From Ephemerocybe angulata (lineage: Eukaryota; Basidiomycota; Agaricomycetes; Agaricales; Psathyrellaceae): a stretch of DNA of 64,000 nucleotides. Position 1 is the stretch's first letter. Each line of letters begins with the position of its first letter. Of the stretch, positions 1 to 64,000 are shown piece by piece. The notes beneath the pieces are model-generated. The model ran no database searches. It was not told where the DNA came from and was given only the letters and a program-made list of their open reading frames with translations. The position numbers were made by a program, and so were the translations under genes. Where the stretch lies: positions 122,868 to 186,867 of the forward strand of contig JAACJK010000124.1 of NCBI GenBank assembly GCA_013368325.1, read 5' to 3'.

Positions 1-690
1 GCGAGAGCGAGTTCGGCTTCTTGAGCGAGAGCCTTCTCGTACGCGTCATTGACCTCCGGGACAGTGCTACCTGTTTGAGGACGGCTTTACCCTGGAGGAG
101 GCACACGCGAGGGACCTTGCCCCTTTGGAAATGATATCAGACGATGCAAGCCAGGTATGGAGGTGATATACGTACAAAGTGATCGTAGTGATTTTCATCC
201 AAAATCGCCTGCCTGCAGATATAGCAAGAGATAGCACTGCAGTTCGGACACTTCATCTTGTTGTACTAAGCTGCGCTGTCAGTATCCCGATCAAGTAGAC
301 ATGTCTGATAGTTCACAGTTCACTCACCCCGTCTGATTTAATGAATGGGAAACGACAGCTTGGGCAATGTCGCATCAGCCTCCTCGATATCCAAGCGGGT
401 GTCTCGAACTTTATTTTGCAGATCGTCGCAGGGTCTCCCAGGGTGCTCTTCAGCTCGGCATACTCTACAGCTGGCCCTTCCACATTTCACCGTGTTCTGA
501 CACCTGAAAGTTGGGACCTCCACCAGCGGGACATCCATGACGCACGCGAAGTCACAGAATGCGCAGTCCTCCAAGCCCTCGATCTGGGCTTCCTTCAAGT
601 CCCTCTGCTGGGAGAGACGTTCATACAGAATAGGAGGTCCTCCGTAAGGCAAGACCTCAAAACGGAAGACAAAAATGCGGCCATGGCGGC
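1..690 (-). pseudogene. RBR-type E3 ubiquitin ligase (RNF216/TRIAD3-like), decayed C-terminal half
   Basis: Read on the minus strand this is the IBR to RING2 part of an RBR ubiquitin ligase. The exon from 690 to 328 carries an IBR-like Cys series (CAFCDFACVMD, FRCQNTVKCGRASCRVCR, then HPGRPC). After it come HCPSCRFPFIKSDG, an intron (327-266), and KMKCPNCSAISCYICRQ, the RING2 domain that accepts ubiquitin on a catalytic Cys in this family. The CPSC segment is one frame off the preceding exon (GAGGAGGCTGATGCG, near 390), and the tail past 210 also changes frame. The 5' part (RING1) is absent, because satellite sequence begins just upstream. The gene also runs off the window. I infer a decayed copy; a sequencing error could explain one shift but hardly both. 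Confidence 0.72.
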
Positions 691-959
691 CTTAATAGCG
701 ACCCAGGAGCAGTCCATTATAGGGCGTGGGGCGGGGCACAGGGGTGGGGAGCCGCGAGGGAGGACGTGGTTGAGAACTGAAGGGCGCGTCGCGAGTCGAC
801 GCGCCCAAATTGGTGCATCTGTTTGGCTGCGGCCCCTCAAAATTGCCACACGTGAGGGATTCCCGCGGGACAGATCCCAGGGAGTCATAGCTCAGAAAAT
901 ATGTGAGTAAACGGGCGTTGCAAGCAACTTACAGTCTCCGAACTCGACGTTTATCCAGG

Positions 960-1890
960 TTTCTGTGCTGGTTAAGCTATCCTGGCGCTCGGTTCTCCGG
1001 TGAGTCCCACTCTATCTACCCATGCTACCCATGCGTTGGGCTTACCTTTGCTCCTAAGATGAACTCTCGAAACACTGCGCTCAGAGCGGTTTCGATTTGA
1101 AGCGCCCCGCCTCCTCCTCCTGGCCCTCGATTCTCTGGTGAGCTCCCACCTTCTCCACACCGGGTGTCATCTCACATTCTCCCCAAGATTCAGCACCAGG
1201 CTGTTCGAACACACTGACCCGGACGGCACATCGACCTGGGCAGCCTCGATCCCGACGTGACACAACATCCAAATTCACCTACTCATGGTGGTCGATTATC
1301 CGGTGAGTTCCCACACGTATCCACTCTGTGTATCATCTCACCTTCGCCTTCAAGATTCCGCCTTAGAGTGACCGAACACAGCGGCCCAGGCAGGCTCGAT
1401 TCTCGATTTCAACACTTGCCACGGACCACCCCCGGGCCCCATGCGTCGCACTCACCTTCGCCCCGAGCTCTCGCAACAGCGCCCCGAACGATCTCCATCC
1501 CAACAGACGATATTCGATTCCAAGGGCCCCACCACTTCCTCCTGGCGCTCAATACTCCGATGAGCTCCCATTTTATCTACCAGACGCGTCGCGTGTCACC
1601 TTCGCCTTCGCCCTCAAGGTTCGGCCTCGAACTTTCGCAACACAGCGCTCAGAACGGTTTGATCCCGAAAAGCGGCCTTCGATTCGAAGTGCCCCGCCCG
1701 TCCTCCTCCTGGCGCTCGGTTCTCCGGTGAGTCCCACTCTATCTACCCATGCGTTGGGCTCACCTTTGCTCCTAAGATGAACTCTCGAAACACTGCGCTC
1801 AGAGCGGTTTCGGTTCGAAGAATCCCGCCTCCTCCTCCTGGTCCTCGATTCTCCGATGCAAGCTCCGATGAGCTCCCACCATATTGACAT
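960..1890 (+). repeat. Satellite family 1, block A
   Basis: About six diverged units of ~135-165 bp, recognisable by CTCCGGTGAGCTCCCA and, ~35 nt later, CACTCACCTTCGCC. Long ORFs here (for example 1257-1730) are repeat artefacts rich in Ser, Pro and Arg. Each unit holds a GTGAG donor-like site, a CTCAC branch-like box and a downstream AG. The block begins next to a header motif at 925-965 (GCAAGCAACTTACAGTCT) that recurs inverted at 7940-7970. It ends just before the first recognisable exon of the DUF6532 pseudogene, so it may lie in that gene's 5' intron. Confidence 0.8.
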
Positions 1891-1903
1891 ATTCCTCTGA
1901 CAG

Positions 1904-3552
1904 GGTTGTGAACGGCAGGATTATTGAGTCGGAAGATGAAGACGTCGATGATGCTATCATCCCATCCCTCGCCCCACAGTTTTCACTGAGGTAGGGCCCA
2001 CACCTCGCACTACCGTACAGAACGGAAGCATTGTTCGACGCCCCCAGCCCCAGCCCCAGCCCGAGGTAGGTCTATTCTCCCAAGTACATTCTACTGAGAT
2101 TGATCACTCTCCAGTTGCAACGGCGGTCTGGTACGGCGGCGGTACCAAGGCCCCGTATCACTCCTCTTCACCCATCCAGCATCTCGAAGGCGTCTGTTCC
2201 CCACCGTCCTCGCGCCAAAGAATATGGAAGAGAGGACGAGAGCTTCTACTCCTGCGATTCTCGTATGTCTAAGTGGTGCTTGATTTGGTTTCGTTGTTGA
2301 TTACTGATGTTGTTAGCAGCTGCAGATGACGGAGACGACGATCCGGTGGTTCACGAAGACTATTATCACCCCGACTCCCACCCCGACTTGGAGAACTTTC
2401 CACCATCGTCGCTCCCCCACTTCCTCACCCATAAGCTCTCCCGTACCTCGCCTCCCAAGCCCGGCACCAGCGCTAAGCGTAAGTCCACCGAGTGCGACCA
2501 TATCGAAGTCAAGCGTGTCAAGATCATCGTGCCTGGCCCTTCCGGTAGTCGCCATTGCTACAGCGCTGCAGATTTTGAGGGGCTGGGCAAAGCCATCCTC
2601 AACGATGCAATCACGTCCTTCCGTGTCCGGTGCGCTACTCAGTACCCCTTCCCCGACAAGTCTGGCATGCGGGATGAGCGGGCGTCCCAGTCATGGATTG
2701 ACTTCTGCGGGAAGCGGGAGCTCAAGATGAACTATACAACGGAGCCAGGTGGCTTGGTGAGTGTCCTCGGTGCTTCATTCGTGTTTCGAAATCTGATCCG
2801 TTCCTAGATTAAGGCTGGAACGTCGCAGCTTCGGGGACGGGACAGACCAAGACTGTCGCTCGTCCAATCGAGGCGATGTACGGTATCTCGAGCGGCTTTC
2901 CCAAGCGAGAGGTCCGTGATAAGGTTGAAGCCCTCTTGGATAGCATCTCGTTCGTCCATGAGGTACGTGATTGTATTCTATTCAATTCGCTGCCCTCATC
3001 TTTCTTCGATCCAGGACCCAAATGCCAGAACTGGAATCTTCCGGCATCCCTCGATCCAGGCCGTTGTCAACAAGGCACCGACGAAGGCCCCACGCACGCC
3101 GCATTCTCTCGCGAGAACCAGGTACCGAAACCGACGGTAGCACTTGTTTTGACCGCGGTAAGTTATCCACTATTTGTTCTTGTCACCACACGGCGCAGAT
3201 ACTGATGTGCGACACTAGATTGAGTGCGTTTTGGACGAGTGGGTCAGTGGAGAACATGTCGAAGTTCAATTCTCCGCCAACTCCTACCACGCCAAGTACG
3301 ACCAGCACATCGCGACTCTCGAGGCTTTCGATGAAAATACAGCCGAAGACCGCATTCTCCCTCGACTCCTTGAACACATTCTCAAGGTTTCTCGGTGCGT
3401 TTCACCTTTGTTTGGGCATGAATTGGTGTCTAATAGCATACTCTAGGAAACACGCCAAGGTTATCGAGCATCCAGCCAGCCGTAAGGTCACGCTCAGTGC
3501 GATCGACTTCGACCCCGCCAAGGACGAGTTGGAAGGACCTGGTTTTATCTGA
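1904..3552 (+). pseudogene. DUF6532-domain protein, frameshifted
   Basis: DUF6532 proteins are an uncharacterised family abundant in mushrooms. The N-terminal exons encode an acidic, Pro-rich tail; 5' splicing is ambiguous because more than one frame is open. The conserved part follows: ARPIEAMYGISSGFPKRE, then an intron (~2964-3015), GIFRHPSIQAVVNKA, PTVALVLTA, an intron, IECVLDEWVSG, and a last exon ending with TGA at 3550-3552. Two frame breaks are visible: one in the GGGG run near 2835 between SQLRG and the ARPIEAMYG block, and one after VVNKA near 3075. Introns are otherwise intact, so this is a recent, non-retroposed decay. Satellite family 1 blocks lie on both sides. Confidence 0.8.
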
Positions 3553-3904
3553 CATAAAGGATGGGTCGGATGGTCGATATCTCATGGACTCACTTTTGGT
3601 TCATATGTACTTGGCTTTAATTGATCTGTATCGCTTCGCATGGACTCGTTTAACTCTGTAGTGTATACATATTTTCTCTGCTCCTGCTCTCGAAGTTCCA
3701 CTTTCCTGTTCCCCTCCTCTACCGCGTGAATAGCCTTTCAATCGGAGCTCTGGTAGCCTATATGAGCTAGATGCCTCCATTGTGACGGACCTACGTGGAC
3801 CTACAGTGCACTATATTTTGGGGGACAGCCTAGTTCCCTCAGGCTAGCGAGCCTAGGTATACCTCGTAGACCAAGGTAGCTATCAATTACTTTCCTGATG
3901 CAAC
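3553..3904. other. Intergenic, no gene seen
   Basis: The 3' flank of the DUF6532 pseudogene. It contains a short CCTAGTTCCCTCAGGCTAGC inverted-looking patch near 3830-3860 but no coding frame or RNA gene that I can support. Confidence 0.5.
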
Positions 3905-4385
3905 CTCAGGCTGTTCGAACACACCGACCTGGACAGCCTCAATCCCAACACACACCATCCAAATTCACCTCCTCCTCATGGTGGTCGATTCTCCGGTGAG
4001 CTCCCACCTTCATCCACTCCGTGTGTTCTCTCACCTTCGCCTTCAAGATTCTTCCTCAGAGTGCCCAAACACAGCGCCCCATGCAGGCTCGATCCCGACA
4101 CACACATGGTCGATTCCCCACTGGGCTCCCATTCTGTCCGCCCTATCCGTCGCACTCACCGGCGCCCACATCGTTCCGTTTCGAACGCTCGAAACACTGC
4201 ACCCCCAACCAACCCAATTTGACTTGGCGAGCTCCCGCCATCCCGCACGACATCTGCCCCGGACCGCCCGCAGTGCACATGACGCCCTCCCGTCCTTGAG
4301 TACTGATCATCGCATATCCGTGGCCGTTCTTTCTCATCGTCAATCCTTCGACACCGCATGGTGTGAAAACACAACTTCCTAAGTA
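3905..4385 (+). repeat. Satellite family 1, block B
   Basis: About three degenerate units in the same orientation as block A (CTCCGGTGAGCTCCCACC near 3990, CGCACTCACCGGCGCC near 4155). Together with block A it brackets the DUF6532 pseudogene. Open frames such as 3978-4382 are satellite translations, not genes. Confidence 0.7.
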
Positions 4386-4669
4386 TTGCGCGCTCTCGAA
4401 CGTACGCTGCGTCGGCTACAGCTGCAACCACCGTTTCCTTCAGCCCGTTTAAATTACTCCGTTTCTGACTTGGATCCCGCTGAGTATGAGTTCGACGGCA
4501 CACTTGGGCAACTGGGCTCTCTCTGTGGACTGCTGGTGTAGACATCGAATGACGTAAGTATGGTTTATGAATGCTCCTTTGTGAAGCCCACGAAACGCCA
4601 TGCCACTGCTGAACACACCGGGACTCATGATGTGCGGTAGTTCCGGAGTGGGACCACAACGCCGTCATA

Positions 4670-4800
4670 CCTACCTACCTACCTACCTGGATTTGGACAC
4701 TTGGACCAATGGTCAATACCTGGATTTGGACACTTGGACCGATGGTCGTCAATACTTACCTGGATTTGGACATTCGGACGCTTGGGACATTCAGGGCAAT
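4670..4800 (+). repeat. (CTAC)n microsatellite plus ~30 bp minisatellite
   Basis: Several ACCT/CTAC tetranucleotide repeats are followed by about three copies of a unit reading GGATTTGGACACTTGGACC with a variable ATGGTC tail. On the other strand this gives GTCCAA words, the same short motif that clusters at 28545-28640. The rest of 4386-5240 shows no supportable gene. Confidence 0.75.
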
Positions 4801-5247
4801 TAGGATGGTCCCCACAATTCACATATTTTGGATGCTTACTGGTTAGCCAGGTACCATTTGCCCTTTTTAATTTATGTAACGGGCAATCAATCGAACTCAA
4901 ATTTTTAAGGCAGGCTATTCTGTTTGTATTCGATGGGATAGTCCACCTGGCTCCACCACCTTCGACCGCCTTGTATGATCATGTCGCTTGCTCCGTTCCC
5001 CCCTCTCCCAGGTCCCAGGAGCCTCTCCTAATCCCAATCTTTTTCCGCATCCTGATATCCCAGCAAATGCACCCACAAATTCGAACAAAGGACGCCATTT
5101 GGGCTACATAGGGCTTCGCCACAAACCACCTTTTGATCATGACCTTGTATCCCATGCGACCCCCATCGTGGACCCTGTCGTTGCGAAGGAGCCCCCACCT
5201 TGCAGCATTCCTCCTTTACAGCCCCCGATATCGCTATGCCACACTGG

Positions 5248-5260
5248 CGGTATTTATATA
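5248..5260 (+). promoter_or_regulatory. TATA-like box of the RING gene
   Basis: TATTTATATATAAG lies about 40-50 nt upstream of the ATG chosen for the RING-finger gene. Its position argues against the in-frame ATG at 5200, which would lie upstream of the box. Confidence 0.45.
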
Positions 5261-5298
5261 TAAGTCCAAGGAGTGGAGGGGACTCCCAAGTAAAAGGG

Positions 5299-6192
5299 AT
5301 GCCCCGAGAACTAACGTCGTCCTCGTCGACAGCAATTCGCTCTACCCCATATCCTCCCAGGACACCGAGCCGCCGACGAAATGGAGTGTCCGACGGTCCG
5401 CTTGCGCCTTCCGCGACCGCGGAACCTCTAAGTCGATTCGCCGACAATCCTCACCATCGCCCACCCCCTAGTACGCCTGGACCGTCCAGGCAATCGACTC
5501 CCGGTCCAACCGCAATGCTTGATCTAATACTCAAGATCCGAAGAGACGCCCAGTCCAAAGTACCGCCGACACCAGAAGCCGACCCACTCGATGAAAGTCA
5601 AACCTCTAAACAGATAAACACACGGGATGATAATGCGATGCTGGACGACATTGTGGACGCAGTCGAGAGAGCTGGCAGTTGTGAAATATGCACCTGGTTC
5701 ATGAGAACGCCTTACGTGTAAGTACTTAGCCGTATCAACGCGGTCAAAATATTGATATATCCTAGGCTCGAATGTGGGCACAGTTTCTGCGGGTCGTGTT
5801 TACGAACGGTGTTCGAAAGGTCCCTCCTCCAGAATTTGCGGCCCCTCGGGTTAGACGACCACGACACGCATGACTGGGATGAGTGCCAGACCATTCCTGT
5901 GGACGACTTTGGGGTTGAGCGCTTGATTGAGTGCGTGGAAGAGCATAAGGTGGAGGCCATCGATGTTTTCACGCATCCATGCCCTTTCTGCAAAACAGCT
6001 GTTCGGAGGCCCCCGCCCATCAACTACGCGCTTCGTGAAAGCCTGAATGAAGCAGTTGTTTCCTTCGAAGGCCGATTTTCCCCCCAATGGTTGAACTCCG
6101 TTGACACCGACAACGGCGAGGTTAATCTGGAACGTCTCTTCCTCACGCGGAAGACCTGCAAAAAGCTCGGGATGAAACAGCTGGTTCATTGA
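5299..6192 (+). CDS. RING-finger protein, putative E3 ubiquitin ligase
   Basis: Two exons, 5299-5717 and 5766-6192, joined across GTAAGT...CCTAG (phase 2, GT|G = Val); about 281 residues. The first ~100 residues are Ser/Pro/Arg-rich and probably disordered. A C3HC4-like RING begins with CEIC at the end of exon 1 and continues in exon 2 as LECGHSFCGSCL. About 60 residues of acidic insert follow before the last pair, HPCPFCKTAVRRPPP, so the zinc-binding loop is unusually long. The tail ends in KLGMKQLVH. RING proteins of this kind bind an E2 and transfer ubiquitin; the substrate is unknown. The start at 5299 is preferred over 5200 because of the TATA-like box. The frame is undamaged, unlike both neighbours. 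Confidence 0.85.
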
Positions 6193-6293
6193 TTCTAGCG
6201 ATATAACCGTAAATATGTGATTCTCAATATCCTGTACATGCATCCACGTATTTAATATTCAACTTTCAAGACGGCCTGTCTAATTTGAAAACC

Positions 6294-6385
6294 TGTCAAA
6301 TCGCCGGTTTGACCAACGGCCAATTCTAGTTGACCCGAGGCCCGAGTGGCATCGTGTCCAATCGCTGGTTTTGACCAACGGCCAA
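6294..6385 (+). repeat. Short direct duplication, 61 bp apart
   Basis: Two ~30 bp copies (TCGCCGGTTTGACCAACGGC and TCGCTGGTTTTGACCAACGG) start at 6294 and 6355. They lie in the non-coding gap between the RING gene and satellite block C; nothing else is seen in 6193-6545. Confidence 0.7.
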
Positions 6386-6545
6386 CATTTATCTTCGCAC
6401 CCTTCAATGAGTCTAGTAGTCTGGAGGTAAGCGGCGGCCCTTGCACAGATGACGGGTGACAGGACGTACGAAAAGGGGGAGGAGGTATAGTTTCAGTCCC
6501 TGAGAATGATGCCTGCGAGAATCCCAAGCTGAAAGATGAATGGGT

Positions 6546-7810
6546 GGGCAATCAAAATGGGAGCTCATTCGGAGAGCGGTGTCGCAGATCGACAGCTATG
6601 AGGAAGGAGTGGGGCTCAGCGAATCGATGACCGTCTGTCGGGATCGAGGTCGCTACGGTGCAACTTTGGGCGTCCGAGGCGGGATCTCGAGAATAAACGT
6701 GAGATAGACGCATGGGGCGGACAGAATGCGAGCTCACCGGAGAATCGAGGGCCAGGAGGATGAGGTGGGGCCTTGGAATCGAATACCGTCTGTTGGGATG
6801 GAGATCGTGAGTAAGATGCACAAGGCTGATAGAGGGGCCCCACCGGAGAATGGAGCGCGAGGAGGGGGAGGATGGCGGATTAGATACCGTGTGTCGGGAT
6901 AGAAACCGTTCGGAGCGAAGTGTTGCGAGAGTTCGAGGCCGAAGCTTGAGGGGGAAGGTGAGTGCGACGCATGGGGCAGACAGAATGGGAGCTCACCGGA
7001 GAATCGAGCGCCAGGGGGAGGCGGTGGGGCTCCTCGAATCGAATGTCGTTTTTCGGGATCGAACCGTTCTGAGCGCTCTGTTTCGAGAAACCGAGGCCGA
7101 ACCTGGAGTGCGAAGGTGAGTGCGACGCACGGGGCAGATAGAATGGGAGCTCACCGGAGAATCGAGCGCCAGGGGGAGGAGGTGAGTTCGGACGGGATCG
7201 AAATGGTTCGGGGCGCCGTGTTCGGAGCGTCCAAGGTGGAATCTTGGGGGAGTAGGTCAGTGTGATGCATGGTGTAGATGAGATGGGGTGGGAGCTCACC
7301 GGAGAATCGACTACCATGAGGCGGAGGTGAGTTTGGCAGGTGTGCGCCGGGATTGAAATCATTCTGAGCTCGTCTTTCGAGAGTCCAAGGCGGAAACTTG
7401 GGGGAGAAGGTGAGATAGCCGCATGGGGTAGATAGAATGGGAACTCACCGGATAATCGAGCGCCAGGGGGGGAAGAGGTGGGGCTCCTCGAATCAAATCT
7501 CGTTTTTCGGGATCGAACCGTTCTGAGCGCTGTGTTTCGAGAGTTCGAGGCCGAACCTGGAGTGCGAAGGTGAGTGCGACGTATGGGGCAGATAAAATGG
7601 GGCTCACCAGACAATCGAGCACCAGAAGGATGAGGTAGGGCCCTTGGAATCGAATATCGTCTGTTGGGATGGAGATCGTTCGGAGAGCCGTGTTCGGAGA
7701 GTCCAAGGCGGAATATTGGGGGAGAGGTGAGATAGACGCATGGGGTAGATATAATGGGAGCTCACCGGAGAACCAACCGCCATGGGGAGTGGGGCCCTTG
7801 GAATCGAATG
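6546..7810 (-). repeat. Satellite family 1, block C (longest array)
   Basis: About eight units in reverse orientation. GCTCACCGGAGAATCGAGCG recurs near 6733, 6995, 7150, 7298, 7445, 7604 and 7763, giving spacings of roughly 147-160 bp, with one short unit near 6838. Each unit pairs this with GGTGAGTGCGACGCATGGGG. The 244-codon frame at 6880-7614 and its neighbours are repeat translations (recurring FSGELPFYLP-like words), not genes. Confidence 0.88.
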
Positions 7811-7834
7811 TGGTCTGTCCCCCTGCCGTGCTGC

Positions 7835-8245
7835 GCCGTCCTCCGTCCTCGCTCAGTCGATTTCAACCTCAAGGAATAGACGACAGTCCGACCAGAGAAC
7901 CACAGATCCTTTCGAAACCCGACCAGCGCAGAAACCTGGGTAGAGATAAGACTGTAAGTTGCTTGCAACCAAACCCAATATCAACCCTGCTGCTCACCCA
8001 TTTCAATCGACCACTGAGCTCAGCACTCCCCTATGCGGTGGGGAGAGGTGCAGTCCCCAGCGAATCCATCCTTCCGAGTTAGGCTCAGACCGAATCATAC
8101 TCGAACAGCACAGGTTCGAGTAGAACGGAGTCGTCGGTGAGGACTCAGGGCAACAACGAGTTGTGTTGGGCGTGCAAGATCTTCTGATCCAAACACCGGC
8201 AATCTAGTCTTCGAAGGGTTGGGCGCCAACCCTGAGCGCTTGGCC
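7835..8245 (+). repeat. Dispersed repeat module M, copy 1
   Basis: Part 7835-7970 (CGATTTCAACCTCAAGGAAT to TAAGTTGCTTGCAACC) is the inverted counterpart of 10320-10425. Part 8015-8243 (CCCCTATGCGGTGGGGAGAG, then AAGATCTTCTGATCCAAACA, CACCGGC and GAGCGCTTGG) matches 10600-10840 in direct orientation. The module therefore occurs twice, rearranged. Its right end carries the CAAACACCGGC half of a hairpin that is complete in two other copies. Confidence 0.75.
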
Positions 8246-9295
8246 CATCACACCCTCCAGCGCACAGCGTTCCCTCGCATACCTCCCGGAAAGCTGCTAT
8301 GTTCCAGAGTGACTTTAACCCCTCCCTTGTGTACATATCGTCACAACGACCAGAATTTTGGCACGTACCAGCTACGGCTACCGACTGCTGGGGGATCCTG
8401 ACTGTAACACGACACTTGCTCCATCTCGCCCATGTTTCACGTTTAAAGGGAATCTAAGTGACCTGCGAACTGTCAGCTCAGCTTCCAAAGTGCAGAGATG
8501 GATTTACAATCATACGCCTCCCCCGTCGAATGCACCATTCTTATCCTTCTCCTCATTGCACGTCCTCCCTTGCTCTGGTGCCGCACAAGCGCGTCCAACT
8601 CGCGAATTTGGCGTGCGTAGGGTGCCGAGCGCCGGAGTGGTCGTGTCGCCTTCCATACGCCCCCTCGTTGCATGGGTAGTCTCGCTGATTACAGGCCGAA
8701 TATCGACGTGACCGTTTGAGGCATGACGGGACTTTTGCTGGATGAAGTCGTGGTCTACGGGGAGGCTACGGCCGTAAAGGTAAGTTATCACACTTGCCAT
8801 TAACCATCGACTTACATTGAGGTTGCGTCCTGTAGCCGTGCCTTTGCTGTGCCCGCAATCCACTCTGCTCGACGCGTCCTACGCGCGATTTCGGCATCGG
8901 GTAGCCTGGTGCGGCGTCGTATGGAAGGGTCGCAGCGTGTTGACTCTACAAAGGCCTTCGGTAAGTCAAAACGTTCAGTTCAAATCGTCGTCGTACTTAC
9001 CAATTGTGATTGACTGGAGCTGGGATAGATTTCGGCGCCGCGATACGAGAGAATGAGCACTGAGATCGATAAGGTCAGTAAAGTCTTCTTCCGTTATCGT
9101 GGCCAGCTACTCACCTTTGATCATGCGGCGTAGACCCCGTTGCCTCGCGCGGCGGTTCACAGGCGCGCCGTTCCCCTGGGTTCTCTATCTGCGCAGTGGG
9201 TCGCCCGAATGCAGACCATTGCGCTTTAGTGGGTCAGCGACGCTGACCGTTGTGTGGACCGAATGCGAGTGGATAGGTGCTAGGTCCACTGGCGT
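8246..9295. other. No convincing gene
   Basis: Several short open frames and splice-like signals are present (for example GTAAGTTATC near 8779 and GTAAGTCAAAACG near 8960), but I could not join exons in a consistent frame, and no domain is recognisable. It may be a decayed gene between satellite blocks C and D. Confidence 0.4.
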
Positions 9296-9559
9296 CTAGG
9301 GAACTAGAAGTATGTTATTAATGTGCCTCGAGGGATATAGGTACTGCAGAGATAAACTATGCAATTTCGTGCCTGTTGTCTGAAGGATCCTCAACACAGG
9401 GACGATACTCTCACTCGGCGCCGAGAGGTACACATTCTTCAGGTTCGTGAGTTTCCGCAACACGTTCGTCAACACGCCTGTCAAAGGAGGGTTTTCAGTA
9501 AATAGTTCTGGACCGCAGCGGCTGAAGTCGCTCACCGGTTTGGAATGGCATGCTACCAT
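9296..9559 (-). pseudogene. F-box/LRR protein fragment
   Basis: An 87-codon frame rich in regularly spaced Leu/Ile (LRKLTNLKNVYLSAPSESIV, LHSLSLQYL) has the texture of the RNI/LRR half of the F-box proteins found elsewhere in this window. No F-box and no matching upstream exon are seen. Probably a remnant. Confidence 0.45.
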
Positions 9560-9789
9560 CCCTGTCTCTCCTCGAGGCTCGCACTACGTACAATAGATTT
9601 TCAACGTCCTCACAGCATTCGTGAACTTCTGATCCACAATTAAGAGTGTCATGTCAGAATATCCGCGGTCCTTTGCGCATGCTGCCCCTCATCCACACCT
9701 ATGTCTCGATTCCTCATACCGCCATGGGCTCCGGCGGCCTCATAGTCGCTGCCCCCGCCTCCACCATAGAACCCGTACTCGCCGCCTGT

Positions 9790-10320
9790 GAAGTGCAGGT
9801 AGCGACACTTCGAGGCCGAACCTGGAGTGCGAAGGTGAGTGCTACGCATGGGGCAGATAAAATGGGAGCTCACCAGACAATCGAGCGGCAGGAGGATGAG
9901 GTAGAGCACTTGGAACCGAATATTGTCCGTTGGGATGGAGATCGTTCGGGGGGCCGTGTTCGGAGCGTCCAAGGTGGAATCTTGGGGGAGTAGGTGAGTG
10001 TGATGCATGGTGTAGATGGGTTGGGATGGGAGCTCACCGGAGAATCGACTGCCATGAGGAGGAGGTGAGTTTGGAAGGTGTGCGTCGGGGATCGAATCGT
10101 TCGGAGCGCAGTCTTTCGAGAATTCGAGGCCGAGGCTTGAGGGAGAAGGTGAGTGCGACGCATGGGTTAGATAGCGAGAGTTGGAGGCCGAAGCTTGAGG
10201 GAGAAGGTGAGTGCGACGCATGGGGTAGATAGAATGGGAGCTCACCGGAGCACCGAGCGCCAAAGGGGAGGAGGTGGGGCTTTTCGAATCGAATATCGTC
10301 CGTCGGGGATGGAGTTGGAT
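9790..10320 (-). repeat. Satellite family 1, block D
   Basis: About four units in the same orientation as block C, including GGTGAGTGCGACGCATGGGG near 10150 and 10205 and GGGAGCTCACCGGAG near 10025 and 10236. One unit is truncated to ~55 bp near 10140-10195. The 227-codon minus-strand frame (9649-10332) is a satellite artefact. Confidence 0.82.
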
Positions 10321-10845
10321 ATTTGGTTGCAAGATACAGCCTACTCTCTAGCTAAGTTTCTGTTGGGCCTGTCACCTAGTCTTGAGGTTGAAATCTATTA
10401 AGCGAGGACAGAGGACGACCCAGGACGGTTGCCGGTGTCGATCGGCTCGACTTGGGTTTCGAACAGTGCTCATCCATCTTCGACGGCGTTCTCTAAGTGA
10501 GTCGTCATTCTGCTCACCCCCATGCATGACACTCACCTGCGCCTCTAAGATTCCGCCCTCTCTCCGCACACTGCGCTCACGGTCACCCATTTCGGTTGAC
10601 GATGAACCCCGCAATCCCCTATGCAGTGGGGAGAGGTGGGGGCGTCAAAGAGGCCATCCTTCTGAGCGAGATCGAATCATGGATGAACGACAATGCTGCC
10701 GCAGTGTTGAACGGAACCGTCGGTGAGGAAGCCTCAGGAAGGCGACAGGTCACAGAGGAGGGTTCAGCGTGTAACTTTAAGATCTTCTGATTCAAACACC
10801 GGCAATCCTGGAGCAGTTCGGATCATGTGCATGAGCGCTTGATTG
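10320..10845 (+). repeat. Dispersed repeat module M, copy 2
   Basis: CTTGAGGTTGAAATCTATTA at 10380 is the inverse of 7865. From 10600 onward (CCCCTATGCAGTGGGGAGAG, AAGATCTTCTGATTCAAACA, CACCGGC, GAGCGCTTG) it runs parallel to 8015-8243. A strip between the two parts resembles satellite family 1 (GTGAGTCGTC...CACTCACC). Confidence 0.72.
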
Positions 10846-11640
10846 CTAGGCAATGCTAGCGCTCGGCCCTCACCGCCCCGCTCCGTTCCCAAGCATACTC
10901 TGGACCTCCCCCCACGTTTGGGGACTCGTTATGCGACGCCATATAGCATTCGTCTTCCCACTCTTTCTGGATACTCAGCCTCTCAGTTCTCTCGTCAATG
11001 ACACCTCAAATGGTCGTGGAGGGGTTGAAGGTATGTATGATTGGGATAAACCAGATACGGTCCATACTGGTCGATCTTGCCCAACCGACCCTGAAGAACC
11101 CCAATGCAGAAGACTGGCCATTCGACTCGGCGGGCTCTTTCCCGTGCCGCGTGCTAGCACGGTCAGCAGTCGAACGATTTACGGTTGATGGTCCACCCTT
11201 GAGAATATGGCGGCCGCCTGAATCGCCGTCGAGTGCCAGGGATATCTTGGTTGAAGGCGTTTTCGGGCCATTGGTCGGTTTACGTGAACAAGAAGTATTG
11301 AGCAGACAAGTGTTAGAGGACGTAGTCATCGGGTGATGACAGTTCGCTGCGTGCTTCAGCCTTCGGCGGCTTGGATGTTTTGGCCGAGAACGCGGAGGAT
11401 TGGATGTGTTCTCGATGTACAGTTGGCAACAGCCTTCCATGAAATGCTACTATTACCGACTTTACGATTCTTAAGGACTGCTCTGCGAGGGTACATCGCG
11501 GTGGATCTGATCATTTACATAACTTTGTGCCTGCTGGGAGAGCTCGCTCAAAGATGAGCAGCAGAAGTCTCGATCGTTGAGTCAAATGATCACTGACTAG
11601 CCTCGTTCTTTGAAATTTGTAGCCGTCCTTGCTTTAGAAA
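10846..11640. other. Unassigned; one possible coding tail
   Basis: Plus-strand frame 10998-11336 ends in REQEVLSRQVLEDVVIG and the overlapping minus frame 11006-11440 is also open. Neither shows a known domain or a clean splice partner. I see no RNA gene here. Confidence 0.3.
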
Positions 11641-11700
11641 TTGGGGATCGAAACAAAGAGAATCATAGCAAGAGTGATTGATGTACAACAGATATATATA

Positions 11701-12796
11701 TCACATCCACGACCGTTGGGAAACTGTAACAACATCGAATCCTTCCTCGTGTAAAAAACATTTGAGCGAAAAACGTGCCCGAGCAATCTCCTGCAATGAT
11801 TGCAGCTCCTCCGAGCCCCCGGAAAGAAATGGAACATAGACCGATAACGACTCAATCCATGGCGCATCGACAGCCGATGCGCATGATTCGACACAGGCTA
11901 CGTAACCTTGCTGGGGTCGAAACTTCAGATAAAGCTCTCCAACAACCATTCCTGTGAGAAGTGAAAGGCATGAAGCCAGTTCTACAAGGCAGAATAAGCT
12001 CCCTGGCATACAAGTAAAACGAGATATAGTGTTCACCTGAGGAGCGATCACGATAAAGTGTGAAAGAGAGGTACTCCATTTCTGAACCGTGGCAGCCCGC
12101 AAATGTTTGGAGGGGATTCAAGTCTTCATCTTCGATCTTCAAGGAGAAGTCTCTGATCGATAGGTCAGAAGGGGAGAAGCCCGCTAGCCAGGAGAGGACG
12201 GCGTGTCCCCTCTCTCCGAGATGGAAAGAATCTAGGTAACGAGGGGACGAGCCGAGGTGGATGTTTGGAAGAGAAGAGTCGATATAATCAACGTCCAGCA
12301 CAAGCCCTCTCAGATTAGGGAGAGCAAGGATCACGGAAGCAAGGATGCTGAGACTGGGGAGTGTGGCGGCAATCGACACACCAGTCATGGCAGTCCAAGA
12401 TGTCAACACCATCCAAGGAAATGGTGAAGGCTTCGAAGCCATCGTAATGGACCGGAGATCGATCGTGACCGACTCGAGAAATGTCGTAGTGTGGAGAAAC
12501 GCGAACAGGTTCGTTCCCATGAACATGGTGCGATGCGGTGGCGAAGAGGTGTCGATGGTGAGATTCTGGTATACCTGGCGATCGAGAGTGGAAAAAGGAG
12601 ACGCGCATAGCTGAGAGAAAGCGGCAATCTTTTCATACGACTTCAGGTGGAGGTTGGTCCAATATCGACGTGTCAATTGATAACGAGCGAGTTCGCTCCA
12701 TCGGTGGTTTAGACGAGCGATGGTGAGGAGGTCTGTCTCGTCCAGCATTCGTCCAATCTTCTCGGCTAATTCGGTGGCTAGAAGCTCCAGTGCCAT
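11701..12796 (-). CDS. F-box / leucine-rich-repeat-like protein
   Basis: Exons 12796-12037 and 11951-11701 (minus strand) join across GTGAAC...CTCACAG in phase 1 to give an intact 336-residue protein. Residues 1-45 form an F-box (LATELAEKIGRMLDETDLL, then IARLNHRW), the motif that docks on Skp1 in SCF ubiquitin ligases. The rest is RNI/LRR-like with regular Leu spacing, for example LSILASVILALPNLRGLVLD. The ATG at 12796 is preferred to the in-frame one at 12931, because the extra 45 residues have no F-box character and MALELLATEL opens like related proteins. It is a distant paralogue of the gene at 26.9-28.1 kb, with the same exon plan. The substrate is unknown. Confidence 0.82.
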
Positions 12797-12939
12797 GGCC
12801 GCGATCGGTACTGTAAGCGAGGATGCTGAGGGAGCTCTCTCAGTAACTGTGAGGAGGTAGAGGCGAGAAAGTGAAGCCTGGCAACCGAACTTTTCTCCGG
12901 ACTTCACCTTCATATACCTCGCCTGTGACAAAAGCCGGG

Positions 12940-14950
12940 TGTAGCCGCTTGAGAGGGGACGCGAATCGCGCTAGGACAGCCCTGGTTGCCTTCGTATGAT
13001 TGGCCTAGCGGCTTTGGAGTCCATTAGTGGGCCAGGATTGACCTGTGGTACCAAGCAACGCGACGTTAGCAACCAAGTTTTGGGGGAGAAAAATGACGAT
13101 ACATAATCACACCTTACAATATCCAGGTGGCCAATCCGCCATCACCATGTCGATCGTCAGGGCCGCACTCTCGAGAAGAAAGATCTAGAGACGTAGACAA
13201 AGAGACGAAGACACACTTCACAGATGAGAAAACCGCGCGAATCTCGTCAGGCTGGCTACGGGAGACACACTTCATGAGTAGTACTTACCAAGACCAGTTT
13301 GCGAGGCATCGTGCATCATCGCTTCCAGCTCAATGGCCAGGAAACCAAACGGAGACAAAGCCGCCGGCGTCACGCCACTAGTCACTGCTCAAACCTGAGT
13401 GAGCCTGCGATGGATATTGCTCCTACGGATTACTTACTTCTTGCAGGACCTCCCCCTCGGCTTCTCACGGCTCCATCTATAGGACCACAACCAATTTCAA
13501 GCACGCTAACCCTTGCAACGCTGTGCTTGAGTCTCGCGTTCTTTTCGCCAATCGGTGGACGGTTAGGCGTGGAGGCCAGCGACGGAGCTGGAGGCTATAG
13601 GAAGGGATTGACTGATTTGTGAGTGTACCCTTGAATCATTACAGACTGGCGACTGACCTCGATAACTCCCCAACCATCGACGTGCCTCGAATAGCAAGCG
13701 CACCTCCCCCTTGATTTCGGTCAGGTGGTGTCCTGTCTCGAGTAACGTGCAGTACATTGCGCTCCCAGCTCTCCACCACATGCCATTAGGTAGGTCGATC
13801 GTTCCTTTTCATTTCAGTCTCGCGCTAATTCAGAATTCCTTCAGAAATCTTCGTCCAGTGAAGATGAGTACACGCATACTGTATACAACACGAGTGCGAT
13901 ATCGGGAGACACGTAGGGCGCCCGCTGCCGGGAAATTAGGATTTAGAATTGTAGATTATAGCAGTGGCAATGCCGACGCACCTTGGCGTTTGCGTTTGCG
14001 TTTCTTCTAGATTACGAGTTCTCAGCTCAGGCAGTCTTACCTTGCATAGAGAGGCTGCTGCCGCGTCTTCCGCAGGCCCGGACTTAATAGACTATTTATC
14101 GACACATCTAGACTGATGTTGGCCATTCGGCGCATTGCATCACGACGAGAATCTTCCACCCTCAGGAGAATTGACTGCGAATCCTCGACTAAAGAGTGCG
14201 CAATATTATGGCTCGAATGGTGACAATTAAATATCAGTAGGTGACCTCACGATTGAATCAAGGAGGAGGATCCGCGATGAACAACCCAACAGCCCCGCAC
14301 GGTCCACCCGAGCACCTGTTCCGGGCGAGTGGTGAACAAGGCCGATTCAGCAATTTCGGCCGAGCCCGCATAATGACGGCAGCACCTCCAAAAGGATTCT
14401 GAGTAGATGGTATGAATGGTCTATTGAGCAGAGTACCGGACCGACAGTCACCGACTGGCATGCAGGTTCGAGAACTTCGAGGTTCGAGGTTCGGGGTTCG
14501 GGGCCTCGAGGTTTGACACAAGGCGAGCAAGAGTGGTGAGAACGCGCTCAAACCGATGTTTAGTGGGGAAGTCAATGTGATCGATTGAGCTCAGCACGGG
14601 GAGAATCTGGAAGGAATTCATCATAGAACGGACATTGAGGAGATTTATCATCCAGGATCGTCATCCTGAAGCTCGTCCACCTCATTAAAATAGTCATCGC
14701 TGTCCAACGGCTCCTTCACCTTAGGAGACGAACCTCGAGCCTCAGGTTTGCGAACTTACATGCCAGTCGGTACAGTGTCCTCCAATTGAGAGACCTGAGC
14801 GACTCCATCTAGCTGGTGCGGGACGAAAGGAGTCGTTCCCCTCGAGATCGACGCTGGATGCTGGATCGAATGGCGGGTTCGTAAGAGAGAGCACCTGTAT
14901 GAACGAGCTTACAATTAAAGAGGCCGTCCGTCAGAAATGCGGAGGGTTTT
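12940..14950. other. No supportable gene
   Basis: Short frames only (13127-13381, 13299-13622, 13711-14010), without domains or consistent splicing. A (TTTGCG)3 microsatellite lies near 13985. ATTCTGAGTAGATGGTATGA near 14395 matches a site at 37028, so the end of a dispersed repeat lies here. Confidence 0.45.
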
Positions 14951-14964
14951 CTGCTGCCGAAGAA

Positions 14965-16020
14965 CTAAGAAAGATCGGATGGGCTTCTGAACATGCGAAG
15001 AAAGTTATCCTGCGCTGGGGTCTGATGCGGGCGTCTATTCGGTGAGGTTGCGGCATTGTGGGCAAGCCCGAGAACGATGCTCACCTGAATCTCAACTAAG
15101 GCCACATAAGCGTTATTCACTCTCTGACAGAGGTGTATGTCGGGTACCAGGAGTCCACTAGGCCAGAGATGAGTATAGGGGAGAAGGACGAGGCTGTGAG
15201 CGCCTGCCAGTGGGCACCGTCGGAGTTGGAAGCCTGGGAACCTATCACCATATGCAGCGCATTCGACAATTCCGACGAATTGGACGGATTGGCTGTCTGA
15301 TTCGTCCACCACAACGGCACGCAACGCTGCCCCATGAGTCGCCTGCGCCTGCTTATCGGGGCTCTCTGGGGTTGTCGACATGTCAAGCACTCCGATCGAA
15401 GGTATTGAAGGGCTAAGGTCACCCAGGCGAGTATAACATACGTCTATGTATCTCGAGGCCGAAGTTTGACTGTTCTCATCCGCCAGGCTCCAAATAATGC
15501 GAGTAGAGACCACCAGAAGCGCGAATCTGGATTCCTCGTTGGGCAAAGTATGTGGGCGGACACGCGTTTTAGCGCACCTTGGTCGTCATCCAATCCAATT
15601 GTGAGTGTCGCGTCCCATTCCGAGGCAAAATGACTTACTTGAGTGTAGAAGTTGAACCTCCTGTGGACTCCCGGACGTATATGGCCTTCGGAGACCCGTT
15701 CAAATCAGCGCCAACATCCCCGGATATGAAGACTATGGTGTCAGCTTCATCTCCTGAGCCGCCTTCTTCCTCTAGTCTTGCTGTTGCTCTCCCCAAGGCC
15801 AGAGAACTTGCAGGATAGGCTTGAGCGAAGGATTGACATGGAGGCCGACGATGGTCTTCATCCCTTGCTGGAAGGTCAGTCGCCTATCAACCCTCTCCCC
15901 CGTTTAACTCTTTTGAAGTGTTCCGACGACTGCTTGATTCTAGGATCGTTCGGGGGTTTAGTAATTCGTGTATAGCTGTATAGCTTCGTCGAGATCCAGT
16001 ACGTCCCAATCTCATCAAGG
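14965..16020 (-). CDS. Unknown repeated gene family (family 3), copy 1
   Basis: I do not recognise this family. Read on the minus strand, an acidic exon (EEEGGSGDEADTIVFISGDV, then GADLNGSPKA, ~15815-15660) appears to splice (GTAAGT...ACCAAG, 61 nt) into a 193-codon frame (15546-14965) with PNEESRFALLVVSTRIIWSL, ADENSQTSASRY, VVDESDSQSVQFVGI and YGDRFPG, ending near VALVEIQ before GTGAGC. A 3' exon (KPIRSFLVLRQQKTLRISDG) may follow. The frame is supported by comparison: at 37 kb and 47 kb the same fr ame keeps VVVDESD and YGERFPG with mostly conservative changes. Upstream, TTACTAAAC plus CCTAG marks another intron. Exon joints are tentative. It may be a host gene family or a transposon gene. 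Confidence 0.5.
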
Positions 16021-16049
16021 TTAAGTTCCAAACTGAGTCCTCCAAAGCA

Positions 16050-17160
16050 GATAGATCAAGCCCAACACCACCCGTCCCTTCGTGTCTATGTCTCTACCCT
16101 TCCCGTTTTACGGAGAGACTGCCATCAGCCGTCCTGTTTCCTGTGATTGCGCCGGAGATGTTCGTCAACGCCCTCTACTCTCCGAACCCTCGGCATTGCT
16201 TGTACTACACGTTCTGCTCACTACCCAGACTCTGCAACCCTGCAAGTCCACCTGTCATTGCCTTCCCCTCTATACTCTCCCTCTAACATGGTCTCTGAGC
16301 ACAGTCCGCCCTCAATAGACATCTACATTCGCCTTAACCCCTCTTACGGTCTCTGACCCTTCTTATGTCTTCCACGCGCGAGTTCCTCCTACCCTCTGTC
16401 GACGATACATTATCAATATTTCGTCCACGCGGCTCTGTAACGAAGCCGTGACCCATTTCGTTGCAATCCTCCGTCAAGAGCAAACCAAGCCGCTCCTGCG
16501 ACAACAACCCTGTAACCTATAGGTGAGCACAACGCCTCATTGTGGATGGCCGTGTGTCAGTTCTGACGCAGACTCCAACTCCAACTCGTCTCATCTCAAT
16601 ATCCTCCCAAACTTTGGTACCATCTTCGCCGCCAGATCCCCTCAGAAAGAATTCATCCTCGGGATTTCTCATCGGACACTGTGGTCCCAGATTACTACGG
16701 AGACACCTCTTTTCAAAGCCCCAGAACGTGTCCCCTTGCCTTTTGCACGTACTCATGGACTTCAATCCAGCTTCTTACCGTACGTTGTACAAGTCATCTT
16801 GGATCCAGCTTCGTTCATCGGGACCCTTCCCGGTTTATATCTGAAAATGGGGTCGGCGCCGTGTGGGACGGGCAGGGTGCAGTTACGGTCTGACTAGTTT
16901 CGAGGCGATGGGATCGGGTGCAGATTAAGGATGAGTTGGGGGAAGTGGGGTGGGGTGATAATAAAGGGGCTCTCGACTCTTTTTTATTACTGCAGCCGTC
17001 CTCATGTCGATATGTCGTTTGCAAAGCTCCCCCCTACTGTCGGAGTTTGGTCGAGCCTCGAGTTCCAGCACAAAGGACTTGCCATCAAAGTCCAGAAAGC
17101 ATCGCTGAAAAGGAATTGACGTTCTCGCCTTCCCCCCTGTCCCCTTGCATCTCATTTTAC
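16050..17160. other. Flank of family 3 copy 1; unassigned
   Basis: 16120-16195 (CGTCCTGTTTCCTGTGATTG) matches 38020-38090, so the duplicated block extends to here. Frames at 16523-16897 are open but show no domain. An ATG at 16364 opens MSSTREFLLPSVDDT, which might be a first exon, but I could not join it to anything. Confidence 0.35.
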
Positions 17161-17167
17161 CACAGAT

Positions 17168-18312
17168 ATGTATCTTCCGCACCACTACGAAATGACTCGT
17201 ACTGCACTCGATTGTAAGTTGCGCCCATTTCATCCCTCCAACAACTTGGGCTGATAACGACTGCAAAGGGGTCGTGATCAGCATCGCTGCACTTTTGGCT
17301 GAAGGAAAGGAGGGCTCAATGAACCTCTCTTCTATTAAGAAGAAGGGTAAGTGCCTTTTTTCTTAGTGAGAGGTATTCCACTGCATGACCGTGTCCAGCA
17401 CGCCTTGAAGCAGGCACAAACTCAAGGCTCCCACCTCTCCTCAACCAAGCCTTTGAAGACGCGGTGATGCAATTGGTACGTTCAAATATCTGTACAACTC
17501 CCCTTCCTACCTGTATAACTTTGTATCTAGAAAGGAGACATGCTTGTCGAGTTTGGGAAGCATGGGAGTGCCGATTCTGGGGTTCATCTCACTGAGAAGG
17601 GAAAGCAAATGTGAGCACAACTAGTCGGCGAATCGTCAATACCATGACTTACATAGATGGTCAGCTGGAAAGAGCTCGTTGTCGTCAATGGGTCTGAGAC
17701 TCAAGTTCGAGAGCCCGCCGGATCCTCCAATCAAAGGGATTTACCCGGCACTTCGAAGGCCACAGTCAGTCGAGGAAGAACTCGGGCAGCCAAGCTCACC
17801 CAGATACAAGAAGCCCGACTCCGTCGCTTCCAAGAGATGATGAAAACCTTCCTGCACGATGATGGAGGAAATGTGAGTACATGGGTTTAGAAAAAGCCCT
17901 TTTCAGGGGACTGAGAACGGTTCCAGCATATCGCCTTGAAGCTCGATGTACAACGACTGGAAGAGGAGAACGAGGTGCTCCGCAAGGCAAACCAGGCTCA
18001 AAGCGAGGAAATCGAATCGCTCCGCAAGATAAACTACGTCCAAGGCAAGAAGGTGTGCTCCAATTTCATTTAGGAGGTCCAAGCGAGAGGGGCTCATGCG
18101 AAGGACAACCCACCCTTGAAGCTGGATCGCGTATGGGGAGCCCTCGATGGCGAGTACGCAGAAGAGCCTGTAAGTAGCATGTGGTCAAGATGTCCACACC
18201 ATCGACTGACCGCGCAAGATAGCCCGAAGAAATACTTGCCATAACAGTTAGAGCATTGAGGGCGATCGAGTCAAGGGAGGAACGGGAGGCAAGGGAGGCA
18301 AGGGACGAATGA
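17168..18312 (+). CDS. Uncharacterised coiled-coil protein, eight exons
   Basis: Exons 17168-17213, 17269-17346, 17399-17475, 17531-17610, 17665-17872, 17927-18052, 18074-18169 and 18223-18312 join in one frame to about 266 residues. The first ~95 residues (MTRTALDWVVISIAALLAEG ... LPPLLNQAFEDAVMQL ... VHLTEKGKQIW) look like a compact helical, winged-helix-like fold; this is inference. Residues ~130-210 are a charged coiled coil (LDVQRLEEENEVLRKANQAQ). The C-terminus is Arg/Glu-rich (ALRAIESREEREAREARDE). No single long ORF reveals it, so it is easily missed. The joint 18052/18074 implies a 21 nt intron; see the separate entry. Start is uncertain: an upstream exon is possible, and the second Met may be used. 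Confidence 0.72.
18053..18073 (+). other. Possible 21-nt intron
   Basis: GTGTGCTCCAATTTCATTTAG separates two in-frame coding segments. Retention keeps the frame but inserts TAG at 18071-18073. An alternative 36 nt intron from 18038 (GTCCAAGG donor) also keeps the frame. The frame downstream (EVQARGAHAKDNPPLKLDRV) stays open across a normal intron to a proper stop, which supports removal. Confidence 0.5.
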
Positions 18313-18628
18313 GGTGCTGGCACAGATTTGGGGTTCTGCACGGGGAGAGCACATACTGACGAGGCGGAGGTGCAAGGACGTCTGACCAGAGGAGTCACCT
18401 TCCAGGCAGAAGCAAGGATATCGATGACACACACCATCGGCATCGCGGTTGGATTTCTGAGGATTTTCACTCTGATAGGCTTCTCCCCTCCACAATAGAA
18501 CTCAATTGCCGTAGTTGTTTAAGTGGTAGATGTTATTCAAAATCTGGCTCGTGGTGTCGATAATAGACGCGTGACCTGAAGCCCCAGGTATACAGGATTA
18601 ACTGACCCGGGGAGCGCTAGCTGGTGCG

Positions 18629-18721
18629 TTAGACAAGAGTCATCCCGACCCGGCCGCAGGAGTCGAGGTCGAGGCCGAGAGCGGTGGATGCGCAGGCAAG
18701 GAGGACGGCGGCGAAACACAT
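18629..18721 (-). CDS. Small ORF with signal-peptide-like start
   Basis: Thirty codons on the minus strand start MCFAAVLLACASTALGLDLD: a short hydrophobic core followed by an Ala-Xaa-Gly/Ala-type cleavage context. It is too short for a known secreted family. It is most likely the first exon of a decayed secreted-protein gene, or chance. Confidence 0.25.
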   Translation of the reverse strand: MCFAAVLLACASTALGLDLDSCGRVGMTLV

Positions 18722-18729
18722 TTTATGAG

Positions 18730-21170
18730 AGAGATGGGGGGCGTAAAGGAACGAAGATTAACGAATGTAAGGCGTTGGCTTTATACGAAGAAGTCGACAG
18801 CGGGCAAAATGCACAGGCTAGTGACTGACCTCCAGCTCTGGAGCTATTTTTGGGCCAGGATCCAGGAAGGGAAGAGGCCCCGCGACGAGCGGGGGCTTGA
18901 GATCGTTCATAACTCATCCCTGCACCATGATCTAATGAATAGCCTTGCGAACCTACCAGTCCATAGGTGCTTGTATGGCCCTTTTTGCGCTTGTGTGCAA
19001 CTGCCATGGGCGCACACAGCCCACCATGAGCTGACCTGGGTAGCTACTCGCCCCTGTTTTTCCATCTGGAATGAATCATCTACGCGATGTGTCCAGCGCT
19101 GTCGGTACGACGGTCAGCAGTGGGGTGAGTTCTGTCCAAACTGGGAGGGTACATGAAAAAGGAGGATGCGAAATGCTCTTTAAGGTGCGTGTTCTTGCTG
19201 CGACATATGATACTTGGCGATTGACGATGTCTAGACGTTATCTGCCCTTACCTTGGCGCATATACGGGTACGTGAGCAGCCTCAAGCTTACTGGTCACAA
19301 CTCACGACTCACCCTCACAGCACCGCGATTAATGCTTCCCTACCCTCACACTTCTAATCAGCGTATACGCAGGCGGCCAGGATGCCAATGGTTGTGGGTG
19401 CCTTGGGGCGGTATGTACTACTACTAGTTTCCTAACCCTCGACTCACATTTTTGACTCAGACACGAGGCGAGGAAACCGGCGTCATCTCTCTCTACGTTA
19501 GAATGCGCAGTCGTCGAGGCTTTACAGTGGGGGGACAAGCAAGGGAAAGGTAAGCCTTGGTCATTCCGAGTTAGGACAGGGGAGGGTGCGGGTGTGCTTT
19601 CCATCGCATCGGTGGGGCCCAGATGATGAGCTCAGATATACTTTCATGTCTATCCCGTCAGAGTACCTCCCACACCTACAGATTAGCCATGCTACACTCA
19701 GATGTGCTCGGATTTATTATACAAATGAAATAAAAATCGTTTTCAAAACGTTCAGATTTCTCGGTTCACTTCAGACGGAAATCTGCACAGCGCACAAGTT
19801 TTCCGGGCATCAAATCTCTCCGACAAACTCAGCCTGGCTCTGCTCATCTCCGCTCTTTTCAGATCTCTCAGACGGCATTCGCACTGGGGCTGAGCTTCCA
19901 TCCATAATTACTTACGTACTAGAGTGTAACCCGTGCTCCGCACAGAGAGGGGGTTAGATTTTTATCATGACGACTTTGAGCTCTGTCCCTGTACTGTGTA
20001 AACACTCCCCCTTGGATATAGTACTTACAGTGGTCGATCGATCCGTCATGCATGTCCCAGTCCCAGCCCCGTCCCAGTGGTTAAACTCAAGTGAACCGCG
20101 TCCCAGTGCTGTGACTTTGCGCGGGTATTATGGGATCAGTGTGCATGCCATCCCGAGCCTCGAAACCAACGTCTCATAAACGATGTCCCAGACCCATGAG
20201 GTATCTAGTACATCTTTGTTAATCCCAGCCCCAATGTTGTGTCCCACTGGCAGTAATCCGTCTTCGAACGTTTGACATAGCCAGATTGATTTCATATTTG
20301 TCCCTTTGGTTCCTGGCCTCTTTTCGAATTTGTCCCTTCGAGTATGGTCCAGTTCCTGAGATATTTGAAATATGGCTTGACCATCTTTATTTCATGTATA
20401 GGATAGGATGTTGAAAGGCTCTGATCCAAACAACAACATCTTTCCCACCGGATTGAATTCGCAGACAAGGACCACCCTTACTCTACATACAGCATCATGA
20501 CTCTGTTCCACCTTCATCCTTCCTTGCTCACAGTATCGCCGCGTCATTCCTGTGCCCTGTGACCTGCGACTAGTACCAGCGTTTACCCTCCCACCTTGCT
20601 TGGTAAAACCCAGTTCACGTTCTGGCATCCAGATCTGCAAATGGCGCGAGACTCTGAATGTACCTGGGCTATCGGAACACTATTTCAACTTCAAATCGCA
20701 CTCGAACGGTGGATGTTAAGGCCGGAGAACTGGAGAGTGTTCGACAATATTCTTTCCTGGCTTGCTAGGCCGTCCTGCCGAACGACAAGCGTCGTCAAAA
20801 TCTGAATATTCGAACAACGTTTGGTACAACCCGATATTCATGCATTTTCTCAGCCGGCATTACTACTTACAGACATCCTTGATACTCGATGGCTCATTTA
20901 GCCTCCATTATCTAATCTCTCGAATATCGGTGGTTTTTGGAAGGCTATCTAGAGCCCTTTGTGGTTACAAAGGACCTTCACAGGACGCCTCCCCCTACTT
21001 GATCTGGAATCCTTTCATCATCGACGGGTGCCATACCAGTATCAACATACTTTGGGCCAGATATGCCAGCACAAGTCACTCCAGTAAGCAGGTTCTCCCG
21101 TTTACAGTTCGACTGTTAAGCTGCCGATACCCAGTTCGTCGGAGCTGGAGAAAACAGTACCGTTTCCCCG
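18730..21170. other. Mostly featureless; GTCCCAG-rich patch
   Basis: Frames 18725-19156 and 20762-21280 have no recognisable domain. At 20055-20250 the word GTCCCAG or TCCCAG recurs about seven times over 200 bp, and TTTGTCCCT repeats near 20300-20335, so low-complexity drift is likely. No RNA gene seen. Confidence 0.45.
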
Positions 21171-21179
21171 CTTTCTGCC

Positions 21180-22971
21180 TTGGGCCAAGCCTTGGAGACG
21201 TTGACTACAACAACTCCCCATTTCTACAACCTCAGGATCATATCGAACCAGCTGAAGACTATAGTAGATGTATGTGCTGAGGTCCAGTCTGGAGAAAGAT
21301 CCCATGACTTGACATCAAAGGCATCTTCTATGATTATGCCTCACATGCGTATCGTCTTGGAAGGGGTTGAGCAGCTACTCATTGCACGTACCTCATTATC
21401 GACTCCACTCACTGCTCTGGCAACATCGACACTCACATCCATTCTTCCCCTCTGCGACGCCTCAACCATCTCCAACGACCACGGCCCTTCCTCTTTACGC
21501 TTGAAGACCGCCTTCGCAGTCCTCCAATGCTGGAATAACCAAGCTTCTGTAGACGTCGCGCAGGTTAGACTGATGGGGGTGTACCTTGAGCAACCCGGGA
21601 CGTCCTCCACTATCGCGGAGGTCCTCCAGGACCGAGATTTACTGCAGGACCTTACAATCGACTCTGTGGCCCGCCAACTGGTTCAGATCCCTTTGAGAAT
21701 TACGGAGGGTCTCACTCTCAACGCAGCGGGGGAGGAAATCCTCATTACCTTCGGGCTCTTGAAAGCTCTCACCCGAAATGCTGGAGCCTGGGCGTCTATC
21801 AGGAGATTCAGGGCGGTCTCACTCCTTTTCAAGGCCCTATCCCATCTCTTGGCTTCCAATCACGTCGGCGATGGAACGGTCGTTCTTGCTACTTCTCGGC
21901 TAGCCCACGAAACGTTGCAGTGGTTGAAAGCGAGATCTCCTGCGATCTCCAAGATGTTGGCGCAGGCCGTTGAAGGGGGCGTGCTGTCTATCATATCCAC
22001 TACATTTGGGTCTTCAGCTGGACTGCCGGGGACCGTTGGTTATGATTTTGCCTTCAATGACCTAGCCTTGGTGGCTTTGCATACATGCTACCCCGCCCTT
22101 CTGAAACCCTTGAAACATGCCCTGTCTCCCCCTTCCATCTCCCGGGACAATAGTGGTGAACGCGTTCGAGGGTTATGGAAAATCGTCGAAGCGAGCCTTG
22201 CGAGAAGTCTGGAACATTACGAACGGGGCACAGCAGCCACGACCTGCGATAATCTGACGGTGAGTTTTCCTCGTACATAATCTATACAAGCTTATTTAAC
22301 ACCCCTGCATTGACAGCACAAGGAGGCTACGAGGCATTCGAACGATTCCGGGACTCAAGCGATCGCGCATAAGACTTGCTCTAACTGCCACACCGTCGTT
22401 TATTGTTCGAAACTATGCCAGGAAGCCGATTGGAGCCTACACCGCGATGAGTGCGAAACCGCCAAGAATGTGTACATGGGTGAGTTTGCTTTTGAACACG
22501 TCTTTCTGATCTTGAAGGCTGAATGCAACTTACTCAGAACGTAAAGCATTTGGTGGTTGGTTATCTCTACGAACCCGTATGTTTCTTCGCGCCGCGCTTG
22601 AGAGAATGGTCAACACGGAACAGTGGGTGCGCGCCCTCGCTGACAGCGCAATACCAATGGAAGGGCTCGTCCCTCACCTTGTCATTACCTTTCCTTCTGG
22701 AGACGGTGAATTCAGCTGCGAGGATATCCGATCCCTACCAAGCCAGATCCCCTCTCACCTTATTCCACGATATTACGCCTACCGTCATGGAAGGGTAGGG
22801 AGCAAAGCAAAGGAAAGCGTTGTTCTGACTGATTTCACTCTTGGATGTGAGAGCATCGAAATGGTCGGAATTCTTCGCTATAAGCCACGCTGTAAAGAAA
22901 TCAAGCTGTTGAGAAGCTTTTTCTATTTTGTACGCATTATCATTCTGCGATTTGTTGGGCGTAGAAACTGA
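21180..22971 (+). CDS. MYND zinc-finger protein (full-length)
   Basis: Exons 21180-22259, 22317-22479 and 22538-22971 join in frame to about 558 residues, the usual size for the mushroom MYND family. The first 360 residues are a helical repeat-like region (LLIARTSLSTPLTALATSTL, LGLLKA-type helices). Exon 2 carries the MYND finger: CSNCHTVVYCSKLCQEADWS, then LHRDEC, ligands of the second zinc site; a canonical first CxxC is not obvious. Exon 3 gives a conserved tail (GLVPHLVITFPSGDGEFSC). MYND domains bind Pro-rich partners; the role here is unknown. The paralogue on the minus strand at 34.7-36.3 kb is broken, while this copy has no frame defect. The start at 21180 is the first ATG; a slightly longer N-terminus is possible. 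Confidence 0.82.
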
Positions 22972-23330
22972 TTTTTTATGTATCTTTTAGGTCTCCTCTG
23001 ATGGTGAATCCATGGCCTAAGTACTCTATTGGCAAACTCTTTCTAATCGGGCCCCGCCTAACATGTTGTGTAAGTGGCGGCCACCATAAAATAGACAATG
23101 AGGATAATGAGATCAGAGTGATCGTATATATCGCCCATTGGCCCATACTGTCCGTGGAATCGACTTTGAAACCGTTCTTAAGGAAAGTAGTTGCCAGACA
23201 GAATCAAAAATGGGAGTAATGTTGCGAAGTGCGAAGAGACACCGGCCAGAGGACTTCAGGGGGCAGAGAATTGTGGGGCCTCAGAGGGGACGACGCCGTG
23301 AACTTGGAGCGGCACTTCGGTAGGCGCTCA

Positions 23331-23367
23331 CCAAATGCCGGCGTCTCGATGTATTGCCGGTGTTTGG
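23331..23367 (-). repeat. Hairpin element, complete copy (reverse)
   Basis: CCAAATGCCGGC (23331-23342) and GCCGGTGTTTGG (23356-23367) form a stem with one T-A mismatch and a ~13 nt loop. On the minus strand it is preceded by AGACCTCCTGATC and followed by GAGCGCC, the same order as in the copies at 8.2, 10.8 and 30.9 kb. Confidence 0.7.
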
Positions 23368-23765
23368 ATCAGGAGGTCTAACACGCTCGCCGTTTCCGAA
23401 TTCGACGCGGCTCGACGATCACCGTATCTATCTCTGCGACAGCTTCGTGCCCCATCGTTTCGGTCTCCCCTGGACCCTATAGAACCGATATATCGAGGAC
23501 ATGCGCATGCATTCACCACGTATTGGCAACATCTCTGGGTTTATTCGCTGCGCATTGGCGCAAATCGGTGAGTGCACGAGCTGATGGGCTGAGGTGGACA
23601 TTTCAGCTCACCGCCCCAATCTTCATCCAGACCCGGCCCTGTGCTGCCTAAAAAGCCTATGAACGGCTCTATGGTGCTTTCATTGGGATTATTTATCCCA
23701 GTTTTGAGGTTAGAAGGTTAGAATCGACTCATGGAAGGTTATCCCCGGTTCCTGTGCAATGAGCT

Positions 23766-24530
23766 TGCCGGTGAGCATTCTTTCTACTCACTCTCCATCT
23801 CTCTTCCTCACCGCCAGCCCCAGTCTTCCACCACATCGCCCACCGCACATTGAAATCCTCTCGGAGCTGGAGCGGCCTCTGGCACGGCGAGCCCCATATC
23901 TCCAACTCAAATCAATCGGGAGTCTCCAGTGAGCGCTCTTTTACTCAATCTCCATCTCTCGTGCTCACCCATAGCCTAGTCTTTCACCACATCGCCCACC
24001 GCACGTCGCAACCCTCTCGGAGCTGGAGCGACCTCTTGCTCGACAAACCTCATATCTCCAGCGCAAATCAATCGGGAGTCTCGACACCATCCTCCTGTGA
24101 GCGCTCTTTTTACTCAATCTCCATCTCTCGTACTCACCGTTAGCCCCAGTCTTCCACCACATTGCCCACCGCACTTAGCACCCCCTCAGAGCTGGAGCGG
24201 CCTCTGGCTCGTCGAGCCATCTCTACGACGTAAATCAATCGGTCATGGAGTCTCGACACTGCCCTCCAGTGAGCGATCTTTTACTCATTCTCCATCTCTC
24301 GTACTCACCCATAGCCTAGTCTTCTACCACATCGCCCACTCGCCCACCGCACGTCGCAACCCTCTCGGAGCTGGAGCGACCTCTTGCTCAACGAACCCCA
24401 TCTCTCCAGCGCAAATCAATCGGGAGTCTCGACACCATCCTCCCGTGAGCGCCCTTTCTACTCATTCTCTATCTCTCGTACTCAACCATAACCTAGTCTC
24501 CCGCCACATCGCCCAACACGCGACTCGACG
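23766..24530 (+). repeat. Satellite family 2, block E
   Basis: Five units begin with GTGAGC at 23771, 23929, 24097, 24269 and 24445 (spacings 158-176 bp). Each continues with TACTCA, CTCCATCTCTCGTACTCACC, CTTCCACCACATCGCCCACC, CGGAGCTGGAGCG and AATCAATCGGGAGTCTC. The frames at 23850-24143 and 24097-24648 are repeat translations. The array lies 0.8 kb downstream of the intact MYND gene. Confidence 0.88.
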
Positions 24531-25367
24531 AGCGACCTTTGACTTGTCGAACGGTCCGGGTATCCCTCCCCTCCCCGAAACCCCAGATTTTGCTCTCGTG
24601 ACGCCGGGCTTTCTTGGGGCTTTCGCTTCCGGACTTTCTCGAGGATGACTCAACGTTGCCGAAGCTCGTTTCCTCAGCCCCTGTCATCAGACTTCATACC
24701 TTTTACTTGGGCAAACCAATCGCATCTGGTGTCTCCTTATGGGAAGCGCTGATTAGGCGGAATATCGTGTTTTGATCGTGTTGTTCGTTAAGAAGTAGTG
24801 TGCACATATGTATAAACGATGCGAATTTCGATACTATCCTACGCATCGGTTTCTCTAGCGCTTGTGGACCAGCGAAGGAAAATCTCAGTCCAAGGTAAGG
24901 GCATTGCTATGCATGTCTCCCACTGTATATTGCGTTGTTGTTGCATTGGGGCGGTGAGCATGGGCGGAGAAAAGAGACCGGCGTAATAACAGAGGTGTTG
25001 GGATTAAATGGGTGGTAGGATTCCAAGCGGTGCCGTGCGTGGAGTGAGTTGAAAATGGGGGGCTTGTGCTCGGTGAGGTTTCTGCATGCGAATACCAGTT
25101 CAAGTTTACTACTGGTTCTGGATTCTGGTCTTGTTTGACTAGGTGTACTAACTACGCTCTTGCAGCCTTGGAGACCCTGGCCTCACAGACTTTTCTGGCG
25201 CCACAGCCGGCACATCTGTCAAATAAGGAGACAGCTGGTCAGGGTCCTATTCTAGAAGCTCCCAGGATCTGAATCATCACGTTCGACTTAAAAAGTGAAA
25301 TGGTGATAGGACTCTGGCTTCTCAACACTGACCCCCATCCCCCACCTCCTCTTCATGATCAGTATCC
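24531..25367. other. Intergenic
   Basis: Short frames only on both strands. It probably includes the methyltransferase promoter; no clear TATA box is seen. Confidence 0.45.
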
Positions 25368-26704
25368 ATGCCGCTGTTTATTCAAGATACCAGCGTCTTA
25401 CTCGATAATTCCTCCTCGATTAAGGGAATTCCAGGTCAGTTCGACCAGGTATCTCACGAGACCACCACCTACGACGACCCACTTGGGCGCGAGGACTTCG
25501 AGGATGCGAAGGAGCCTTCCCAGCCCGGCCCTAACCGTATGTACACTAACCTATCATTACTCTTTCTGTGCTGAGGTAGCTCAGAGCTCCAGTCTTATTC
25601 AAACCTGGTGTGTACTGCCATGATGAATGGCAAGGCAGAGGCGAAAAATGTTCTCCACCTTGGGTGCGGGACTGTTGAGTGGTATGTGTTTTGAATACAG
25701 GATATCACTATGAGGGCAAGGTCTAACACTAAGCATAGGGTTAAGGCTGTTGCGCAAGACTTTCCGCGGTGTCAGGCGGTCGCACTCGACGTCGCGCCAG
25801 GAAATGAGCGGTTCGTACACCAGCCTTTCCCTCCAGGCTATTCAACTGATATTCACCTCAGCCTTGTCAATGATCTTCCGTCTAACGTGAGGTATGCCCA
25901 GTTGAACGCCCCTGCTCTCCGCTCCAATCCTCGCTCACTAGATGGATTATTATTGCCATAGGTTAGAAATTGATAATCTCGATTACGGGCTGCAGCATTT
26001 CTTCGACGCTTTCGATGTTGTCTCCATTCGGCTTGCATCATTGCGGGTGCGTATCTCTGAGCACTTCGGACTACGCCGTACTGAGCCGCACTTTTCTCTT
26101 TCTTCGTCGGGTTTTCTGCTTCAGGTTCGAGGATACCAACGCCTCCTCGAGCACGCCTCCCGCGCCCTGCGATCGAACGGTATTTTAGATGTTTGGGAAT
26201 GTGATCTCTTCGCCTACAACCAAGACCACGAACCTATCACGGCCAACAACATTGACCCTCTTGGCACTTATCCGTGGTGGGCAACCTTTCTCGCATACAT
26301 TCGACAAGCCGTAGATGTTTTAGGGGGAAGTGTTAAAGCCGCCTCTACCATGGGAGACTGGATCACAGGTTGCCGAGGCCTCGGTAACGTTCGTCGCATG
26401 CAAATCTGGGTACCTGTTGCCCTAGGTGACTCCCAGGTGGGGCATGGCGATGCCAATACATGTCAAATTATGAAGGACCATCTTGCAGTGCGTTGTTTCC
26501 CTCTGAATGATCTCAAATAATCGCATGCTGACTTCGAAACCCCAGGCTATCTTTGACCTCTCAAAACCATTGCTTCTTGGCAACGGCCTCCCAATCAGCC
26601 TCTACAACATGCTTGTTGAGAACGTTCAAGAAGAGCTACAGAGTTCAGATAGGCTCCAGTATGCCCGAGTGTACAGCGTGCAGGCCACCAAATGCTCCAT
26701 CTAG
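25368..26704 (+). CDS. SAM-dependent methyltransferase (LaeA-like)
   Basis: Six exons, 25368-25536, 25576-25681, 25739-25891, 25962-26046, 26125-26487 and 26546-26704, join in one frame to about 344 residues. Motif I of class I methyltransferases is clear in exons 2-3 (KNVLHLGCGTVEWVKAVAQD) and is followed by FPRCQAVALDVAP, where the acidic residue would contact the SAM ribose. FDVVSIRLASLRVRGYQRLL and ALRSNGILDVWECDLFAYNQ match the motif IV and post-motif regions. This group of fungal enzymes includes LaeA-type regulators of secondary metabolism, but the substrate cannot be told. No biosynthetic cluster is nearby. The frame is intact; the start lies in a plausible context shortly upstream of the acidic N-terminus. 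Confidence 0.87.
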
Positions 26705-26897
26705 CTCTGGGAGTCCGCATCTCATCCCTAGCTGCTCGCAGCACGTCATTTTACTCAAGGAGGCCTCTTACTCTTTGCTTACTCTTACCAGCCTACTGTT
26801 CTTCTGTGTATTGTGTATCATATATCATCTTCAATAGCATATTTGTCACATCTAAGCAAATCACATTGAGCAAGCAGAGAACATTCATATCTAGGTA

Positions 26898-28051
26898 TCA
26901 GTACAGTGCAGGACCTATTAATGTGAGTTCACCTCCCATACGTCTCTGTGACACAAACAGGGCAAGTGCATCAGGCGTAACGGGCGAGAATTCAGCGACA
27001 AATGCCTCTAGGGCACGAAGTACCATCAATTGATCCCTCAGACCCGACCGAAGCCTTGGGAGAGAGATTTCAAGGTCCATCAGAGTCGACGATGCGAGTC
27101 CTTGTGCAAGGATCTCCAAAGTGTTGACGATGTCCTCGGTCGCAGTACAGTCGGGGTACTGAAACACGATATCTACACCGAAAACCTCGTCCAGTAGGGC
27201 CATGCCTCGAGAAACATCTAAAGAGTTAAGAGTTAATACATTTCGAGAGGGAGAATATATTAATCGAGCTTACCACGCGCCCATCTGCCGTCTTGAAGGG
27301 TAACCCGGACATGATCCACCCCGTTGACGTTTGCAAGAGCGAAATCCTGCAGAGGAGATGGGTCTTCTGATCCGACATCCAGTACGAGGTCTCGTAGGGG
27401 GTATCCAGCCTGGGTCGAGAGCGCCAACCACCCCAATAGGGCATAACCGCGAGGGCCGATGTGCAAGTTCTGAATTGCCGGCAAAGGAGTTCCGATACAA
27501 AGCGGGGGGACTGACAGGTCTACGAAGTGTACGTTTGATGTTAACGTGTGGAGCTTGGGAAGTGCGGTGATGATATTCGCCAAGGCCTGAACAGACGGGA
27601 GGCTGGCAACAATTGTCAGGGTCGTGAGCGACGACCACGACGATATTGTGAGCCAAGGAAACTGGTTCTTTGGGGTGCCCCGAGAGCCAGTGGGGGGAGC
27701 CAACGTCAGCGACAACGTATTGGTGACGACCGAGTTATGGAGGAAAGTCAAGATGATCTGCTTGTCTGAATCCTGAAGGCTTTGACCGAAGTGTAAGGTG
27801 GCATCACTCAAAGCATCACTCAAATCTGCTCTCTTGATGGTGCTGTTCGCATTTTTCAAAAGCATGGCGAATATCCTGGCCTTTCGAGCACTGTCGATAT
27901 TGACCTTCGCGTACCCGAGGCGGAAGAGATGGTAGCGGCTGCGTTTGATCCAACTACAGGCGACAAGCGCGAGGTTAAGGAGGTCTGGCTTCGCTGCTTC
28001 GTGCTCGGCAACACCGTGGATGACCATATCTATGATCTCTTGAGTCTCCAT
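26898..28051 (-). CDS. F-box / leucine-rich-repeat-like protein, second copy
   Basis: Exons 28051-27274 and 27217-26898 join through GTAAGC...CTTTAG in phase 1 to about 365 residues; a third small exon after GTGAAC near 26930 is possible. The N-terminus (METQEIIDMVIHGVAEHE, LLNLALVACSWIKRSRYHLF) is the F-box, and the middle has LRR-like spacing (LITALPKLHTLTSNVHFVDL-type). The exon plan and block order (PSV-LA.II.ALP.L, then IG-RGYALLGWLA) match the gene at 11.7-12.8 kb, so the two are diverged paralogues in the same orientation. Predicted SCF substrate receptor; target unknown. Confidence 0.83.
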
Positions 28052-28544
28052 AGCTGATTGGGAGTGTGTGAGTTGGAGTGACGAGCGAGGAATAGTGGGG
28101 GGCTAGAAACGGGGAGAAAGTGGGGAGGATACAGCTCCTCTCGTAACGTTTAAGAAGGGGTATCGTTCAGGTCAAAGCTAGACCTGTGCGGCCAATGCCA
28201 CAGTGTTCGAGCGACACTAGCATGACACTGCACCAGGCCACATGTGGCAAACGGCATACTCCGTCATGATATCTTAGCCCTAGCTTTTCCCAAGTTAGCC
28301 AAATTGCTCATTGGAGTCATTGTGTGAATAAGCGCCCATTACGCGCCAACAAAGTACCGGCAGACTCACAGTTCAAATTCCCGCGCACGTTCTGAGGTAG
28401 TAGATCGTCCTTTTGACGCCCTCGGGGTCGGACTTGCTCTGGGCGATGGCGATGGAGGAATACGCGCAGCGACTGCGAGAAGTGGGTAAGTTTTGAATCC
28501 AACTCATATGCGATCGCCTGCAGGTTTCAAATCAGGTTTGCTAG

Positions 28545-28640
28545 GCATATATGAGTGTACCAAATGTCCAAACATGTGTCCAAAGGTCCAAGTGGCCACT
28601 GTCCAAAAGGCTCGTGTCCAAAGTGTCCAATCTGCTCAAT
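28545..28640 (+). repeat. TGTCCAAA-word minisatellite
   Basis: GTCCAAA or TGTCCAA recurs about seven times in 95 bp with irregular spacing. The same word dominates the minisatellite at 4670-4800. The surrounding 28052-28840 interval has no supportable gene. Confidence 0.65.
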
Positions 28641-28837
28641 GCCCCTTGGCCTACTCCAATCGAGTTTGACCTGCGTTATGTTCTGCGGCATGGGCGCAGC
28701 ATATGTAGCTGCGTTCCCCCGTCAAGCCACTGTGGAGGGTTTGGAATGATGAGATCGGCCATGAAATGCGTGGTTGTGAGGACTCACCGATACGAGGGGG
28801 TCAGATGATCTAGTGCGCGTCAAAACAGGGCCCCAAC

Positions 28838-30310
28838 CGCCTTGAACCAATGTCGTAGCCGGCAGCGCGGGATGCAACCTGTAGATAATACCGTCAGCAA
28901 GTAATACTAAGCAAAAGGGGAGAATGCGTACGCGTTGCGATACGCTGAAGCCGTTCCATTCATGAGCAACAAGCTGCGCCTTGTTGACCTCGACGAACTT
29001 GGCGAGCTCGTTTTAAATAGCGGCAGCATCGGGATGCTCAGAAAGGGCGCTACCGACAATGATCAAAGGCTTCTTGGCGGCCTCAGCTTGAACTTCGCAG
29101 AGAAGGACCTCTTGCCAGTGATGAAGTCAGTCAGAGCCTGAGCGTCAATACCGATGTGCTCGTAGCCACAGGTCGTTCTCGACCTCTCCCCGAAAACCTC
29201 GAGACCGGTGTGCAGCCAGCTCTTGCGAATGCGGGAGATGAGGACGGCCGCCTCGTGGCGCGAGCTGGTGCCGAGAAGAAGGATGGCGTCAGCCTCCTCG
29301 ACGCGAGGGATGGTGGAGTTGAAGAGGTAGTTGGAGCGGACGTCGACACCGTGGACCTGGTCGAGGGCAAGGTTGTCGGAGCCGAGGCGGTTGACAAGGT
29401 CCTTGAGCGCGACAAGGGACTCGGTATCGGCGAGGTGGCCAGCATCTCGTCACCGGTGGTTCCAGTGGAGGCAAGACCTTCAGAGATGGCGTTAAGAGCT
29501 TCCTCCCAGGTAGCGGCCTAGGGCTTGCTGGTAAGCGCACCGATGGGGTAAAGGTCGAGGATGTTGCCAGACAACTCCGAGTCCATCGTTCTGGCGACGT
29601 AGGTTCCAATCTGCATGTCGTTTCCATGGCCGGTGGTACCAAATTCCTCAACAGCAGCGACCCACGTTCTTGAGTTCTTGTTCTCCGCTTTCCGGTGATT
29701 TCGCGGAAACGAGTGCGGTCGGAGCCGTACCACATCGACTGGTCTTGGAGATCACACTCTCCTCCCTAGTCGCAAACGGGGCAGTCGAGAGGGTGGTTGG
29801 CCATAATACCTTCCCGGGCTTCGTGGACGAGGGGCGTATTTGTCCAGATCTTGGCACCAGGCATAGCGGGCATGGCACTACACAAGGATGAGCTATTGCA
29901 ACTTATATCGAACTTTTGCAACGTACCATGATGCGACGGGGTTTGGTGAGCATTCAACCTCAACCAAGCAGCCAAGCACGACGTATAGCCACAAGACTTT
30001 TTCTCGTCGACAAGAGCAAGTCAGTCTGCGAACCCAGATGTCAAGGTCCAACCGTGAAAACGAGAACCAGGGTACCTGTCATGGAAGCAGAATGTACAGG
30101 AACTTGTGAGACACGGCTTCAAACTCGTAATATATTGCGGCGTACCTTGGTATCGTTGCACCAGCTGCCTCGCGCGCCTGAATCAAAGCGGTTCATGGAC
30201 CTCAAGCTTCGAGCTCTGCCAACAACCCTGGGGAACCGTAACCTCCTTCCCGTCCACCATTAATGTGATATCGGCACCCGGTGCTGGTGTTGAGGAGAAC
30301 GTTCTCTTGG
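28838..30310 (-). pseudogene. NDUFS1 (complex I 75/78-kDa subunit) pseudogene
   Basis: On the minus strand, blocks of this mitochondrial iron-sulphur subunit appear in correct order: MVDGKEVTVPQG and ALIQAREAAGATIP (near 30270-30160), [17 protein letters not shown] and [10 protein letters not shown] (~29890-29790), [55 protein letters not shown], then LVNRLGSDNLALDQVHGVDV and EADAILLLGTSSRHEAAVLI. The CAG between CD and GGECD has become TAG near 29770. The second cysteine cluster region is largely deleted, another deletion follows ALTSKP, and frames shift several times. An intron near 28925-28875 is still present, so this is a decayed segmental copy and not a retrocopy. The working gene must lie elsewhere. 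Confidence 0.9.
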
Positions 30311-31118
30311 CTATATCCCGAGCTCGTCAATAATGCGCTGACGTTCCAATAGGGCACTTCAACAGACCTTGGGCCGACACCGCGAGCTTTCCGAGTCGCC
30401 CGCCGCGACGAAACGAGGCCTCACATGGGCAGATTGGGGACGGATGGGGAGGAATATGCCAAGGATTTGGGCCCCCGCCCGCAGACAGTGAGGACAGAAA
30501 ATATATGAGCTGGTCACTGTTCTTCACAACGACCGACCACGTCAGGTTCAGGAGTGCAAAACTTGGCCTGAATGTGGATCGAGTAGTTGAGTTGCCTGCT
30601 AGACCGAACCATGGCAACTCACCTGCTCACACCTCATGCCCAACGACTGAGCACGGCAATGCCGCTGCGACGGGGAGGAGGAAGGCGATCCTCGTTGACG
30701 AAAGTAGTTTCCCCGCAAATTGGTTGTCCCATCCCTGTAATTCCTCGCCATGGCATCCAAATCTCTCATCTCCGACAGCTCGTGTCCAAACGCCCGATGT
30801 TGTGAGGGATTCTCGAATTCCTAGTGAGAGATGAGAGAATCGATATAGCGAAGTATCAGTGGGCAAAAAAGAAGAGGTGCTGAGAATGCGGTAAGGAGCT
30901 TGAGTCGATCGTCGAGTTCCTACTCAAGAGTCTGCCTAGACCTTCTAATCCACACACCGGCGATTCATTTCAAATAGACGCCGGTGTTTGGCCCACGAGC
31001 GCTTGATCAATTCATTGCAAAGCCGGCAGGCCCGACCGAAACTCATTATTGAACTATCATCTTCTACTAGTCCCATACATGCTAGTAATTGCCCCGCTGA
31101 CGGTATAACTGACTGAAT
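30311..31118. other. Unassigned, with one hairpin element
   Basis: Frames 30505-30834 and 30587-30805 have no recognisable domain. The only structured element is the hairpin copy listed at 30927-31015. Confidence 0.4.
30927..31015 (+). repeat. Hairpin element, complete copy (forward)
   Basis: AGACCTTCTAATC precedes the left arm CACACCGGCG (30953-30962). The right arm CGCCGGTGTTTGG follows at 30979-30991, then GAGCGCTTGATC. Order and words match the half-hairpin copies in module M and the reversed copy at 23.3 kb. Confidence 0.7.
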
Positions 31119-31369
31119 ATGTTGGTAAAGCTTACCCGACCTGTTCAGATGTTCACCGCCAAGAGTCCTGGCTCGTCCTCAGACGCTTAACGTTCTCATT
31201 TTGGCAGACGTCGATGCAAGAACCTCGATGATCCAGTTTGCATGTGGGCTTGTGGGTTGACGATCGAACCAGAAGCGAACGAGCACTCATGGGGTTGGAG
31301 GCTTCATATCGAGTATGTCAAGATGTAGCACAGTCCTTATTAGACCTGTTGACTCATGTAACAGCCTAG

Positions 31370-31895
31370 ACGCATAGCACCAATTCATACGCGCATCGAC
31401 TTGGGACCTTTCGACGACAATGCACAACTCAAAGCACTTGGAGCTATTGCTCGCCTCGGGTTGAGATACTTACGCCCCCTCGTTCGGTGAGTGTTCCTTG
31501 TTATCAGTTTGGGCATGTTCTCTGACTCGCCGTCAGCCCTTAGACTCTCTCGAGGAAGTGCTGTAACAGCACGAGTCTTCTCTCCGGCGCCGATCAATTC
31601 GCCCCAGCTTTTCGACTCTATTCTCTTGTGGACCGTCCTTACCCCGCGTCAGGAAGAGCCGCCGTACTCACCGCCCGTCCCGCCAGACTGCGTCTCGCGT
31701 CTCGTACACAACCCGAAGCGCCCGTTGTTCGACGCGTTCTTGACTACACCGATACCTCATAATATACCCCGATACCGTACATGCATACTCTTCAAGGTCG
31801 CAAGGTCACAATCCCCGCCGTTGCGAAAGGCAGAAGACTTGACAGCCCAAGTTGTCACCTCTTTCCTATGTCCCACGTCGCTTCTTTCGTTGTAA
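31370..31895 (+). pseudogene. Gene remnant of unknown family
   Basis: RIAPIHTRIDLGPFDDNAQL and IARLGLRYLRPLVR are followed by GTGAGT...CCGTCAG (31487-31536). The next exon reads LRLSRGSAVTARVFSPAPIN and PKRPLFDAFLTTPIPHNIP. The two exons are out of phase by one base across this intron, so the gene is probably broken. No known domain recognised. Confidence 0.4.
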
Positions 31896-32098
31896 GCTTT
31901 CAAACGTTCTCGTACCCTTGGCTCAGAATGCTTGTAGTCACGAATCCGTCGACCTTCAACATTCAAGACAGCCTGTCTGATAATCCACCCGAATCGGGGG
32001 AGTGAGTCGAACGAGAGCTCTCCAGCTAGCAGCTTGTGACGGGCTTGAACATTGAACAGCTCTTCCTGACATCAACGATTATCCCTCCTGAAGTTGAA

Positions 32099-32244
32099 TA
32101 CTCTGCTCAACCAGGAGCTGACGCAATAGTTCATTAAAGGACGAGTAGAACACGAAAGAATAGACATATAGTACTCTGCTCAGCCAGGAGCTGACGCAAT
32201 AGTTCATTAAAGGGCGAGTAGAACACGAAAGAATAGACATATAG
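32099..32244 (+). repeat. 73-bp tandem duplication
   Basis: Two adjacent copies (32099-32171, 32172-32244) of a unit starting TACTCTGCTCAACCAGGAGC differ at about two positions. The duplication lies just 3' of the minus-strand gene ending at 32319, and near-identity implies recent origin. Confidence 0.9.
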
Positions 32245-32318
32245 CAAAGATTCCATGAGATCCAACGATATGTCTCTACCAAGGAAGGCCCAAGGCCGAG
32301 GACCTGCGAACACAAAGG

Positions 32319-33990
32319 CTAATCCCTGTCGACCAATTTCTCGTAGTCTTCATTCCTCTGCATCAGGAGGAGGTGGTTTCCGGGACCGAACGCCTCGCAC
32401 AGCAAGGCCTGCATCTACGTGGATGTCAATCAGGAGAATAAGCTGATGTTAAACCTTGAAGGTACATACCGCTTTGATATAAACCTTCCTCATGACCTCC
32501 TTCGCCATCAAGGATTCAACCCCGTCATCGAGTTGTGTGATGTATCGTTCTACGGTCTTCCGTGTTATCAGTAAACAGAGCATCGCGACTATGGTGAGGG
32601 ACGAACTCGGATTAATTTCGTATGGTCCTCCGACAGTCCAAGCAAACCACGGGCATAGTCACTAAGCAGCCGTGTGAGCCCATAGATCAGGCCACGAACT
32701 GATTCAGTCTGGACAATCTGGATATTGAGCTTAACAAGGGTCGGACCGGAAAGAGAGATAAACGCACTTCAGCGGCCTTAAGAACTCGATTCCTGTGTAT
32801 GATTTCCTTAAACTGCTCCAGTCTTTGAGCCAATTGAGCGCGTGCATCGGTCATAGCCTGAGCCTGACACGACCATGAAACCTCAACACTCGAGGGTCTG
32901 ATGGAAAGAGGAACTCACCTTTCTGTCAACCGAATCATCGTTGGCGGAATACTCAATTTCGAGGTCGACAAATACGACCAGCTCGTAGAAGCGATTGATT
33001 TGAGCTTCGTGAATCTGGTCACGTTTCATCGACCGCCTCGCAGTCCCCCCAGCGGCGGAGCTTCGTGATCCCCTTCTTCCCGAGATGGTGACCAGTCGGT
33101 CAAGGGTTGGGTCATTGGTGCTAGGTAATTGACCCCATCTACAAAAGGCGGAAAGCACATTATCGAAAACGCGCTGAATCGGGCGGATTGGTACTTACAA
33201 GTCCTCTGTCAAAGTAACTTCAGCTCCGGGGTTGTCCAGCGCACGAAACCCCGGGATTACGACAAGGTCGGCGAGGGACTACAATAAGTATGTATTAAGT
33301 AGTTGATCTGAGTTATTCGAGCATAACGTACAAGGCGGAAAAGTGCCTCTGCGACAACTTCGTTGACCGGCCGGCGAGGAGCGAATCTTCGGTTTGAAGC
33401 TTTTGCTTCTTCAAAGACTAGATCAAAGCCGTAAGAAGAAACCCAGGCCCGCATTTTCAAAGACGTACTGGTATCTTTGACCATTTGAACCTTCAAGGTG
33501 GGACCATGCCCATTGGCTTGGAGCGAAGCAATAGCGATAACAATCCCTGATTTAAAAGATGAGCACCATGAAAGGTCGATGTACTGAACTACTCGCATTC
33601 GAGAGAGGTCCGTGGCATTGAAACAGAGTCTGTGTGTCTTCGGGGGAGCCTGGAAAGGTCAGAGGAGTCGTTTGAGGAAGCGGCTAAGAAAACTTGAGGG
33701 AATATATGCTGACGGGAGACAAAGACTACGCAGATAAAGCTTCCAGCACGAGGTGCTTACGTAGCGGATCCCACCACTGATACAAAGAGTTGCCTGGACA
33801 GTGGTCAAAGGAAAGGTATCCAGCCTTTGTTCCCCATGCATGTTGACGAACACAACTGAATCCCCACTACCGTGTCATGTAAGACGAGATAATCAGAAAT
33901 AATCAGGAAGGATGAAGACTTTTTCAGCGACACATCTCTTGGAGCGGGCCATCGGTGAACTCATCTTGATGGCGGTGATACTAAGTATTG
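32319..33990 (-). CDS. Uncharacterised multi-exon protein with coiled coil
   Basis: On the minus strand, successive exons read VVFVNMHGEQRLDTFPLTTV (near 33860-33770), HRLCFNATDLSRMRVVQYID and LDLVFEEA-type sequence to ~33330, SLADLVVIPGFRALDNPGAE, WGQLPSTNDPTLDRLVTISG, a helical coiled coil (AQLAQRLEQFKEIIHRNRVL), TESVRGLIYGLTRLLSDYAR, ERYITQLDDGVESLMAKEVM, and a last exon ending LVDRD and TAG at 32319. Introns are short and mostly in phase. One joint (SEDHTK to SSLTIVAML, near 32600) needs a frame change or a very short intron. The 5' end is unresolved: GSGDSVVFV is open but its upstream splice partner is not clear. No domain recognised; it may be a live gene or an early pseudogene. Confidence 0.55.
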
Positions 33991-34089
33991 AGGCACCCGA
34001 TCGAGATCCGCTATACGATCGGGAAGCAGCGAGGATGATTCCGTCTTCAGAGATATATGGAGTCTAGTGCTCACAGGAAGACGGTATCG

Positions 34090-34700
34090 AGGCACCAGAT
34101 ACAATTGACGTCAAGCAGAGAGGTTCGCCTTGAGAAGTATATGAAGTGTGTCGACTGGGGCCGAGAAACGAGGATTGAACAACGTTGAGTCATCCTCGAG
34201 AAAAGCGACAGCACTGAAGTCGGCGGCACGAGAGCGGACCTGGGGGTTTCGGTGAGGAGAAGGATGCAGTTCGACAAGCCAGAGGTCGCTCGTGTGTTGG
34301 GCGATGTAGCGGGAGACTGAGGCTATGGGTGAGCACGAGAGATGGAGATTGAGTAAAAGAGCGCTCACTGGAGGACGGTGTCGAGACTCCCGATTGATTT
34401 GCGCTGGAGAGAAGGGTTCGTCGAGCCAGAGGCCGTTCCAGCTCCGAGGGAGTGCGAGGGGGTTGCGAAGTGCGGTGGGCGAATGTGGTGGAAGACTGGG
34501 GCTAAGGTGAGTACGAGAGATGGAGAATGAGTAACAGAGCGCTCACTGAGGCTGAGTGCTCCATGATACAAGTCATTGTGAATGCAAAAGAGGTCGAGAC
34601 CATTCGGAAGTCTGTGGTGTTTTGGGAATGTGGAGCTAAATCCTGGGGATAAGGTTGAATATGGTGAATGGGGAGTGGGTGGAAAGGGCACTCGCAGGAG
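34090..34700 (-). repeat. Satellite family 2, block F
   Basis: Three to four units in reverse orientation, with GAGCGCTCACTGGAGGACGG near 34360 and GAGCGCTCACTGAGG near 34537, plus TTCCAGCTCCGAGG and GGTGAGTACGAGAGATGGAG. The array starts about 50 nt after the zinc-finger exon of the MYND pseudogene, where its next intron should be. Block E similarly follows the other MYND gene. Confidence 0.85.
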
Positions 34701-34719
34701 GACGGTACGAGTATCGTAC

Positions 34720-36278
34720 CCCCTACATTGAAATCTCTTCAAAAATAGTTGACTCACCCCGCAACAGTTTAGCAGCTTGCGGGCATTCGTCGCGATGGAG
34801 AGCCTTCCAATCGTCGCGTTGACATTCCCAACAACAGTAGACAACTGTGCGACACCCAAGGCACAACTTCTGAGTCGCGTTTCGAGCTGTGAGGCCTTGA
34901 AGATCTACATAGATGCTATGGGTAGGAACGCCCATCAGAACAATCTATTTCAAAATGGGAGAATACGACTGACTTTGACATTGTTGCAAGCAGAAGCGTA
35001 ATACCCCTTTCGCTCGCCAACCGACAGAGTGCTGAGGCTCAACGTTGAAAGAAAAAAATCCACTCCGCATCCGAGGAAGGTGAAACGCTGAGGCGACTAG
35101 CACCATGGCCCTCAAAAGATCGTAAGACCGCTCGGGATACGCGCGGGTAGGGAAGGTAGGACGACAAGTGGCGCAGAAAGGCACGAATGATCACCTGCGA
35201 CGCGCCATCATCTCCCATTGTTCGAGCAAATTGGCGTAAAAGAGGAGCCAGCTCTGCACGGCAGATCTGTACAATCTTCGGTAAGATTCCCTCCGCGTCT
35301 TCTTCCGCTATGTGCATCAAGCTTCCCACCTGTGCAATTCTCCACCGATGGACGTAAAGCGGCGAAGAGAGCAACGAGAAAGCGGTCTTGATGTATACCT
35401 TCAGAGTGCCCTTCCGGACCGCCCACTTCCATAGGCTGCCCCAGTTCGCAGACTTGGACAGGTACTCTACCAGGTGGATGTAGAAGTCATGCGCCTCTAT
35501 GAGACGTAACGCTCCGCCTGCAGTACGATTGGGGTTGAGTGTAGCGATGTGGTTGCTGTACGACTTGAAGAACGACTGGGTGTTCTGCTCGTAGATTCAA
35601 AAAGGTCGGCCACGGCTGCTTCAGCGGAGCCTCCAGTATCCAAGCACTTTTTGAAGAACTGTACCATGGAGCTGGTAACGTGCTCGGAGGTTTCTCCCTG
35701 GTTGAATTCGCCACACCAAATCCTGAAGGCCAGGTCGACAGTCACTGGGACGTCTCCCATCACGTCGGATCCAGCGGCATAACACACGGCGAGGAATTGG
35801 GCGACAGTCGAGATCGCTGCCGAGCTTCCTGAGCGATCGAGGGCAAAATTGAGCCAGGAGAGGATGCATGGCCAATCCGCCTGTAAGAAGGCTGCTAGCC
35901 CAGTGCGCGATGGAAGATCGGAGCCCATACTCAGCCCAATGCGATGAATGATTTGGAAGCATAACAATGCTCGCATCGCTGGCTTAGAGTTGACCCCGTG
36001 AGGGAAACCAATGTCAAGCGCAAGGTATAACTGGGGCGGAGTTTGTAGAAATGGCATCACGACGTCCAGTGGGCGGAGGTCAGAGCGATCGTAGGGGTAT
36101 CTGTCCGCTAAGGCTTGGAGGTGGGGGATTTCCCCAGTCGCGCCATTTGCCAGTAGCTGTAAGAGAGATACCGTTCAAAGTAAATGCGGACATTTCGAAA
36201 CGAATAACATACGCGCCGTGCTGCATATTCTGCATTGGTAACAGGGGCCGCCGAAGTAAAGTCAGAGGAACTATCCAT
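34720..36278 (-). pseudogene. MYND zinc-finger paralogue, frameshifted
   Basis: Exon 1 (36278-36213, MDSSSDFTSAAPVTNAEYAA) joins exon 2 (from 36156: LLANGATGEIPHLQALADRY) in frame. It continues through LQTPPQLYLALDIGFPHGVN, EAHDFYIHLVEYLSKSANWG, RAELAPLLRQFARTMGDDGA and SVGWRAKGVLRFC. The MYND half-finger (LCLGCRTVVYCCWECQRDDW, then HRDEC) follows near 34850-34760. Two frame breaks are visible: between GGSAEAAVADLFES and NTQSFFKSY near 35600 (a 26 nt GT-AG removal would also fix it), and in a T7 run near 35050 just before the SVGWRAKG block. No C-terminal exon like that of the 21.2-23.0 kb gene was found beyond the satellite array. Confidence 0.75.
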
Positions 36279-37015
36279 GGTGGAAGCAGGGTGACACAAG
36301 TCGAGGGTTGAAGCGACATTCAATCAGTAAGTTGCTTCTCTTTATTAAAGCCTGGTTGCAAAGGTGGATGAGGATAGATTCTTTATGGCGTGACCATGCC
36401 AGGAAATGCTGGATTTGGTGAGAGATTCCCAGGATTGCAACTCCGTCCACAACGCTGACACCTTTCAAGTGGTCCAACTCTCCTTCAGATATTCATCTCT
36501 CCGAATAGACCTTCGATACCATTTACTCGGAATGTTATTGGAGATGGTGCCGAAAAGTCCAGACTCAGCTGAAATGCTGGATTCCGCCTTCTTCACGACG
36601 TGGCGAACTCGCCGACTCATAGACGCCGCCCGGCCACCGTAGCCCCTTCTTGGTATTAGTAAGGATCGTATCTACTTTCGCATTTTTCCCCCAGCTGTAC
36701 CCATTTCCAGTACCTGAATGCGACGTCAACTACCATAGCCAACACCAGATCCAATTCTCATAATTTCGGCAGCGTCAAACACCCCGCCTTGTCCCTTTCG
36801 GGCGTCGGGATGCCTGCCTTTGTTTGACTGTAATTGAAAACATATTAAAAAAATTTGCCGGAATCGACTCCATTCAGTCGTTTGGGAGGCGTTCTCCCGT
36901 GCCCCAATCCGGCGGCGGTCTACGAGCGCCTAATTGTGTGCGTTCAATGCCCCATCGTGAACAGGCCCGGATTCCAAGCTCACAAGTGATTCCAGTGAGC
37001 CCGCACTATTAAAGC
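36279..37015. other. Unassigned
   Basis: The plus frame 36406-36642 (LDLVRDSQDCNSVHNADTFQ) has no known domain. A(7) and T-rich patches near 36845 and a gene-poor texture suggest intergenic sequence. Confidence 0.4.
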
Positions 37016-37019
37016 GCCA

Positions 37020-38090
37020 TTTCTGACAGTATTCTGAGTAGGTGGTATGGAAGGTCTAGTGAGAGACTGAAGGAGAGTCGTAAGGAGAGCAACCTGTGCC
37101 AGTGAGCGCCAGCGAGCAGCGTCGGAGTTGCAAGCCTGGGAACCTCTCGCCATATGCAGCGTATTCGACAATTCCGACGAATTCAAGCCTGCCATCTGAT
37201 TCGTCCACCACAATGGCACGCACCAACGCCCTGTGAGAGTCACCTGTGCCTGCTTATCGAGGCTTTCTGGGTTCTATCGACATGCCAAGCACTCCGATCG
37301 AAGGCATTGAAGGGGTAAGGACCAGGTGAGTATAATGTCTATGTATCTCGAGGCCGAGGTTTGACTGTTCTCATCCGCCAGGCTCCAAACAATGCGAGTA
37401 GAGACCACCAGAAGCGCGAATCTGGATTCCTCGTTGGAGAAATGTACGCAGTCGGATACACGATACTGGGCTTGGTGTTGAAGTTGACGCGTTTTAGCAC
37501 GCCTTGATCGTCGTCCAATCCAATTGTGAGTGTCGCGTCCCATTCCGAGGCAAGATGACTTACATGAGTGTAGAAATTGAACCTCCTGTGAACTCCCGGA
37601 CGTATCTGGGCTTCGGAGACCCGTTCAAATTAGCGCCGACATGCACGGCTATGAAGACTATGGTATCAGCTTCATCCCCTGAGCCGCCTTCTTCCTCTAT
37701 TCTTGCTGCTGCTCTCCCCAAGGCTAGAGAACTCGCAGGCTAGGCTTGAGCGAAGAATTCACATGGAGGTCGACGATCGACTTCGAACCTTTCTGGAAGG
37801 TGGGTCGCCTATCAACCCTCTCCCCCGTTTCCCTCTTTTAACGACTGCTTCAAGGTTCTAGGGTCTTTCGGGTGTTTAGCAGTCCGCGTATAGCTTCGTC
37901 CTCCAGTACGTCCCCATCTCATCAAGGTCGAGTTCCAAACTGAGTCATAGATCAAGCTCAATAGCACTCCCTTCGTGTCTATGTCTCTACCCATCCCATT
38001 TTACGGAGGCGCTGCCATCAGCCGTCCTGTTTCCTGCGATTGCGCCGGAGATGTTCGTCGACGCTCTCTACTCATCCCGTCGCCCCCACC
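37020..38090 (-). pseudogene. Family 3, copy 2
   Basis: The minus strand preserves the block SEWDATLTIGLDDDQGVLKR, NPDSRFWWSLLALFGAWRMR in one frame and VVDESDGRLEFVGIVEYAAY, GERFPGLQLRR in another; relative to copy 1 changes are mostly conservative. The segment after QLRR diverges quickly and the 3' exon is not found. 38020-38090 matches 16120-16195. The 37028 end shares ATTCTGAGTAGGTGGTATGG with 14395. Confidence 0.55.
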
Positions 38091-38224
38091 TCTACATTGC
38101 GCTAACTACGACCCCGCTTCCCTTCACTCCCAGACGGTGCCTTCGACTTGAACGGGCCTCGTATCGCCTTTCCCTGATCCGCCTATGGAAGATAGGTCTG
38201 CGGTGACGAAACAGACTCCCCTGC

Positions 38225-38345
38225 TTGTCGGGGCTCTCTGGGGTTGTCGACATGTCAAGCACTCCTATCGAAGGTATTGAAGGGCTAAGGACACCCAGGT
38301 GAGTATAATATATGTCTATATATCGAGGGCGAAGTTTGACTGTTC
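38225..38345 (-). repeat. Family 3, short extra fragment
   Basis: CGGGGCTCTCTGGGGTTGTC to GTATATATCGAGGGCGAAG repeats ~120 bp of copy 1 (15355-15470 region) right beside copy 2. It is a truncated additional copy, so local duplication has happened more than once. Confidence 0.75.
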
Positions 38346-38349
38346 TCTG

Positions 38350-40386
38350 GGGAGAGCGCGAAACACTCGGCGCAGAATGACATGAAGCTCAAGACGCGTG
38401 AACCGTTCTTGCTGGGAAGGTGTTGTTTCTCCTTGTGAGTATCAAATAGGATCCTTTCATTCACGTTGCTAATCGCGATCCTCAGAACCAATACTTACTA
38501 TCTGTCTCTTCTATTGTGTAAGACCTTATTACACCTCTGTCCCGCCCCTTCTGTCTGATCTGCAAAAGTTGGTGGGCCAAACCTGGTGTCATTTTCATGG
38601 CGACAATTGCCAAGTTCCTCGGCCTCACCAGAACCCCGCCCTCAACACTATCGCAGCGACATTTGGCGCCGACAACAGCTCGCGGGCCAACGAGAGCAAT
38701 GCGCAAATCGTCAGCCTCCATTTCGCCTCATGGCCCATCTGCGCTATGATCAGACTTACCAACGCGAAACTCCACCAAAGCCTGTCAGACCCCATACAAA
38801 GTTGTAATCGACCACACGCGCCTTCGCCAAGGTGAGTTCTGCATCTCGAATGTAATTCACTTTGTACTTACCTTGAGAGGAGCTTCAGAAAACCCCACAC
38901 AGCCGAACACAAACGATGGAAGTCCTGCGTATACCAACATCACTCCTTCGATGAGAAACACGGCGCCAAAACGCGATGCATCCTCCAATACGCATTGTCC
39001 TGGGACTTGGGAGAGGGCATATTGACCCGTGCACACCTCGCACGCACGCACGCACAAACCCCGCCCCTTGTACTCGATGGATCACAACACGCAGCTGACT
39101 GTCGATACACTTCCAATCCCGGACGGCAAATATTTACGCATCCACGATGACGGTTGTGGGCCCGCAGCATCGCGCAAGCCCCTCACTGACACCCAGAACC
39201 CTCGTCGTCGCGCCAAAGTCTTCTTCCCTGGTCCCCGAGCACTGGAAGTCGAGCTAGGCGTTGACGACAAACAGCGATGCTTTCCATCGCACCGGTTGGA
39301 CGTCGGGACGGATGGGAGCTAGAACGAGGTGAGCACGGCGTGCTCACATTCGAAATGGATACTCACACTCGTGCTTTTGTTGTTTTCATCCGCCAGGCAC
39401 ACGCTACACTGGCCCAGACCCTCGCAACGACGAATTGGAATTCAAGGCATCAGCGCGATGTGCACTAGCCCAAACACATCGAACACGTACATCTCATCTT
39501 CGTGGACAACGACCCCGATTCAAGAGGCAACGGCGGATGGTGCTGGGGACTGGGGCAGGCGACCACGATAGATCTCGCTACTTCAGCCAAAAGGACGTCC
39601 TAGGAGCGAGGTGAGTAAAGCACGCCTAGCGCTCTTCAGAAGTTAGTACTCACCTTTCGTCGTTGTTGCACAGACCTCTCCCATCGTGCATCGACCCAGC
39701 CAACACCTCTGACCGTAATTTTTCGTCGTCCACAACCCCCTGCCACCGACACAACTCCGACGTCACAAACCATGTTCCAGCCGAAATACGCACCACCGCC
39801 AAGTCCCAACGATCACCACAACCGACGGACAGCAACGGTGGAGCGAGCTACTTAATTCGACAAGGGCGTCAGTCTCAGTCTCGCATCTTGAGTAGATCAA
39901 GGAACCTGTACATACGTACTACCAGACCATGCAAATAAAATTGGTTTTCCGTGCACTTGTGCCTGCCGCGAGAGTCATTAACACTGACAGACCAAAATGC
40001 CGAGGGTCAAATTGCCGTCTGTAACATTGGCGGCTTACCACAGGTTTTCAACCTTCCTCTCAGCGTGCGCCGCAGGTGGTCGTCTAGCAGGCACCGACAA
40101 GGGAAACCAGTGAAGGCTGGCTCACTCCCTTGTCGTGCTGTCCAGACTCAACCTTGCTATTACAGTGCCTTTCGTCGTCGTCCACAAGTGACAATTGTGC
40201 GTCTCGTTCAAACTTGAATCGCCCTCGGTGTTCTGATTTTTAAGTACTGTGTCCCTGCACGCATAGCATGGGCCGAGGGTCAAACCTGATGGAGAACATG
40301 TTACAAATATACATTACAACAATGGTAAAACGGTACATAAGACCTGTAATTTGACTGAATTGGACCGAACGCCTCTGTGATGCACG
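38350..40386 (+). other. Possible decayed gene, not resolved
   Basis: The frame 39029-39322 contains RAKVFFPGPRALEVELGVDD, then GAGGTGAGCACGG...CGCCAG looks like an intron, followed by HIEHVHLIFVDNDPDSRGNG, another GTGAGTAAAG...GTTGCACAG, and a Pro/Thr-rich stretch to ~39850. The exons do not share a consistent frame. 38569-38835 is open without a domain. No RNA gene seen. Confidence 0.3.
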
Positions 40387-41735
40387 TCAAGCAGAAGGCC
40401 GAGGTTCTGCGAGGAATTGTTCAAAATCTTCGTCGTCCATCTGCCAATATCCGGCAGCCCCCACCTCCATCGCGGTGTCCTCGTACGAATCGCTCGATCC
40501 TCCCTCGTCAATATCCTTCTTCGTACTGAACACCCCCGGCGGGGCAAAGTAGACGGTACCCTCGGTGTTGGCATCTATAACTCATAAGCAATCAGTCAAG
40601 ACCTGAGGGAGGTATGTCCACTTACTTTCTCCAGGAACGATTGGCGGCAATTTCAGAACCTTGGTGATATCTTCGAGGACCTGTCGCGCACACGTAGTAG
40701 AGAGTGCCATGATCGGGACGTTTGGGAGGCTGTTCTTCAAGATGTGCAGCTTCCTATAGTCAGGTCGGAAGTCATGACTGTCGCTTGACACACAGTCGGC
40801 TTTGTCGAGAACGATGCGGGCCACCTTCCCCTTCGAATGGAGGTTGTACAACACAGCCAGAAAATCATTGTCTTGGACGATGGTTGTGGGCTGTGAAGCC
40901 GTCAGAATTCAGAGTGGTTCATGTTCGTGTTTCTCCAACTTACTGTCACATAGCAGATTTTAATTTCATTGGCTCCAGCTACGCTCGACATCTCCAGTAG
41001 ACGCTCGTTGATTTGATTCCTCGCCTCGCTTTCCATTGTACCCAACAGCATGACAGTTTCAACTACAATGTCATGTGTTAAACTTTAACATAGAACGAAG
41101 TTGCATGACTTACCGTTGCGACTCATTAAAGCCATGACCTGTTCTTCAACGCGGTCAATGAAAGGAGAAATAACGACTGTGACCCCAGGAATCAGGAGAG
41201 CCGGTAACTGGTACATCAACGATGTTCCCTCTCCTGACGGCATGACGCAGATGATATCGCGCCCATCCATATTCGCATTACAAACCCTGGTGGAGAGATA
41301 AGAATAGGCCATATAGAATGTAGCTGCCACGACGCACCCTCTCTGACAGAGTCGAAACTCAGGGATGTCAAATGTCGCCTTGCTCTTCGCGAGGAGAGCC
41401 CTGTCCCAATCGAAACTGTCGGTATGATAGTTGATTCGTTTTCCCATGGGAACAGGAGATTCCTGCGACCCATTATACTGCTGAGGTCCTGGTTCTAAAG
41501 ATCATCGGGCTCAGGTTGATAAGCCTCTATTGCATGTGGGAGGGGTATACCTGTTTCGGTGTCTCTCGTAGGCCTGTTATTTGCCGTGCTCGAGAACTGT
41601 GCGACTCTTGCCGTGAAGCGGAGAATGGCTTCCATCTACACCTGTTCGGTACTTGTCGCATACACGAGTCACAAGTTGAACTTATCGTACCTCGTCGTCG
41701 CCAGCGTAATCCCAAGCTGAGAATGATGCACACAT
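40387..41735 (-). CDS. RecQ-like pseudo-helicase: single RecA domain, dead ATPase motifs
   Basis: Seven exons (41735-41691, 41635-41551, 41494-41338, 41286-41114, 41062-40944, 40890-40626, 40574-40387) join in one frame to about 343 residues and a TGA. RecQ hallmarks run in order: FRLCQRGV (motif 0), DGRDIICVMPSGEGTSLMYQ (Walker A), VVISPFIDRVEEQV (Ia), KICYVTP, RIVLDKADCVSSDSHDFRPD (motif II and aromatic loop), IMALSTTC (III). The Walker A GGGKS is GEGTS, losing the essential Lys; DEAH is DKAD; the aromatic loop lacks its QWG. RecA domain 2, RQC and HRDC are absent; instead a 60-residue acidic tail (WQMDDEDFEQFLAEPRPSA) follows ANTEGTVYF. All introns are clean, so this is not a random wreck. 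It may be a regulatory pseudo-enzyme or a truncated subtelomeric RecQ copy. The first exon is the least certain. Confidence 0.8.
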
Positions 41736-41739
41736 GTCG

Positions 41740-42640
41740 CGATTACTGATATCTGCGGTCCCTATTCTCTTTTCCGTGGTACCCGTTGTCGGCGTTTTGT
41801 CTGTCGTGGTCGTGGTCAACTTGAAGTCGTTGTCGATCAAACCTCATTACTACTAGACGCGTCGCGACGCGAACCGGTAGCTGTGAAAGTATTAGATAAT
41901 CTTCACACGACTTGCCGACGGCAACACGACCACAGCCCGTAGAATGCCCAGGCGTAACGAATATTTGAATTTATATCTGCGCTGTAGACTTCTGTCTATG
42001 CCCACGTCAAAGTCGCTGTCAAATACCTGCACAGACCGGTGTCCAGGTGCGCGCGGCTAGCGCAATGATCATCTTGAAAGCTCACAACATGGCGAACTAA
42101 CCAAATAGACGCCCATAACAGCCGACCGGGTACTCTGAGGCTTCCAATGAATCTAATTTGCTCAGGTTTTCATCCCCAAAACTACGAAATCCACCCAGCC
42201 ATGCTCTATTCGGCTTACTGCACCCTCAGCATCTCTCTGGATATTTGTCTCTGACCTCATATATAACTTCGAGTGAACGCGTGTTGGACATCTGTTTAAC
42301 GATACTTAACGAGACAAAGAACTCGCAACCAAAAGCCATTATGTAAGAAAGCAAGGGGAGTTAGACTTCGTTGCTCGATATTTCGACCGTTGGGTGAGGT
42401 CTTGAGCCAAAGAGTCCGGCTGTTGAGGGACGTGGAATACTAGGAGTGTACCGAACACTATTGATTTTGGATAGATACAGTATAACTTTAAATTACTCGT
42501 AAAGAGGTCGACAAGGCCCTTGGCCGATGCGCATAAAAGATGCGGGACGATGAGTAACGAATGGAGGAACCTGGTCGCTGATGATCCTCAGGAAGCCGAC
42601 TCTACTCCCAGGTTGACTGGAGCGGTCGTTTGGGTATGCC
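41740..42640. other. Intergenic
   Basis: No supportable coding frame. The stretch upstream of the RecQ-like gene has repeated GTCGTGGTCGTGG-type words near 41790-41830. Confidence 0.45.
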
Positions 42641-42989
42641 GCATGGGATAGTCACTTGGGGGCTTTGCGACAGCGCAGGCACAGAGGGCTGGGGATAGAT
42701 TTGAGCGGGCGCCGTGGGAGAGAGGTGGGTCGGGACGCCTGGATAGGGAATGCAGAGGAGATGAAAAACACCGAACACCTGGATGCTAATGGGCTATCTG
42801 GTGAAGATGCCGAGTCGACGTGGTCGCCTCGGAAGGGCGCCGACTGGAATGAGGAGTTGTATGTAGATAGTTGAAGGACCACCAGTGTTGGCGTGGGACA
42901 CGGACTGAAGATAGAACATTGACTAGATTGACTGGGGGAGATAGTGTAGAAGTTGTAGAGCAAGATCATATCCCGACTCGGATGGGAAA

Positions 42990-44600
42990 GAGGGGAGGAC
43001 GTAGACGGCGAGAGGGGCGAAAACTCCGGGACCGAAGCGAACATCTTCTGTTCGATCGCGGTGCAGGAAGGGGGAATAACTGTGGTCTCTTGAAGGAGGA
43101 CACGGCGTCTGTGAAAGTGGGCGCCCGCGACATGTCAGGTGGAGTGCGAAGAGGGAAAGCGGAGGGCAATAGGACTTACGATACAACAAGTGCCGCCGGT
43201 GCGTCGATAGCGGGGTCGCCGTTGCGTAAAAGCCGTATACGTTAGGCGGCGACGTGTCTCTGGCAAGACGGGCTGGCGTAGATATTCAAATATTGGGTAA
43301 AATGGTGGTGCGAGCAGTTTCAGGGTCTCGGCGTGTAGATATCGATTCCACGGTGCAAGGCAACGGTGAGATGAAGCGCTGCGGATCCATAGGGTGGGAT
43401 CTGGGGAAGACGAGAAGGCCGGCATGTACGAAGGGGTGGGGTGGTGTTGAGCTTGATCTGTCTGCTTCGGAGGACTCAAGTTTGGAACTCGACCTTGATG
43501 AGATGGGGACGTACTGGAGCTCGATGGATTACTAAACCCCCGAGAGATCCTAGAATCAAGCAGTCATCATAACACGTTAAAAAAAGTAAACGGGGGAGAG
43601 GGTTGATAGGCGACCGACCTTCCAGCAAGGGGTGAAGACGATCGTCGGCCTCCACCCATGTCAATCCTTCGCTCAAGCCTAGCCTTCAAGTTCTCTGGCC
43701 TTGGGGAGAACAACAGCAAGACTAGAGGGAGAAGGCGGCTCAGGAGATGAAGCTGACACCATAGTCTTCATATCCGGGGATGTTGGCGCTGATTTGAACG
43801 GGTCTCCGAAGGCCATATACGTCCGGGAGTCCACAGGAGGTTCAACTTCTACACTCAAGTAAGTCATTTTGCCTCGGAATGGGACGCGACACTCACAATT
43901 GGATTGGATGACGACCAAGGTGCGCTAAAACGCGTGTCCGCCCACATACTTTGCCCAACGAGGAATCCAGATTCGCGCTTCTGGTGGTCTCTACTCGCAT
44001 TATTTGGAGCCTGGCGGATGAGAACAGTCAAACTTCGGCCTCGAGATACATAGACGTATGTTATACTCACCTGGGTGTCCTTAGCCCCTTCAATACCTTC
44101 GATCGGAGTGCTTGACATGTCGACAACCCCAGAGAGCCCCGATAAGCAGGCGCAGGCGACTCATGGGGCAGCGTTGCGTGCCGTTGTGGTGGACGAATCA
44201 GACAGCCAATCCGTCCAATTCGTCGGAATTGTCGAATGCGCTGCATATGGTGACATGTTCCCAGGATTGAAACTCCGACGGTGCCCCACTGCAGGCGCTC
44301 ACAGCCTCGTCCTTCTCCCCTATACTCATCTCTGGCCTAGTGGACTCCTGGTACCCGACATACTCCTCTGTCAGAGAGGGCATAACGCTCATGTGGCCTT
44401 AGCTGAGATTCAGGTGAGCATCGTTCTCGGGCTTGTCCACAATGCCGCAACCTCACGAATAGACGCCCGCATCAGACCCCACCGCAGGATAACTTTCTTC
44501 AAGTTCGCATGTTAAGAAGCCCATCCGATCTTTTCTCAGTTCTTCGGCACCAGAAAACCCTCCGCATTTCTGACGGACGGCCTGTTTAATTGTAAGCTTG
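42990..44600 (+). pseudogene. Family 3, copy 3
   Basis: Plus-strand order: GARDMSGGVRRGKAEGNRTY, AASIAGSPLRKS-like, SLARRAGVDIQILGKMVV, VELDLSASEDSSLELDLDEM, an intron with TTACTAAAC and CCTAG (ends 43552), the acidic exon (43770-43860), an intron, NEESRFALLVVSTRIIWSLA (43990-44050), then MSTTPESPDKQAQATHGAAL, VVDESDSQSVQFVGI, YGDMFPG to EIQ near 44412. One extra base relative to copy 1 lies near 44525 (TCTTTTCTCAG against TCTTTCTTAG), which alters the last exon. 43.08-44.5 kb is a near-identical direct duplicate of 46.13-47.4 kb, about 3.03 kb apart. Confidence 0.5.
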
Positions 44601-46090
44601 TTCATGTAGATATTCTAGCATCCTTCAATCTAACGTTGAGCTTGCGCAACTTGAATGCTTCGCACCCGAGGCGAACGACTCCTTTCCCCTCGTGCACAGG
44701 CTAGTAATGCCTCTCAGTATGTTAAAATGACCAAAAGGCCGCCTAATTAGAGCTTTTACGCTTCACGCAATCCTCATCCGCTGGGTGAGTGCTGTACTTG
44801 ATGTACTTGGCCAACGTGGTAATCCGGAACAAGGATAACTTACGGGTTATATTGCAGCGTATTTGCGTGAATGGTCAACCTACCCCAGGGCCTCAAGCAT
44901 CACTTCAACGACGTGCCAACGACCGCCGTCTTTCAAGACATGCTGGTAACCTTTCCTCCCTTCGTAATCCAATACTGGTAACTTTCCAACCCTTCGTAAT
45001 CTAGATACAGGCCGTATTGAACTCGCCACTCACCCCAATTTCTGCATCCTGTTATCGACGAAAAACCAACTATCGATATTGGTTCCCCCTGGACCGCCAA
45101 TATTCGAACTCGCGGGCGCACTGTCCTCACGCTTCTCTGCAAAATGATATTGCATAACTCCAACTCGATTCCGACTGACGCTCACGCTATGCCCATTCAT
45201 TCACCACCCTCCCCGAACTTCACCTCTATTTGAATTCTCAAACGGCCGGCCTCTTCCACATTTCCCAGCATCCTGTTTGTGCGCACCGGCCAAATTTCTT
45301 GTCTATCCCTGTTCCAAAGACACCGCCAACGGACGAAGTCCACCCACTCAGGCTCGATTTCGACCACTTGGCACGAGGAACTGTCCCCCGTTCACGATTC
45401 AATCTGTAGGATACTGCGGATCTCGGTCGTATATAAATACATAATAAAATCTTGGGCTCCTAGTCCCACCAGCAGAGTCTTGATGTACTTGCTCCCATTC
45501 CCCGACATACCAGAGCAAGGTAAGCTTCTGAACACTGTCTCTGCATCTCGCAACCCTCATTTATAGCAACGCTCACCCAGAGTTCGATACTCGACTAGAT
45601 TTAGCAGGGTTAAGAACGAATGTACTATTGATCAGAAGTAGGCAACAAGTGAAGCCTGAGGCATGCCACAGAAGTTAGGACGTCCGTTGTATGATGCTAC
45701 ACCAAAATAAGTGCTAGTTCCAGCTCTCCAGGCCAGTCAACCACCACTGCTGCGGTAGCTTTAAGGAATACGCAGAGCGAAACGCGAGCTCTATGCCAAT
45801 CGCGGAAAGGTGGTCTCCTACTCCTTCGAAATCCCTGAGCGTGTCGGAAGGAATGTCCACCTGGGAGTATAACACGATCGTCTTTGACGTGTTCCTCGGG
45901 TTTGGGGTGGAGGGATGAGTCCGTTTGATTAATCCCAAGGTCTTGACGACGTCCCGAGTGAGCAGAGTGCCAGCCAGGACCCTGTCGTGGATCACTAGCA
46001 CTCTCACTTGCGCGACAAGCGGTTTTGCCTCGATTAGGTGTTCCACAAATTTGGAAAGCGTGCCCCGGATAGTTGGACTGATCTTCTGTT
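44601..46090. other. Unassigned spacer between family 3 copies
   Basis: Frames 44789-45004 and 45279-45566 are open without known domains. A 15-18 bp word TTCCCTTCGTAATC-like repeats near 44955 and 44985 (two copies ~30 bp apart). Confidence 0.35.
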
Positions 46091-47500
46091 TCGATCGCGG
46101 TGTAGGAAGGGTAGCTGTGGTCCCTTGAAGGAGAACACGGCGTCTCTGGAAGCGGGTGCCCGCGACATGTCAGCTGGAGTTCGAAGAGGGAAAGCGGAGG
46201 GCAAGAGGACTTACGACACATCAAGTGCCGCCGGTGCGTCGATAGCGGGGTCGCCGTTGCGTAAAAGCCGTATATGTTAGGCGGCGACGTGTCTCTGGCA
46301 AGACGGGCTGGCGTAGATATTCAAATACTGGGTAAAACGGTGGTGCGAGCAGTTTCAGGGTCTCGGCGTGTAGTTATCGATTCTACGGTGCAAGGAAACG
46401 GTGAGATGAGGCACTGCGGATCCATAGAGTGGGATCTGGGGAAGACGAGAACGCCGGCATGTACGAAGGGGTGGGATGGTGTTGAGCTCGATCTATCTGC
46501 TTCGGAGGACTCAGTTTGGAACTCGACCTTGATGAGATGGGGACGTACTGGAGCTCGACGGATTACTAAACCCCCGAGAGATCCTAGAATCAAGCAGTCA
46601 TCAGAACACGTTAAAAAGGTAAACGGGGGAGAGGGTTGATAGGCGACCGACCTTCCAGCAAGGGGTGAAGACGATCGTCGGCCTCCACCCATGTCAATCC
46701 TTCGCTCAAGCCTAGCCTTCAAGTTCTCTGGCCTTGGGGAGAACAACAGCAAGACTAGAGGGAGAAGGCGGTCCAGGGGATGATGTTGACACCATATCTT
46801 CATAGCCGTGGATGTCGGCACTGATTTGAACGGGTCTCCGAAGGCCAGATATGTCCGGGAGTTCACAGAATGGGACGCGACACTCACAATTGGATCGGAC
46901 GACGATCAAGGCGTGCTAAAACACGTCAACTTCAACACCAAGCCCAGTATCGTGTATCCGACCACGTACTTTGCCCCAACGAGGAATCCAGATTCTCACT
47001 TCTGGTGGTCTCTACTCGCATTATTTGGAGCCTGGCGGACGAGAACAGTCAAACTTCGGCCTCGAGACATATAGACATATGTTATACTCACCTGGGTGTC
47101 CTTGCCCCTTCAATACCCTCGATCGGACTGCTTGGCATGTCGATAGACCCCAGAAAGCCTGATAAGCAGGCACAGGTGACTCACAGGGCATTGGTGCGTA
47201 GCCGTTGTGGTGGACGAATCAGACAGGCAATTCGTCCAATTCGTCGGAATTGCCCAATACACTCGATATGGTGAGAGGTTCCCAGGATTGAAACCCCGAC
47301 GGCGCTCACACTGCCAGTGGCAAGGCGCTCACAGCCTCTTCCTTCTCTCCTACGCTCAAGAGACTGGGCTAATTTACTCCTGATGCCCTCGACACACACT
47401 TTTTCTAGAGAGGGCATAAGGTTCATGTAGCCTTAGTTGAGATACAGGTGCGCCTTGTTCTTGGGCTTGCTCACGTGGCGAACTCACCAAATAGACGCCC
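46090..47500 (+). pseudogene. Family 3, copy 4
   Basis: Closely matches copy 3. Damage: one A lost near 46512 turns LELDLDEM into a shifted frame, and a 42 bp deletion joins VREFT directly to EWDATLTIG near 46866. VVVDESDRQFVQFVGI and YGERFPG are still readable near 47205-47290. An extra base near 47200 breaks the join from ALVR to VVVDES. The copy ends near the GTGCGCC donor at ~47450. Confidence 0.6.
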
Positions 47501-47699
47501 GCATACCCCAGCGCTGTTTACCCATAACTCGCTGTCCACTTTAAGCCATGGCTTGGAACGATGGAACCCATTCTCCAAGACTCTCTTTATCACCATTTCT
47601 TCCCTCAGCATTGCATTTTCACCAACGAGGGCTTTTCCCTTGGTGCTATACACGGTGCTACAGCCCCTTCGGACTAATCTGGGTGGATGCTCTAGAGCG

Positions 47700-48650
47700 G
47701 CTTCTACGTCAAGGCCACGCAGGACGTCGAGGGGATCACGTACCGCCCGCGGACGGCAAAGAAGAGGGAGGTCTACTAGCTCATGCTCTCCTTGGTGGGG
47801 AAGTTGCTGCAGGCGCGGATATCGTGCACAGTGTGGCCGACACCGTGCTCGAGACGCTCAAGAACGAGGACATGCGCGACATTGACAAAAAAGGGGGAGG
47901 TGGAGGAAATCCTGGGGCCTATTTTGAACGGGCAGTTCGACCAGCTGCTCGGCCTGTCCAAGAAGATTACGGATTACAACGCGGAAGACGAGACGATGAC
48001 CGACCCGGATGCGGATATCGAGGACGGCATCAACGTGGCGTTCGACGACAAGGACTCGGAGGAGGGTGGCGAGGAGGGCTTCGAGATCGACGATAAGGGT
48101 GAAGAGGAGGAGGAGGAGGAGGAGGAGGAGGAGGACAAGGTCGAGCGAGGACCGGAGATGGACACCGCTGGGGAAGATCTTGTCATTGGGGATTTTCTTC
48201 GACGAGCAAGGGCTGGCAGGACAAGGACATTGTCTCGCCACGCTCGGCTTCAACGTGGTGTTTGACGAGGAGGAGGACGGGGAGGGCTTCGAGGTCGACG
48301 AGAAGAGTGAAGAGGAGGACAAGGTCGAGCGAGGCCGGAGATGGATACCGCAGGGGAGGAATGGATACCGCAGGGGAGGATCTTGTCATTGGGAGGTTTC
48401 TTCAACGAGCAAGGGCTGGCAGGACAAGGACATCGTCTCGCCACGCTCTTCGATGGCTTCTGGGTTCAGCATCAAATCTCCCGAAGTCTACCCAGACCCT
48501 GTGGACGATAAGACGACCTCCATGCTTGGCTCCCAGTCGAGGGAGAGGGAAGCTGAGAACGCGCTCATGGAGCTCTTCGACTTCCAGCCCTTCCCTCTCA
48601 TCGCCAAGTTCATGAAGAACCGGGATGTCATCGTGTGATGTACGAAGCTG
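47700..48650 (+). pseudogene. Brr2 (SNRNP200) pseudogene, N-terminal region with internal duplication
   Basis: SVADTVLETLKNEDMRDIDK and FDQLLGLSKKITDYNAEDET are the N-terminal region of the spliceosomal U5 helicase Brr2; a GAG repeat (48100-48135) and an acidic stretch follow. A ~206 bp segment (GAAGATCTTGTCATTGG to CGTCTCGCCACGCTC, 48171-48250 and 48377-48455) is duplicated, and frames change repeatedly. It then ends with a more plausible block, FDFQPFPLIAKFMKNRDVIV (48560-48638), from the start of the helicase region. Confidence 0.8.
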
Positions 48651-48689
48651 ATATGCGGACGAGCGAGTGAATGTCGAGGTCGCGATGCG

Positions 48690-51600
48690 CGAGAAGGGTT
48701 GGATTTGGTTCTGAGGGAGCTGGCAGGAGAGTCAAAGGGAAAGGCCATGGGCGCAGACCAGGCAAAGCCTGCACCTTCAAAGACGGCGCCAGCACCAACG
48801 TCCTCCGTTCAGGTCAAACGCACGGTGGACCTTGAGAGTCTCTTTTTCACCGATGGTGCTACGCGTGAGGTACTCCTCAATGAAGTCTCAAACGTGCGCG
48901 ACCCCAACCTGAAGGACCTCCTCCCTTCGACTTCGCTCTTCATCATGCTGGCATGTCGAGGGAAGACAGGAATACTGTTGAAGATCTCTTCGCCGAGGGC
49001 TACATCCAGGTCCTCGTCTGTACTGCCAGGCTCGCGTGGGGTGTCAACCTTCCCGCCCACACTGTTATCATCAAGGGCACGCAGATCTCCAATCCGGAGA
49101 CACTGTCATCATCATGGGCACGCAGATCTACAATCCGGAGAACGGTCGCTGGGTCGAGCTGAGCAGCCAGGATGTGCTGCAGATGCTGGGCTGTGCGGGT
49201 CGCCCGCAGTTCGATACCTTTGGAGAAGGCGTGATCATCACGAACCACTCTTGAGATGCAGTACTACCTCGGCTTGCTTAACCGGCAGCTCCCGATCGAG
49301 AGTCAGTTCGTTGAGAAGTTGGCGGATAATCTCAATGCTGAGATCGTGCTTGGTACGGTGAGGAGTCGCGAGGAGGCCGTAGAGTGGCTTGGGTATATAC
49401 TTACTGGTGAGTTCGCTTTTGATTTGCTTGCGCTATTGGTCACTGAGAGTTACTCTTCCTTCAGCTATGTTCGCATGCTCCGCTCCCCTGCTCTTTACGG
49501 CGTCAGTGTCGACTATCAGGACCCCTCCGACCCTACCTTCCTCCAAAAACGCGCCGATATCATCCACTCAGCTGTCGTCCACCTCGAGAAGTGCCAGCTC
49601 ATCAAGTATGAGCGCGGTGGCAAGGGTCGTTTTGTCGGCACAGAGCTCGGTCGCATCGCCAGCCACTACTACGCGGTGGCAAGGGTCGTTTTTTCGGCAC
49701 AGAGCTCGGTCGCATCGCCAGCCACTACTACGTTAGTCAGTTACAACTCGATGGTAGTCTACAACCAGCACCTGCGCGAGAACATGGGGATGCTGGAGCT
49801 CTTCAGAGTGTTTGCGCTCAGTAACGAGTTCAAGAACATACCTGTGAGTTGTTTTTATTCTGCACTTCAGTCAAGGCCGGTACATTGACGCGCTGCTCTC
49901 AATAGGTTCGTCCCAAAGAGAAGATGGAATTGGCGTGGCTTTTGGAGCGCGTACCGATCCCCGTCAAGGAGACCGTCGACGAGCCGCCCGCGAAGATCAA
50001 CGTCCTCCTACAAGCTTACATCTCTGGTCTCAAGCTTGACGGATTCGTGCTCGTCGCCGACATGGTGTTCGTCCAACAGAAGGTACGTTTCGACTCTCTT
50101 CTATCCTCGTTGCCCAGCATTTTGATATTCGTCGGTTATAGGATCCTGCGTGCGATGTTCGAGATTTATTTGAAGAGGGGATGGGCGATTCCCGCGAAGG
50201 CTGCCCTCGAGATGTGCAAGATGGTCGAGAAGCGGATGTGGGGTTCGATGACTCCCTTGAGGCAGTTCCCCAAGGTTCCCGCCGAGGTCATTCGCAAGGC
50301 GGAGGGCAAGCAATTCGTAAGTCTTATTATATCCAAGTCCATAATCGTGACTGACATTGCTCGTCTGCTAGCCCTGGTACCGTTACTTCGACCTGAGTCC
50401 CCCCGAGATCGGCGAGTTGCTCGGTTTGCCCAAGGAGGGCCGTCGTGTCCATCGTCTCGTTCACACCTTCCCCAAACTCCAGTACGTGCTTCACATCTAT
50501 TTCCCGATTCTAATCTGACTGTCCACAGACTCTAAGCTCAGGTCCAGCCTATCACCCGATCCCTTCTTCGTGTCGACCTCTCCATCGTACCCGACTTCCA
50601 ATGGGACCCTAACGTTCATGGAGGCGCCGAATCATTCCACATCCTTGTCGAGGACGTTGACAGCGAGGTTATCCTCTACCACGATATCTTCATCTTGCGC
50701 CAGCGATACGCACAGGACGAGCACAATGTCACGATCACCGTTCCCATGTTCGAGCCCGTCCCCCCCAACTACTACATCTCTCTTATCTCCGACCGCTGGC
50801 TGCACGCCGAGACCTGCCTCCCCATCTCGTTCAAGCATCTCATCCTCCCCGAGAAGTTCCCGCCTCCCACCCCTCTCCTCGACCTCCAACCGCTCCCCCT
50901 CACTGCTCTGCACAACAAGGAGTTCGAGTCGATCTACGCGCAGAGGATCAAGAACTTCAACAAGATCCAGACGCAGGTCTTCCAGGCTCTCTACACAACT
51001 GACGAGAACGTCTTTATCGGTGCTCCCGCTGGAAGTGGCAAGACCGTTTGTGCCGAGTTTGCGTTGATGAGACTCTGGAGTGCGAAGGGCGAGCAGAAGA
51101 GGGCCGTGTGCATCGAGCCGTACCAGGAGATGGTCGATATGCGGGTGAAAGAGTGGAAGGAGAAGTTCGGGGATGTGCAGGGTGGGAAAGAGTTTGTGAG
51201 TTTGACGGGCGAGACGAGCGCAGATTTGAGGTTGTTGGAGAAGGGTGATGGTATCGTCTGCACGCCGACTCAGGTTCGTAATATCATTTTGGGTCATAAC
51301 TTCTGCAGATAACTGACGTCTGTTTGATAGTGGGATGTTATCTCGAGGCGCTGGAGGCAGAGGAAGAACGTCCAGAACATCGGCCTTCTGATTGCGGACG
51401 AGATCCAGATGGTCGGTGGAGAGGTTGGGCCGACGTATGAAGTCGTCATCTCGAGGACGAGATACGTCTCGGCGCAGACTGAGATCAAGACCAGAATCGT
51501 AGCGTGTAGTGTTTCGATCGCGAACGCGAGGGATCTGGGAGAGTGGATGGGTGCCCCGTCGCATGCTATCTTCAACTTCGCGCCCAGGTACATTCTATGT

Positions 51601-51700
51601 TTCCGTTTTACGTTTTCCTTCCACTCACATCGGTTCACAGTGCCCGCCCTCTCGACATGGATATTCATCTCCAGTCGTTCTCGATCCCCCATTTCCCCTC
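48690..51700 (+). pseudogene. Brr2 (SNRNP200) pseudogene, cassette 1 C-terminal part to cassette 2 RecA1
   Basis: Blocks in correct order: [79 protein letters not shown] (motif VI Arg changed to Cys); winged-helix and HLH/Sec63 parts ([56 protein letters not shown]); then cassette 2 with GAPAGSGKTVCAEF (Walker A intact, ~51020) and LLIADEIQMVGGEVGP. A 41 bp tandem duplication (49060/49101) and a 59 bp one (49616/49675) break the frame, as does TGA at 49252. The RecA1 domain of cassette 1 is missing. Introns persist, so it arose by DNA duplication. Brr2 itself unwinds U4/U6 and is essential, so a complete gene must exist elsewhere. Confidence 0.9.
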
Positions 51701-52570
51701 TCTCATGATCGCCATGTCCAAGCCCGCCTACCTCGCCATTTCCGAATACTCCCCACGAAGCCCGTTATCGTCTTCGTTCCTTCCCGTCGACAATGTACCC
51801 TCACTGTGGACGACCTCCTTACACATGCTTCTGCGGAGGGCAAGGCCGATCGGTTCCTCAACATTGAGCTCGAGGATCTCCAGCCCCATCTCGACCATCT
51901 TCGCGAAGATCAACGTCCTTCTGCATCTCTGGACTCAAGCTCGACGGATTCGTTCTCGTCGCCGTTCGCGTTCTCGTCGCCGACATGGTATTCGTGCAAC
52001 AGTCGACTGGTCTTGCGTGCGATGTTCGAGATTTTCTTGAAGAGGGGATGGGCGCCCCCTGCGAAAGCTGCACTCGATATGTGTAAGATAGTCGAGAAGC
52101 GAATATGGCCCTCGCTCGAGGCAGTTCCCCTGGCCCCAAGGTTCCCGCTGAAGTCATTCGTAAGGCAGCGGCAAGCAATTCGTAAGTTTTGTTGTTTGTA
52201 TTCATGTCCGTAATCGCGACTGACTAGTTCATCTGCTAGCCCTGGTATCGATACTTCGATCTAAGTCCCCCCGAGATCGGCGAGACGTGCTTCACATCCA
52301 TCTCAAGGTTCTGGCCTGACCGTTTGACCATCCATAGACTCCAAGCTCAGGTCCAGCCTATCACTCGTTCCCTCATTCGTATTGACCTTTCCATCGTTCC
52401 CCCTGGCTTCCAATGGGATCCCGAAGTTCATGGAGGCGCCGAGTCGTTCCAGATCCTTGTCGAGGACGTTGACGAGCGAGCGATACGCACAGGACGAGCA
52501 CAACATCACGATCACCGTCCACCGTCCCCATGTTCGAGCCCGTTCTTGGCCCGTTCCCGCACGGACTAGA
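51700..52570 (+). pseudogene. Brr2 chimeric tail: cassette 2 fragment fused to a second copy of the Sec63 part
   Basis: KPVIVFVPSRRQCTLTVDDL and DRFLNIELEDLQPHLDHL continue cassette 2. The sequence then jumps to a shorter second copy of cassette 1 text: [16 protein letters not shown] near 51930, MFEIFLKRGWAPPAKAALDM (52022-52080), [13 protein letters not shown] near 52245, and LQAQVQPITRSLIRIDLSIV to AESFQILVEDVDE (52340-52490). The same blocks occur 1.9 kb upstream at 50.04-50.70 kb. The jump looks like unequal recombination between the two homologous cassettes or tandem copies. Confidence 0.82.
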
Positions 52571-52579
52571 CTTTACTGC

Positions 52580-53165
52580 GAGCGGAACAGCCACTGCCTG
52601 GCGTAGCGAGATGGCGGCAGCCCGGCCTGGAGCTTTAGGTGGCGAAGAGGAACCCCGTTGAGGCGTAAGAAGCGGGCTGCCACGACGGCGACTGGGCGAC
52701 TTTGAGTCTTGATGTACAATGGCCCCGTAGGTCGACGTTTTAATTTCACTAGTATATACGAAGAGTGCATTGCGTGCGCCATCGCTATGGGGAGAACCTG
52801 GACAGACTTAGACCGGCCCTAAAGGTCCCACATCCCAATTACAGGGAGACCATGGACTTTGTATTGGCCCTCAAGTGGCAACAAGTGGCATGGGCTGGCC
52901 ACTGGGCCCCTGCAATTGTGTGTGGCTGGTTGCTACGGCCCAAGACGGTTGTGCTCGATAGACCTGCCTCAGCTGAACCAACGTCCTTGGCTTTGGCCCC
53001 TGAGATTTGAACTCGGAGACCACATGGTTCGTCTTGGATAGTCGCTTTGACTTTGAGAGTGAATTGCCCCCCGCCGGGGGGCGAGTCGAATTGCTGCGCT
53101 TTCGACCCATCTATGTCTCAGGTGCGGCTCTCGGGTTTGTCCCAAGAAACCAAACTGCTAGATAA
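52580..53165. other. Intergenic
   Basis: No domain in the short open frames (52765-53010). Words GGCAACAAGTGGCATGG and GGGCCCC recur locally but without clear periodicity. Confidence 0.45.
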
Positions 53166-53575
53166 ATGAACCTGGCGTAATTTCTGGGCAAGTCCAATTG
53201 AGAAACAATGGAATTACAGCGTCCCATTGCTCTCCTGTACGTCCGCTGGATTTTTTTTGGAATTATGTCACCTCATCACATGGAGTGTGACAATGTCACG
53301 CCGCGACGTAATTCCAGCAAATGTTCTCCGTAAGTGGCGAGAACTTACCTGGGAAATCCTCCCTGACCATAATTGACGCGTAATTCCGCCATATGTGGCT
53401 TGCCTTTATGACCAAGTTCCGTCAGAACTTATGACAACGCATAATTTTCCTAGAAATCTGGCATACTTCCAAAAGGAAAAACGCCACTCGCGTAATTCCA
53501 AAACAATTCCGGTTGACTTACAGTGGCAATAATTCAAGTAAGTCCAATGTAATTCCACTGTTTGTCCACATGCCT
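53166..53575. repeat. TAATTCC-word cluster
   Basis: TAATTCC or its complement GGAATTA occurs at about 53207, 53258, 53310, 53386, 53494 and 53551, with near matches at 53173, 53440, 53508 and 53527, often preceded by CG or GCG. Spacing is 50-75 bp and irregular, so it is not a simple tandem repeat. Confidence 0.6.
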
Positions 53576-54640
53576 TATGGGTTCACAGGTCTTGTGTAAG
53601 GATAGTCCTCGAGTAGAATCAGTAGATCGCAAGCTATTCCACTGAAGCCCCGAAGGTTGGCGAGCAATAGGAAGAACACATATGACAATCGATACTGAGC
53701 ACCTGCAGCCTCATATCCACGGAAAGGAGGATAATTTACACCATCGCTTCTGCACGGCCGGTCTGTGCGCGCTGAGTAGATCTCCGGAGTGATGTTTCCG
53801 AGGCATTTTGGCTCGGGTACTCTTACGGTGGATTTCCCCGCGCCAAGCCTTTGAGCCTCCCTGTGCATCAAACGATCAAAAATCCGTTCCGCTTCGCCGC
53901 CTCCGTTCCGCGTCGCGCCCATCATTTTCCCTTTGCCGCAGCCGGCCCGTCCCATCCCTTTCTACAACGGTCCTCGCTCCCTTCCTTCTTCCCCTGCATC
54001 CTACCTTCTCCCCCTTTCCTAATCAGCTTCCTTTTATGCGTTGGTACGTATTCCTGCATTCAAATGTCCCTCCTTCATCATCTCCTTAATTAATCCTAGC
54101 TACACATACTATAGTCTCTAGCTTTATTAGCCTTGTGCAGCCCGCCCCACGCGCATAATCCTCTTCTTCCCGTCCTCGAGGTTAGTCCTATCGCGCTGCA
54201 GCCTTGCGTGAATGTAATCCACGTCGCAACCACCGTAAATTTGGGACGGATATGGTATAACAAAAAGGTGGTGCCGATATAGTATATAAAAAGAGTGTGA
54301 AACATCAACTTCAAAAGCGGCGAAGTAGAGAGCGTACTAAGTAGCGTAACCAATAAATGAGCGTGAAACCCCAACATGACAACCCCCGAAGTAGTACGGG
54401 TCCAAATGGAGGCATAGATATAGATAATTAGAGTAGGAAGTCGCTGAAAGGAGTGGAAAGTGGATGTCCCATATAAGGGTCGTCTCGAAATAGTGGTCCA
54501 TAAGACTGATGTAATTATACTGAGAAATCACTGGAAAGAGTGGATGGTCGAGGACCCATATTCGGTACCTCTCCAAATATTGTTCAAACGGGTATCTTGT
54601 GCATCGCCTGCGCATTCCTATGTCCTCCGTCACCTCCGTT
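53576..54640. other. 3' flank of the 54.65 kb gene; unassigned
   Basis: Contains C/T-rich stretches (53930-54090) and, at 54440-54570, a partial ~90 bp duplication (GGAGTGGAAAGTGGATGTCC against GAGTGGATGGTCGAGGACCC). No gene supported. Confidence 0.45.
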
Positions 54641-54649
54641 ATACCCTCC

Positions 54650-56185
54650 TCAGTCGACGTTCATCGCATCCCCGCGCTCCCCTGCCTCAGCTGCGTCATC
54701 GCCTCCACCTTCCCCTTCCACTCCGTGCACGTCCTCGTCGTCGGAGTCGGGGAGGTCCGGTAACATCTCCCCCTCCTCCAACTCCCCTCCACTTACAGCC
54801 TCTGCACTGTCGTCCTCACCTTCATTGCCTTCTACATCCCCACCTCCCTCTCCTTCCCCATCCGCCTCGCCCTCAGCCGCGCCATCCCCATCGCCTTCGC
54901 CTCCTCCTACCGTGGAACTTCCATCGCTTCCTTCAACTTCAATGATCTCTCCTTCTTCGTTCCCGACCTCAGTTTCCGTCACCGGTGCGAATACGGGCGC
55001 AGGAACGCGCTCGCGACTGTCCTCGCTCCTTCGAGTTCTCTTCGTCCCATGCGCGTCTCCACACACCTCCTCCTCTGTGAGATATAACCTCTTCCGACGC
55101 GGTGTCCTATTCAACGCCACAAGTGCCATCGTCATCCTCGTGGTGCGTTCGGACTCCTGTGTAGATGTTAATGACCCTGGACACAGTCCGACGAATGTCC
55201 TCTCACCTTTCTTATCGTATTATCCAGAAGCGTCAGACCACGCAACTGCAAGAGGATGCGCATGCGTTGCCCTTTGATGGGTACGCCAACGCAAGAGAAA
55301 GCGACCTCGACTACGTCTCCCACCTTGAATACGCTGGGTTCGCAAGGGCCGTAACTGCGGTTGTGCCGGTCAGCGAGAGTACTCCTCACGGAGGGAACGG
55401 TACTCACGTTGTAGACCCGTTAGCGACCGCTCGTACGCAGTACTCCACGACGTTGTCGGCCGCGTGGATGAATTCGTCGGGTTGCAGCTTCCGGAGGACG
55501 TCGAAGGGGTCCACCCCCGGGAGAAATGCCTGGTTCTTCTCGTACGGCACGAGAGCCCTGTCCGTGAAGTACCGCGAATGCACCTCCAGCGACTGGTGCC
55601 CTTCGTATGGGATAAACTCGATCTGGTCTACTTCCCTGTCGCGCGCGTGCTGGGCGAAGGCGTCGTGGACCGTCTGAAGCTTGTCCATGTATGCGTCATA
55701 TTCGCTTGACCCGAATCCAGTGACCTTGACGTGCTGTCTGAGGTTCCTTATCCTGGATAGGCCTTTAGACCGAGGAGACGATACACTGTACTGGGGGTCA
55801 GTGCCCTTGACGGATTGCAGAGCTGCGTAGGGACTTACGGCGACTCCGTGAAGGGTGGTAATAGTTTACCGCACATAACTCCCTGCACTTTGAACACGAC
55901 CTCGTCCTCCCCGTCCATGATACGAGTCGAAGGTGGGTACTGGATGTCCATCAGGCGCATTTTGTCGATCTGGAGGCTTAATATTAGTCGTGTCCCTCTA
56001 CGGTCGTAGCGGGGGCGTACAGACCTCTGCCTGCGCCAGGCTCACGAAGCCGTCTGCGATCGTCTGCAGCTGTCCTTTCCCGATGTCGCCCAACAGCCGG
56101 GCTGATTGGACACTTGGGTTAGTAGACATCGTCGGCCATCTGTATTGTACTCACTGGCTTTGTCGACATCGTACTGGTGGTTCAT
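54650..56185 (-). CDS. Intact unknown protein with conserved core and acidic tail
   Basis: Six exons (56185-56155, 56101-56025, 55969-55839, 55785-55408, 55333-55207, 55156-54650) join in a single frame to about 416 residues. The core has MRLMDIQYPPSTRIMDGEDE, LRQHVKVTGFGSSEYDAYMD, FIPYEGHQSLEVHSRYFTDR and FKVGDVVEVAFSCVGVPIKG followed by RILLQLRGLTLLDNTIRK. The KVGDVVEVA...QLRGLTLLD block resembles an uncharacterised domain I associate with mushroom accessory or transposon-linked genes (recall, not a search). The last ~110 residues are very rich in Glu, Asp and Gly (EEGEIIEVEGSDGSSTVGGG). It is transcribed away from the large gene at 57.0 kb, with which it shares an ~815 bp promoter interval. 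Function unknown. Confidence 0.75.
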
Positions 56186-56999
56186 TTGATGCGGGTGAAT
56201 ACGATGGGTAGGGTTATGGGGTCTCGACTTTGCCGTTCATCAGTTTTATATCAGATCGATACTGTTTCGATGCTTTAGCCTTTGTCTAATATGGTGTCAT
56301 GTCTCCATCGTACACGCACCTCCTAGTGGCAGCTAGTGGCACCCGCCCCGTATTCCGATCTCCATGCGCAGCCCCCAACCGCTTTCATCACCCCTCCGAT
56401 GCATCTAAGTGCCTGCGGTCTGAGTAAGGAGTACCATCGGGCGCAAGTACCATGCTGTCGCTGCGCTTCAGATCCTATCGTCGCCTGTTAATCGCTTCGT
56501 TCTTTTTTAATTCCCCATATTGCTCTGCGTGGGGATGGACGTTGGTACCCCAGAAATATAGAGTGTGAGGGACGGATACATGCAGGGGCGCGGCGCCCTC
56601 GCCTGCCCGGTCCACGATCCCTGATCTTAGACTTATCTTTGATCAGATAAATAATCGGAGATCTCCGGGGGCATGTGATGTTGGTCTCGTGTCCAGGTAC
56701 GACCCTGGCATGACGATGGAATCTGTCTTTGACGACCTCTTCTCTTCGGATGCGCACCCTCTATCCGCAAATTGTAGCTCGTCTGAATTTGGGGCTGGTA
56801 AGTTGCTGCTAGGCGCCCACATTTCCCTTTTGATTTCTTCGTGACACCATGTGGATAGCTTCCTCGATGGAGGACCAGCATGTGTTCCTCGGCTTTCCCA
56901 ATGCTACGGGAGGGTTCTGTCTTTCCTGGCGACCTATAACTTGTTCGCTTGTTCGTTTTGGATCCCCCCTCGGCCATCTACCTGACCTTCGGTTTTACG
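56186..56999. promoter_or_regulatory. Divergent intergenic region
   Basis: The only space between the starts of two oppositely transcribed intact genes. It contains no supportable coding frame; ORFs here lack domains. It presumably holds both promoters, but I see no clear TATA pair. Confidence 0.45.
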
Positions 57000-59900
57000 A
57001 TGTCTACCAAACCGTCTTACGCTGAAGTTGCTTCGCGATCTCCGTCCCCTACCTCTCGGTCTCCGTCGCCTGTGCACATTCCTAGTACTCCCACTCCCCG
57101 AGGAAAGCGTAAGGATGGAGCCTCCAACGTGAAGGCGGAAACTCCCCGCACCCCCAAACCGGCCAAGGCTGATGCATCTCCGAGCAAGCGGTGAGTTCAA
57201 TTGGCCTCCGCTTGTCTGCACCCCACCTGATATGCTGCCTTGTAGCTCTAGTTCGTCTGGATTGTGCGTAGACTCGTCGCGTCTCTTACAGCCCTGTGGC
57301 TCTAACGTCCTTTGTTTATTGTCTCAAGTGTCACCAAGTTCAAAGCCGATGGGAGTACAGTCGAGGTTGAAGTCGACACCGCCTCAGACGACGACTCCGG
57401 GCAAGACGCGTATGTTCTCACCCACCCCTCTCTACCCTTGTTTCCTGACCTTTGGGTGTAGAGGTGTAGGGATGGATCCCAGCGACTCCATGTATTCGGG
57501 GAGGGCGTCAAAGAATCGCATTGAACCGGCGGCCCCCTCGATTATCGAAACTCGAGCCACGGCGGCTCGAAGAGCCTCCTCGCGCGTTAGAGCCGGTGAA
57601 CCCCCTGCTTCAGGCAACTCTGGAGAACGATCGAGGACCCAAGAGACCACTCGCGGCAGGAAGTCCAAGGCGTCCTCCAGTAAGCTCGCGGATGTTGTCC
57701 CTCCATCCGAAGTCATGGTCGAAGACGTTCCTTCAACCAGTACCAAGAGGTGTGATTCCTGTCCTCCTTCGTACACCTCACATTAACCCTACTTGCAGTA
57801 AGCGCCATCGCGCCCAGAACTCCGTCGTGCTCTCCGCCAATGAGGACACCAGCGACCATGACGCGTCTAAAAAGCGGTGCGTCGTCGAGTTCACAGCGCT
57901 TTATTAATTGATGTTCACCCGCATGAACTGCAGCAGGAAACGCGTTCGCTTGGCCACGGATACTCCCCAGCATGTGCCATCTGACGACGAAGCTATGCCT
58001 GGGCAACTGGAGCAGTGCGTATAATTTAATGGTACTATCGGTCGGCGACACCCACGCTCATTGTCGTTCCCTTAGCTGTTCTTCCGACATGGACGCGGAG
58101 CAGGGCCCTGTAGCTGCTCAGCTATCCGATGACGACATGAGTGAAGGCGAGGCAGACTTGTCGCCTTTGACGGATATCGACATGGAAGAAGGAGAGGTTG
58201 ATGCCGTTTCGTTCTCGGCTGAGCAGGATGTCGAGCTCCAGGACGCGGCCTCTGCCTCGAGCGACGCCGATGCCGACGAAGGAGACGAGGAGGGTTCGGC
58301 TTATGGGCGCGGCTACGTGGAAGACGACGCCGTCATGTCTGATGGAGAGAATGTGGGGGAAGGTCGGGAAAGTAGTACCGGGGGTCGCGCGAGCGCCATG
58401 TCATCCCCGCCAGGACCTCATGATGTACCTTTGCACGACAACGAGACCGTCGGCTACGATTTGGATGACCCCTTCATGTCAGTTGAACACTCTGCACGCC
58501 ATTGCCCGTATACTGACATGTCTTCCAGTGATGATGGTCCAGTCGCACCCGGACAATCGGCGGATTTTGAAAGTCCTACAGACGATGAGGACGGAGACCG
58601 CCACCACGACGGACCTGCCCCGGCCAATCCTCCCTCCGTGTCCGAACATGGAGAGGGGTGTGGAGGCGATGACGAAGCCGTTCACGAAGCATCCATATCG
58701 GGGTACGTCTCCTACTCTCCGCTGTCTGTCGTGCCCGTATCCGTAGTAACAGTGCCATCTAGCGACTCTGCGTCATACCAAGGCTCCGAAGATGAAGGTG
58801 GCAGCGACGCTGCTTCCGTATATGCTCTCCCCTTGACGCAGCCTCGCCCATGGAAGACTCCAGGTGGAGGTCCCTCACTCCGTCCTGCGAGTAGCTACGA
58901 TGAGCCGTCGTCACCCGCGACAGCTCCCCTTCTCGAGCACCAGGCAATATCTACGACGCGGCCTCAGCGGAACAAAAACACCAAGCCATCCGTTCCCGAT
59001 CCAGGTGCCCGTTCGTCCCTTTTCTTTACTTTCGGGTTGTGTTATGACTTATCATCGTTTATTTTCGTAGAATCCACCGTGAAGCCGAAGCCCTCTGTTT
59101 CGCAGCCTTCGTCCACGGCACATGTGACTCCTGCGACCTCCGTCGAAGTGCTGGAGGCCAAGTCGAGTCAGTCAACTCCTCCTGCGAACGCTGTATCCTC
59201 AAAGTCGTCACCCGCCTCAGCGCGCCGTGTACGCTCCACAGGCTCATCAAGGAAGGACACCAAATCCGCCACGACCGCTGACCACGCTCCGCCTTCCACC
59301 GATAAACAGGTTGGACGTTCTTCGCGACGTCGCAAAGCCGACAACAAGGAGAGCAACGAAGCGGGTAGTACACCAGACTCCCATGCCAAAGACCCAGCAT
59401 CCTCACGGCTTCCCACTGATTCGGTCGATGTACCTGAGAACAACCGTAACACAGAAAGCGCACAGTCACCCGACGGCGATCGACGGTCGTCCTCGACTCG
59501 TACGACGTCCCAGCCCGTCGATTCGTCTCCCTCCCCCCATCCACGCCGCGATAAGTCCACGAAGTCGAAACCCCTCGCCCCTCCACCGTCTTCGTCTGCT
59601 CCCAGTCAGGATGTCAAGCCAAAGCCGATCAGGTCGAAGGAGCCTTCTGCATCGTCCGCGCCGTCTGCCACCCGTCAAGTCGATAAGTCCAAGCCAACAG
59701 TCACCTCGCCTTCTGCTCCGGTTCCCTCCCTCAACCAGGGTACAACGCCCACTCTTGTATCTTCACCCCCTCCTCCGCCATCCACCCCTCGTCCCAAGTC
59801 GTCAAGGTCCGGTGCCAGTGCAACGCCGACGTCCGCTGATCAAGTGTCCACTGCGACATCCGCCGCCACACCCGCCCATGTTTCCGCCATCTCGCTCGAC

Positions 59901-61635
59901 AAGAAATCTGCCTCAAAGTCAGCTGCCAAGAAGAGAACCACCAGCGGAAGAGGGTCGACGTCTACTCCCGATGTGGCTGCGTCCTCTCCAGCTGTCACCT
60001 CACGAGAGAAGAAGTCTACTTCGAACACGACCGTGTCCTCCGGACTGTCGAAGCCTGACCCCGAGCAACCCGTCAGCATCGTCTCCGCAGGGAAACAGAA
60101 AGCGTCGTCCCGTACCCCTGCCGCGCGCCCGTCTAAGGCGTCGGACCCCACGGCTTCGGTAGTTCGAGGATCGAGCCGCAAAGCAGCCTCTGGTAGCTCC
60201 CGTTCTGGTAAACGGTCCGCACCTGTCGATGCAGTCAAGCCGCCTGGCGACTCCGTTCACGAGGCTGGCGAGCAAGGAGAATCCTCTGAGCCCGTCGCTG
60301 GTTCTGCAGTTGAGGCGGGCGGAGGGTCCGAGGATGCCAAGCCACCTGTGCGCTCGACTCCGGTCGTGCAAAAGTCCGAGGCGGGCGGAGGATCAGAGGA
60401 CGCCAAGCCGGCTGTCAGCTCTACCCCGGTCGTGCAGAAACCCAACGCCGCTCGTTCCTTCAAGTCTATGTTCAAGGAGCGGAATCCGGCTGTACCAGGT
60501 CGCGCACTCGCGGGCGCGTATTTCAACAAGGCTCGCACACCTCCCGAAACCTGTCAGGTCATGGACGAAGCTCTGCAAGACCCGGCCCTGAAGAAAACGT
60601 ACGAAGACTTAGATCCTGTATGGTTCGTCCTGTTCGTTGAAAGATAGGTGGTATAAACGACTTACCAGCTCTATCGGCGGTTTACAGGTCGGGCAAGTTT
60701 CAATTGTGGACGGATGTAGCCGGGAAGGGTACTTATTCATTCAGCAACTGGATTGACGACTGTCCTCTGCTCGACTACGAGTACGTTGCGATCGCTTCCG
60801 TCTGACCGCTCGCTTACCGTTCCTGTATATCCAGTTCAGCCATAAACGCTATCGTCTTCAAGTCGCACAAGCAATTCCTCAATCCGTCTCGCGCATCCAC
60901 GCAGAGTGTGTTGGTGCGCGAGCTCCCGCCGGGTACGAAGCTCCAGCTCTACACCAGCGATCGTAGAGTTGCAATCTGTCTGTCCGCGGTCCAGGCGACC
61001 CAGTCGTATATCACCGAGCCCTGCCCCGTCGGCGTCAAGCAGAAGAAGCTTCATGGCGTATTCCACAGTCAGGAGTTCGAGCGGATGGTAGGATTTGTCT
61101 GCTCCGCCTTTTCGAAGGAGCTTCTTGGTGCGCAGTTGGGGATGGACGAGATGCAGTTCTGCTCAAAGTCTTTGTTCGGTGGTAAGATACTTCTAACCCT
61201 CGCATATATCGTACCTAACCTCGCATTTATGAAGACGGTGATGTTCCCGCCCCTAGAAGATATTCTCCCTCGAAACCGAGTCCGGCCACTGCCTCCGCGT
61301 CGGGGTCTACGTCTGCACCTGTTGGGGACTCGTTTAGCCTTGGCATCGAGGAAACCAGTACGTGTGCTTTCCCTTCTTCTCCACTTTATCTTGCCATATG
61401 CTGACGTGATAATATGTGTCCAGTTCCCGTTTACGATTGCACCGGGTTCGTTCTGGACCTCGAGCGTGACCTGGACAGGCTCGATCAGCTACCCCGGTGG
61501 GACGGTGAGATCCCCCGTAATTCGTTCGTTGTCGTCGCATACACTTTGTCCGTGTTCCACGGAAAGAAGGGACAGTGGAAGGTTAGTTTCAATATTCGCT
61601 GGGTCATGCTTATCGGAAATGGCGAAGCGAGATGA
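57000..61635 (+). CDS. Large intact unknown protein, Ser/Pro-rich with folded C-terminal domain
   Basis: Eleven exons join in frame: 57000-57190, 57246-57263, 57329-57409, 57462-57749, 57799-57876, 57934-58014, 58076-60622, 60688-60780, 60835-61181, 61235-61357, 61424-61635; about 1352 residues. Exon 7 holds three further candidate introns of 51, 60 and 66 nt (from 58478, 58702 and 59003), all multiples of three; if removed the protein has ~1293 residues. Residues up to ~1080 are disordered, with acidic runs (DMSEGEADLSPLTDIDMEEG) and Ser/Pro/Lys runs; AGGGSEDAKP occurs twice. The C-terminal domain (SGKFQLWTDVAGKGTYSFSN, LPPGTKLQLYTSDRRVAICL, GFVLDLERDLDRLDQLPRWD, NSFVVVAYTLSVFHGKKG, NIRWVMLIG) looks folded and conserved. 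No known catalytic motif. The start could also be 56949. Confidence 0.75.
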
Positions 61636-61878
61636 TATCGTGAATCTTTTACCTCAGTAGCCTATCCAGTCGTGCCCTGATACTATATCGTCAACCCGCA
61701 CTGTCCTGTATATCATAGCTTTCTATCACCTGTGGCAATGTACAGAGATTAAACGTTTGTTTGTATATGTTATCACGTGAAGGCTTCGACTTGTGATTAC
61801 ACGTAATGGGACCGTTCTCCTGACTATGTACCCTTCTCTTTCGACAGCCACGTCTCTCCTACCATACATCCTCAACGG

Positions 61879-64000
61879 TTGTATATACCCTACTTATCCT
61901 CTGAAATGCATATCGACACAACTCGCCCTGACGATGCGTTACCCGTTACCCGTGATTCTGGTGCCGCCTCCCTCTACGGAGGCGGCGCACATGTGCAGAG
62001 AAGTTTACCTGGGCAGAGCTTGGGCCCTTTCTGGTGCAGAATGACCTTGACGGTCCCGCCTACGTGTCTGGAACATACGAACTCGTCAGATATGCCCCTC
62101 GTGGATCGATCGGGAATATACTCGGCTCTCATGACGGTGCGTTTGAGCTGGATGTCCCCTTAGAACTCCTTCTTCCCCACCTCAACTTGACCGAGCTCAA
62201 GTCTGTCGCCAAGTCCACGGGCTCAAACCGCAGCGAGGTCAATCCAGGGAATCCATTGTCTCCGTCTTGCGCGAGCATGTCTGTGGTGGTTGTGAACCCC
62301 ACACGTCCATTTTCACTTGCTCGTCGTCTCGGGCGGGTCAGCCCATTCCCCGACCAGAGTATATTAACGACGCTATCAGAAGCATTAAGAGCTTCACTCT
62401 CGACGAGATCCTAAAGTTCGCGAATATACCTTCCGATGTTCAGCCAACGTACGCGTCCGGAAGCTCGACTGTTGGCACTGGATGTCGTCGAAGATGCTGG
62501 TACTAGAACAGGGACGACCATCCTGGGGGACTCTTTCGTGTGTCACGACGTTCCTTGGATGACGCTAGCCAAGAAAGGTACTAACGGCACCTGTGGTCTG
62601 CCTGGCTAGTCTCCACGGTGTGGAGTTTCCTGTACGTACCTCAAAGGCTGGGGGAATACTGGAGCTTGGAAAACACGTGTGCGTAGACTGCCCGTCCTAT
62701 CATGCCGTGTTCGTCCCCGTTATCAAGCCAAAGGCTGCGCAGAAACCCAGGGCTGCTGACGTTGAACCCCATACTGTGGTCCTGGTGCCAGAAGAAGATG
62801 AAAGGGTGTTAAATATCCCCCGCCTCCGTTGACCAACGCCGATAGACTGTCTATTGTTCGTGACTTCTGTGAGGACTTGCGACCCGAACATTTTGAAGAG
62901 TCTGGATGCGCGTCATGTGGGCAGTTGACCCTCCTGACTGAGCTTACGCCTCTCGAGTCGTTAGCGTGTTCGCTCGACCCCTTAGTGGAGCCCGGTCTAG
63001 CCAGACGCGAGCGCCATAGCTCGAGGATCCAATTGAATATGAATCTGGGCCCATTCTAGATAAATCTCTACCGCGATATGTCCTGTTTGTGTCGACGCAC
63101 TCAACAACGGCCGACGACCCCATAATGCGCTTGCGAATGGACTATGGGTAGGCCCTGTACCTAGTATCCTGGCCGATCTTACCTACGCTGAGCAGGTCTT
63201 GGTTGCCCGAATTCGAACTAACCGCTGCGTCGTTCGTGTCTCGTCTGCCCCCGGTCGACCGGCGCACTCAAAGATGATTGCTAACGCGATTTCATTTGCG
63301 TGTCCTACAATGAAATTTATCACCAGCTGCCTCCTCCTCGGAGTGAGGTAGACGAGTATTGGCCTTCATCTTCACTGGGTCAACCCACCTGAAGAGGATG
63401 AGATCGTCAGGTCCCCGATGCTGGTGCGCCGTAACAATGTCAAGAATGCTCTTGAATGGCTCAAGCTGAACCACGCCGACTATGCCGATTTACTGATGAC
63501 TACGAGAACCCTAGGCACCTATCCTGAGCGCGGATCCGTCGTCAAAGTAGTTGTCAGAGCGTTGGAGGACGGCACGAATGTAGTCGCGTCGACGACGAGT
63601 GTTCATGACACCTTTGAAGACGATGGAACCACCAGCGGACCTTGCCCATTCACCGTGAATGGCCTGATCGGGAGCCGTCTTGATAGCATGTCTCTTGACG
63701 CCCGAAGGGCCGCAGCAACTAGGCATTTACGAACGGGGGGATAGTACCGTCTTGGCTGTTGGCCATTCGGACACTCCCGAATCGAAGTATAACAATCCTC
63801 AACTATATCCACAGATCTACCCCTGGTTGTTTCCCTACGGCTCGGGGGGTTGGGTACTGCGAGACTGCATGGCAGGATGTCCGAGACGACTCAGAAGAAA
63901 TGGATGCTCATGTACCATGACAAGAGGTTCCAGACGGAAACCCGCTTCATTATCGTCGCGTTCAACGATGAGCAGATTAAGGAAAGTAAAAACGGTAGTA
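61879..64000 (+). mobile_element. Helitron Rep/helicase, N-terminal part, frameshifted, runs off window
   Basis: The order of blocks fits a basidiomycete Helitron protein. AYVSGTYELVRYAPRGSIGN and LTELKSVAKSTG (SAP-like helix) are followed by zinc-finger-like HVCGGCEPHTSIF (62270) and HVCVDCPSYHAVF (62675), and ESGCASCGQLTLLTELTPLE. A DUF6570-type domain follows (CVDALNNGRRPHNALANGLW, LADLTYAEQVLVARIRTNRC, MLVRRNNVKNALEWLKLNHA). Then comes the Helitron-like N domain (VGHSDTPESKYNNPQLYPQI, YPWLFPYGSGG, MLMYHDKRFQTETRFIIVAF). At least six frame changes (for example near 62035, 62235, 63080, 63310, 63745, 63850) show decay, although some may hide introns. The HUH nuclease and helicase regions lie beyond 64000. 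No left terminus could be identified. Confidence 0.85.

Follow-up and report, generated by a model that had tools for sequence, protein, structure and literature searches.

Accessory genes in Helitrons

The RepHel protein of Helitrons is described as acting through a circular intermediate, one strand being transposed (PMC6431247). Among the closest described parallels to the element reported here are the plant Helitrons of the Mothra family that carry an RPA-like gene, PHRPA (PMC4683698), in which a Helitron lineage likewise has an additional gene for a single-strand-binding protein (SSB). Helitrons of cnidarians and fish are also reported to have RPA, and some from fungi have OTU or endonuclease domains (PMC6431247). 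The extra genes of fungal Helitrons are usually called captured. In another basidiomycete, Pleurotus ostreatus, the HELPO1 Helitrons also have extra genes beside RepHel (PMC4289320), and the fungal Helitrons with a TET/JBP gene likewise have an accessory gene that is thought to aid the transposon (PMC12730594).

The sequence analysed here, referred to as the window, covers the final 64 kb of contig C90 of Ephemerocybe angulata (58.7-Mb genome, 232 contigs). We consider it probable that the window ends in the left-hand 10 kb of a giant Helitron that looks autonomous, in which two genes, M and P, are long-standing genes of the element, M being a gp2.5-type SSB that would coat the displaced strand and P its partner. 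The gene order is M (reverse), P (forward), RepHel (forward).

This arrangement differs from those described. PHRPA is an RPA homologue found by sequence, whereas M has no RPA or OB family match at the Pfam cut-off and a predicted gp2.5/giant-virus-like fold, and M and P form a head-to-head pair, unlike the gene in the plant PHRPA Helitrons as they are described (PMC4683698). The cap genes of HELPO1 are downstream of RepHel and M and P are upstream, so far as the published descriptions set them apart, and the HELPO ends are canonical, whereas the 3' end of the E. angulata element differs (PMC4289320); for HELPO2 the reported 3' end, CTTG, departs from CTRR. The TET/JBP gene encodes a dioxygenase that may counter methylation (PMC12730594), as against the predicted replication protein M, and the sizes given for fungal Helitrons are 6–7 to 14 kb (PMC6431247), compared with 17–25 kb here. 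M is predicted to share its fold with the T7 gp2.5-type SSBs (T7 gp2.5, ORF6 of phage Enc34) and with giant-virus CP312R, but unlike these it is in a eukaryotic transposon, is intron-rich and has no detectable sequence similarity to them. Among the matches listed in a search of the open-access literature, no description of a gp2.5-type SSB in a Helitron was found. A lineage of giant fungal Helitrons in which a gene for a predicted virus-type SSB-like protein is integral, and is paired with P, would appear to be new.

The M and P genes

M (54650–56185, minus strand, 6 exons, 423 aa) and P (57000–61635, plus strand, 14 exons, 1293 aa) are both intact, with GT-AG boundaries at 18 of 18 introns and every exon join in frame (Table 1). 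The first-pass annotation of this DNA had described an intact pair of 416 and about 1350 residues with seventeen exons joining in frame; the intactness and the in-frame joins hold, while the exons number 20 and the lengths are corrected to those given here. It was right that the pair has one promoter interval in common, the divergent starts being 814 bp apart, and that a Helitron is the next gene, with RepHel starting about 0.27 kb past the P stop (0.25 kb in the earlier figure).

Table 1. Features of the giant Helitron copy in the window (positions are those of the window).
Feature	Position	Strand	Basis or remark
Giant Helitron copy, 5' 10.2 kb, cut by C90 contig end	53796..64000	+	homology to other copies begins here; left flank differs
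5' terminus TTCCGAGG	53796..53803	+	same start at 11/13 left boundaries, in 10 different flanks
M exon 6 (acidic tail, stop)	54650..55156	-	gene model
M exon 5 (contains KVGDVVEVA; C-terminal strands of predicted OB fold)	55207..55354	-	gene model and predicted fold
M exon 4 (strongest matches to other copies)	55408..55785	-	genome search
M exon 3	55839..55969	-	gene model
M exon 2	56025..56101	-	gene model
M exon 1 (start)	56155..56185	-	gene model
Divergent promoter interval common to M and P, 814 bp	56186..56999	.	gene models
P exons 1-6	57000-57190, 57246-57263, 57329-57409, 57462-57749, 57799-57876, 57934-58014	+	span 57000..58014
P exons 7-9 (acidic stretch)	58076-58477, 58529-58702, 58763-59004	+	span 58076..59004
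P exon 10 (Ser/Pro-rich stretch)	59071..60622	+	gene model
P exons 11-14 (conserved C-terminal domain)	60688-60780, 60835-61181, 61235-61357, 61424-61635	+	span 60688..61635
RepHel, N-terminal part only, frameshifted, cut by contig end	61906..64000, start approximate	+	homology; C228 frames

There are near-identical database models for both genes, P0001 (412 aa) for M and P0015 (1290 aa) for P, the latter without the micro-exon at 57246–57263. The C-terminus of P is ...FNIRWVMLIGNGEAR, matching P0015 and divergent copies, and this end was preferred to one with an extra last intron.

Neither M nor P has a Pfam match above cut-off. In the window copy the M tail is 123 residues with a net charge of about -40, and the C-terminal domain of P is preceded by two biased stretches, one acidic and one rich in Ser and Pro, which agrees with the acidic or Ser/Pro-rich regions of the earlier description. 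The C-terminal domain of P is conserved, with 38 invariant columns in nine sequences, and the composition of P outside it looks disordered; the AlphaFold model of P is of low confidence (pLDDT 32.6, pTM 0.27). P is a conserved partner of M, perhaps a scaffold. That P is a diverged relative of M was considered because the terminal hairpin looks similar, but was rejected on a profile comparison probability of 0.1–0.2%.

Copies across the genome

A search of the genome with M identified 36 loci once exon matches were collapsed, of which 16 are 96–97% identical to the window at the best exon match, with the others ranging from 72% down to 23%. The corresponding search with P identified 33 loci, and the 106 matches to Helitron_like_N collapse to 100 loci. 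P is within 17.6 kb of 30 of the 36 M loci, and in all 30 cases it has the strand opposite to M and lies to the same side. Rep is beyond P, on the P strand, in 27 of these 30 pairs, at less than 18 kb from M in 25 and about 27 kb in two (C190, C218). The pairs without Rep are C18:981944 and the window in C90 (the contig ends there), and C126. Three other M loci have Rep with no P found (C117, C104, C128:92422), which gives 30 of 36 M loci with Rep; these three, with C18:193634, C218:651546 and C133, are the six M loci without P.

On the P side, 30 of 33 loci pair with M, two are cut by a contig edge (C93, C228) and C11:103818 was paired later, in a further set that fits the pattern and is outside these counts (M at C11:114846, Rep at C11:91830). 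At 65 of the 100 Rep loci there is no M or P within 25 kb at the sensitivity used, and two divergent queries at other Rep loci produced C11:114846 as the only new locus.

Lineages in which about 70% of residues differ still have M and P in the same order and orientation. M, P and RepHel are one mobile unit, present in many copies and with a conserved order. The suggestion that the three could be one large element is thus upheld, both by these counts and by the common element ends described below. As many of the copies are near-identical, the element has probably been active recently.

RepHel and its damage in the window

Membership of the Helitron superfamily is indicated by Rep (Helitron_like_N) and PIF1 helicase in one protein, and by discrete ends with many insertion sites as one unit, the 3' end being common to the two copies followed. 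In contig C228, RepHel is in two long open frames without stops, of 1809 aa and 672 aa. The first matches Helitron_like_N (1e-35), PIF1 (9.6e-23) and DUF6570 (9.8e-36), while the second has no Pfam match; its post-helicase region (WSCAYDSYFTILRY...) looks like a further enzyme-like domain.

When the window is compared with the tandem copy in C228, 18 of the 21 gap positions are in the last 2.4 kb, and the 7.8 kb with M and P has 3. In comparison with the other, partial C228 copy, 17 of 21 are in that last stretch. Across 61640–64000 of the window, indel density against another copy goes up about twenty-fold toward the contig end. Such a pile-up of indels at a contig end would suggest poor consensus, and "decay" based on frameshifts near the contig ends of this genome is therefore not to be trusted. 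The damage to RepHel in the window is copy-specific and probably mostly sequence error or poor consensus at the contig edge, rather than a trait of the family. The first-pass annotation had taken an intact pair beside a broken Helitron as a sign of selection, an argument that fails because the damage piles up at the contig end and the C228 frames are open.

M as a predicted single-stranded-DNA-binding protein

The predicted structure of an M homologue has a gp2.5-type OB fold, like the SSBs of phages and giant viruses; the fold assignment of M is based on this model of one homologue, 45% identical. The KVGDVVEVA region, which had been picked out for structure prediction, corresponds to the C-terminal strands of the predicted fold. 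M is therefore predicted to encode a T7-gp2.5-type (giant-virus-type) SSB, with an acidic tail in the window copy. The tail is not universal, a net charge of 6 or more being present in 6 of 11 M homologues. The short Coprinopsis forms of M, P0005 and P0012, have the C-termini LDDFM and LDEFM, which resemble the tips, acidic with an aromatic residue, of SSBs from bacteria and phages.

By sequence, M has no profile or sequence match to gp2.5-type SSBs in Pfam, PHROGs or PDB sequences, and no RPA or OB family reached the Pfam cut-off among four M homologues, the best trace being MEIOB OB (E 0.16). A ranavirus SSB is reported as not predictable by BLAST, and such SSBs can escape sequence search (PMC8734342). 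Among viral contigs there were eight pattern matches to M, none of which was confirmed as a relative. It might be that M is an OB-fold protein with another job, such as a telomere, tRNA or regulatory nucleic-acid binder, and that its likeness to gp2.5 is the common OB architecture; we regard this as improbable, although it is the best-surviving of the alternatives.

From the predicted fold, we infer that M binds single-stranded DNA and acts in transposition, the strand-coating role being suggested by analogy with the plant Helitrons carrying an RPA-like gene (PMC4683698). RepHel would nick and unwind the element, and M would coat the displaced strand during rolling-circle replication and integration, with its acidic tail, where present, perhaps gating access to DNA or to partners. 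P would assist, perhaps as a scaffold. Since M is predicted to fold like proteins that coat single-stranded DNA, the element may supply some of its own replication machinery.

Selection, age and origin of the pair

Searches found 14 M homologues, nine from other genera, four from E. angulata and one without an assigned genus. Those outside Ephemerocybe are from Coprinopsis (5), Candolleomyces (3) and Coprinellus (1), at 34–45% identity, while the best protein match, 96% identical, is annotated in E. angulata. The searches with P, whose reach is limited by shared words and by length, named no homologue outside E. angulata; the source of P0022 is unassigned. Across 12 divergent loci, M and P lose identity to the window copy in step (Spearman 0.80, P 0.002); these loci are related, so the P value is indicative only.

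For P exon 12, dN/dS is 0.072–0.274 in the 10 of 24 pairs (pairs over 50% identity) with usable dS; the M exon 4 values are 0.082–0.154 in 5 of 10 pairs, dS being undefined in the remaining pairs and high in most. Where it can be measured, M and P are under purifying selection. Selection on the pair, as had been proposed, is thus supported by ratios well below 1.

The host could nonetheless be the source, M and P being host genes captured by the Helitron and now passengers that serve the host or nothing. Capture of DNA by Helitrons is known (PMC6431247), both genes have many introns, M and P are absent at the 65 Rep loci noted above (at the sensitivity used) and no P is near six of the M loci. 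Against this, no separate host copy stood out, as the P loci are paired with M or at contig edges; the order and orientation of the pair are conserved down to about 30% identity; dN/dS is low where measurable; and the predicted fold of M is of a replication protein type. Capture with passenger status is therefore unlikely, more so than another job for M, and the idea that the pair is recent host cargo is not supported, given the same conservation and pairing.

If M and P are long-standing genes of the element, as we prefer, a mushroom Helitron lineage may owe its SSB gene to a giant virus, or to a source common to both, the gene having become part of an obligate rolling-circle replicon with three genes, SSB, P and RepHel; this we offer tentatively, at somewhat less than an even chance. 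A conserved and selected gp2.5-type SSB would mean that strand protection in Helitrons was acquired more than once and from unrelated sources, here as a non-RPA answer independent of the RPA that plant Helitrons may use. It would also tie giant-virus-type replication genes to eukaryotic transposons, through a virus-to-transposon gene transfer old enough for copies at about 30% identity. As a multi-copy, near-identical system, the element is suited to testing the role of an SSB in Helitron transposition by gene removal. A further caution is that genes labelled "captured" in the Helitrons of fungi may be integral to the element and beyond naming by sequence methods.

Element ends, size forms and the 3' extension

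Of 13 left boundaries examined, 11 start with TTCCGAGG in 10 distinct flanks, C39 and C41 having the same flank; C94 is altered at the start and C57 gave no match. A 5'-TC fits if the start is read as T|TCCGAGG, with the first T being target. On the right side, a 634-base piece matched 13 places fully and one partly, and the reading of the right end covers 11 of the 13 full matches (C185 and C91 are left out). The C228 copy joins the next copy at ...CATCTACAGG, through GG, and C39 departs from the other copies 7 bases past this junction point, while nine others continue for at least 1.5 kb beyond it at 99.9–100% identity. The two long-form copies followed, C93 and C214, both stop after ...CGGCTTCCCACAGGTA, after which their sequences differ, so that both have the 3' end ...CCCACAGG|TA, which is not CTRR. 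The element has a T on either side, before the 5' end and after the 3' end, rather than being inserted between A and T. There is a bulged stem of 7 pairs near the long-form 3' end, ending 14 nt before it, which is no better than shuffled sequence (z 0.25), and no subterminal stem was found at the short-form end. Of the Helitron ends that had been suggested for checking, the 5'-TC is therefore present if the first T is target, the CTRR is absent from the two long-form copies followed, and the 3' stem is no better than shuffled sequence.

Lengths added up over contigs give about 24.7 kb for the long form and about 17.3 kb for the short one. Both 3' ends share ACAGG, so an alternative terminator may serve the short form, or the long form may have arisen by read-through into downstream DNA, as in the bypass model (PMC6431247).

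Most near-identical 5' ends are near a contig end with Rep pointing toward that end, and there is one tandem array, which is reminiscent of the nematode Oscheius tipulae, where Helitron-like elements are reported in 11 of 12 telomere extensions (PMC8022731). That the copies mark chromosome ends as a telomere-targeted array is very unlikely and was rejected, since 3' ends too are at contig edges and face outward, at 7 kb or less with the RepHel side outward in seven contigs (C226, C217, C215, C214, C200, C199, C154). Indeed, C226 and C215 have element ends at both edges, 5' at one and 3' at the other, and together these are the pattern given by assembly breaks inside a long repeat; C39, C41, C57 and C90–C94 are also absent from telomere-repeat places among the matches listed, which run as far as C150, and many divergent copies are well inside contigs.

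The 7.4-kb 3' extension (C93:14811-22242) is present in 9 of the 11 copies read and absent from C39 and C228. Its ORFs look decayed, with common GS-type and N-L-N-I motifs, and three of them gave nothing over cut-off in Pfam; the extension is possibly DNA captured by read-through. P0013, from Coprinopsis sp. MPI-PUGE-AT-0042, begins as M and then changes to another domain, whose GS...DLD-type motif resembles that of the extension ORFs; it is either a gene fusion or an annotation error. In C228, two short-form copies with 99.6% identity are head to tail, repeating after 17,309 bp with the junction at about C228:12680, an arrangement that rolling-circle elements can produce.
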